64,000 nucleotides of DNA from contig JAQGDQ010000002.1 in assembly GCA_030141605.1 (NCBI GenBank), positions 1,718,501-1,782,500 of the forward strand. Reading direction: 5' to 3'. The notes beneath the pieces were generated by a model, which saw only the letters and a program-made list of their open reading frames with translations, had not been told where the DNA came from and did no database searches. Positions 1-64,000 of the stretch are shown piece after piece (within the stretch, counting starts at the first letter, position 1; every line of letters begins with the position of its first letter). The position numbers and the translations under genes are program-made. The DNA is from Tubiluchus corallicola (Eukaryota; Priapulida; Priapulimorpha; Priapulimorphida; Tubiluchidae).

Positions 1-353
1 AAAAATGTAAAAGTTACATGCTAGCCGAGCAGCTGCTTGACAAACAAGCTTTATTAATGAATTTTCAAATTAAACCATCCCTAGAAAGTCAGGAATGTTC
101 ACTATGGTAGCTGAACACTAAATAGGTTACAATTATCTGTGGTTAATACATTAGTTCTATTAGGACAAAAGTTAACAAGAACAAGAATGTGCAGAAGAAC
201 ACTTAACATTTCTAAGGATTTCTTTAAAGTTATTGCTCAGATATCAATAAAATGCTAGAAAGAGGATAATTTTGACATTGTTTTAGATGATTTTGACATT
301 GTTTTAAAGTAAACGAGGCGCTTTTATTTAGCTAACTAAACACAAAGCCCTAC

Positions 354-3300
354 CTCATCCTCTTTGGTCCATCTTTCTCGCTTTGATGACTTCTTGCAGT
401 TTTTCGGTGGTTGGTCAAAATCGTCTTTGCTGATTGTACGAGCAAACACATCTTTTTCTCTTTCTCCAGCCATCTTATTTGAGTTTTTACCTGGTTTAAG
501 TTCTTTAGAAGGAGCGTGGTTTTCCGAACGAATTGCCCGTTTTCTTTTTCGAGCTGCACACAAAAATTGAACAAAATTACAAGTACAAATTTACAGTATA
601 GCCAAAAACTGATGTCATTTAGTTTAGGAAGGCTACTGAACACTGGCAACCTTTTACGATACATAATAACTTACATGCTTACCTAACACATAACTCATAC
701 AGCTAAATCACATAGCTTACGCATTATGCGAGTGCTGATCTCTAAACCAAAGAAGTTAACCTAGCTTGACAAGCACAAGTTTATAAATTTTGAAGTTTCC
801 ACAACAACTCTATGATTTTATTTGCAGATAACAGCTCTAATTTAGTGAATTCTAATCAGCTCTTAGCAGATGATTTTTTTCAAGTAACCACATGCAACTT
901 ACTGATGCGGAAAGTTCATATAAAAAAAATGATAGGAAATTACGTTTTTTTCTAATCACATTAAACTGCATTACATCAATAGGTCTCATTACATTACACA
1001 GGCTTTTTAAAATAACAGTTCTAAGTAAATTGCAAAGTCTGCTAATGTAAAAAGTTATGTTTGTTTACTGTTGATTAATGCCACTTAAATCAAAGTTTGT
1101 ATGCGTGCAGTACACTGGCAGCTACATTTTTTGTATTTGCATATAATGATAGTGTAATATCAAGAGCTAGGGAACTTAGTGTTTAAATGCTTACAAGCTA
1201 TCTGGTGATACATATCGTCCTTAGTGATTTGGTTCAGAGCTAGGGAACTTAGTGTTTTAATGCTTACAAGCTATCTGGTGATATATGTTGTCCTTAGTGA
1301 TTTGGTTCAAAAGTTATCAGAAGGCATAAGCCGTCCTAAATAAACAAATGCAAAGGTGCTGCTAGGAAAGCTTGTGGACTCTCTGTATATCATTATAGGC
1401 GAAGTGGGTAAGTTGCAAAATTATGTGACAAAGCTTGTCTAATCACCAAACAAACAAAGCAAAACGATTTCCCGCATTGCAAAATGCGAGTGGTGAGTAC
1501 ACTATAGTCACTGTAGTGTAAATTTTGCATTATACCCAAAAGTCATGTTTTGTTTTCCTTAGAAAAGTATAGGTAAGCAAATAACAGAGAACGTATACTG
1601 CTTTTTTTTACTTTTTGCCAATAGATACTAAATAAACTGTTTCAAAGTTGGGTGTCGTGTATTTTGCTCAAGTACGGACCAGTTATGCTTACAATGTAGA
1701 CTACCATACACAGCTAGCAGTTATCATTATAAACAAAACTACATGTAGAGTGGGATTTGAAGAATTTGAAAAGGTCTACAAAATGGTATGAAGTTTGCTT
1801 AGTAAAAAAAATATACAAACACATAAAAAGTAGGCAGTGTTGCATAGCGATAAGAGCAATCTATAGTTTTAAATTTGCAGTTTCTAAGTGTTAGTAATAA
1901 AAAACAAAATTACTGCAACGTATGTGAAAACTATATATTATTTATGATGACTAAGTGCAATCTTCATAGTAAGAATGCAAATCAACCGCTGTTTTGTAAT
2001 AGCGTAAAAACTGGGGAAATTGGAAAAACAGTTTACAGCAGTCAAATAGAATTGGCAGAGGATGACACGATTTTTGTTGAATTCACAGTAGCTAGAAACA
2101 AAATTTAAAATATGAAGGGTTTGTCTAACTTCTAGCTAAAAGTTTACTTGCTTTTGCTTTGTAATTAGAACATTTATGACTATTCTTGAAATGTTACAAT
2201 TGAAAGAGTATCACAACTCTCCAAAATCTACTTACCTGAAGAAGTGGTACTAGATATTTCACTTTTTTCGTCATCACTTTTGGTTGATAATAAATCAGAT
2301 TTGATGCCAGGTGACTCAGCTAGGTGGCCTGTACATCCCTGAAAATTTCTGCAATAATTTACTTCACACAAAAATGGAAAAAGAGCTTTTTACTCAGTAT
2401 ACAAATATCTGACACATATCTAATAAAGCTACAAAAGTCTAAGTAATTCCATAACAGTTGTAGGTGTTTAACAGTTCCAAACAATGTATTCAAAGTTGAC
2501 TAGTTATCAAGTACTAGGGATTTTAAATGTTCTTTTAAGGTATTTTAGAGATTTTAGAACTTTTCTTCGATTTTTTGATACTCATGTCAAATGCACACAA
2601 CTCGCATTCCATATGAAGAAAAAATTGCAAGATCAAATGTATTGTCAGCATCAGACTCCATATTTTTGCAACACAGAGGCCTTAAATTTAGCACCACACA
2701 CCGAGAGAGAAGCAATATGAAAATCTGGAGCCTAGAATCTTCTTTACAGAACATTTCATTAGAAGTCATACAGTTCTTACAATATTAATGGTGCCTATTT
2801 ACTACCATTGCAACCAGCAAAAGTTAAATAATGTAAAGTGCTCACCCAAAAATAATCCACACCTTGGTTCAAATATTGCAAATGATGAATAAATACAGCT
2901 TTTAGAGTAAAACAGAAAACAAGTGCTAATGACCAGTCAAGAAAACTGGCATAAAGTAAAAATGGCTGTCAAATATAGTGATATTAAAAGCCAGTTTATC
3001 AAAACAGAGCCATTTCTAGCTTTCAGTACTCAAAAAAATAACTCATTACCGAATGCTTAGCGTTATTACTATTTGAATTTTCACTATGAGATGATCCAGA
3101 ATCATTTTCCCCATTCAGAGACCTTGGTTGTTCTAAACTTGGTAGCTTTTCAATCCTACATATAAATACATTGTTAATAATAAATTAATGCGGCTATTAG
3201 AAGTTAGAAAATAAACTTCAGTACGTTAGCACATTTCTTACTTTTTATACATTTTTCTCACTTTACAAAACAAATTTACAAAACAAAGCGGATAGGCGAG

Positions 3301-6300
3301 ACAAATTACAATTTTTTATGTTTAGTGTAACACCATTTTTGGGTAATAACAAGTTAAAATAACTGCATCAGTTTATCAGATTCAACATTCTTGATTACTG
3401 TTTTAACAGGCTGTAACATTTTTCAGGAATTTTTCCATTTTTAGGTTTACAATAAATGTTCAGTCATAATTTTTCAATCTAAACCAGTTGCCCCTTTTCT
3501 AGTAAAAATTAGAACTTATTTTCAAGGCAATCAGTGATAGATGAAGACAGTTACATGAACCATTATGCCTGCAGGTGGCACAGAGAACAAATGTTACATA
3601 TAACATGCTCTCAATAATCTGTCTAGAGACTGACCACATTGCAGATCTTATGCTTACTGTAAGCTGTCAGCCATAATTCACAGTACGCTTCCCCTCAAAA
3701 GCCGTATTGAGTTTTCATAAGGTGCCTTATTGCGAAATGAATTTGGCCATTAATTTCATTTGCCATAAGGCGTTTTTGGTCATCTTTAATGCGGTAATTA
3801 GCATATTTGTTGTGTTACAGTCACAATTCATTTATATTGAGACAGAACATTTAACCATAACACAGAATAGTCTCACAAACATTAAAAAGGTATTTTCTAA
3901 ACAAGACGCTTCACTAATACTGCAATTAGATATATGCAGATTATTGTAATTAATGTAATGAAACATTCTAAAGGAAATATGTTATTCTGCAACACATTTG
4001 AGCAAAATTACATAAACATACATGAATAAAATTTGCAATTAATGCAACTCAGTCATTTCTATATAATTATACAATTACATTAAACACATTATCTAGAACT
4101 ACAAGTAAACATAAAACGATCCTTTCGGTCAGCAGTTTTGTAGGCTTACAGCAAAGCTTACTACAAACTCAATAAGCACTGTTTGTAGATATGTATGATT
4201 TCAGTCTTCTGTACTAAGGTGCTAAGGAATATCGTAACAACAAATTTTATTAATGCACTTGATGGCTTTGTACAAGGCTTACTACAACAAATGATCACAG
4301 CCATCTTTTTCAGCAAAAATGAAATATTTTGTTTAATATGTTCTTGAAATTGTTTTAAATTACTTTGTTTAGTTATGTACACTTCCAAAATTAAATCTCT
4401 TAAGAAACTTTCAATTAGGTCTGATTTACCTCAGCATAATCAAGTTTTTCTTCCCCTGTTACTTGACCAACCTGGTGCTAATGCAATCTTCTGCAAGACT
4501 TGTTGCCAAAAACTTGTAAAATAAGTGGAGGAACACCCTGGTTCAGTTGAAATTTTTTTAATTATCTTTCTTAATTGTTTGCAATATTATTATGAAATAC
4601 GTTGCCTGTTGCAGGAAAGGGATCTACCACCTGATTGTTAGTTCTGTTTTTAATTTTTAATATGTCGCATTATGTAAAATAAAGTAGCCAGATCCAGTGG
4701 GAGGCTCATTTTCAATCAGACAAACTAATGTATATAGATAAACCCAGATAAACTATACTGTAAGAAATTATTGATTTATACGTAATGCAAAAAACGGATT
4801 ATGGCAAAACTCCTTGCTATGTACATAGAGTAAAAAGCATACTGTAGATTACGTCAAACACCTTATAGCTTGTGTATTATGTATTATGGCTTGCTCCTTA
4901 TGCCATTCTCTGTGTGACACGGGCTTAAGACTCATCCTGAGTTGAATAACTGATAGTGACTACACATATTTATAGTTTTTTACAATAATAACAATTAACA
5001 CTGCGAACCTCAAAATTCTGCAATGATAAAAGATAACATGAAATTAAATGATCAAATTATTAAGTTGCAAGTTTTCCAATTTCTTGCAGTGCTGAGCAAA
5101 AGAATGTTTGTAAAAATCAGTGAAACAGAATTTGGAAATTGTAATTACCTCATTTTTTCAATAAATTACCAAAAACTGAAAATGAATGTCTCTAACTATG
5201 ACACATCTAAGACAAAAACACCGTCACTTGACACAACAGAACAAGCTATTTTAGCTGCAATAAAATTATTTTGTGATTCCTGCACAAAACGTGATCTTAC
5301 TATGAAAATGATATATAAATTTAAATCATACTCAACATATGCAGGAGGAAGAGCTGTCTCAGCATTTTCTTGACGGAGGCATTTGTTCGCTGAAGGCTTG
5401 GACTTTCGGGGAGATGGAGTGGCAAAACTTAGACTGTGACATGCTTTCATTGGCTCGTATGATGCAGATGAGACAGTGGATTTAAATTTTTCTCCAGTTT
5501 GCTCTAACGGAGATCTAGACTTTCCTGGAGTGGTTGTCAGATTAGGTGTACATTCAGATGATTTTGGTGTTGAAGTACATGCATATTTAGATATTGCAGC
5601 TGATGGGTCAAGCACAGATTTAGTCTTCATTGGAGTCAAACAAGGTGGAGATTCGGATATTTCTACTGCAGCATTAACTGCTGCTCCAAGTCGTTCAGGT
5701 ACTGTAGTGGATGTGGATTCAGATGTTACTGTTGATGGATCAGCTGCACATCCAGATGTTTTTGGCATTGAAGAGGCTGTAGTTACCTGACATTCCTACA
5801 AGATAAATTTAAACAAAGCCCAAAATATAAAAACAAAAACTTTTGAAGATTTCATTGCTCATTAGATCATCTCACTTACTGAATGAGTGAATGACTAACT
5901 AACTGAAATAAATGAATTTTGGAATTACTCAGTGCACGGCAGCATAGTGCTAATGACCTACTCAAAGCCTCTCAATTTAGATTCTTTACACTGTTTAAAA
6001 AATAGTTATTTGGACTACTATCGAATTCAGTCACTCACACAGTTAATGACTGAACACTGCATAACAAGGGCCTGTGTCTTTGGTGGTTTGAAAAGATCAA
6101 TCAATAAGTTTTGGACCCTACACACAAGTATCCTGCTTTGAATGAAGGATAGCACAACACATAAGCTGCAAAATTTTATTACTTTCATATAACTGAGTCA
6201 ATTAAAAAAATAGAAATTAAATAGGCTAAATAAGCTAAATAGATATTTAAGTGAAGCTGACAAAACAATTACCTCATCTATTCCGAATGCCTCAGGGTCT

Positions 6301-9300
6301 GCAGTTGTTTCAGCAAACTTATTCAAATATTGTCTTCCCGCCTAAATACATAAAATTGAAGGTAAAATTCACTAAACTAAATGACAATCAAAATTTAGGA
6401 AACTCTGGTACAATGATATGTGTTTTTCCCCAGCTGATTATCATTGTATAAATGTTACTTCAGTAACTGTACTATATTTCATGCTTTCGCTCCATCAGTA
6501 ATTGAATCTTCGTCTTCACACAAGTTTGCTATCATTGTAGATGATTCACTTGTAAGTACTTTTAACAGGGTAATACTGTTGCCACTATAAATGTTTTCAA
6601 ATTCCTGTAACTGCTTGATCAATTTCAGTAAACATTAATGTTATAACTTTATATTTTCAAAATGCAAAACAGCTGCTGAGAGTATTACCTGGGTTCACCT
6701 TGTTATATACTAAAGTTTATACTATACACGTAGATGCAACTCTATAATTTTTGAGAGAACTTAATAATAGCAGGAATCATAGTTTCACATCATACTTTTA
6801 CTTAAAAATTGGTTTCCAAAGTAAATTTTCACCAGTCCTTGTCACTATCTCAAGAGGGCTAGTTTTTGCCCACTCTTGACCTCAAAGCATAGCCTTGACA
6901 CTTGTCCAATTGATAAAAATACAGGAAATTTTAATTTCACTTGTGCACTAAATTAATTCTTTATATTATCCAGCAAATAGTAGATGAAAATATGTATAGG
7001 AGTGCAGCTTTAATATGCCTGAAGCTCAGTGCTTCAAAAAAGTTGTTTCAGATCTTTGTTTCGATGTTTTGTGTAGTTACATTGTTCATGACAGACACTA
7101 CATTCTGTTATCCAAATCTTGATGTCCACTGTTGCTTTAGTTATAAAGGTTGTGGTTTTGGTAGTAGTCTTAACCCAAACTGACACATTACTAAAGTATC
7201 TAATAGGCTAACTGGTTGTGGTTGTGCATCATTTTCTGAAAAATCGTGTTGCATTAATTATAAAGGTTGTGGTCTTGGCTGTAGTCTTAACCCAAACTGA
7301 CACATTACTAAAGTATCTAAAAGGCTAACTGGCTGTGGTTTTGCATCATTTTCTGAAAACTCTTGTAGCAAAGTAACCATGGAAACAAAGGTGCCCGTTT
7401 ACAGTTTTAGTCGCTAGATTGTTGCAGCAATGGAATATAAACACCCACTGGTAAGTAGCCAAAAACATGTATAACGGAAGGGTCGTACATGATTAACCAA
7501 GGAAATAAAAGCGTCGAAGTTTTCAATTCCTTACAAGTCAGTCAGTTAACAGGTAGCAACAAGGGTGATAACCTGACCCTCCATGATTAAACAGTGGATT
7601 ACCATTCTAGATGCTTTAGTCCTATATTAGTTCATTGGTTCCAACACTAGATTTAAGGCCTATCTCTGGTAGGAAACAGGTGAAAACAAAATATGCACCA
7701 AATAAAGTACCTAACATCCTGTAGAAAATTTGCCTGCTATAACATACTTTTAAAGCTGTTAAAATTTATTCAGGAGAACCAATTTTTTTCACATGTGCAC
7801 TAATAAGAGCTGTTCTTTCTTGTTGGCCTTTAAGATAACTTTTAAAATAGCAAAATAGCATCAGATAAATGAATTACAGTTTGAGATGGGTACCTACTGT
7901 CGTGGTGACTTTTACGACAACAGTTATAAACAAAAACGAGACCTTTTCCTTCTGCCATAATGCTAAATTTATTCCTTTTTTGAAAGTGCAATATACATTT
8001 TTTTCTGTGCCATGTGAACTCAGCAACTAACTTCCTATTTTAACTAAGTTAACTCCCCAAACCAGTTCCTATAGCTATATGTAAATTAATTCATTTTGGC
8101 TTCTTTACGGCGGGTGAATCGTGAAGCCCAAACTTCACGACACCTACGGACCAGCAAACAATTCCTCAATTATAAGCTTTGTCTAGGCCTGAAACATTAT
8201 AAAATTTATGTATGATGCATTACAACCCACATAACACAATGAGAAATAACTCAATGCTCAATTACCTGGACAATCAGCATGAAATAGCAATAAAATCTTA
8301 CCTCAACTAACATAGGTGTTGGAAACGACCCATACATGATGCAAAGTAACTCTACCATCTTATTTATGAAGTTCTTAAAAGCCTCAGTATACAAGCAGAC
8401 TGTTTTATTTCTGGCTTCTTTTACATTGTCTGCAATAGCCGCTACATCCTGTAATTTAAAAAAATTCAACTTTTTTGCTTTAAAAAATAAATAGACAACT
8501 AGATGCAGAAATTACTACATATACATAGTTCAAATAAGTACAAAGTGCTTGTGCATATTACATTTGGCTACCTATTTGCAAACTGCAAATGTGTTGATAA
8601 ATTGTAGTTATATTAAACTAAGGATAATAGCAAGTGAGAACAGGGTGATCAAAAACTCGTAAACAAGTTGTTTAACAAATACGTGTGATAGTCCTGGTTT
8701 CGTAGCATTTTGCAGTATTTAAATAGTGATATGATAATTTGATTAAGCGTTAACATTACTTTAAATATTATTTTACTTATTAACATGAACAATATATTAA
8801 CGAACATAAAAAATTCACAAATTTAAAGTTTAAGCTTAGAGATCAAAGAATGCAGGTAGATTTATCTGTTAGTTTTGGGGGAAATTAATGGCAGGTAAAA
8901 ATATAATTTACAAAATAGTTGACATTTTGTATAATACAATACACAAAATATTATAATATAATACACAAAATATTATTAAAATTTGGACTAACGCCAATTA
9001 CACATTGGTTTAAAAACTGCAAATTTATAAACACTGACAATAAATACCATACTATATAGATAATAACTTGCAAGCAACTCTTAAATAATAAGACTTACTT
9101 TATCATCAACTAATGTGTCTTGATATTTGTCGTACACTGAGGATGCTCTATCAAAATTCTTGTCAATAAAACTGCAAAAAACAGCCTGAAAAACAACAAC
9201 ATTCACAGAATGAATAGATTTAGTGATTAATAAACTAGAGCATTTTCTACAGTTTATGTTGGTGTTCTAGTTTCGTCGGAGGCCGAAACTAGAACACCAA

Positions 9301-12300
9301 CATTTACTGTAGAAAATTTTTTGAAACTTGCTTAGTATTAAAAAAGTTACTTTGAAGCAGCCAGTTAGATCAGGCAAAAAGCTTTAAAAAGCATATCTTA
9401 AAAAAATCAAATTTATTGATACAATAGATTAATATTATTATAATCATTTTAAAGCAGCAGTGAAGGCAAAATACGACTGGATGTCAAAATTCAGTTTAGA
9501 CATTGCTGATAACCACATCATATTTAAAGAGTGACGAAAAGTTTTGTACAGGCAAAAATAAGCTGTATTAGTTGTTGCGTCATGTCTCTGGTAGCTCTAG
9601 CGCATTTAACCATGTACGTGCATGTATAGTAAAGCATAAATAAAATACTGCTGTATCAGATTTCTTTGTGCTTCAGATCTGCTCTCACTTCTTAAAATAT
9701 TTGATGAGAACTTCCTGCTTCACTTCTTTGCAGCAATAACTTTTTTCCCAAAAAGTACTTTCGTGCTGAAATAACTACCAACACCGCTCATTTGGTGCAA
9801 GCCACTTTGGCACCATTTTAGAAATGAAAAGAACACCTCCTCCAACAAACAGTTATGTATAAAGTAAAGTAACGGTCAATGAAAACTGATCACGAGGACA
9901 TAGTTCAGTGTATTTAATGTCATTCTTATGAATTTCAACTGGTATTTTGATTGTTGGTGTTTTGAAGGATGAAAGTAGGCTAAGCATTACGTCTCCCACA
10001 CGTTTTCATTATTTATCTGCCACAATTCTAAATCAGTGTTAACTACATGTAATAAGCCTACTTTAGCATTTAACAAGAAAAACTGTAACATTCTTCGTTA
10101 AAATTTATGCATTGTTACATTTCTTGATGATGAAAAATTTTCAACATTTTAAACAATACTTCATCTGAGAATTCATTACTAAATTTTGAGCAACTGGAAT
10201 ACAGTAGGTTAACTTACTTTAATTTTGTTGGACACAATTCAAAAAGTAGCACTTGTTAAATACCACAGTGCAAGGTTTTTGAAATGGTAGTGTTGCTCTG
10301 AACCAAGAACTAGTAGAACAGAAAATTAAGCACACTTTTCCAATATAGAACTTTCAATACAAAGTTCTTAAAAAGACCTTTTTTCAGAGGCAAAAAATGT
10401 GAGAGTTGGGGGTGTTCTGTCACAACCCTATCATGACAGCTTATAGTACTTCTACGAACCTTTTAGCCATATACTTTCTCACACCTGTTTTATATAATCA
10501 TCCCACAGTTCGTGTATAATACTGTAAATGCCAAATTTTATTAATCCTGTTCGTTTAAATAAGGGGAACTCAAGCCCCTACCTGTGATAAGCCTACCTGT
10601 TTAGCAAGTAACTGTCTTGCTTCTGTAATCAGCTTCTTATCAATTTGTAATCCACTATCAATGGAAAACAGTTTGTCAAAAAGTTCGAGCACATAGTCCA
10701 ATACAGACTGCTGTGAATCATCTTCAGACGGTTGACAGAAATCTATATCATTGTCCAGTGAAATCACCAACTTCATGAACAACAAAAGCTTGCCTCTCCT
10801 GCGGACTGAAAAGTCAATATTTTTCTGCCAAACATCTGAAAAATAAGATCTAAAAGTTGAGTAAGTTGTGATATCGATGATAAGCACAAAACAAATAATA
10901 CTGATAATGTGGATCATCAAACCTTATCAGGAAGGGTTCGAAGTTTGGAAGTTGTAGATAACGAGAAGGACTCAAAAAATAATAGCTGCTTCTGTGTATA
11001 ATTATTTATAATATAACATTAAAGTCCATTTTGAATTTGCACTAATTATCACAAAACATTACAAAATAAAAAATTACAGGATTTTATCAATTAACCCAAT
11101 CCATCTGAGTGTAAATTGCAAAATTCCTTTGTTATGACAGAAAGAAGTGTGCTGAAAAATAACAAATTAAATGAATAAACGAAAAGTTTAAAAAAATTAC
11201 TGGTGTAGGATAGAAACTCAAACAGTAAACTCCAGGCATGTATAATTAGTTATACTTATAGATGTTGCAAGTGCACAAGCTTTGTTTTTCTGCTCTAAGA
11301 AGGCTGAAAGTTTATTACAAACATTTACACATCCGCCACATGAGATTTTTTTGCTCTTCAATATTCAGTTAGGGGACAGCAACTTTGAAAACTGAAAAAA
11401 GTTGCTACATTAAATAATCACTGGCAATGCGTGGCACCATTTTCATGGGTCTCCCGCCTCAATTTGGTTATACTAAGTTTTGCCATCAAATTAATTGTAG
11501 GTGTGTTGGATAGTGTTGCCACCTGTTATTAAAATTCACAGTTACAAATTAGTTCACTAGTAGTTACGACTATATTGCATCGTTTAATGTGGATACGCTT
11601 TTTAATTATTTTTAACTTGCTTAATTATTAATATCGATAAACACTGGGTGTTCTCTCTCTAAATACAGACCGTTGTACTATAACCATATCCATATCCAAT
11701 GTGAAGGCTACAGGTAGATCCATGGATCACCTGTAATGCCTGTTCTCTACTGTATGGTACAAGAAACTTTTTTGATTCCACTCATATTCTAAATTTCATT
11801 TAAATGCATTTATTGATTTAGATGCTATAGTTTTGCTGCTTAGCCCATTCCAACTGTTTACTATTCATCTGCTGAAGGTGTACTTCCTTACATCCATTCT
11901 AGCTCTGGGTTTATAGAGTTTATAAGGATGTCCTCTTGTAAATGCTGAATTCCACAAAAAGAACGATGACTCGTCCAAAACATCGATTTTATTGATAATT
12001 CTAAAAACCTGAATCATGTCACTTCGTTGGCATCTGTATTGTAAAGACGGAATGCTTAATTTTCTTAGTCTTTCTGTTTAATTCAAGTCACTGAATGATA
12101 GAATCAGCTTGGTAGCCCTTCGTTGCACATTTTGTATGAGTTGAGCATCTCTTATAAACCTTGGTCCCGAAACAACATTTGCATATTTTAGATGTTGTCT
12201 AATAAGAGCTTATCAGATTATCTGATCATGATTATCTGAGCCATCATTTCACTGTTTATGTATGTAAATGTATGTTTGATGGCTCCAAGAATTTTATTGG

Positions 12301-15300
12301 CTTTGTTTACCGTAGAGCTTGTATGATTGTGAAACTTCAGGTGCTCATCAATTAGCACACCCAAGTCTTTCTCACGGTTTCTGACCACTTGTTATGCCTT
12401 CATTGTCTTGCATATTTCGGAATATTACAAACCATATGGAGCAATTTACATTTCTCTGTATTGAATTTTAATTGCCAAATCCTAGACCAATCAGCAAGAA
12501 TGTTAATGTCCTGTTGAAATTGAACCATTGACTGATCACTATTTAGTGAGCTATGCATGTTTGTATCATCAGCAAAAACCTTTACAGTCACAGACATAAT
12601 TAGAATCAGATGTTGTAATTCATCTATTATGCTGGACAGAAATATTCTTCTATCCAACATAATCCTTTGCCATCTATTCCATAAGCTCTTAGCTTGATGA
12701 GAAATCTATGATGTGGTACACTGTCAAAAGCTTTTTGAAAGTCCAGATAAACACAATCAACAGGATGTCCATTGTCAAGCATATGCGTCTGGTCTTCTAA
12801 AACCTCCAGCAACTGTGTCACACAAGATTTACCAGAAGAGAACCCATGTTGTTGAGCATTGAACAAATTATTGGATTCCATATGGTTGACGACAGCATCT
12901 CATATAAATGACTCAAAGACTTTCATAAGATCTATGTTAAGCTTATTGGTCTGTAATTTGTGACTGATTTCTTGCTACCTTTTTTATGTAGAGGCTTCAC
13001 TGCTGCATCTTTCCACAGTTGAGGCAAGTATGACTCGTTCAATGATTTGTTATAAAAATGGCAAGTGGAACAGCCAACTCCTTGGCAATCTCTTTAAGTA
13101 TTTTTGGACAAAATCCACCTGGACCAGGTACCTTAGCTAGTTTAAGCTTTTCCAGTTTCTTCACAACCATTTCTTCAGTAATTTCCATGGTAAGGAGCCT
13201 AGCTGTCACTTCTCTATCACTTAGTGTTGGAATACTACTTAAATCCTCCTGTGTAAAATCACTGGCAAAGTATGAGTTAAATACCCCAGCCTTTTCTTTA
13301 TTGTCAGAGATTTCATTATTTTCCTGCACAACGACACCTATTTTGCTAGCAGTCTTGTTACTACAGAAATGATTTGTTTTCAAATTGCTTATCAAATCTT
13401 TCTCAAAATTTTTCACTAATTTACGAGTGAGATTCCTGGGCACATTTTTTTCTCGAATGTACAATCTATAATCATTTTTACACTTTTAGATATTGAATAA
13501 CGCTTCCATAGGTGATTTTTCTTCTTTGCCTGCTTTATTGCTGCTTTGTTCATCCAAATATTCCTTCTTCTGCTTTAGAATTTCTTTTCAGTGGTACATT
13601 ACTTTTAACTGAATTTTCTAAGATAGTACTAATGGCAACAAAAAATGCTTCAGCTTTTTTATTCTGTAGTTCAGCAACCCAATCAATGTTTGCAATGTTG
13701 CTTCTGATATTGTTGTAATTTGCTTTGTTGAGATCTAATTGAGGTATAGCGCAATGAGTAGTATCCCCATAACTTAGAATTTGCATGTATATACATATAT
13801 GATCGCTATCACCTATCGGAGGATGACTTTCAATATCATTTACAAGATTTTCCTCATTTGTTAAGACAAAATCTAAAATATGGGGCTGTTCCCCAGAGCA
13901 AAACCTTGTTGCAAAAAATACGTGCTGAAAAAGAAGCAGTCTTTGAAACAATCCACAAATTCTGATTCATAGTTAATCCTACTTGACCAACTAACCCAGT
14001 CAACATTAGGTAAATTAAAATCTCCCATTACCAATTTGTGTGAAAACCGGTTAGTCAAGCTGCACTCCCTCAATAGATTTTGCATGGCAGTATTGTTTAC
14101 ATGACTGTTTGAAGGGCTTCTACAGACATCCAATGTCTTTGTCTTTAATGTTCAACCTAATCCACACATGATCAGGTACATCAATATGGGTCATCAAAAT
14201 AATCGTCAAGAAAAGCATTTAAAGTGCTTTTTCATGTAAATTCAGACACCTCTTTGAAAGTGTTTACTAATACTTGAAAAAATATCATACCTTCAAATTG
14301 AAGAACACACTGTTGAACATTAAAGAAGGCATTTTTTGGCAAAATTTCAGCCACTCCAAAAGGATCAATGTCATGTGTAACTAATAGCAACTGTAATTCA
14401 CTCAATTTGTTCTTAAGAGAATCTGTGTTAGTATACATACAAATAACTGTCAGTTAGATGCGTCTGTACATATTTATAAGAACTTTTGTTACAAATAGAA
14501 CTAGCTGTATGTCTGTGAGCTTCAGCGGCATTTGTAGAGCTCTCAATGCGATGGCTTGATAAAGGAGGAAAGTCAATGACAAAGTTTTCAGGATCAACGC
14601 GAAAAACGACTTTGCCTTGCTTTATAATGACATTTTCTCCCTTTGCTTTTCTCTCTTTAAATTCCTTCACAAGCATTTGATTCTTCTCCCTTTCCAATTT
14701 TGTCATGTCAGGAGAGATGAGCAAGTTAGAATAGTCAACACTATTTCTAAGAGATTAAGCCTTTTTCAGAATTTCCTTTTTCTCGTTAACAGAAAATTGC
14801 AAAAGTTGAATTTTGTTTTCATTGTTGTCACTAACATTGTCATTTGTTAGGCCCTGGCAGAAAAATAACTAGATCAGTCTTTATTGTTGCAGAATTACTG
14901 TCAACCGTGCTGCTCTGACAGGTCATCTGTAATCTCTCTTCGTGAAAATCACTGCTGCCTTATCAATCTACCTTAATGTGATAGAAAGCATAATTTATAT
15001 TACTTATTCTCACCTCTAGCTTAGATCCATGTGCCTAATGCTGTAAGGAATTTCTTCCCTTCAGTATCAAGAGAGCCAATGGTTTCAACAGGAATCAGCA
15101 CAAAATGGAATGATGGCAAAAGATTATTGCATTTACTTAGTATCAATTTAGTAATAATAGTACTAATAGTAATACTAATACTAATTACTATACATATATA
15201 GTAACTAATACTAATACTAATACTACTACTAGTAACTAATACTAGTACTCAGTAGTACTACTAGTAATATTTATGATTTAGTTACTGTGCCTGTGTACGT

Positions 15301-15555
15301 CTAATGTAAGCATGTTTCAACAAGGTCACACTTACTCTTCAAAAAAATTTTACTTTCGCTGGTCACTTCTCCGTTGTTTGAGAATTGTTCCCACACAGTA
15401 TAACAAACGTAATCAAACATCCAACCATCTACAACATTTTGGAGTTTTTGAATTTGGTTCAAAGCGCAAGGCGCCATAATTCCCTTAACAACTAACATTG
15501 AACACATTGATTTCAACTTCATCATGAACGAGCTGTTGTGTTGATGGCTAACCAT
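354..15555 (-). CDS. TERF: Telomere repeat-binding factor (TERF/TRF family), nine exons, C-terminal exon(s) missing at the window edge
   Basis: Proteins of this family bind double-stranded telomeric DNA through a C-terminal Myb (telobox) domain and dimerise through a TRFH domain, as the core of shelterin. Exons on the minus strand: 15336-15555, 10597-10835, 9099-9185, 8302-8448, 6273-6341, 5332-5795, 3050-3155, 2236-2338, 354-553. All borders are GT-AG and every phase matches, giving 545 codons. Residues about 41-254 (exons 1-5) form a TRFH domain: VVDGWMFDY resembles the start of the vertebrate domain, and FIDKNFDRAS in exon 3 resembles the KNKEFEKAS stretch of TRF2. Residues 255-535 are a low-complexity hinge rich in Ser, Thr, Pro, SP and TP, with a basic RKRKR cluster at the start of exon 9. 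Exon 9 ends in RERWTKEDE, the beginning of a Myb helix 1, at a GTAGGG donor. The remaining roughly 45 residues must lie beyond base 1. The start is the first ATG of exon 1; an in-frame MM pair at residues 11-12 is an alternative. The exon 6 donor (GTATGA) was chosen because it restores phase. The family call is strong; assignment to TRF1 or TRF2 is not possible. Confidence 0.87.
1163..1308. repeat. Tandem duplication, period 73 bp, two copies
   Basis: The segment beginning AGAGCTAGGGAACTTAGTG at 1163 is repeated at 1236 with only a few substitutions, ending TTTGGTTC in both copies. It lies in the last visible TERF intron (between exons 8 and 9). No coding content is seen. Confidence 0.9.
7141..7374. 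repeat. Tandem duplication, period 117 bp, two copies
   Basis: TTATAAAGGTTGTGG begins both units, at 7141 and 7258. The copies share nearly all bases, including CTTAACCCAAACTGACAC and GCATCATTTTCTGAAAA. It sits in the TERF intron between exons 4 and 5, and no gene is seen in it. Confidence 0.9.
9242..9317. repeat. Near-perfect hairpin: 34-bp arms, 8-base loop
   Basis: Left arm 9242-9275 and right arm 9284-9317 are reverse complements at 32 of 34 positions, separated by the 8 bases TCGGAGGC. The two mismatches are adjacent (TT opposite TT). It lies in TERF intron 2, about 60 bp upstream of exon 3. It could be a fold-back transposon remnant, a recent inverted duplication, or a small-RNA precursor; the sequence does not decide between these. 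Confidence 0.9.
11640..14880 (-). mobile_element. Decayed CR1/Jockey-like non-LTR retrotransposon (LINE) inside TERF intron 1
   Basis: Reading the minus strand from right to left in the window, broken frames show in order: an ORF1 C-terminus (LLISPDMTKLEREKNQ, around 14725), the start of an endonuclease (YTNTDSLKNKLSEL, near 14420), endonuclease catalytic motifs GDFN (near 14020) and GDSDH (near 13815), a linker, then reverse transcriptase with VYLDFQKAFDSVPHH (near 12740) and the FADD box (12567-12578), followed by a decayed thumb and 3' region (LGVLIDEHLKF, near 12350). Several stops and frame changes interrupt it, so it is dead. It has the same orientation as the host gene TERF. The 5' and 3' limits are approximate because no target duplication was found. 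The CR1/Jockey clade call rests on gene order and motif style, not on a tree. Confidence 0.85.
15121..15265. repeat. Degenerate ACTAAT/TAGTA simple repeat
   Basis: Runs of ACTAAT, AGTACT and CTAGTA units with frequent changes, in TERF intron 1 close to exon 1. A related TAGTAC-rich tract flanks the element at 19712-20162. Confidence 0.85.
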
Positions 15556-15694
15556 AGATCGCGGACACTCGAAGACGTAACCATAGAGAAATATGTTTTT
15601 ATTTGAGTAGGCCGGACGTCAATTAAGTAAAATATAGTGATGTATGATTATTACAATCGTCATAACAACAGCAGCGGCAACAACGGTACTCGGA

Positions 15695-16530
15695 CCGGTA
15701 TTGTTCATTATTTTCATTAATGATATAGATAATGAATTTCCACTCACATTTTAAAATTTGCAGGTGATACAAAATTGTATAATCCAATTAACTCTGTAGT
15801 GGATTCATTAGTTTTACAGCATGATATTGAACAACTATGTAGGTGGCGTAATGATTGGCAAATGTTATTTAATGTTGACAAAGTAATGAAGTAATGCATT
15901 GCGGTTTTTGGGAATCTTAAAAGTGATTATGTTATTAATGGAACAACTCTTCAAAGTACAAATAGTAAAAATGATCTTGGTGTAATAGTAACATCAGACT
16001 TGAAATTTCCCCAGCAATGTGTATCCTCTGTTAAGAAAGAAAACAAGATTTTTGGGATGATAAAGCAGCACATCGCTTTTAGAAATAAAGAAATTGTATT
16101 GCAATTATACATTGGTTTGGTCAGACATAATGTAGAATACTGTATGCAGCTTTGGAATCCCCATTATCGAAAAGATATATTGCCTATGGAATGTGTACAA
16201 AGGCGTGCTACAAGAATATTATTAGGTTGTAAAAATATGACATATTTGGAACGATTAAAATATTGCAGTGTGACCATGCTTGAGTTAAGAAGACACTGTG
16301 GAGATCTTATTGAAGTTTATAAAAAATTAACTGGAAAAGAAATCATTTTGCCTGAAAAATTCTTTAATTTAGTTGTTGATTGTTGTTGTAGAACTAGAGG
16401 ACATAATTTAAAACTGTTTAAAGCACAAGAAAACCCTTCATAAACATAAAGGTTAAAAAAATTGTCTTGAAATTTTATGTCACTTTCATACTGCCTTTTT
16501 GCATACAGGAGTTCAATCGGCAGTCACGCT
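15695..16530 (+). mobile_element. LINE 3' fragment (reverse transcriptase palm end and thumb)
   Basis: On the plus strand the residues FINDIDNEFP and FAGDTKLYNP (a degenerate form of FADDTKLY) lie near 15710-15780. After a frameshift they are followed by an open stretch to 16440 with LGVIVTSDLKF, a VRHNVEYCMQLWNPHYRKD segment, VQRRATRI and SRTRGHNLKLF-like RTRGHNLKLFK. These are the standard motifs of the region after the catalytic box in CR1-like LINEs. The frame from 16000 to 16443 is intact for 147 codons, but the catalytic core and endonuclease are missing, so this is a 5'-truncated dead copy. It starts only about 140 bp upstream of the TERF start codon, in the opposite orientation. Confidence 0.85.
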
Positions 16531-16552
16531 GTATAAAGCATGTAAATTTAAA

Positions 16553-16979
16553 CTCCCGCAATGACCGTTAGACGCAGCCATTTTAACGACAGGTCACTTG
16601 AAATAAGTTTAGATAACATTGTGTAAACTTTGAAAAAATAATCAGAGCATTCGTAGTCATGAGAGCATCACTAACTGAGTAAAATTTTAAATTACTGTAT
16701 CTTGTCAATAAGTTTAAAAGTACGTTTTTGGTTAGTGAGTTGTGCATCCTGGCGGGTGAGTCAGCGACATTTTATCTATTGGTGAAAACATTTTAAATAA
16801 TTAAAAAATTTTCTTTTCTAGTTGCAAGAAGTCTTTCCAGCAGGTTAGCGAAAAGCTAAGTAACAGACATTTACATGTAAAGTTTTTTGGGACATAATTT
16901 AACATTCCTTTTTCTTCCCCTGATTTACGCTTACATAGTGACGTCATGTAATGGCGACATAGGTACTGTATTGCGGGAG
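16553..16979. mobile_element. Non-autonomous terminal-inverted-repeat element (MITE), copy 1
   Basis: The ends are CTCCCGCAAT and its perfect inverse ATTGCGGGAG; weaker inverted similarity continues inward for about 40 bp. ATTTAAA flanks both sides exactly (16546-16552 and 16980-16986), which reads as a 7-bp or longer target duplication. No open frame resembles a transposase. The interior is similar to 33855-34190. Confidence 0.8.
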
Positions 16980-16986
16980 ATTTAAA

Positions 16987-18865
16987 ATGAAGACAAACAA
17001 AAATTCCTTTCTATGCGAGTACGATATACGCATGAAATTGCTATAAAGTAATATAATTTTTTAAGGCGACCTCCTTTCTTGTCCTTTAAAGAGCAGTTAC
17101 ATCTTGACATTCAATGCAAATTATCTGCGATTTCTGTGCACAATTTTTAAGCAAGTTATTTACTGCAAAACAAAATGAAGTAATGTACGTGATCTTAATG
17201 AGACAGCTTTTTATTAGTGATTTATTATAAAATTATTTGAAATTTTTTAAACTGGATTTGAGCTAACATACACGTTGCACTAGTATCTATATGACATAGT
17301 AATTACACACAAGTCTTGCCAATTTATGCTGTACTTTAAATGTTATTGCTCGAATGCTCGTGTATAGGTCCTATAGTGAAGAAGTATAGTCTTTTAACCT
17401 TAATATTTTATTGATTTGCAGGCAGTATTTTTGAAAGCTTCTGGCCGATGTTTGAGATTTCTGTGAAGAATTCCTAAAGTATTTTGCCATTGGATGCAAT
17501 TTTGTGAATATGAATTCCATTTTAAGTATTTTGAGACCTTACCAGAGTCACGTGACACCTGATGAAGCCAAATTTAATGGTTTATCATCTAGAACATATT
17601 GATGGTTTACACATTACGATGTCGCTCTTGTGGATGTTAAAATGCATTAGCCAGTCCTAGATTGTATAGTTCTTTTTGTAGAGTAACAAAAGCCAGATCC
17701 CGCAGTTCTCTTGCTTAAAAATTGCACTGTGCTGATATGATAAACGTTATACCAAAATTTAAACCTAATGGTGATTTTAACATAATAAATGTATGTGACT
17801 GCATGAAATTACTGTGGATTCTCGTCTGAGAGCAACAGTCCTATTGCAGGTTAATTAATTTTGCAAAAGCAACATAAATGTGCAGTTGTGTCATAATTTT
17901 CAAATGCTCATTGCAAACTTTTGAATGGATAGACTGCAGTGTAATTACGGAATTCACTGTCTGATTTTGCATACAAACTCATTGAGTATGCTAATTCTTA
18001 GCTTCGTCACTATTGTAAAATTAATACTTATAAATATAAATCTGACAACTAGAGTACTATAGACACTCTAGAAACTATAATCTGACAACTGTGAATGTGA
18101 GTCGGTAGTATTACAAAAAACTTTTGGTGCAACAAGACAATAAAAATAAAAGATGCCTACGCAATAACATAGTCTGAGTAATGCCTAGGTATGTAAAGAA
18201 AGAGTTATCTGACATGGTTCTAATTTTAGCAGCTATACTGTCATGAATCATGATTAGCGGTTAAGCAAGTCACTCATAGAAACCCCATGTTCTTCCACCG
18301 AATAATTGTCGATTAAGGATTTAAACTTTACAAGTTGGATGTGCCAGGGATTCATTAATCGAAGGTAATCGAAGATAATTATGGTAATTAAACTCGGCTT
18401 TAGCACGGAGCCGCTGCAGCCATGCTAGAGATTTATTGGGGAGTAGTGCTCACAAATGACATAATATTGCACGGTGCGTCAGCAGCCTTTCACTTTCTTC
18501 CAAACGGCAATGCATTATGCATCCCATAATACCATTCTGAAACAAAAATGGTGGTTGTAAACGAAATGAAATCGATGCCTTATATTATAAATTAATTCGA
18601 TATCACTTACCAGTCACTTGTCTTTGAGACCGTTTCGTGTTTTTGAAAGCAGCTAAAGTTAACATCATAGTCTACTTTTCTGTTGAGGTGACAACGACAC
18701 AGGCGTGTGTAAGTCTCTTAAATTTTGGGCCTTGTTGTAGCAGCTAACATTGATCAACATTGCGATAAACAGTTCATGTGTGTTAATTAAAGCATCAGCG
18801 AACACTTTGTCGATAGACTTCGATATGGAGATCAACACTAATAAATTAGTAATTAAATAGGCCTA
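16987..18865. other. Intergenic stretch without recognised gene
   Basis: AT-rich DNA between two inverted-repeat elements, in the TERF-CWC22 intergenic region. Both strands were read for splice-bounded coding exons, tRNA boxes and long inverted repeats, and nothing convincing was seen. Confidence 0.5.
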
Positions 18866-18873
18866 CAATTTTT

Positions 18874-19609
18874 GGCGCTATTAGTATTACACTTTCGCAC
18901 CGCCTAGTTTTTTGTACGTTATTACTCGTTTCTAGGCTTGTACGTCATTATTCTTACGTCATCAGTGAATGTTTCCGCTAATCTAATTGTAATTTAATCA
19001 TATATTTAGGTATAATTACCAATAATTACGCTGTATTCACAGTTCTACACCTATACAGTTCGTATCGCCATCTTGTTTGTGTGTGTAGTCACGTGACGAA
19101 TTTCGTACTAGTTTATGCATTATCAGGGCCTAGCTTAAAAGCACGTGACACACTTTCATCTTCACCGCATTTACGAAATAAAGAAAAAACCTTTACTTTT
19201 TTTATAATCTAATAGTAATAATACTACAGTAATAAATAAAATTAATGATAAATAACTGTAGTCGTCTAAAATAATTTCCTCGTATATGCCAGCTTGGGTC
19301 CCGTGGCTGCAACCCTAATAATCATAAATTATGCGAAGAAACTAAAAATACATGTTAAGGGCCACATCGTCACTGCGCGAGAGCGATTGCGCATTAGTGG
19401 TGTAAACACGGTTATTCATGTGGAGCTTTTTGCGTAATGGCGTCGGTAAGTAATGTATGATTTTAATCTGGAATTATAAAGCCTAAAAACCAATAATATT
19501 ATGGGGAATACGGTGTATATTACGCCTGTTGGTCTGCTTTCTGGCCTGCAGGCGTGAAAACGACCAATAGGCCAGGAAAAACTAGGCGGTGCGTAAGTGT
19601 AATAGCGCC
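18874..19609. mobile_element. Terminal-inverted-repeat element with exact 8-bp target duplication
   Basis: The left end GGCGCTATTA is matched by TAATAGCGCC at the right end, and the similarity continues inward through CGCACCGCCTAGTTTTT on both sides (about 40 bp imperfect inverted repeat). CAATTTTT flanks both ends exactly (18866-18873 and 19610-19617). An 8-bp duplication fits hAT-like elements. The 736-bp interior has no transposase-like frame. It carries GTCACGTGAC at 19088-19097 and CACGTG at 19142-19147, which are E-box sequences of unknown relevance. Confidence 0.8.
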
Positions 19610-19711
19610 CAATTTTTTTCATCTTGTGAAGTAGAAGTAGCTATGTACGTTATCATAACTGACAAGTCGTATTCTTAATCTTATTCTGAGGTAGTACTTA
19701 GTAGTAGTACT

Positions 19712-20162
19712 CTGTAGCGGATAGCCCTATAGGCTGAATAGGCTGAAGCCTAAGGCCCGGGATCAAAAGGGGCCCGGCAAAATAAAACGAAAAAAATTTT
19801 TTTTTGTAAAAAAAATAAATTGACAAAAGAGCAAGGGGCTCTTTTTTTCAAAAGTCAGTCACTATATTTCAAATCGAGTTTACACAAATCAAGTTTACAC
19901 AATTTAAGTTTACACAATTCACGTTTACACAGTTTAAGTTTAAGTTCAGAATTTCAGTTTCCGAATTTTTCTGGGGGCAAAGTCATTTATAATTTCTGAA
20001 AAGTCCATTTCATCACAATCGGTGGGCAAAAACTCACAAAATTAAACAAACTTACAAACGACGAGAGCTCCACAAAAACACGTCAACTCAGCAGTGTAGC
20101 AACATTTAAAAGGCCCGTTCCAAGCTCAAGCCTAAGGCCCATAAAATCATAATCCGCCGCTG
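19712..20162. mobile_element. Short hAT-like non-autonomous element
   Basis: GTAGTACT occurs at both borders (19704-19711 and 20163-20170) as a possible 8-bp target duplication. Terminal bases CTGTAGCGG and CCGCCGCTG are imperfectly inverted (6 of 9), and GCCTAAGGCCC is present near both ends in the same orientation. The TAG(C)GGCGGAT-type ends with a nearby AAGGCCC resemble a widespread hAT family. The flanks are themselves TAGTAC-rich, so the duplication could partly be coincidence. Confidence 0.6.
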
Positions 20163-20215
20163 GTAGTACTACTAGTACTAGTACTAGTAGTAGTAGTACT
20201 AGCACTAGTAGAAAC
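20163..20215. repeat. TAGTAC/CTAG simple repeat
   Basis: Repeated TAGTAC and TAG units immediately right of the hAT-like element; the same sequence type occurs left of it at about 19690-19711. Confidence 0.8.
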
Positions 20216-23200
20216 TAGAATGGCTAATATTGAATTTGGCCGTGCCCTATTTGGGCTCACGTACGACACTGCTTTTCCGCAAATTTAGCAAATGCACTTC
20301 AACAGAAGTGTCCTCCTACAGTAATAATACTAGTAATAGAAATACTAGTGTAGACCTACTACCAAGAGTAATTGCATTTTTGCAATTGCAGAACTTCTCT
20401 GATCAAACCATAATCCAGAGATGGGGTATTAGTAGATTTGCTATTTGCCTCTCCATTATACAAAACTTGCTATAATTGAGATGAATAAGAGACATTACAA
20501 GCAGACTTGTTTGAAATTGAGCGATGACGTGACAACTGGTTAATGTCCTTGAAACGTAGTAAATGCAGTTTACTTCATATTTGTTCTAATTCTACATGAC
20601 ATTATTACCTGAGAGATGGTGTTATTGAAGAAAAAACAGTTGTATGGTTTGAGAGTATTAATCTGAAATAACCGAAAGTGGAACTCTCTATATTGAACAT
20701 ATTATTTCTCAGGCCAATAGACACTGGAATAATAAAACACTGCATTTCGTCATATACCGCAAAAGTTATTATACCTCTATACGAAGCTGTGATTAGTCCA
20801 GTACTTGAGCATCTGTGCGTTGTTTAGTTTCCTCAGTATGTTGCTCTAAAGGTTGTGTTATGGTTAAGTCTCTAGGCTTCACAAGCAAGTTGTAGGCAAG
20901 CCTTCTTAAAACTTAGTGTTATTTGTGATACAACCACTGATCATTTAATGGAGAATTAGATTGGCCTATCTGGCATCAGTTTTCCTGTCTAAAACATTTT
21001 TGGTTGGAGAGGAGATTGCATCTTCCACACATTTGGTATTGATAGTACTTGGACTATTATCTAACTACATCTAATTACCTGGTGCTAAAGTTTTCTGCAA
21101 TTATAATATTATCAGCTTGAGCAAAATTCTTTGATAAACTCGCTACTTGATGTTGAGCAAAATGTTTCGCTATGTCAAGTATCGTGTTAAAAATTAAAAT
21201 ATGTCACTGTATATATTAGAATTACCTAAAAGTTACAGTAAAAAAAATTTATTAGTAAAATATCAGATTATCAGCTAATCTGTATAAGGTATTCTTTAAT
21301 TAGATGAACTTTAATTTATTTACCATTTTCTATGGTTAAATCGTAGAAAAAATGATAAAAATGTTCCTGTACATTTTTTTACTACTGTAATTTGCAATTG
21401 TTGTTTCCAGTACATGCAGTAACATAATCTAAACTTTTAAAATTTTTCAGTGGAACTGAAGATGATAGTTGATCTATCAAAATATTCTGTTTGTAATTTG
21501 TATATCTTATACATTTGTGTTTAACATGCCTGATTTTGACTTTTATGACTTTAAATGATTTACGAGCATCAAAACCCATAAAACCAGTGAAAACACAACT
21601 GTTATTGTCATACAATTGTTTAAAAAGAGCTCGCACTATTAACATTTATGTACAGGTACTCTTAGTTATACACATTAACCTCTGGCTGAGCTCACGTGGA
21701 TAATCACAAAACACAGGGACGTATGTTAAATGTTTTTGCATTGTCTGCTGCAAGTGCAAACACAAAACTATGCATTCACTCACCTATGACCAATTTGTTC
21801 TTGAAATATTTAGTAATGCAGCCTGCAGGTTTCTAAGCTGTGCCCTATGCCAATAATTTTTGAAAAAATTGGGAGAATTTTTGGCCTATGTAAACAGAAA
21901 GGGGGGTTTTAATCACATATTTACAAAGTTTTCTCACTGTTGTCTTTTCATGTCTAATTTGTTAGGCATTTGGATATTAAATTTTGCAATTTTTGCTTCA
22001 TAATAAGTAGACTGTGTGTTACCATGTTACCAAGAATGTGAACATTTCTTGGCAGTGCAAAGTGCATTTGTAATTATGTTTTCATATCAAAGAGCTTGAT
22101 TACAGCAAGTAAATAGTGACTGCTACCAGCTATGCATGGCAAGGCTGCCTGTGTTCTGCTAGGATTTTTATCAGGCTGCATTAATAAAGGTACAGATGTA
22201 AAGTAAATTCAGGTAACAACTTTTGGATAATGTATAAGACATTTTTAAGAGAAACACATTTTGTAATAAGTATTTTTTGTCCTGAGATTGTAACTAAACT
22301 TGGCGGTGGGGGATTTCTTGAGGGAGAAGAGCAGTTAAATTACAGGACATTTTGGCTGTATTTACTAGCTGTTGCACTAATTCAAAGTATGTTAAATAGT
22401 GAAATACGTCTGCAATTTAGAAGATTTTTCTAAATCCTAATAATAACAGGTTAATTGGCTAATGATAATCCAGAGTACACCGTAGTATTTTTTGTTTCTT
22501 ATGAATGGGAAGATTAAAAATTTTGGTATCTGGCCTAAAGGATGACATAAAATGCCAAATTTGCATATATTCCATGTATTTCAGATAGCTAAGGGTCAAA
22601 GAAACTGCCCAAGTTGCGTGATAAACCGAGTTGAGCGAAGACACATATTCGTGCATTCATTTCTCAGTGGATGCACTGTGTGCTTGTGCGTAGGTATTAT
22701 ATTGAAACACGAGCCTGCTTCATGGCCAAATGTTACATAGTTTGCTTTACAATGCTTACTTGTTGACTTACTCCATTGGTTTTGAATAATGTATTTAGAA
22801 AATGCTTAGTAGCACTAACAGCAGTTATATATTCACCACACTGCAGCTCAAGATGGAACCGCCCAGTTGTCGTAGTTAAGCAGTCAGTAGTGAAATTTGA
22901 TATGCAAGGTTTACACCCTTTCATACTCGCATAAAAGCACAATCTGCCTACTGAAACCGACACTGGAAGTGTGAGCAATACAGTCACTCAGAATCGGTTT
23001 CTGCTTCGGCATTTTATTAAAATCGGTGAATTACTGGCATGCAAACAGCGTTTGCTTTAAGCATTAAAATATATAGAAACAAATCTGTACTACCAAAATG
23101 TCTCAGATGGACAATATTCTAAATTACCCAGAACCGATTTATGCAGAGTCTGTCGTATTGTTATAATCCAATCTATAAGTAAAACAATCATTATGCGAGT

Positions 23201-23815
23201 GATGCCTTAGACGACTAACCGGAAAAATTCTTATAAATGTAAATAGATGATTTTGTCTTTATTTTAAATAGACATAATATTAATGTAATGTAATGATGGG
23301 ATTTTCCATGAATAATTTGCATTTTCTACTTAACTTTCGCAGCTCATACCAAATAAATAAAAAATACAGTATGAGCTTGCTTGGTCTTAGGAGTCATGTT
23401 TTCACATTTCACACATCAGGTGTCACCCATGATGGCACCCAGGTTTCATGCCTCATGTTTCACATATTTGATTGACAAGATGCCGACAACAATGGTATAA
23501 AAAAGTGTAGAAATGCAAAGCAAATTTACTGCGAGCCCATGATCCAAGAAAGCTCATTAATTTGGGATCCTATATACCAATTTACACAAATAAAGATCAG
23601 CAAAGTCAAATATGGAAATTGATGAAAGTGGCATATGAAATGTGAAGTCTATGACCTTTTGGCATGAAACCCAAAATGTGATATGAGAATTGCAAAACAT
23701 GACAGCATGAATCACAGCTTCCTTATGATTGCAATTCTTGTGCAACATGATTTAATAGTTCAATTTATCCTTAGCATTGTAGTTTTTCTAAAAAGTGTTT
23801 TTTTTGTTGTGCAGT
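20216..23815. other. Intergenic region upstream of CWC22, no recognised gene
   Basis: AT-rich DNA with only short chance frames. It should contain the promoter and one or more untranslated 5' exons of CWC22, because a splice acceptor sits just upstream of its start codon. I could not identify the donor exon. No RNA gene or repeat with readable ends was seen. Confidence 0.5.
23805..23815 (+). promoter_or_regulatory. Probable 3' splice site of a 5'-UTR intron of CWC22
   Basis: A pyrimidine-rich tract of mostly T (from about 23795) ends in TTGTGCAG at 23815, 10 bases before the CWC22 ATG. The ATG frame has a TAG in that short gap, so any upstream exon is untranslated. This explains how the gene can have an intron while its coding sequence has none. 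Confidence 0.6.
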
Positions 23816-23825
23816 TTAGTCGACA

Positions 23826-26345
23826 ATGGGTATTGAACATGTGGAAACATCTGAAGAGAAACACGAAAAATCACGAAGGCATAACCATAAAAAGAAGCAC
23901 AAAAGACATAACAGACATAATAGCAGTAGCAGCACAGGTGAAGATTTTCCAGCCTTGGGTGACTTGTCTGGTCAAGCTGCTGGGCAAATGATTGTTGATT
24001 CAGTTGCTGCACATGACAAGAAACGGGGAAAGTCGCGAAGGCATAGTCACAAGCAAAAGCACAAAAGACATCACATTCATAATGTTCGTGACAGTGACGT
24101 TGAGGACGGTGCAAGTGTGAAAAAACGCAAACGAAAAAGTAGGAGCAGCGATGTAGAAGAAAAAAGACATGCGGAAGATGATTTTGAAAGAACGCACATA
24201 CAAATAAGAAGGCACCGATCTCGATATGAAGAAAATAATGAGCGTGACCAGATGAACAGAAGAAGACACTATTCTCCTCAAGGTGAATATTGGAGAACCA
24301 GAGATAGACATAACTTTGAGAAAACTGAGAATTTCTCGGATGAGCTAGAAAGCTATAAGATGTCTAGAAAACATGCTAGAAATGTACGTGAGTCACACCC
24401 CAACAAAAGTGAAGCCGGTAACAAGAATGGTGACAAAGCTACTAACAAAGAAAATAAAAATTCGGGAGCTGATTCATTTGATAAAGAAAGTGCCAATGGT
24501 GTCCCAAGCCAAGACCCAAAAGAAAATGTTGAATCTGAACCTCCAAAGAACAAGAAGAATGAGGACATATTGACCATGCGAACGGGTGGTGCATACATAC
24601 CACCAGCTCGGTTAAGAGCGATGCAAGCACAAATAACTGATAAATCGAGTGCTGCTTATCAAAGGATAGCATGGGAGGCTTTGAAGAAGAGCATAAATGG
24701 TTTAGTTAACAAAGTGAACGTGTCGAACATTATTGATATTGTACGAGAACTCTTTCAAGAGAATATTGTGAGAGGCAGAGGCTTGTTAAGTCGCTCAGTT
24801 ATTCAAGCCCAAGCTGGTTCACCTACATTTACACATGTGTATGCAGCTGTGGTTGCTATCATTAACACAAAATTTCCCCAGATTGGTGAGCTCATATTAC
24901 GGAGGTTGATTATCCTTTTTCGTAAAGCCTTCAAGCGAAACGACAAAACAACTTGTCTATCAAGTTGTAAGTTCATTGCACATTTGGTGAATCAGCAGGT
25001 AGCTCATGAAGTTCTGAGTCTCGAAATTTTGACTCTTTTACTGGAAAATCCTACAGATGATTCAGTTGAAGTAGCTGTTGGATTTATAAAAGAGGTTGGT
25101 GCAAAGTTGACTGAAGTTTCTCCGAGAGGAGTGCGTGCCATTTATGACAGAATGAGAAGTGTTCTTCATGAAGGGAAGGTGGATGCAAGAGTACAATACA
25201 TGATTGAAATAGCTGTTCAAGTTCGAAAAGATTCATTCAAGGACTTTCCGTCTGTTTTAGAAGAACTTCAGAAGGTGAAAGAGGATGATCAGTTTACACA
25301 CATGCTTACTTTAGAAGAAGCCGGGTCTACAGAAGATAACCTGAATGTCTTCAAACATGATCCTGATTATGAAGCCAATGAAGAGAAATACAAAGCTATT
25401 AGAAAAGAGCTTCTGGAGGAAAGTAGTAGTGAGGAGGAAGGCTCTGACAATAATGGTAGTGATGATGATGAAGACAGTGATGACAGCGTAGAAGACGAGC
25501 AAGAGAAAACAACTGTAATTGACAACACAGAAACAAATTTGATCGCTCTACGCAGAAACATTTATTTAACTATTCAGTCTAGTTTAGACTTTGAAGAGTG
25601 TGCCCATAAACTACTAAAACTGCAACTGAAACCTGGTCAAGAAACTGAACTTTGTCACATGATTTTGGATTGCTGTGCACAACAACGAACGTACGAGAAA
25701 TTCTATGGTCTTCTTGCTCAGCGATTTTGTACACTAAACAAAATCTACATTCAGCCATTCCAAGATATTTTTGCACAGTCGTATGAAACCATTCATCGGT
25801 TAGAAACCAATAAGTTACGCAATGTAGCAAAGTTTTATGGACACCTCCTATATACAGACGCTATATCTTGGGAAGTTGTGCAACACATAAAAATGAATGA
25901 GGATGATACAACGTCGTCAAGTAGAATTTTCGTAAAGATTTTGTTTCAGGAACTGGCTGAATATATGGGCATAATAAAATTGAACGAACGACTAAAAGAC
26001 CCAATGCTGCAAGTATTTTTTGAGGGTCTTTTACCAAGAGATAATCCGAGAAACACTAGATTTTCTATCAACTTTTTCACATCTATAGGATTAGGTGGAC
26101 TGACTGATGAGCTTAGAGAACACCTGAAAAATGCACCTAAACCTGTGCCTGTGCAAGAGGAAGAATCATCTGGTAGTAGTAGTAGTACGGATGGTGACAG
26201 TGATTCGTCAGAAGATAGTGCAAGTGATAGCAGTAACAGTTCGGAAGACTCTAAAGGTGGTAGTTCCAATTCAAGTGAACCATCTACCTCTGAAGATAAT
26301 GGAAAAAGTAAACATTCTAAAAAGAAGTATTCCAGAAGACGATGA
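23826..26345 (+). CDS. CWC22: Pre-mRNA-splicing factor CWC22 homologue, intronless coding sequence
   Basis: CWC22 joins the spliceosome, stabilises the catalytic complex, and hands eIF4A3 to spliced mRNA to start exon-junction-complex assembly. The 839-residue frame (human protein about 900) has a basic, His-rich N-terminus with a duplicated KSRRHxHKxKHKRH motif (about residues 14-30 and 67-83). The family signature [14 protein letters not shown] is at 253-266. A MIF4G domain, the eIF4A3-binding part, follows at about 270-475 and includes [13 protein letters not shown] and [13 protein letters not shown]. An acidic linker lies near 530-562. The MA3 domain is at about 570-700, with [15 protein letters not shown] and [14 protein letters not shown], followed by [19 protein letters not shown] and a Ser/Asp/Glu-rich tail. 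All conserved blocks are intact, so it looks functional. The complete lack of coding introns in this intron-rich region is odd and hints at an old retrocopy. The start is the first ATG after an in-frame stop. Confidence 0.95.
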
Positions 26346-28124
26346 GAAAAATACTGATTTTTGTAGTGTACATGTAGAATGTTAAAATACTGGAGCACAC
26401 GTCAGATATATGTAGTGGACATAAGACCCCGTCCTACTACTATTTGAAAATGTGGCTATCTGTGTAACTTCACTTGTAATGCCTGTATGAGTTTACTCTC
26501 CCTGCAATTATTAGCTACCATTTGTTTTTGTTTTGTCTGATTAGGTCTTTGCATACGGCATTCTACACATCTACGGACGGGTTAAGTTTGCGAGTTCAAC
26601 TGCCTATCAGTACCTTATGTTTGCGTTACATGTAGAAGGTGTAGATGTTGAGGGAGGTAAAGATTACTGAAATAATGCTGGCTGGATATATGAAATATAG
26701 TGACTATTTAGGGACACACAAATACATTATTCTATAAGTTATGTTAGTGACAGCTTCAATACGTTGTAGAAGTACTTCTGCACAGCCGTGTTCGATAATT
26801 TGTAAATGTGGAATTATTATAATCATTTCTTTATTCTGTACTGTGGTTTCTTAGCCATTGATTCATACATTTACAGTACAATTAATCTGTTTAAATTCAT
26901 ACAAGTACATAATTATATAAATTTATTGTAAATATTCATGTTTTGGTAATGATAAGTGGAAAAACTGGAAATATTAGATAAAAAAATTTTGTTACTAGTA
27001 ATTAATTGTTAATTTTTTTATACATACTAATAGCGAAAAGTCATCTAGCTTAACACTAAAAAATTACCTGCTTTGCAACCTGCTTGAACTTATGGGCTTC
27101 CACAATATAAACTATCACAACTAATTAATTTCAAATATTAAGTTTCAAAGTCACATTGATCTTCCCACAGATCCTTTTGCTGTCATGCAGTTGCATGCAG
27201 TCTTATTCTCTAAATGTGTAGCTGACTGCTGCTGCTTTAACTTACAAAAATTTGTACAAAGAAAAAGGAGAATGATACATCTTGCCTGTACTGAAATTTT
27301 GAAAATCAAATTTGCAATGTACTTGTCGTATCCGAATGAAGAAATATGAGTTTAGTAAGTAAGCAAGCAGCCCAAAAAATAAAACTAAGTATGTATGACA
27401 GATTTAAATCATTTTTAATGTGAAGTCTTATCATAGACAACAGTCGGATTCATGCTTCAGTAATTTTAACTAACAATATTTCTGCAGACAAAATCTTAAT
27501 CGCAACAACTAGTTGACATAAACTAGTAAGAAAAGGATAAGTATTATAACAAATGTATGCTGTACATAAAATGATGATCAGTTTAAATGAAATCACAGTT
27601 CAATGCTAACACGTTCCTACAAATGAAAGGTACAGCAAAAGCACTCATCCATCAGACAAGCATATACTTTTCTAAGAACTACAGCAGCAAAAACAGGTTA
27701 ACAACCAAAGTCAAACACTATTGAATTTTATTACAATTGGCAACGCTTTAATAGTAACTATACAAACATACCTTTAATATATAAAAAAGTTACTAACAAC
27801 TTATATATATGACAATATGCATAATTACATCAGTTATGATGCCCACAGCATTAATTCTTACTGTCAATTAACTAACATTAACATTACATTATTACTAGGT
27901 CTCACCAGCAGTAAAATGTCTAAATATCCAAGTTAAATGCATTTGGTTCTGAAGTCGTTGCATGATTAATCAGTTGGCCAGATAAAGTTTATATTCATTA
28001 CATCCATTGTCATTGTCTAATTAATTTGACTTTAAACAGCTTATGTTTTTAAAGAAAACCAGTTACTAAACCACCAACAATTGGAAAGCTCAAGCGTGAC
28101 TCTATGGCTGCTTACGTTTGTTCT
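26346..28124. other. Convergent intergenic region between CWC22 and HINT1
   Basis: It holds the two 3' untranslated regions. An AATAAA on the minus strand at about 27727-27732 (TTTATT on the plus strand) could serve HINT1, and one on the plus strand at about 27376 could serve CWC22; both are unproven. No gene or clear repeat was seen. Confidence 0.45.
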
Positions 28125-33854
<5,730 letters not shown>

Positions 33855-34190
33855 CTCTCGCGATGAGCGTAGGTCATTTGAAGTAAGTTTAGGTAACCTT
33901 GCATGAGTTTGAAAAAATAATCAGAACATTCATTGCATATACTTAAGCATAAATTACTTTATCGTGTCAATAAGATTAATATAATATTTTTGCAGAGTCA
34001 GTAATTCATCCCGGAAAAGCGAGTGTGTCATGTTTTACCGTTGGCGCAAACATTTAAATTGCTAGAATTCTCTTTTCAAGTTATGTAAGTCTTTGAAACA
34101 GGTAAGAGTAATACAAAGTAATATAACTTTCCTGGAAAGTTTTCTAGGACATACTTTGGCTTACATATCAGTAGCCATCATATTACTATA
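33855..34190. repeat. Second, truncated copy of the element at 16553-16979
   Basis: Shared blocks in the same order as at 16553-16979 include AGGTCA(C/T)TTGAA, TGAAAAAATAATCAGA followed by CATTC, GTGTCAATAAG-type sequence, and TTTTCT(G)GGACATA. The left end CTCTCGCGATGA corresponds to CTCCCGCAATGA. The right terminal repeat is absent or unrecognisable. Confidence 0.7.
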
Positions 34191-34825
34191 AGTACACACC
34201 TGCACAAATTTGATAGTTAACCAATGCTTTTAACGTTTTTAACTCGATGACTGCAGCAAAAATCACCTCATCATGACCACTCACCATAGTTTTTGATGCA
34301 TCTCTTGAATTACTTTATTGCGCAGTTACTTTATAGACATAACAAAATTTGCAGCTTTGGCATTCAATGAACTAAAAACTTGGCGTAAAGAATTTAGCAT
34401 TTTTGCTGTATGAAGCTTCTTTGCGCAACACAGAAGTAGCTAAACTATAAGTGTGCCACAAGTTGGTTAGCCTACTGTTGCAATACATATTTAAAAACCT
34501 ATGCCCTAATGCAGCCAAAATACACACGCTCTCTCTCAACATCATCACTCTCTTTCCAATCACATTAAATTCCATTAATTCCTTTAATAATATTCATGAC
34601 ATTTAAAAAACAAGTTTTTTGGTGGTCTAATTGAAGCCATGTCAGTTTGAAAACTTCTGTCGTTGATTTATATAAAAATAAACAAGAGTTAATACCTTTT
34701 GGCAAATACTTTGGGAAAGAGGAGCCAATCTTTTCAAGCTGCTACAATAAACACTTACTGGAAAAAACAAGAATAAAGCCCTAGATGTGGAAGCAGACAT
34801 ATTAGTGACATCACGCTTGATGCGA

Positions 34826-34833
34826 TGACGTCA
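34826..34833. promoter_or_regulatory. CRE/ATF palindrome upstream of DENND5
   Basis: TGACGTCA, the consensus CREB/ATF site, lies about 100 bp before the DENND5 start codon in a locally GC-richer patch with a second half-like GTGACATCACG at about 34806. Position and local composition fit a proximal promoter. No TATA box is obvious. Confidence 0.4.
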
Positions 34834-34934
34834 CGATCAGGTGGAAAACAACATGGAGGTTAATTTTGTGTGTTTTAAGAAGATTTTCAGGCTGATTGAT
34901 ACGTAGTTGCCCGAAATTGCGACATATGTTTAAA

Positions 34935-37902
34935 ATGTCAACTCCTGGAGGTATCACTAATTATAGGTTTGCTGATTACTTTGTCGTGTGTGGCCTAGAC
35001 GCAAAATCTGGCCTGGAACCAGATCAGCTATCAGGCAAGTATTGAATGACTGTTCTGAGCCTAAACGCTAAACCTTTCTTTTGAAATGAGATAGCAGTGT
35101 TCATTATTACCAAGGTTCAGCAATTATTTGCCAAACATATTTATTGTGCTTTTGTGTTATGTTTAATCAAAGTTATAAAATAAATTACTTTATCTAAATT
35201 TATATCTGTTTTCTTTACCCTCAATGTTGTGACTAGGCGATCACAATCTCTTATATTAATATTCTTGGTATATTTATATATATATAAGATTCGAGGCTAC
35301 AGCCTGGATTAGGGCACCATTTGCGGCGATCTATATATCAAACGAAAGATCTAGTGTCTTCTCATTGATGGTTTATTTTTCGAATCGGGCCCACCGGGAG
35401 AAAGGGGAGGCGAAAAACCTCCAAAAATGCCCCTTTTTCGACCGTTTTTTGCAAAAAATTGCAAAAGTTATACAGCTGAGATGTAGAGAACGGGAACGGG
35501 CCGAGGTTGGTCCTGGGTATGGATAGATAGCCCGTTCAGCAGTGGGTGTAGTAGGCATATTTAGAATTCCCGAGAGGCCCTGGGCGCCCCGCAACGGGTG
35601 TTTTCCCGGACCCAACTCGCGATTTTTTCGAAATTTTGACCAAACAGCATGCGGGAAAAACGTTCTAGCGTCGCCCGGTGGGACTCTAGGAAGGAGATAT
35701 ATAGCTCATCAGAAAGAGGAAGGACAGGGCTACACGATGATGTGGGCTATATGTTAGGGCAGGTCCACCGAGAGGAGTACTAGCGAGTTAATTAGATGTT
35801 CTATTTTCGGCAATTTTCGCTTAGAAAACTGTCCTAACACATTCCATTGTGCTTACGTCATCCATTGTACTCTATGACTTTAATTCAGCAAAAAGCTGCT
35901 CTGCGTTAAATAAACAGACATGCAGTAGGCATGATGTTACGGGCTACAGGCTTTGCGTTAGGTAAGTAGGCAGGAGTTTACGGGCTTTACGGGCTTTGTG
36001 TTATAAATGAGGACTGTGTAGGATGTTCGCGTATTATTTATTACACGTGTATTTATACGCAAAATCTTTTGCGGGGCCTTTGCTAGTATTACTAATAAAG
36101 GTCATGGCAAATGACAGTGATAAATGATGTGATAAACTATTTCGAATAATGAATAAGTAGTCAGTCATCATGCAAGGTGTCTCAGTACAATGCAATGATA
36201 TTATTGCAAATAGGGATGTTAACGGTAACAATACGTGTCAATAATTATCGATTATCACATCAATACAAAAAATTTGTTTTGATCATTATCGTATCAAATT
36301 TGGCGCATATTGCTGTTATGGCGCACTGGAATTATGCAAAAAATAAAACAAGAGTTATTTATTTGAATAATCTTCTTGCATTTTCTTCCTGCAATAGTGG
36401 CTATCTTCATTTGGTTCAGTGACACGAATGCCAAGTGTAGTATTTTTTGAAGCATTTTTTCAGTTACATGCAAGCAGTGCAGCTCACAAATAGATATATT
36501 ACCTGGAAGTAGAGCTATACGTAATATATAGTCTGCCACAGCTCTCGTCAACTATACATTAATCTGAAAACAGTCTGCGAAAACATACAGTGTTCCAATA
36601 CACTGTGAATCCTTAAACATTAACTAACCACACATCCGTTATCATTTTTATTATTCAAAATAATTTATCGTATCATCTGAAAAATACATTATCGATGTTG
36701 TATTGTTGGAAAAAACTTTGGTATCGTTATCATATTACCACATTTGTATCGTTTTACATCCCAAATTGCAGGCTGTTTCCAATTGTTGTACAGGTTCCAT
36801 ATCTTGCAAAATTCTCTTCTTCTCTTTAGTAATAAATATGTGACCAGCACATAGCCTGAAAATGCCTTTAGAAATACATGTATGGCATAAATGCCATTTA
36901 TGCATCACTAAACTGAATGAAGACAGTTTCTGTTGTAGGGAGAAAGTATAAGAAAATTACATGTATTTGTACACCCTTATAAATAACTCATTTTCTCTGT
37001 TTTCAGCATAACTCTTACACATATGTAGAAAAGTAAAGTGAAGCAATATATAATAGTGAGCAACAAGCAGCTGCAAGCATGAAATGCGAATACAGTAATG
37101 ATGTTCCTAGAATAATATAGATACAATAATTAATGATAAAAACCAATTTTTAATATCGGTATGATCTTCAATAATTACTGTATGATTTTTACTGCAAATT
37201 TTATTGTATGTTCAGGTGACAACCTGCACTTTTCTCCTTTGGAGCGGCCATATAAATCAAAAGTAATATGTCACTATCCGGAAAATGTGCCTTGGAACAC
37301 CTTTGATCAAAGTGCTGTTGGAATGGTAAGACTCACTATTATGATGCAGATCATTTGCTTGCATCAGTTAAAAATGCAAATTTAATCTTTAACGACAAGA
37401 ATAGTGGTAATTAATTAATAAAAAAATTCCATTACGTTTCAAACCACTGCTGTAGTTTATCATCAAATAAAAATAGGGGAAAATCGCATAAAGTTACTAA
37501 TACTATTTTTTGGGTTTTTTTAAAACCTTATTTACAAATCAAAACATCACATTTCAAAAAAGATGCAGTTCACATATTAAAATCGCAGAAGTCTAGCAAA
37601 CAAAAATGCAGAAACAAAAAATAGTATTACTGGATAAAAAAATGTGTAACTATGGCAGCGAGTCTGAGAGACATGTCATAGCAGACCTAGATGTCACAGA
37701 TGACCTAGCAGAGCTGAGAGACCTATAGGTTACAGATGCAGTTTAACAGGAATTTTTTTACATTTGTTTACACTATTTTACATTAGTTGGCTTTTATTTA
37801 CTTTATTTTATGTAATGTATATTATGTTTTTAAAAAGGACAAAGAAAGAGTAAGAGAATAAACAGAGACTGACCAAGTAGAACTAAATGAAAGAAAAATA
37901 GT

Positions 37903-37986
<84 letters not shown>

Positions 37987-40900
37987 GATAGAAAAGGTAG
38001 CAGGATCAGCAGTATGGCAGATAGGAGCGCTAAAGGGGACATTTACGGAACATTGTGGCTGAAACAGGTCCTAAATTGTCTACAGACATTTTCCAGGTCC
38101 AGTAAACAAACCTAATTTAAAATAATTAAAGTAGGTCATTTTTGATAGAAACCACAAACAAAGTTGAACTTTTGTTATGTGATGACATTTAACTTGTAGT
38201 AAAGCTTAGTTATTCCATTTATAACATTGTTTCCTTTTCATAACATGTTTCCTTTCCATAACTTTTTTTCCTTTTACAAAAACTAACTTTGCTTGCAAGT
38301 ATTTATGCGCACAGTGTTTTATTTCTTCTAACTGAGGTATTAAAAAAAGAAGTTCTGTATGCATTTTTTTTTGTTCCAGCTCTGCTTGCCACAAGGATTG
38401 TCATTTCGCACTCAGAAAGATTACAGGGAACCACGTTTTCACTCATTTATCATCACTCGTGAGGATGGATCACGAACTTATGGTTTCGGTTATACCTTTT
38501 ATGAAGAAGTCCGCAGTAAGGAGATATGCATTGCCATGCAAACTTTGCATGCGATGCATTTAGCTGAACTTGCTAACAGTCAGTCACGGACTTTATATCG
38601 TCATTCAAGTCAGGAACGTGACAGAGAGGATTCAGTTGGTCGTCATACTCTTCCGAAGTCAGGTCGCTCTAGTCCACCTAATGTTAATCAAGTATCGTTC
38701 TATGATATTACGAAAGATACTCTGTATGTGACAAAGTGCATTTGTTTTATATCTCAACTACCATTCGTTCGTGCCTCGCGTAAATTTCTGAAGGCTTTGT
38801 ATAGAGCAGTTTGTTCTACTAGAGGTCCACCAATGCCACTTGAGAGCTACGTGTATAATGCTCTTTTTGAGGTGCCTCTGCCACCTGTTGGTAGGACTCT
38901 AAAGTTTCAGTGTTTAGATGAAGACATATTATGTATCAGACCAGGTAATACAAAGTTGCATATTTCAATTTGTAACAGTTTTAATTTTTTTACCAAAATT
39001 TCACATTCTTAAATTTCTTGCAAAGCATTTAATCTGGTTGCAGAGTGCATTTTAAAAAGCTCAATCAACCATTTTAAAATTAATGTAATTGCAAAATTGT
39101 TTAAACTTTTCTGAATTTTTTTTACTTTTGTTACTTTCATGATTATATGATTTATATTATATTGCCATTATATTGCATGATAATTGCATTTGCACATGTA
39201 TATAAATTCCCTATAGTAACTTACTTAGCAAGTCAATATTTTATGCTGAAAACTAATATTTTGAAATCTCATATATTTTTATTTGCCTGCTAGGTTTGAC
39301 TGAACTGCCATTGTTTGAATATTCTTTGCGGGAGATGTTTACATTATTGGGAGTAGAAAATACCATTCAATTGTTCACCTGCTCTTTATTAGAGCATCAA
39401 ATACTGTTATTTTCTAAAGGTAATTTTCCATTATTTAATAAGTGCCTAAGAAATGATTTTGTATTTTTGGAAATCGTATTGATGCAGAGCCAAATTGCAT
39501 TTGTTTAGGTGAAAATGAGTGTTTGAATGGATGCGACTATGACTGTTTTCATGGTCCTTGTCCTTTCATTTGTTCGCAAAATGATTTTAGTGAAATCTTG
39601 ATAAACTAGGAAAAAACCCCATCTTTTAAACACAGTGGGAAAAAATATAAATATTTATATTGACTACCAGTTACAAATAAAAGGTCTGTCAGTGAATGTA
39701 AAAATGAGAAATATAGGGAAACATATGAAATTATGGAAGATCTTTGGAGGCAAATTATTACTAAAGTGGACACTGGACAGGTTCTTAAATTTTTGTAAAT
39801 CATTTGATCAGGCAAGCACTGAGCAATTTCAACGTTTGTAACTTAATAATTTATGTAATCATCTTGTTTTTTAAAGTTAAGTTAAGACATACATGCAGCT
39901 TCCAGAATTTATTTTGAGCTGTGCAGAGGTTTAATTGCCAATATTAGAGTTACATTTTTATATTAAGTTTTCTGCTGCTGAACAACTGTTATGGTGTTAT
40001 TTTCTGGCACTTATACAAAACTCATTTCAGTTTTGTGAAATTAAAAAACTATGCATTTTTTGCGACAAAAAGTTTGATATCTAAATAAGCAAAATTTTGA
40101 TCTGCAAAGGTGTAAAAACATATTCACAGTATGACTTGACCCACCTGCTTATTAGTTATATAACTGATGTCTTAAATTTTGTTAGCTATTAGTACCTGTA
40201 TTCATTTCTTATGCATGCTTTCTTTTTTGCAGATTATCATAAGCTTGGGCTTGTTGCCGAAGGTGTCACGATGTTGTTATTTCCCTTTACATGGCAACAT
40301 GTATATGTGCCTATCTTACCGGCATCTCTTTTACATTTCCTCGATGCCCCTGTACCGTACATCATGGGGCTTCATCATTCGACCCCTCAAGATAGAGCAT
40401 CCTTGCAACTACCCGGTGAGGTGAGTGTATTGGAAATAACTTGTATAAAGTAGCTTACATAACTTTGCTTATGTTAAGTATTCAAACTAGTATGTAGAGG
40501 TACTCAACTACTAAACTTAATTAATTGAAAATGTGTATCAGTAATCAATGATATAGTAGTCTGATGTCGATTCCACTAATCATTTTAAGATAATATGTTA
40601 ACAATGTGTGAATGTGACTGCTAAATTTGTAACCATTTCATAATTTATTGTATGTCCTAACTAAAGTTTACTGACATCAAAAGAGTCTGAGCTTCAGTTT
40701 TCAATTTTTCTATGCAAGTATAGATGTTTATTTTTTATATATATAAATTATTATTATAATTATTATTATTTTTATTATTATTATTATTATTATTATGAGT
40801 TTATTTCACATAAAAATATACAGCTTACAAAGACAACAGGATGTTAGTAAAGTAACATATCTACAGAAATTCAACTTTGTAATATCCTCTTAAGTATGCT

Positions 40901-43900
40901 TGTAATTCTATTACAATAAATGGTGTTACAGGAATCTGTAACAGGTATCTTAAAACATAATCTTTAAATGAGTTTTTTACCTTTAACTTTACATTTTTGT
41001 TTAGATCTGCAGTACAACCATATTTTAATCTTAAATTTACTTGACTGTTATTTACATAGTAGCATAGCTTTGGAATTCTCAATGTGCAGGACTTTGCAAT
41101 TTTTCTCACAGAATTTAATTTTCGACTATCTAGTAAATAATTCGTAGGCATTATGCCACAAAAATACGTTAACAATTTGACGCTTTCATTCATAATTGGC
41201 GTATAAGGGGGTCCGTGTATACAGCGTATAAAATAGGTAATAATACACCTCCTTGTCTGACAGCTGTTTTTATACAAACTTAGGTACTATACTGATCTTT
41301 CCATTTGACACAGTTTTATAAATAATCCTCTATCAAAAGCTTTGGAGGCATCTAGAAATGCGACACATACAGGATCATTTCTTTTTGAGAAAAAATTTGC
41401 AGTTTCTTTTTTGGTATATATGGTATGATTGCAACTTGATTCAACTTTAAAGCCGAATTGTAATTCGTCACTTTCTAAGCATTCACCGAATTTTATCAGT
41501 AAAACTTATTCAAATAATTTTGAGATAGTAGGAGATAATTACTGCCCGATGAATGTATTTTTTGTAACATTATATCTACACTTACTTTGTGTCACATAAG
41601 TTTATCTACTACGCAAAGTGTATTCAAAGTAGAAAATGTAAATGATGCAGAAGTACTGTCAACAAGTTTTCTAAGTTTTGTTTTCTTTATTAGATGTAGC
41701 CTGAGGAATCTAGTTGTAATAGATACCATTATATAATTATAAAAAGTATCACAGTATGGTACTTTTTTGCATGATGCTAGTGCTGTCTCTTGAAGAAAGT
41801 TTTCTGTGGAAAATTGTTTTCTAAGCCTCTAAAAACTATTTTTGAGTTAGACATTTTCTCTGCTTCCAGGTCTGTTTCGTAGATATTGACAATCACATAT
41901 TAGAATTACCGGAAGATCTGCCACAGTTTGCTGACAAAATTGAGTTTATGCAAGAGCTGTCTGAAATTCTTGTTCGATACAATGTTCCTTTTTTTGGACG
42001 AGAAGTACAGAATGGCAACCAGACATTAACTAGAGTATGTGTGTGATATTAAATGATATTTTATTTTTTTTGGAATGTGCTGCATTCTGTCTTTGAACGA
42101 TCGATATGGACCTCTTTTGTTAAAATTGTAGTTTGTGATACATTGTTTAATGCTATGGCTAGCTGATATCATTATTTTGTTTGTCAGTTTGCCAGCCTTA
42201 TTGATATCATAATCTTTGTATAAATTGTAACTATTTGCAACATAATACTTATTATCATGTGTAAATTTCAGGTATCGAGGCATAAAAGTAGAGAAATTAG
42301 AAATGATTCTAATACTAATAGATCCGGCACTCTGCCGCACCCAGGAAAGCACAAATTCAGTACATTAGGTTCTGGTACCAGTATTCCGCAACAGATGGCC
42401 ATACTGCAGCAGAGCGAGGCTTTGCAGAAAATATCCGCGATAGCACGAAGAACGGGTATGTTTTGCCAGTAGGAGGAGGAAAACGTCATTTAATAATTAT
42501 TTGTACATCATTTAGTCAATAGCCAATTAATGTGGCTCACTTAATATGTCATACTCAATTTTTGTTTGTGTTTTTGTTTAATCTTTTATATTTTATCCAG
42601 TTAAGCTGCTTGTAAGCCAAGATTCAGGACTTGCCGGCTGAGCGTATTCAGTGTAGATAGTTCGGTTGAGCCGTAATCAATCTCATTATTAAGTAATGCC
42701 ACACAGAGTGACCACTAAACTATTCATCCAACACCGACAACTTGTTCTTGCTAACTTGTTGCCGCAATGGTATTTGCACATACGTATGGCGATAGTGCAT
42801 ACAATTTCATAACCTATTTCTGATTTAGTTTATTTTTTCTGTTTGCCATAAGATTGTGAGCTTGGATATTTGTGTAAGAAATGTTTTCAGTATTTGCATA
42901 GTTGCCATAGTGATCTGATGTCATATTTGCCTGTTTAGGTGTCATGATGTCATTGGAGGACTTGCACCATCAGCCACGTCGGGATCATCAGGGGAATTAC
43001 AGTCAGCGTGAACACAGTCAATACGTAGAAGATTTGAAATTCAATGCTGCAGTGCGTGAAGTTTTTCTAAATAGGTAATCTTGTTTCAAACATCTGAGAT
43101 GATGGTCGAATAGAAGAATTCATCCTCCTTTGTCGTTTTCTGTTGCGCAAGTTTCCTCTATATGCAAAAAATGGTGTATTAATGTGGTATTAAATTGTGA
43201 CTGGATGACTAATTTCGGTTCTAGTAGCCCTTAGAAGTGCTTACATAGGTAAAACCTGACCTGTTTATGTAAATTTAATATTTTTGCTGTGCTTGCTATT
43301 AAAATGATACGATGGAGTCACTGCATGTTCTACAAATAAAGATAAAACCTCTGTAGTTTGTATGGCATTTGTTAAATCCTGTAGAATTTGTTAAAACATA
43401 CAATTTGCCTAGAAGTTTTAACAGCTTGAACAAATTTTGTCGTCTCACAGCTCATCGTCATTCATAAATTGGATATTAACATTATTAAAATTGGATAAAT
43501 GATAACATTCGATATTCACTAAGAAACTAATACATCTCACATTGCTTAATATTTCTTTAACAAAAATGATAACTCTCAGTGGTGTTTTTCATATTTTTCT
43601 TGGATACTTCTAAAATTTTTGGGCTTGTGGCAATAAAGTAAGACCTGTCAGGTAGCCTAAGTGAAAAGGCCATTAATATTGTTTTGATGCCGCAGGTTTG
43701 TATTCAAAATTGATTGAATGAAGATTTGTAAAATTATGTGCAAACTAAATCTGTGAGAAACATTTTTCTCACAAAGCATAGTATTTTACACTGACTTTCC
43801 CCTCTTCATGTATGCCATAGCAAGAATATACATATACCATTCATCCGTCATCAGCTCACATTTTTCTTTTGTTGCTTTGTTGCTATGGCATAGTGAAGAA

Positions 43901-46900
43901 TTGTTTGTATAAGCAATGATATGTGTATAAATTCTATATGCCCAGCACTGACACTTTTATTTGTACCTTGTCTAGGTTTGTACATATGTTCAGTACTTAT
44001 GAAGCATTTGTCATTCAGCCAAGTGGTGACATGGACACATGGTTATCTAACCGTGATAGTATGCAAAACTTTGACAAAGCTGCATATCTCAGGTAAAATG
44101 CAAATTAGATCACAGTGTATGAATATATTATGTTTAATCTCATTTTTCTCATATTTCCTCATTTTAGGAATTGGCAAATATTTGGAGGAAATTCGTCGAT
44201 TACATGGCATTCAATTTTTGCACTAGGGTAGTAATTATTTTAGATACTATTGTTGCTGTTGGTGTGTAGTTCACCGCTATTTGCAGCTAAAACATTCCTA
44301 CAAACCTTTGAGGAACAAAACAATCTCAAACTCAAATATTTGTTTTAATACTAATGTTGGATGCCCAGCACTACTGCCAGTGTACAGAGACTCGGGGGGG
44401 GGGGGGGGGGGGGTTCTTACTTTGCTTTACAAAGCAATACTATAAGATTATAATTGTGCTATGATGATGTAATATTATAATTGGACATTTATTTGCTAAC
44501 TGAAAATCTGTATAAGCTCTGCAGATAATTAAAAGTGTGTCTTTAATTCTTTATTAATGTAATTATTATATTGAGACATTTACAGAATTTTAAATAAATA
44601 AATTTTTAATCGCATAATTAACTAAACTTGATCTTATATTTTCAGTGATCAGCCAGAAGCATATTTACCATTTTTGTGCCCGTTCATAGAAACACAGATG
44701 TTCACAACTCTCGTTGACAATAAGATTGTGTCACAATGGGAGGATGTAGATGGCTACCTTAAGGTTTGGATTTATGATTCCCTTTTTACCTTTAGGTTGT
44801 TGTTCTTGAGACTTTGTATGCTGAATTTAAAGTCACAATGAAGTTGCAGAACATTACAAATTATTTCTGCATGAACGTTTGTGTATCATGATTCATAGCA
44901 TGAACATTTAAAAATCTAGGTATTTTTACGGAGAAGTTTTCTGACAGCTACATAATTTACATAGTACTAAGTGAGCTATGAAGCTGTGGAGAATCTCAGA
45001 CTCTTATTATCTGCCTTAGTTTAGTCATGATGTCCAGACAGTGCATATTATACAAATTTAAAATTTATTAAATTTACTATAGATGATGACGTTGTAAATG
45101 GTAGGCCAAGTGCACCGTCATTACACAGTTTTCATTTACAAAAATATGACTTCTAAGCCAAGGACATATGTGAATATTTATTTGTGCATTTCCAGATATT
45201 TGATAACCGAGTAAAGCATCTTAGGGAGCGATACGGTGATGTTCGAACACCAGCTTATGAAAGATGTGAAACTATAGCAGAAGCAGGCATGTAGACATTC
45301 TTCATTGCTTTTTATGGCTGAATTTGTTAACTTGACTAAGATAAAATTAACTATGTAATTATCAAATAAATGTTCATCTGTTGTATCATGAACCTGTTGA
45401 ACTTGAGTTAGTAGAAAACTTCAAATCATTGTTAACAGAGTGCAACAGTTACTGTTGTATGTAAGATCATACCTAGCCTTATCTATAATGGATGGGCATT
45501 TTTGAAGTGTTAGGGAGTTACCCTTTCATCACTGATGTGGTGCTTGATACTTTCAACATTATTTAAATTAATTTTAATCAGTGATAAAACTAATTTATTT
45601 TTTAACGCCTTATAAGCAATAAAATCGCATTGCAGAGATGCTGGTTGAGAAGCGTGCTGCAAATGTCGACATTGTTGCTATGGCGCCACATTTCCTAGAT
45701 GGTTTTAATCTTGATGAATGGGTACACAAGCCAGATTTCTTTCCTCGTCTGGACTCTAAGTCACTAAAAAAGGAGCCATATACAATGCAAAAGTAAGTTG
45801 CAAGGGGTTTTTCGCGTGTTATAATTTAAGAATAATTTGAATGCTATAAAGCATCATAAATTGTACCACCAAAGTGACTTGTATTTGTATGTCTTGAAGC
45901 TCGTCCAGCTAATGCAAAGAAATAGAGTTCTTGCTTTGAATAATATTGAAGTTGTGAATGTATGTGATTCTTTGTTACTTATTTGAAAAGTATTTTAAAG
46001 CACAGAAGCAAAGCTATGAAATAAATATATGTGTAACGAGATTATGTTAAAAAAAGTTCTTGCATTGCAGGGAGAGAGTTAGACGAAAAGACAAGGCTCA
46101 ATGGAAGAGAAGAGACAGAGGGCAGCAGCAGACGGAACATCTTACATTATCAAATGAACAGCGAGAGGTAGCAGAAATTTCTGTATTTTTTGTTTTGTCA
46201 TTCTGTATGTTTTTCTGTTTATAATTTCAGTTAAGCAGATGTGTTTTAAATGCTGTACCTTTTGCATTTCCTTAGATAAACTGCCCCTAGCAAGTCAATG
46301 GTTACTCAAGGTAAAAGATTATAGTAAGAAAGTGAAGATATAAATATGTTTTAAAACAGAATTTATACGTCTAATTTGCTACTGATACAAGGTATCTGTT
46401 GATGTTCTTCCGAAATCCAGGTTTTGTAGTTTTCAGACAAATATTTTTTTGGTAGATAAGAAATCTTTAGGAAAAAAACTAGAGTCATTAGCAGTTTTAC
46501 CAGTGATCTTTAAAGTATTTGTCAAATGCCCTTTAATTTACTCTATCAGGTATCCATAAAAGGGCAGCAGCTACTCTCATAGCAGTATAATAAAGGCACT
46601 TGTCTTTGCTCGTATAGTTGAGCAAACCGTTAGGCCAGTAAATTCATTTTAAAAGTAATAATACAGCTGCTCATAGTTGTATTTGTAGAGGTTTGAAAAA
46701 TGTCTTTTTTAGGAAATGAAAATGATCTATAGAACATATATGGACATTTTTTTATATTTAAGTTACTCATATACTTGCTTTAAATGTAACAGATTAACAG
46801 TTGGTAATTTGCTTCGATTTAGTTCTCTGATTCTCATTTTATAATTAGCCTAATTACGTATATTTTATTAATGATTTCGCAAATAAAATTTTTTGAAAGT

Positions 46901-49900
46901 AACACATTTTCTTTGCTAGAAATGCATGCAGGAGGCTCGAAATAAGAACACTCGTGGACCAGGTATCTCAGATATGTCAGCTGCTACTATTGCTCACACT
47001 AATTGGAAGTTTGTGGAGACATTGCTGAAGGAAGTAAAGGGGAAGGTTTGTACAAGCATGTATCCAAGGATATGTGGCTTAAATCGAGAGATCCAGTTGC
47101 AGTTTTTTTACATTTCAATTTTTCTACGTGCTTGACTTAAAAATATATAATAAATATTTATATGTAATATTATATGGTTTCGTGTCATCATTAATTTGTA
47201 ATTTTGTGATTGGCTTGAACATTTAGCTTATGCGTGTAGCTATAAGCAGCACGCCTGTGTATAATTGTTTTTCCTTTGTTGTTATGAATCCGTGAATTCC
47301 AATATATGTAGTATCATAAAGCACAATTTACTTATTTTAAATAGGATAATGCACATGCGAAAATCGCAAATGTCTAGTTTTTGGGTGAAATACAGTATCG
47401 CAATAGTTTTTTCCTCCCCCATAGTCCTATTTTAGGTTGCTGTCACAATTGTTTTTCCAGTTTGGCTATTGCTAGTATCATTGCTAGCTTAACATTTTTT
47501 CTTTTTGTAATTTACATAGACTAAGCGAATGTTAGTAGAGAAGATGGGTCAGGAAGCTGTTGACCTGGGTCATGGCGAGGTCAGCATTTCTGGCGTAGAG
47601 GAAAATACACTTATAGCCAGTCTTTGTGATCTTTTGGAGCGTATATGGGGTCATGGTCTTCAAACCAAGAAGGTGAGTTCTGTTAGGTTTCTTCACTTAT
47701 ATTACGTACAGAATGTTAGAGTATCGTAATTTGGCAGTTTCGTCAAAGCCCAGTGTAGCCAAAAAAAAATTATCAAATTATCAAGCTTATCAAAGACCAA
47801 GTTTTAGTTCACCATTTGTAACTCTATGTATTTTTATATTCCTTGTATTAGAATTTTCCTCGGGCTTATGAGTCAGAACTTCAGCTTTGAATGCATGTCA
47901 TTTGGTTATTTAGACTTGCTTTGAACATTTGATATACAGTCCAAGGAATGTTTCTTTTTGTGTATTCTGAAATATTACACACTGCGGAAATGACCTTACT
48001 TGTAACTACTAAAGGTTTAATCAATGTTTTGTCATTATTGCCGTTCAGATGAAAAAGGTAAACTGCTGCTGCTGCTGATGTTAGTTGTTGGTTGTCTTCT
48101 AGTTACCTTTTTTATAATTTAGCACTTGCAAAATCATTTTTCTGCCATGTCTGACATGTCATTGTTTGTTCACATATTGTGTAGCAGCTGATTGTGTAGA
48201 ATTAGATTTTTGTGCTATAACATTGCGCAGTAAAACGAATTTGCTTCTTTATTTTTGTAAACAAGCAACTGCTATGTTTTTTTGCTGTTAATTTCTTTGG
48301 GTGTGCACTGCATCATGCTCACCCACACATATCAGCCATTTTTAAAAATCCCGCTTTAAATGTTTTTATAAGTGTCTGTTTGAATAAATGTACAAAAGAA
48401 ATGAAAAATTCAACTATTCAGTAATTTCAAAATTTAGAAACTTTGTATTTGATAAATTGATAAGATGTGTGTCATTGGTTAATTGAATACAATCATTGTT
48501 TGGGATGTGTAGTCATTTTACCACTGCTGCTAAAGTGGTTTTATTGAAATCAATCATTTGTTTAAAATTAATGTTCTTTACAGGGAAAGTCTGCACTTTG
48601 GTCACATCTGCTCAGTTATACAGAAATTGCTGAGTGCAATGATACGAGTAAACCAATAGACCCAAACTTCCTGACTCCTGGTGAGTGTTTTATTCGTGAA
48701 CGGCTCAAAATTTGCAGAACAAATATTACATCAAGTAGGAAAATTACACAAATTTAATGACTAAATACATTCAAGTGGCTAACACTGCAATTCAGTTCTT
48801 GATTTGCTACTGTGCCTTCTTGATGACTTGCAGCGTTTTAAAACAAGGACGTAAACTGTTATTCACATTGTTTTTTGCACTCCTGTATTGTGCATAGTAG
48901 CAAAAATGTTTTGGACTGCAGCCTTGAGCCTTTGTGTTGCCACTCCTTAGTAAATGATAGTTACTGAATTTTGATATTTAAAATTTCAATCATCTGGCAC
49001 AATGACGAACATGGTTTGCAGGTATAGTATTCCAAGGATTAACAACATTTTCATATTTACTAGGCAAAAAGAACTTAAATCTTCTGATTGTTTACCTTGT
49101 TAATTGTATTTATTTAAAAAATGTTTCTCACAAACTCTTGCTATATTATTATAAAATGCTGTTCTTGTTTTTGCACTATATTTTTCGGAAATTTAGCTGC
49201 AGAAGGTAAAAGCTTGTTCACACATGTCCACGACCTGACCATATATGTGCAATCACAGTATAATTGTGAATTATTTCACAAGTCCTATAAATTGTCTTTT
49301 TCTCATTTGACTGGCGGGTCTATTATATGGTCTATCTTTATAGTCTTTAAATCTTATTTATTTTCCACTTTCTTATAAATCACTTTCACTATAATGCTTC
49401 AGTGAGCAGCATAGTGAATTCATACTAACACTAACATACATATTACTACATAACTTCTGTTATTCTCATGCAGCTTTGGCTTGGTGTGTCTTGCGAAAGA
49501 GAATTGATCGTATGTTTTTAAAACTGTTTGCAGTAAGTCCTCACTTAACAACGCTAATGTGTTCTAACAGAATGCAATGTTGAATGAAATGCCAGAAAAC
49601 AAAGTCATGTCATCCACAGAAAATACTACAAATCCATGGTGATGCATTCCAACAGCAAAATGCCATAATGCTTTGTTGAAATAAAACATTTTTATCTATT
49701 TTTTAAATGCAAAAAGAAACGTTTTTTATACCAATCAAATGAAGTAACCTGGTTGCTATTTCTTGAAATAGTTTGTTAAATTTCAAAAATGGGTTTCAGA
49801 ATTTTTTAGTTGCTTTTTTCTAGTGTATCGTGGTTTTTTTTGTTAATTGATTATGAAATGTTGTAATCGTCTGATAGCATAAATTGAGAAATGCCGGGGA

Positions 49901-52900
49901 CTGAGACAGTGACTGCAACTATTGTACAGGTGGAATTTTATCAATACAGATGATTATTATGTGGCAACCTTATCACACATTAGCATTTGTCAGTTAATCG
50001 CAGTATCATAATTTAAAGACAGGCTCCCAATAGACGCAATCACAAAAGCAATGTTGCAAATATGGATTACCAGCTGCTTGTTAGCAGATGGTAACACAGC
50101 AGAAACAGTTTTCATGATCTAATCACCAGGTAAAAAAATTGCTTAAATTGGAAAGTGGCTGGCAACATGTCATCATCTTTGAAATGAATTATCACTAAAA
50201 AAACGTCGTTAAGTGAGGACTTGCTGTTAAGTAGCCGAACAAACATTGTGTGTAGGAATAACAGCATTTTTTTACTTGCTTGTTTGACTATGTACGTTCG
50301 TGTAATTGACTGAAGTGCTTGTAACATGTTGTTTAGTATGTGTGCCAATGTATTTAGAAGCATAAATGCATGTATGTAAACATGCGTATGTAAAATATAA
50401 TGAGCCTGTAATTGTTCCATAATTAGCCATGCATTAAGTTTAGTCAATCATATTTATTGCAGCTTATATCTTGCATTTCCACAAAATTGTCCATCTTTTT
50501 ATGATTTTAGATACCACTTAGTCAAACAATTGCTTTGTTGTCTTAAGTACAATGCTCTGTTTCCATTTTACTGTCACATTTTTACGAAACTTGGGATATT
50601 AAGTAAAGTAAGGCTTGATTGATCTCTAACTTTCTACAAAGGCCGCTTAAGACCAACCCAGTATCTGACAATGAGTCATGTTTCTTATTGTCTTGTGTGG
50701 TCCTTTGATTTGCTGTATATAAAAAACAAATACAAATTGTGACAATGGTATCGTTGAACTTCAACAACGTGTTATGGTAACTGAACAAAACACATTGACG
50801 TGAATTGTTTACTGTATTGTTTTCATGGACACAAATGCAGAGCACAAGTTTACATAATTACTGCTACTTCTATGAGTATTGCAAAATGAATCAGCACAAC
50901 CGTAGATATGTCAGTTATTAACGATCAAATGATAAAATCATTCAATTGATATTTTGTTTTTTATGCTAAACAAATTACTGTGTGTGACTTTTTTTGCGAT
51001 AACTTGGTTGGCTTTTAAGGGTAACTAGGTAACTTTCATACTAGATTTTTTATGTTATTCAGTTAATGAATCTTTTAGTTTCTTTTTTGTACTTCTTGTC
51101 TCCTGTGTGTTCATCTTGGTTTGTTTCTGGTTGGTTTGGTTGGTTAGTCTATATAAAATTCTAAATCCAGATGTTTTAACAAATCTAACGGTTAGGTAAG
51201 TGTTGTTTATACAGGGTCTTTTCAAAGTCAATGTGCAATTTTAAATATTTGTAGCTATTTGACAAAACCACAAAAATTGCTTGACTGTTGGCTTAATTAG
51301 AAGCAAAAATAGACAGTGTTCTTCCACTGAGTGAGCTAAAATCTATCACTGCTGTCCAAGAAACTATTACAATGAAGAAGCATTACACATGAACTCTTTA
51401 CCTGAGCAAGTAAAAAAAATAAAAAATAGGTTCTTTCAATGTAAACCTGTGATTTGAAAGAGCGAGGAGAAAATGTAGCGTCCGTGAAACAATCCTTTTC
51501 ATGGGAAGTCAAGAAAATCATTAAAAATTGACATCCTGAAGGTTAAAGCTTCCAAAATCAGCTGTTTACGAGATTCTATGAACAAAACTTCACACGAAAT
51601 TCAGCACATCAGATGTTGTTAAAGATGCTTATCGTGCATGCTGAGCATCACAGGCTTTTTAAACACCCTGTATATTTATTTGCTGTTCAAGTACCCCATT
51701 AGATAACTAATAAGTGACATGATTAACCATTGGTATAATTGTTTAGTCGGCTTTACTAACAACTGGCAAAGATGTTAAGTTGTATCTACTAACCAATGGT
51801 GAGACTTTTTCGTTTTTCACTGTTGCTTGCGTAAGAAAACTGTAAAAAGTTTATTCATTTCTCCATTTCAATCTTTTCTATTAATCTGTCACATTACGAC
51901 AAACTTAGTTTTCTTGTGATCTTATCACCATTATAACATTCAAAATTTAAGTTATGTATTAACTGTATTTTTCCACTTGTTTTGTTTTAATAACTAATCA
52001 CTTTCAAGCATGCCTTTATGTACATGTGTATGCAAACTTTTTTTGTGTGATCAAAAAAAATCTCTTGAGTGAGGGTTGCAAAAATGAGATTGCATGATAA
52101 AAGCATATATTTTATTAAAAACAAAGGAAAAAGTTTCATTTCTATATGCAAATGGCCTGTATGGCAATGCTGTATATTCATTTCAGCAAAAACTATCCCT
52201 GATTCGCGCAAGCAGGTTCAAATATATGGGTATCAAATTCCTTTAAATGTTCATCGCTTCTTCGAAGGTAAGTGAGTTCAGGACTGTGCTTTTTCCCTTT
52301 TCCTATTTTTGACTAATGGAGCTTTACTGAGTGCATTTGTTCTAAAACAACACTGTACTTAAGATTTATCCATTTATACATGCCATTGCTTTCAAACTCT
52401 GTACCACATTAAAAAAACAACGTTCATATTTGGCAGTTGTGTGCACTTGGACATGAGACTGTCACTTGATGATTATTGGCAGTGTTTGTAACAGTGGTGA
52501 GTGTTGATGAGTAGCAGAAAAATTTCTTTTCATTGTGCTGTTTCTTCTTCAGAAAGATAAATATGGTTATTTATTTTACTTGAATACATTTTTGCATGGT
52601 ATTAGTTAACAGGTTACTATATAAAATGACTATCTGCATGCTTTCTTGAGCTTTTTATACAGTTTCTTTATATGTCTGTTTTCAAAAGTTTTTAAGACAA
52701 ATAAGACAAAAATGGAAGTAGAATTATTATTACTCTTCCAAGGCATTCCAAAATATGAAAGAAGCCGAAAAGCATAAAGTTAATCTGAAGCGTGTAAAAT
52801 GCAGATTTCGTGTACCACTGAGAACTGATAAAAATCTGATATTTGGTGAGTAAACCTATAATATGAGAATTTATGTGTGGTCACGTAGGTATTAAGTAAA

Positions 52901-55900
52901 CATTGCGTAAGATTGTGCTAGCATTATTGATGTTGTGCATGCATGCTTTACTTATGATGCTTTTTCAATAGAAAAGAAAAGTACAGTCGATACACTTTTG
53001 TATGAAGGACTTAATTATGTGGAGGCATTCTTGGCTAAAACTGCTTACCCGGAAGGTTGGTGAGAAGTTTCTGTATCTGTAGATGTGTTAATAGAATTAT
53101 ATCCTATAAACCTATTGTTGCCTATTCGTTTCATCATGTATTTAAAACAACACATTTGTGTATAATCCTTTCTTTGTTATAAATTTGCTGCTATTTTTCA
53201 AAAAATGACTAGCAGTAAAGAAGAATTTTTTATCAGAAACCTTTAAAACAACCAAAAAAATGCTCCCACTGTCTGTTACTCCTGCCTTACAGTGTTTTGT
53301 GTTTTTCTGTCCAAAAACTTGTTACGTTGTGTTTTGAGCGTAGTAATACAAGCTAATTATTGCGTAACACTTTATGTCAATTTATATTCGGCCTGTAACT
53401 GTGGAAACTTTTGTTTGCTCTCGGACCCAAATTTCTGAGATCTCTTTTGTTGAAAGTGGTTTCCCTAATAGTGTATTGCATACTCGCATGTTTATTTTTC
53501 CGTGTTTTTCTGGATTTCCTAGAAATTGCATGATGTGGTGGCTAAAATTATTCGGTTTAACCACATTAGAATTTAGAAACCACTTTACTGGTTTGATATA
53601 AATGTTCTTCTGTATTGTTCAGTGTAACTTTAGGCATGCAAAAACTTAACTAATTATTTTCATGTTGTTATCGTGTGCTTGAGGTTTGCATGTAAAATGG
53701 TAAGTTACAGTTTAGTAGTGTAACACTGCAAGTGAAATAAACAATAAGTGTAAAATGTGTGTGAGAACTATAAAATTTCTTACTTTTGAAATACTGCTGT
53801 AGATATATATATATGTTTTATGTCATAGGCTGAAGAACAATAAGTAGCAAGTGTTGCTGTAAACACCCAAGTTATATTTATTCCACTACAACTAGTATTG
53901 CAGTTCCATGATGTACATAGGTGAAATTTGCATAACATCTATCCAACTATTAGCAAGATAAACTCTCTGTATTGTCATACACTAAACAGCATTTGGCCAC
54001 TCAGAAATTCAGCCCCAACAGAGGGATTCTGCTAGTAGAGTATTTTTCCTACCAGTAACAATGGTGATTATTTACTTATAACTGCAGAAAGACATCATAA
54101 CCCAAGATTTTTGAAAAAGGATTGAAGTTCAGAGTGAAAATGTTTGCACAAACTAAAGTGATGATAAGGTGCACCCAAACTTTTCAAAATCGTATGATTA
54201 CAGAGACCTTATTTTACATGCAGTTCATGTAACTATAATAGGCCTGTTTATTGTCATGTGCAATGGTGGAATAAACATGACGTAAGTGTTTACAGTAGCA
54301 CTTGCCACTTACTGTTCATGTTTTTTAGCTATTATCTTAGCAATATATCATAATGTCATATTGCCTTTTGTTTTTTATTAAATGTACTTTTTCACTGAAT
54401 GTATTTAATTGCAGAATTTTCCATGTCACTAGAAAATGAAATGGCACCACCTAAGCCATTGGCGCCAGCTGCTATGTCATTTTCTGCTCCGGCATCGGCT
54501 ACTTCGTCACCTAAGCGAGAGTTTCGTCCAGAGTTTGCTAGGGGACGGAGACGCAGTTCAGCAACACCCTTTATGCTAGAACCATTACCGACAACTTTAA
54601 TCTATGACATGAAGTATGTTATGCTGATGTTTCTTTTTCTGTGAGCGCACAAATATAGCTTTTGTCAGAGTGTGTGACAAAAAACATATGTTTAATTGTA
54701 TTCATTTATTTTAGATTTGCATGTATTACGTGAACAGACTATGACACTGAATAAGAAATCTGGTATTGTTATATACTATAGACTTATTTGCAAGAATATC
54801 TCATAGACATTATCAAAAATTGCTTCCTCTGATCAGATTTTACTCCATATTCATCTTGTACTGTTATAAGTCTGCAATTTTGGAATATTGCTCTGGCATT
54901 TGGAACAGATGATAACTTTTCTCACTAACCAAAAGCAGAAATGAGTCATTAACATAGGTGGGTGACATTAGGATCTACCTTGGACTGCCTTCACATCAGA
55001 GTTGAATTTGAGAGACAACCTGGTAGGTGTTCTACAGTTGTATTTCTATGCAGTTTGCTTTCAAGTTTGTCCTAGTTAGTTTCAGGTGTACGTGGTTTCT
55101 TTGTCTGTCAATGTCAGACCCTTCACAAGCAATGCCCCTACTAACTGCATAATTATGACAACTTTTTCCAGCCTTTTTACAAAGATTGCTTCCACATAAA
55201 ATATCCTACTGCCAGCATCTTTCACTTGATTATGTCTTTGGACATTTTAAGTGGAACTCCAATAGCTATTTCTACTGCTCCTGTCCACCGCAGTATAGTT
55301 CTCATCATAAACTCCTTTTTCACTAGTTTTATGACCTGACATCTGTTTGTGTTACTTGTTTATTTATGGTCTTAATTTTGTAAGCTCTCAGTATGAAAAT
55401 AATAGATTTCAATTGGTCTTATTTGTTATTATTTTGCTAGTCAAGGTTGTATAACCAGGGAATTGTAACATTAGACTGTTATTGCATGATGTATATATTT
55501 GTGACAGCTGAGCTCTTCAACGACTACAAATGTCGACCATGTTTTGTTGGCTTCATTGGCTGACTTGGGCATCACTGTTATTGCTACAAGTACTGTAGTA
55601 AAAGATTCAAAACCTAGATTGATGACTTCAAGGTGATAAAAAGAAGCATGTTTAGATAATTAATGTTTTTGTAATGTCTGATCAGACAGTGAGGGCTACA
55701 TAGTTCATTGTGCCATGATAATTTTCACTATCTGTAGAAAACGCATTGCAAATAGCTTTATCGTTTACATCTAAAAACATTGCATACTGCACTGCATTTG
55801 TATGACATCTTCAGATATATTTTAGGAAATATAATATTTTTAGTGTCGTTTCATATTGGCAAATGTAAATTTAAACATTTTATAATTTGTATGAAAAATA

Positions 55901-58900
55901 CTAATTAATACCCTGCTTAACTTTCTTTCGGGTATTAGAATGTTTGGTTTCCTATTTAACATCTATTTATTTATGTCTTTTCAACCTCTGAATCGAACGT
56001 TAGTCATTTTGTTGTTAATAGTAATATTTTAATATTTTAAATTATAGTAATGTTTTAGTAATATGTTTATAATAATACTGCTCACTGAACGTCAGTTTTG
56101 GAATCTGCAAAAGCCAAACTTAAAGTTGAACCAAATTTTCAGATACTTTTCATTTGTTAGTTTGTCACTGTTTGAGCAGTAAAGAAATCGTACATGTTAA
56201 GATTTGTCCATTTTTAGTTTTATTATTTAATATATTTTTGTCTTACAGGAATATACAGTCTATGAAGGATATACGTACACACATAGGTTATGCTCGAGCA
56301 TGGGTGCGTCTTGCTCTCGAACGCAAACTGTTGGCTAAACATTTAAGAGAGCTGCTTCTAGATACAGATTTGACTAGGTGTGTTAAACTGCCTTGCATTA
56401 ACTTAATGGAATAATAATTTGAGTTTATGTGATTATAATGCTAATCCATGTAATACACCCAAAGCCTCTTTTGCTAACTGTTAATCGTAGGTATTGACTT
56501 ACTGTTTCTTAATCTATTTTGGAAAAAATGGATAGATTAGGATTTGTTGGAATAGTAACTCTAGGAACTCTAGTTGGAATAATGTCGTCAGTACCTTAAC
56601 AGAGTTTTCTCATTTTTCACAGGAGTTTGTATAAAAGGTATGCTTTCTTGCGATGTGAAGATGAAAAAGAGCAGTTTTTATTCCACCTCCTTTCTCTAAA
56701 TGCTGTTGACTTCTGCTGCTTTACAAATGGATTTCCTCAAGCTAGTATGTATCACATTGTAACATCTGTTTTTATAGCAGAAATATGCGATCTAATGCTA
56801 TGTGGTGTAATATTTCCATTATTTGTTAATGAATGCCCCAATTTAATTTTAATGTTTTGCTATGCTACCCTGAAGGCCACAGTTGTCATGTTGATGATAC
56901 AAGAACATGCCATTGATCAAGCTTGTGAGACATCTGCAAGATGTGCTGGAAGATCTTAAGTTCTGCATGTCACTGCTTCAGTCATACTCCTCGAGACTGT
57001 AGGCTGTGACACATGAGACTATCACACTAAATACTAAGAGTATGGTAGACTTGCAGTTGTTTCAGCAATACTTTGGTGTAATACATTGTTCTGTAATGTT
57101 CCTTGCTATTTCTGTACCTCTCTAGCAAAAGGTTATGGACAACCCAGTATGTGCGGATTATAATGTAGCTAATATTTCTTTGTGTCTCTGGTGCACATCA
57201 ATAGCTGCCTTTTAGAAATTTTAAAATATTATGTTATAAATTTTGATTGGTTTGCAGAAGTCACATACAGAGTGGTGCTATTTGCTGGACGAAAGTTTAG
57301 TACAACGACAACAGCAAATGCTTATTTGTGTCTGTCTGGTACACTCGGTCATACAGCTCATGTATATCTTCCCAAAGGCTCTCTAGAACACGTCTTTCAG
57401 GTAAGGAGCATTAAAATTGTTCTGGGCTGTAATTGTTTAGCTACTTTAATTCTTTCATTCTTTAATGTATATGATATGAACTAGAGAGCAAGGACTGTAT
57501 GTGACAGTCAAGCAATTAAATTTTCACTTTGATCATTGCTGTAATGTTTTAGTAGGTCTTGTTTAATTAATTACTTGTTCATTCATCTATTCATTTAGCT
57601 CTCTTATGCATTCATTACATTCATTCCTTCTTTTAATTGTTTATTTACTCTTTTATTTGCTATGCATGTGTGTTATGTGTAACTCATTTCTTCTGGCTCA
57701 CTTCACAAATTTTATGGGCTCAGCTGATATAGAAAAAAAATTATATTAATATAAAGATCATTCACGTAACTTGCTTTGCTTTTTTGTAGCACAAAAATTT
57801 GGGTATTCTTTCCACATTACGAATTGGTCACGACAATGCGGGTATGTCCCCAAAGTGGATGGTAGATAATATTCTAGTCAGAAACGAAGTAACTGGTCAC
57901 CTGTACAAGTAAGATCATTTTATTTTCTTGGGTCACTGTTCGTTTTAAAAAGATTAAGCAAAATTGGGAAGGCAGTACTGAAATAGAGTATTTGTTAGTT
58001 TAGTCAGTGTTATTGTTCAAGGTAAAATAGAGTCACTATATACCTATCTGTCTGAACGTTTGTCCTTTATAGCGGTTTGATTTAGTTGTAATATGAAATT
58101 TAAAAAGTTTTAGTATTGTGCTTCTTCAGTTAGGTGACATGCTACTAACAAAAATTGATTTTGTGTAGGTTTCTTGGTTTCTTGAATACATCTGCTGAGT
58201 AAAATCATTTCCGCATTTTAGAAAGTTTGACTTTTTTTAATAAATTTGAAATGCTAATTTGTTACACAGGTTTCCGTGTGGGCGATGGTTAGGGAGGGGA
58301 GTTGATGATGGCAGTACAGAACGCTTACTCGTTGGAGAACTTTTGCCTTCAAACACCGACTTAGAGGGTAAGATCTTATTCAGTTATCTCTTATGACCAC
58401 AAATCATTGTGCAATATAAATGCCATGTTAAACCTGATTTATATACACTTGTTACTAATATATAAATCTGTTAAGGCAGCTAACATTATATCTATGAACC
58501 ACTTTTCAGACTAGTAATGTGTGAGCAGAACTGGTGTTGTTCACAATTTAATCACCAATTTGATGTCAGTTTGAACATGTGTTTATAACTTTATAGCTTT
58601 CATGTGTAGCATGCTTCATTCAGACATGTCTGATGACATTTTCAAATTTCTAAAACATTTCGGGACTGCAAACCAAAAACAATCAGCCATGTTGATGTAG
58701 CTAATGTATTAATATTATAAGCATTTATTTTGGAAATCTGTTATCTTATCACATCGTGGTTGCTGTGTGTTGGATAGTTGGGGTTCCATTACATCTGTTT
58801 AAATATGCGAAGAAAGATCAGTGGTTCATATGTTTTTTTTATTTTCAGATCTTATTAGCTCTTGTCGGGCGCCTCCATCACGATCTCAATCTCCTGCATC

Positions 58901-61900
58901 TCCACGAAAAACTCTAGAACCAAGTAGGCATTAAATGATTTTGAAAAGTTACACATTCTTTTTTCAAGCTGGGTATTTTATAAGTATTGAACTCAAACTT
59001 ATTTTTTTTTATTTGTGGTTGTTAAGTTTATTTACCTCCTTGCTCTGAAGTATGCAATAACCTAATAGTTTGAACATTAAATTTTTTTGCCTTGTTACCT
59101 TACTTCAAATCGTCAATTTCCGTGATTTTTCCAATTTCCTGTGACTTATACTATTTTAATTAATTTGAATTTTATTTTGTAGGGATGACTGTTGCAGAAA
59201 TTCAAGAACTGCTAGGAGATGCTGTGAATAATATAGTCAAGTTCTACTACAAACCTGAAAAAGAGGTAAACTTCAGATTGTATTGATGAAATATATAATT
59301 TTCTTTTATGTTGCAGTATTGTATGTTGTCTAGTCTGCCAGATATATCCTGCCAGGTATGTACTAGCTTTATGACTATTACAATGTATACATTTTGTGCT
59401 AAAATTTGTCCAATTTGGCTTATATATTTAAAATTTTGGTGAAACCACCACATTATTCGGCAGATTATTGTAATTGCTTCCACCAATCAGTTCAAAACCA
59501 AAGTTATATATTTACAGCAACATAACATACAGTTTGTATACATGTTTTTGATTTCTTTAATTTCTTTTCAAAAACAAGCTAGCTTTTACTTTATTATAGT
59601 ATCTCAGTATTCTAAATGGTGCAATGAGGTCACTTGATGTACCAATCTTTTCAGGAGTACGGCTGTTTTGCTCTTATTTAGACTAACTTGTCTGTAATTT
59701 AATGGCATGTCACACTTTCCTTTCTAGTATAGAATTGCAGAAATGTTTACTTTTATACATTCGTTTAGAATTACTTGTTCTATGGGTTTTGTGATTTATG
59801 AATGAATTTGCAATTGTTGATCATATGTCACTAACATATAATTTGTTTGTTCTATTTTTTACCGTACAGACTAAAAACTTGCAAGAAAAATACTACAAAA
59901 TCTTCCACAATTTTTTTTTGTCAATACGGATGATATTTATTGACAAAACGGAAATCATTATTTCAGCTTCTGTAAAACTTTTGTTGTATGTCCCAAGTGA
60001 CTTGACAAAAGTTACTTATACAATTGGCTGATAATGTCTTATACTATTGTCTGATAATGTCTTCGGTAAATGTGTGACCTTTTTCGAGAAACTGCATTTT
60101 CGAATTGAAAGTAAAAGTAAACGGCTTATTGAGTATGATGTCAAGCTTTTCCTTAACACCAAATTTCTATATATTTTTAAACAAATAAAAATATGACCAT
60201 AAGGTAGATGATGTCATTTTCAAATATACAAAAATGACCATCATGCATTGCTTCATTCACATTGCGTGCTTAAACTGCAATACTACCAGAGAATGACATG
60301 CCTATTGGCACCCACTGGCTGAGAATAATAGTTGCAAAATGGCCCAAGTTTTGAGCTGTATTTGGTCATTTTTCTTTCACTAAAATCTCTTAAATTACTA
60401 ATGTCCATGAATAACTTGGTGTAGAACACTTGACACTTGCTAACAGCTTTAAGAATGAAGAATTTATTTACTTTTAAACATTGTGGCTATTTTTTATAAT
60501 ATGTATATCATTCTTGAATTTAAGTAACTGAGTATTTTTAATTTTATTTTTATAACCCTTGATAACAATACGTATGATTGCAGAGAGGCAGCCTTACAGT
60601 GTTGCTGTGTGGGGACAGAGGAATCGTTTCCTGTATGGAACTAGTCTTTCAATATGGTTTTAAATCTTCCAGAATGTTTCGACAGCATTTTTTCACTTGG
60701 GACTTCATTGGTAATTTTTTAACTCATGGCCAAGCTTATCAATATATCGTTCAATATGGGTACCAGACATTTGAACCTAAATGTATTCTACCCATTAAAT
60801 AGACTCTGAATAGATATTTGTCACAATCAATGGCACAATGTCCACAAACGTTCTGAAGAATATTGTCGCTATTGACTAACTCAAACTCTGATTTGTCTGG
60901 AATCTTAACTTAACGATTAAAAAAACAGCAATGAAAATCCTGCTGTTTTTGTTAATCATTAATGATTAATTTATTTTCAAGATACCTGGGCAGATTTAGA
61001 ATAGAGCAGAGCAACGTAGAACTTAAGTGCATAACATGTTTTTGCCACACAAAAGCATTTTATATCTGTTTACAAATTTTTAAAGAGAGAGGCTCCTGTT
61101 TTAAATTATTTTTGGCTGCTCGATTGATATCGTCTAAAGTAAATGAGGCCACTAAGAAATATTGTTTTTCTGTCTATGAATGACATGTGTGCCCAATCAG
61201 CATTCTCATGGTAGAAGTTTACTGTATCAGCCAGTCACTATTAGAGATAATAGAACAAAATTTTGAAGTTAAAAAATTTGTAGATGTAGGAAACTCGTAA
61301 ACTCACACAGTATGTATTTAATAAATCATTTTTTACAGATAGGGTCAATTCTTATTTTGAGTCCATAATTCACGAGGAATTTGATGCTAATTCCAAATCT
61401 CACGTTAAGATGGCATTGCAGAGTTACTGTAATTTAGTGAACCGTATCAATCGTGCAAGCAAAACTGTTGGAAAGGATGGGAAATTTCAATTGTTCGTCT
61501 GTGTCAGTATTAGGTAATGCTTACACAAAAGATTTATGAATATAACCGAAGTAAATTTACGCCATTTAAAAGTTTGGTTCTCTCTTTGTAAACTGTATTT
61601 TTATGTTTCACTTTGGTAAGTGTAATTACGATTTTACTTGACTGAGTTGAACCCATACCAATTTGATATATTTGATTCTTTCTTACAATGTTTAAGATTG
61701 TAAACAAACTTAAAAGAAGCTATTATACAGCTCTGCTTCTCTATAAGTCTCACTGCCACTGTAGCCAGCAGCTGTTACAAGGTCAATACTAATTGACCAT
61801 TATCTCAATACAGTTGCTAAGTGTTGTGAGTAAAGTATGAGTATTTTATTGCATTCACAGTTGAGTTAAATGTTACTCTAGTTTTACTATTCCTTGTTCA

Positions 61901-62305
61901 AGAACCTGGAGAGGCTAATTTAACATGCACAAGCTAAATCAAGTTGTAACAGTAACAAAATTTGAGTAGCAGCAAAATTTAACATAACGTGCAATAGATC
62001 TTTCATTATGTTCATTGTGCATTTGATTAAATTCATTGAAGAATTGATAAAATCCAGAAGACCATAATTGAAATTTCCATTTAAACACCAAGAAACAAAT
62101 TATTAATGTTTTTTGTTGCAGAGATCATGCACTGCACCAATGGCTGCCATTGATAGCTGATTCAGCTGTAACAGAAAACATGTATGATGAGCGGTCGTTC
62201 TTCCGTGATCCAAACCTGGTGTCATTTCTTGTACAAATCTTACAACCTCTTGATGAATTTGACATGTACTTAGAGGCTTCTCTAGTCAAGGGCATTGGTA
62301 TGTAA
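34935..62305 (+). CDS. DENND5: DENND5 (Rab6-interacting protein 1-like) DENN/RUN/PLAT protein, 27 constitutive exons, complete
   Basis: DENND5 proteins are Rab exchange factors (Rab39) and Rab6/Rab11 effectors acting at Golgi and recycling endosomes. Exons: 34935-35034, 37216-37325, 38380-38944, 39294-39419, 40233-40420, 41870-42034, 42272-42455, 42939-43074, 43976-44092, 44646-44763, 45196-45286, 45636-45792, 46071-46167, 46920-47045, 47520-47672, 48584-48680, 54415-54613, 56249-56377, 56623-56744, 57258-57400, 57790-57908, 58270-58367, 58849-58923, 59183-59265, 60584-60710, 61339-61513, 62122-62305. The sum is 3984 bases, 1327 residues plus TAA (human paralogues about 1275-1290). Domains: uDENN with [12 protein letters not shown] at 11-22; central DENN at about 190-420 ([34 protein letters not shown]); dDENN to about 610; RUN1 from about 735 ([30 protein letters not shown]) to about 990; PLAT at about 995-1110 ([29 protein letters not shown]); RUN2 at about 1140-1327 ([22 protein letters not shown]). 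Introns 1 and 11 use GC donors. An in-frame ATG at 34926 is an alternative start, but the chosen one has A at -3. Confidence 0.95.
35290..35790. repeat. GC-rich block with partial inverted-repeat structure, family unknown
   Basis: Clearly GC-richer than the surrounding intron 1 of DENND5. GATCTATATATC (35328-35339) is inverted as GATATATAGCTC (35695-35706) with changes, and CCCACCGGG (35390-35398) is inverted exactly as CCCGGTGGG (35674-35682), giving a nested fold-back of about 380 bp. The middle also has small hairpins such as GGAGG/CCTCC near 35405-35420. No coding frame resembles a known protein. It may be a fold-back transposon or a piece of a structured repeat. Confidence 0.6.
36211..36764. 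mobile_element. hAT-like non-autonomous element
   Basis: The left end TAGGGATGTTAACGG and the right end ACATCCCAA (inverse TTGGGATGTAAAACGATAC) form imperfect terminal inverted repeats, and many TATCGAT/ATCGTATC words lie inside both ends. ATTGCAAA (36203-36210) and ATTGCAGG (36765-36772) agree at 6 of 8 positions, consistent with an old 8-bp target duplication. No transposase frame. In DENND5 intron 1. Confidence 0.6.
37905..37982. repeat. (AG)n microsatellite
   Basis: Almost pure AG dinucleotides for nearly 80 bases, interrupted once by AGGG, in DENND5 intron 2. The long LS-repeat frame on the minus strand is only this repeat translated. Confidence 0.97.
40738..40798. repeat. (TTA)n microsatellite
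   Basis: TTATTA units with a few changes, in DENND5 intron 5 beside the LINE fragment that follows; it may be that element's own tail. Confidence 0.9.
40855..41530 (-). mobile_element. LINE reverse-transcriptase fragment in DENND5 intron 5
   Basis: The minus strand translates to [19 protein letters not shown] and [14 protein letters not shown] near 41320-41460, the reverse-transcriptase blocks leading to the first catalytic Asp region. After a gap these are followed by a 138-codon open frame (40861-41277) that looks like a displaced C-terminal part ([36 protein letters not shown]). The FADD block itself is missing, so an internal deletion is likely. Opposite in orientation to DENND5. Its [11 protein letters not shown] motif differs from the LDFQKAFDSV of the LINE at 11640-14880, so it is a different family. 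Confidence 0.75.
44394..44413. repeat. Poly-G tract of 20 bases
   Basis: Twenty uninterrupted G in DENND5 intron 9. Such tracts can form G-quadruplexes and their length is easily misread. Confidence 0.95.
45286..45635 (+). promoter_or_regulatory. GC-AG intron (DENND5 intron 11)
   Basis: The donor reads GCAG followed by GCATGT and the acceptor TTGCAG at 45635. Only this GC donor joins exon 11 to exon 12 in phase ([10 protein letters not shown]). The nearby GT at 45290 would shift the frame into a stop. Confidence 0.75.
49531..50226. mobile_element. Tigger/pogo-like inverted-repeat element
   Basis: The left end CAGTAAGTCCTCACTTAAC and the right end, read in inverse CAGCAAGTCCTCACTTAAC, differ at one position and continue as (A/G)ACG. 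CAGTNNGTCC-type ends are typical of pogo/Tigger elements. The expected TA duplication is not preserved. No transposase frame. In the 5.7-kb intron after exon 16 of DENND5. Confidence 0.7.
51212..51670. mobile_element. Mariner-like inverted-repeat element
   Basis: The left end CAGGGTCTTTTCAAAG and the right end, inverse CAGGGTGTTTAAAAAG, match at 14 of 16 positions, and TA flanks both sides (51210-51211 and 51671-51672), the mariner hallmark. The interior is broken in all frames. Confidence 0.7.
52187..52267 (+). CDS. DENND5: Candidate cassette exon A of DENND5 (81 bp)
   Basis: Acceptor TTTCAG, donor GTAAGTGAG, both strong. It enters and leaves in phase 1, so including or skipping it keeps the DENND5 frame. 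It would add 27 residues including [19 protein letters not shown] between the first RUN domain's two halves. I know no counterpart in vertebrate DENND5. Confidence 0.6.
52762..52845 (+). CDS. DENND5: Doubtful cassette exon B of DENND5 (84 bp)
   Basis: The donor GTGAGTAAA is strong and the frame [19 protein letters not shown] is open. With the better acceptor (CCAAG before 52743) the exon would be 103 bp and would run into a stop when joined in phase 1; with the weaker acceptor GAAAG before 52762 it is 84 bp and symmetric. Either a frame-keeping cassette, a stop-introducing exon, or not an exon. Confidence 0.35.
52972..53055 (+). CDS. DENND5: Candidate cassette exon C of DENND5 (84 bp)
   Basis: Acceptor TTTTTCAATAG, open frame with [20 protein letters not shown], phase 1 in and out if the donor is GTTGGT. 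A better-looking donor GTGAGA lies four bases later but would create a stop at the next junction. Peptide composition looks like genuine coding sequence. Confidence 0.45.
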
Positions 62306-64000
62306 CATGGCACCTTTCTGCAGTCACCTTTACTTGAGGCTGTTAACATTTTCTTTAGTGAAACACACAATGCTGTAGATATCAGTAGAATCTGGTATTG
62401 TGTTGCCAAGTTATATTGTAAAAAATGTATAAACAAAAACGGTTATCATAAAGATGAATATTTGTATTAAAGTTTACGTTATTTATTAAGATGTTTATAA
62501 AGGTGGTCAATGGTTTCAGCGCATGTTTCTGTTTATGTTATCAACTCTTAATAGGTAGCAGGTAATTAAAATGTCTTTGCAATTAGCTGATTTTCAGAAA
62601 AGTCAGGTGTACTATATTTAGATACAAGGTTAATAACTTATCAAGTCCTTGCTCAAAAATCCGATAACATTGTAGTAGTATCCTCAATATCTTCACAAGC
62701 TTCAACAGTTTATGATTTAATGCGATTTTTCAAGCTGTTAGTGCTGGAATGTGAAATTCCAAAATCTTTGGAATCTGTTTCTGAACTGACAAAGCCAGAT
62801 TTACTTTTAAAATTCAATTTATGTAATGGTTTCGTAATTTAGATGGCTCTGAGAATATTCTCACAGTTCTAGTTTCATTAAAAATTAGTCCTAGAAACTC
62901 CTAGACAGTAGACCTAGAAAAATGAGTTTTGCAAGTTCTATACATGCTAATTATAAAATGAATATTATTTTTGTACAAGTTTCGCATAAAAAGCATGTCT
63001 TATATAAAATAAATTTTATTGCTATAATATTCGCAAGTAAGTAAAGAATATTATCCTAATGCAAATTATCAAAGTAAGTATTAAGTTCAATTTCTGACTC
63101 TGACTAGCTTTCTTAGAGATTTTTCCAAATTTCTAACGCTGTATTAAAGTAACTTAATCTACTTAAAAGTTAAACTATTTGCATCTTTCGAACACTTTGT
63201 TATTCTGTATTTTAAATATAAAGTGTCTTCTTTGTTTAAGCTTTAAATTGTTCACTAAGGCTTCGGCTGCATATTTTATGCATTTTGTTGTGTTTCTTTT
63301 ACATTTTGAATGCTCGATATTATGTCTAGTCTCATGTCAGTATTATGAATTTTGTGCTAATTTTCTTACATTATATACATATATACACCAAGTAATTTTG
63401 AATTTGCTACAAATATGTATTGTAATTTTCGATTAATTCTCTACAAGGTGAAATGTGTAACATACTGTACATATTATTGTTGCATGTCACTGCACATAAA
63501 TGTGGATAACTATACTATTATTGCATAAATAAGACTATCTTATAATATCTAAATTCTTATTAATTGTATGCAAATAGAAAATTCTTAATATTATTAATTT
63601 TCGTAACGAAAAATTAAGGTGAAAATAAAGCTTAGATCATGTTATATTACTCTGTTATTGAAGTTATACAATTTTCCATTGCTGTGTGGAAACTACTGTA
63701 AATCATAATCATTGTCATCAGCATCATTATCATCATCATGTACACTACTACTTAAACTAATAATAGTATTTAGTCCTCTCCTCTTATGTGCCCAGTGTTT
63801 GTGTAACAGTGTAACTTTAGTAATAGTTGTTTGCATAAACAACTGTAATGATTGTTGTAGATTATTCAGATATTCACATAGAGAGCCAGATATGTAATGC
63901 CTTATATACTGTTGGGGTAATAACTGTGATGCAATGTTCCAAAACAAGGTTAATTTGTGCAAATAATTTTCTTGTGCATGTATTTTCACGGTTAAAGAGT
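62306..64000. other. DENND5 3' untranslated and downstream region
   Basis: Very AT-rich. Candidate poly(A) signals AATAAA occur at 63008-63013 and 63624-63629. A short CATCAT simple repeat lies near 63720-63740. No further gene is recognisable up to the right edge. Confidence 0.5.

Follow-up and report, generated by a model that had tools for sequence, protein, structure and literature searches.

A predicted TRF gene, TRF-A, and its probable paralogue TRF-B in the assembly of a most likely non-vertebrate animal

The stretch of 64,000 nucleotides analysed here (the window) carries nearly the whole of TRF-A, an intact-looking predicted TRF gene of 10 exons and 599 codons, of which only exon 10 falls outside. 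At a probability that we put at about 93%, TRF-A is a real TRF gene with a paralogue, TRF-B, which would have arisen by a duplication in its own line, independent of that of vertebrate TRF1 and TRF2. The sequence-only reading had observed a TRF gene in this window, and the observation was confirmed; its assignment to the shelterin-type TRFs, with a TRFH domain and a telobox Myb, also stood, and the host is most likely a non-vertebrate animal, as had been claimed. A search for COX1, by whose mitochondrial code the animal was to be placed, had no match.

In the TRF family, the N-terminal TRFH domain dimerises, the C-terminal telobox Myb binds duplex TTAGGG, and the protein tethers shelterin to chromosome ends. 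By family resemblance, the TRF-A protein would dimerise via its N-terminal TRFH domain, its C-terminal telobox Myb would bind duplex TTAGGG repeats, and the protein, presumed to be expressed and located at telomeres, would tether shelterin at chromosome ends. More speculatively, the jobs in shelterin might be split, TRF-A retaining the docking-loop aromatic and TRF-B the RAD50-binding iDDR.

Gene model of TRF-A

The nine phase-fitting exons that had been proposed were all found on the minus strand (Table 1), with AG/GT borders and an in-frame join of 545 codons, which matches the model without exon 10 (of the 599 residues, 54 follow intron 9). As had been described, VVDGWMFDY was located in exon 1, FIDKNFDRAS in exon 3 and RERWTKEDE at the end of exon 9. 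A further Myb exon had been expected within a few kb to the left of the window, and it was present approximately 670-834 bp left of base 1; downstream of this exon, TGA TAA was followed by AATAAA about 114 bp further. The first in-frame ATG of exon 1 was at 15555, and the ATG of MAPCALNQ, also in frame, is an alternative start. The exon 1 helix, VVDGWMFDYVCY, aligned with GWMLDFLCLSLCRAF of human TRF1.

Combinations of six exon-1 donors, five exon-6 donors and seven options for exon 7 were tried, and in 12 of them the frame stayed open as far as the Myb domain; the exon-6/7 linker is therefore the least certain part of the model. Open products were also obtained with exon 6 ending at 5404, 5337 or 5301. 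The chosen model uses GTAAGT after exon 1 and includes exon 7, and its intron phases are 1,0,0,0,0,2,0,1,0.

Table 1. Exons of the predicted TRF-A gene and the LINE in its first intron, in window positions unless another sequence is named.
Feature	Position	Strand	Basis or remark
Exon 1 (first TRFH helix, VVDGWMFDYVCY)	15336..15555	-	open frame, donor GTAAGT, phase 1
Exon 2 (TRFH helices, DIDF aromatic)	10597..10835	-	aromatic aligned to human TRF1/TRF2 Phe
Exon 3 (TRFH, AVFCSFIDKNFDRASSVYDKYQ)	9099..9185	-	weak phmmer stretch against human TRF1
Exon 4 (TRFH, FKNFINKMVELLCIMYGSFPTPMLVE)	8302..8448	-	conserved in TRF-B
Exon 5 (final TRFH helix and linker start)	6273..6341	-	TRF-B counterpart found
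Exon 6 (Ser/Thr/Pro-rich linker)	5332..5795	-	donor uncertain
Exon 7 (linker)	3050..3155	-	flanking phases same as in TRF-B model; least certain exon
Exon 8 (linker)	2236..2338	-	
Exon 9 (end of the linker, with basic stretches, and first Myb turn RERWTKEDE)	354..553	-	
Exon 10 (rest of Myb and stop)	L001:9330-9166 = C1209:1717830-1717666		outside window, left
LINE fragments (reverse transcriptase and endonuclease, several frames)	12403..14151	- (same strand as TRF-A)	Pfam

Myb and TRFH domains

The Myb domain of TRF-A, which needs exon 10 for its completion, matched Pfam PF00249 at 4.5e-10. Among solved structures, its best phmmer matches were human TRF1 and then TRF2, with the TRF1 chains 8ox1 and 1iv6 matched at 1.1e-9 and 1.7e-9, respectively. 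In the VxLKDxWR helix, read by eye, both TRF-A and TRF-B had the residues V, K, D and R.

A match of the spliced product to the TRFH family had been anticipated; it failed with the Pfam TRF model PF08558 and emerged in a profile-profile comparison with human TRF1 and TRF2. In particular, PF08558 did not match whole TRF-A (E up to 1), the TRFH fragments of TRF-A and TRF-B (E up to 10) or any place in the genome-wide search (E up to 0.001), with human TRF1 as the positive control matched at 3.5e-42. Upon comparison of TRF-A and TRF-B together with human TRF1 and TRF2, hhalign revealed a probability of 96.7% and an E-value of 4.3e-10 over 188 columns. A separate run gave 92.9 and 3.6e-7 over 92 columns with a score of 49.8, against which the top of 400 shuffles scored 31.5 and two reversed controls 13.2 and 11.3. 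The z-scores of global alignments were 5.1 and 6.1 for TRF-A with TRF1 and TRF2, 8.7 and 9.5 for TRF-B with TRF1 and TRF2, and 28.7 for TRF-A with TRF-B. Shuffles that kept the hydrophobic pattern reached the TRF-A score in 7 of 1000 cases for TRF1 and in 1 of 1000 for TRF2, and a phmmer search of the TRFH half of TRF-A against solved structures found no TRF, its single match being a chance one (E 1.2). Judged by these scores, the predicted TRFH domain of TRF-A gives a weak signal alone, and a strong signal needs TRF-B. Because it misses both genes, PF08558 is unfit for counting TRFs; it can miss real ones, and counts of single or absent TRFs in invertebrates that come from this model alone are unsafe.

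A second TRF gene

The sequence-only reading had spoken of a single TRF, which was wrong: we found a second TRF gene, TRF-B, on contig C1801, with a TRFH identity to TRF-A of 36-37%, by which a haplotype copy of TRF-A was ruled out. TRF-A matched 14 places, 10 on its own contig (C1209) and 4 on C1801, and TRF-B matched 15, 11 of them on C1801 and 4 on C1209. Coding-looking exons were present between TRF-B exons 4 and 5 (C1801 111925-110016), and we took them as intronic because exon 5 beyond them matches TRF-A exon 5 (with a score of 31, against 22 for the next different exon); a division of TRF-B into two genes was rejected for the same match.

The search for TRF-B exon 5 allowed only exon lengths divisible by three, exons 6 and 7 were proposed from coding score and splice sites, and exons 8 and 9 were picked partly by phase from 44 open models, exon 8 having a GC donor in the chosen one. 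The partly selected intron phases of TRF-B are 1,0,0,0,0,2,0,1,1,0, and their match with those of TRF-A is not independent evidence there, owing to the length-by-three search and the phase-based choice of exons 8 and 9.

Origin of the pair

In a quartet of four sequences only (TRF-A, TRF-B, human TRF1 and TRF2), on which long-branch effects may act, TRF-A and TRF-B were placed together, and the test came out against grouping them singly with either TRF1 or TRF2 (AU p of 2.15e-6 and 2.17e-6 for the alternatives). Since the two group against the human pair, their duplication would be independent of the vertebrate one. The direct bearing on the origin of TRF1 and TRF2 that had been expected of this gene thus falls away, as TRF-A is nearer to TRF-B than either is to a human gene. 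An origin as orthologues of TRF1 and TRF2, from a duplication that predates the vertebrates, might be read from the differing short motifs of the two genes and from the TRF2-like iDDR candidate of TRF-B. We consider it very improbable, as both groupings of TRF-A or TRF-B with one human gene stood at an AU p of about 2e-6 and as Myb identity was higher within the pairs (30 of 55 for TRF-A and TRF-B, 31 of 55 for TRF1 and TRF2) than across them (22-23 of 55 in all four cross pairs).

Slightly less improbable, and still a small chance, is that TRF-A and TRF-B are not paralogues and represent one TRF each from two organisms mixed in the assembly, where foreign DNA does exist (contig C179 carries a bacterial histidyl-tRNA synthetase) and where the two TRFH domains share just the 36-37% identity given above. 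Several observations argue for a single source: GC was similar (33.4% for L001 plus the window, 33.0% for the C1801 stretch), C1801 has 405,937 bases, and a TRF-B intron holds a copy of a dispersed repeat of which the window has two copies (69 and 75%) at 16520-16919 and 33947-34144. The 40 scored matches of this repeat, from 3172 first-look candidates, were spread over 39 contigs including C1801; among those 40, none was on C1209 itself, and identities apart from the query were 72-80%. The shared repeat is support, not proof, of one genome for C1801 and C1209. The least probable account makes TRF-A some other telobox-Myb protein with a TRFH match due to chance similarity of helices. Although the silence of PF08558 on TRF-A and its weakness alone under the hydrophobic-pattern shuffle would fit, this account has to face the hhalign match (4.3e-10 over 188 columns, and 49.8 against 31.5 for the top shuffle), the order of domains, with TRFH first and Myb last as in TRF1 and TRF2, and the position of these two proteins as the top Myb matches.

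Docking loop and iDDR

The DIDF aromatic of TRF-A fell in one alignment column with a Phe of both human proteins (in AQF of TRF1 and CSF of TRF2), which we take to be F142 and F120, and TRF-B had a 10-residue gap at this place. In the portions of the literature available, TRFH docking peptides have an F/YxLxP motif (PMC7227075) and the TRF2 iDDR core spans 460-472, with W465, L471 and F472 (PMC11260466). An iDDR-like motif of TRF-B, FSEENEEAF, starts 28 residues before the Myb RRKW; compared with the human iDDR, it is one residue longer, and Trp465 and Leu471 are replaced in it by Phe and Ala, respectively. TRF-A had no match to the same iDDR pattern (an aromatic, an acidic run and a hydrophobic residue with Phe, ahead of the Myb), which was written after seeing TRF-B. 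The phmmer match of TRF-B to the TRF2 iDDR-Myb chain 9q9j starts at chain residue 44, which, by a count on coordinates only, places its A-F on L471-F472. TRF-A also aligned weakly to this chain from residue 506 and may retain a diverged iDDR.

The contrast in iDDR and docking loop suggests a parallel division of labour, in which TRF-A would dock partners by its TRFH loop and TRF-B would restrain MRN by its iDDR. The aromatic in TRF-A set against the gap in TRF-B, the motif before the Myb of TRF-B alone, and the fall of its A-F on L471-F472 speak for such a division. We nevertheless hold it to be tentative and rather unlikely, given a post hoc pattern, a contrast made of short stretches, an uncertain loop alignment between distant proteins, the extra residue and two substitutions in TRF-B, the weak iDDR-like stretch still in TRF-A and a search that found no TIN2. 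A little more doubtful is the combined proposal, that an independent TRF duplication led to a TRF1/TRF2-like split in which TRF-B keeps the RAD50-restraining iDDR and lost the docking loop and TRF-A did the reverse.

Other telomere components

Four tandem TTAGGG repeats were matched, with overlaps counted, 103 times in forward and 78 times in reverse orientation, wherever in the assembly they lie, and the reversed pattern had 0 matches. POT1 (Pfam, 2.6e-20) and TERT (RBD, 3.2e-28) were found, and RAP1 is probably present, its Rap1 Myb match of 5.6e-5 being below the cut-off of that model. The sole match of the TIN2 model (E 0.50) was the bacterial synthetase on C179, and in the control genomes this model matched one bacterium only, below cut-off; the Rap1_C and TPP1 models found nothing in the assembly or in any of 14 control genomes. 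Because these models were near-silent in the control genomes too, their silence does not show absence.

Relation to known TRF proteins

TRF-A and TRF-B resemble vertebrate TRF1 (TERF1) and TRF2 (TERF2), likewise a duplicated pair with TRFH, a long linker and a telobox Myb with VxLKDxWR. They differ in being nearer to each other, which would make theirs a separately arisen pair, in a TRFH too diverged for PF08558, and in models without an N-terminal basic or acidic domain, for which an upstream exon may exist. Invertebrate TRF proteins are reportedly the subject of Myler et al. 2021, said to be the likeliest place for reported duplicates. The available portions of PMC5309834, PMC7227075, PMC9688111, PMC10497418 and PMC11260466 do not describe any invertebrate with two TRFs. 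As far as its available text goes, PMC10497418 has already described TRF proteins in invertebrates and the iDDR as an ancient TRF feature; these are likewise TRFs outside vertebrates, whereas here two predicted paralogous TRF genes lie in one assembly. Lineage-specific shelterin duplications, namely the medaka TERF2 paralogues and rodent POT1A/POT1B (PMC5309834, in the part available), lie within vertebrates, and TRF-A/TRF-B would lie outside them.

The question of why two TRFs are needed in vertebrates is usually put to a single duplication. An independent TRF pair in another animal line would make the same question repeatable, namely which functions separate each time, and a split of jobs between TRF-A and TRF-B, if true, would mean that the TRF1/TRF2 experiment has been run a second time, independently.

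LINE in intron 1

The LINE that had been noted in intron 1 proved real. Upon a Pfam search of six pieces, two had no match, two matched an endonuclease family below its cut-off (Exo_endo_phos_2, 1.1e-4 and 1.7e-3), and two matched reverse transcriptase at or above cut-off (RVT_1, 3.3e-9 and 6.9e-7).

Gene structure and family assignment of TRF-A

The sequence-only reading had proposed a TRF gene in the window, and this observation was right: its nine exons had splice sites and the spliced product stayed open. The exon sought as a check to the left of base 1 was found on the same strand in L001, the adjoining 10 kb, where the acceptor TTTTTGCAG was followed by LRFYKAVKQYGTGNWTRIWSAGRFHNRTNVQLKDKWRHMESSGLAEEYEELLKM and the stop TGA TAA. 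The ten joined exons encoded 599 residues, one of 12 open products that arose when alternative exon-1 donors, exon-6 donors and exon-7 options were combined, and the predicted TRF-A gene is complete on paper.

The C-terminal telobox Myb of TRF-A was matched by Pfam (4.5e-10), and among solved structures it came closest to human TRF1, with five chains matched at between 1.1e-9 and 2.3e-8, ahead of TRF2 (from 1e-7). Inspection by eye revealed the recognition-helix V, K, D and R, to which we ascribe a presumed role in TTAGGG reading, in the Myb of TRF-A and of TRF-B, a second TRF gene on contig C1801. The TRFH half of TRF-A gave no PF08558 match at the thresholds used; the human TRF1 control was matched at 3.5e-42. 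In the full-length search, two weak stretches (TRF-A 37-60 on human TRF1 69-92, and 140-173 on 166-199), each non-significant alone, fit human TRF1 in order and place. The proposed TRFH domain was borne out by profile comparison of the TRF-A and TRF-B pair with the human TRF1/TRF2 pair (probability 96.7, E 4.3e-10, 188 columns). With other settings, hhalign gave 92.9 and 3.6e-7 over 92 columns and a score of 49.8, versus top scores of 20.7 in 200 column shuffles and 31.5 in 200 shuffles that kept the hydrophobic pattern; two reversed controls scored 13.2 and 11.3. Weighing against the match, z for TRF-A alone under the hydrophobic-pattern shuffle was only 2.7 against TRF1 (score reached by 7/1000 shuffles) and only 3.6 against TRF2 (1/1000), and for TRF-B it was 6.0 and 6.8 (0/1000 each). 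We consider the assignment of TRF-A to the TRF family sound.

A second TRF gene

The expectation of a single TRF was wrong. A search of the assembly (343.5 Mb, 2344 contigs) with the 599-residue TRF-A revealed 14 places, ten on C1209, of which bases 1718501-1782500 form the window, and four on C1801, of which 95849-96007 was the Myb exon (53% identity) and the others lay at 124431-124559, 120468-120611 and 121796-122083. The TRF-B protein found 15 places (11 on C1801, 4 on C1209), and neither search, which weak exons can escape, listed a third TRF locus at E up to 1. The TRF-B exons were read in 48 kb of C1801, and the preferred model of 506 residues was one of 44 open models that vary in the linker. 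The intron phases were 1,0,0,0,0,2,0,1,0 in TRF-A and 1,0,0,0,0,2,0,1,1,0 in TRF-B, a match that was partly selected: TRF-B exons 8 and 9 were chosen partly by phase, and the exon 5 search took only lengths divisible by three, so that the match there is not independent. Coding-looking exons, perhaps of another protein, were present in TRF-B intron 4 (C1801:111925-110016, minus, the same strand).

Exons of TRF-A (window coordinates) and TRF-B (C1801 coordinates), all on the minus strand
Exon	Position	Remark
A 1	15555-15336	splice sites read directly
A 2	10835-10597	splice sites read directly
A 3	9185-9099	splice sites read directly
A 4	8448-8302	splice sites read directly
A 5	6341-6273	splice sites read directly
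A 6	5795-5332	linker, least certain with exon 7
A 7	3155-3050	linker, least certain with exon 6
A 8	2338-2236	splice sites read directly
A 9	553-354	splice sites read directly
B first	124544-124430	MNVQEIVNGWLFDYVCYITWHEF
B second	122082-121868	IWKSSNSFDYNIRERRNLLLL
B third	121379-121293	AVLVCCKDGDFEKAREVYQRH
B fourth	120623-120474	DKLKIIQGIL...TPMLIE
B fifth	108212-108123	AGEKYIQVYTEH
B linker (four exons)	between fifth exon and 101700-101636
B after linker	101700-101636	RSKRERGKYRHRRRKWTQDEE
B last	from 96004	IRFFKAVKKYGEGQWRRILSVCKFPHRTNVNLKDKWRSM...ERS stop

The rival reading is a mixture of two organisms in the assembly, and a bacterial gene does occur there: a histidyl-tRNA synthetase on contig C179 (L013), followed by a sigma-factor-like frame (by eye); C179 is a bacterial contig within the animal's assembly, perhaps from a symbiont. 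However, GC content was alike on the TRF-A side (33.4%; window about 33%) and in the C1801 stretch (33.0%), and a 395-bp TRF-B intron piece (L011:4792-5186) belonged to a dispersed repeat family with scored copies on 39 contigs (40 matches scored among 3172 first-look candidates, 72-80% identity, the query itself apart). C1209 was absent from those 40; copies in the window were found at 16520-16919 and 33947-34144 (69 and 75% identity). The shared GC content and repeat family make two organisms unlikely, short of linkage proof.

Kinship with TRF1 and TRF2

TRFH identity was 36-37% between TRF-A and TRF-B and 28-29% between TRF1 and TRF2; in the Myb, the corresponding values were 30/55 and 31/55, with 22-23/55 in the four cross pairs. 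On TRFH plus Myb, the (A,B),(TRF1,TRF2) tree led both rival groupings by 46.7 log units, their AU p values being 2.15e-6 and 2.17e-6, in a comparison of four sequences where long-branch effects are possible. We infer that the duplication behind TRF-A and TRF-B was independent of the vertebrate one and, as TRF1 and TRF2 proper would be expected in any vertebrate, that this animal is a non-vertebrate. It is this independent pair, rather than the window's gene by itself, that is of interest. PMC5309834 describes TERF2 as retaining telomere binding after duplication while TERF1 changed, and two TERF2 paralogues in medaka; the literature covered, to which the principal survey by Myler et al. (2021) does not belong, contained no report of two TRFs in one invertebrate.

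Proposed function and differences between the two proteins

In the TRF family, TRFH dimerises and presents a docking surface and Myb reads TTAGGG. By analogy, TRF-A and TRF-B would dimerise and dock through TRFH and read TTAGGG through Myb. In the four-way alignment, the docking-loop column held Phe in TRF-A, as in TRF1 AQF and TRF2 CSF (presumably F142 and F120), and TRF-B had a ten-residue gap there. TRF-B carried FSEENEEAF, beginning 28 residues upstream of the Myb RRKW, a candidate counterpart of WVEEDELF in the core iDDR of human TRF2 (residues 460-472, with a plug of W465, L471 and F472; PMC11260466). The pattern drawn from TRF-B, written after seeing it, had no match in TRF-A and occurred in 0/20,000 shuffles of the 220 pre-Myb residues of either protein. 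A worn iDDR may be kept in TRF-A, since its phmmer match to the TRF2 iDDR-Myb chain 9q9j reaches back to residue 506. These loop and iDDR differences are suggestive, and we give a division of labour between the two proteins about one chance in four.

Telomere setting and neighbouring genes

Four tandem TTAGGG gave 103 forward and 78 reverse overlapping matches in the assembly, chromosomal placement aside, and the reversed pattern gave none. POT1 was found as one open frame of 801 codons on C156 (L006:481-2886; PF02765 2.6e-20, PF16686 1.2e-7), uninterrupted in contrast to the intron-rich TRF genes. TERT was listed at one place only, in a long frame on C2301 (RBD 3.2e-28, TEN 1.5e-7); the region seen was intronless (818 + 258 codons, one frame), with one in-frame TAG (L007:834-832, minus) between the RNA-binding-domain and C-terminal-extension parts, for which misassembly, a null allele and a pseudogene are candidate explanations. 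A probable exon for the first Myb of RAP1 on C725 (YNEKEDIAIMKYIVEHKRYREVKGIKLWRDMEELQ, L014:1378-1614) scored 5.6e-5 in Pfam, under the curated cut-off. Assembly searches with TIN2, TPP1 and Rap1_C models gave nothing usable, which is no proof of absence.

Upstream of TRF-A in the window, MIF4G and MA3 domains marked an 841-codon frame (23820-26345, plus), which we take to be CWC22-like, and a DENN/uDENN exon lay at 38344-39012 (plus). Downstream lay two family 2 glycosyltransferase exons (L001:4769-4046, minus), presumably GALNT-like, and beyond them a collagen repeat frame (L001:987-1202, plus).
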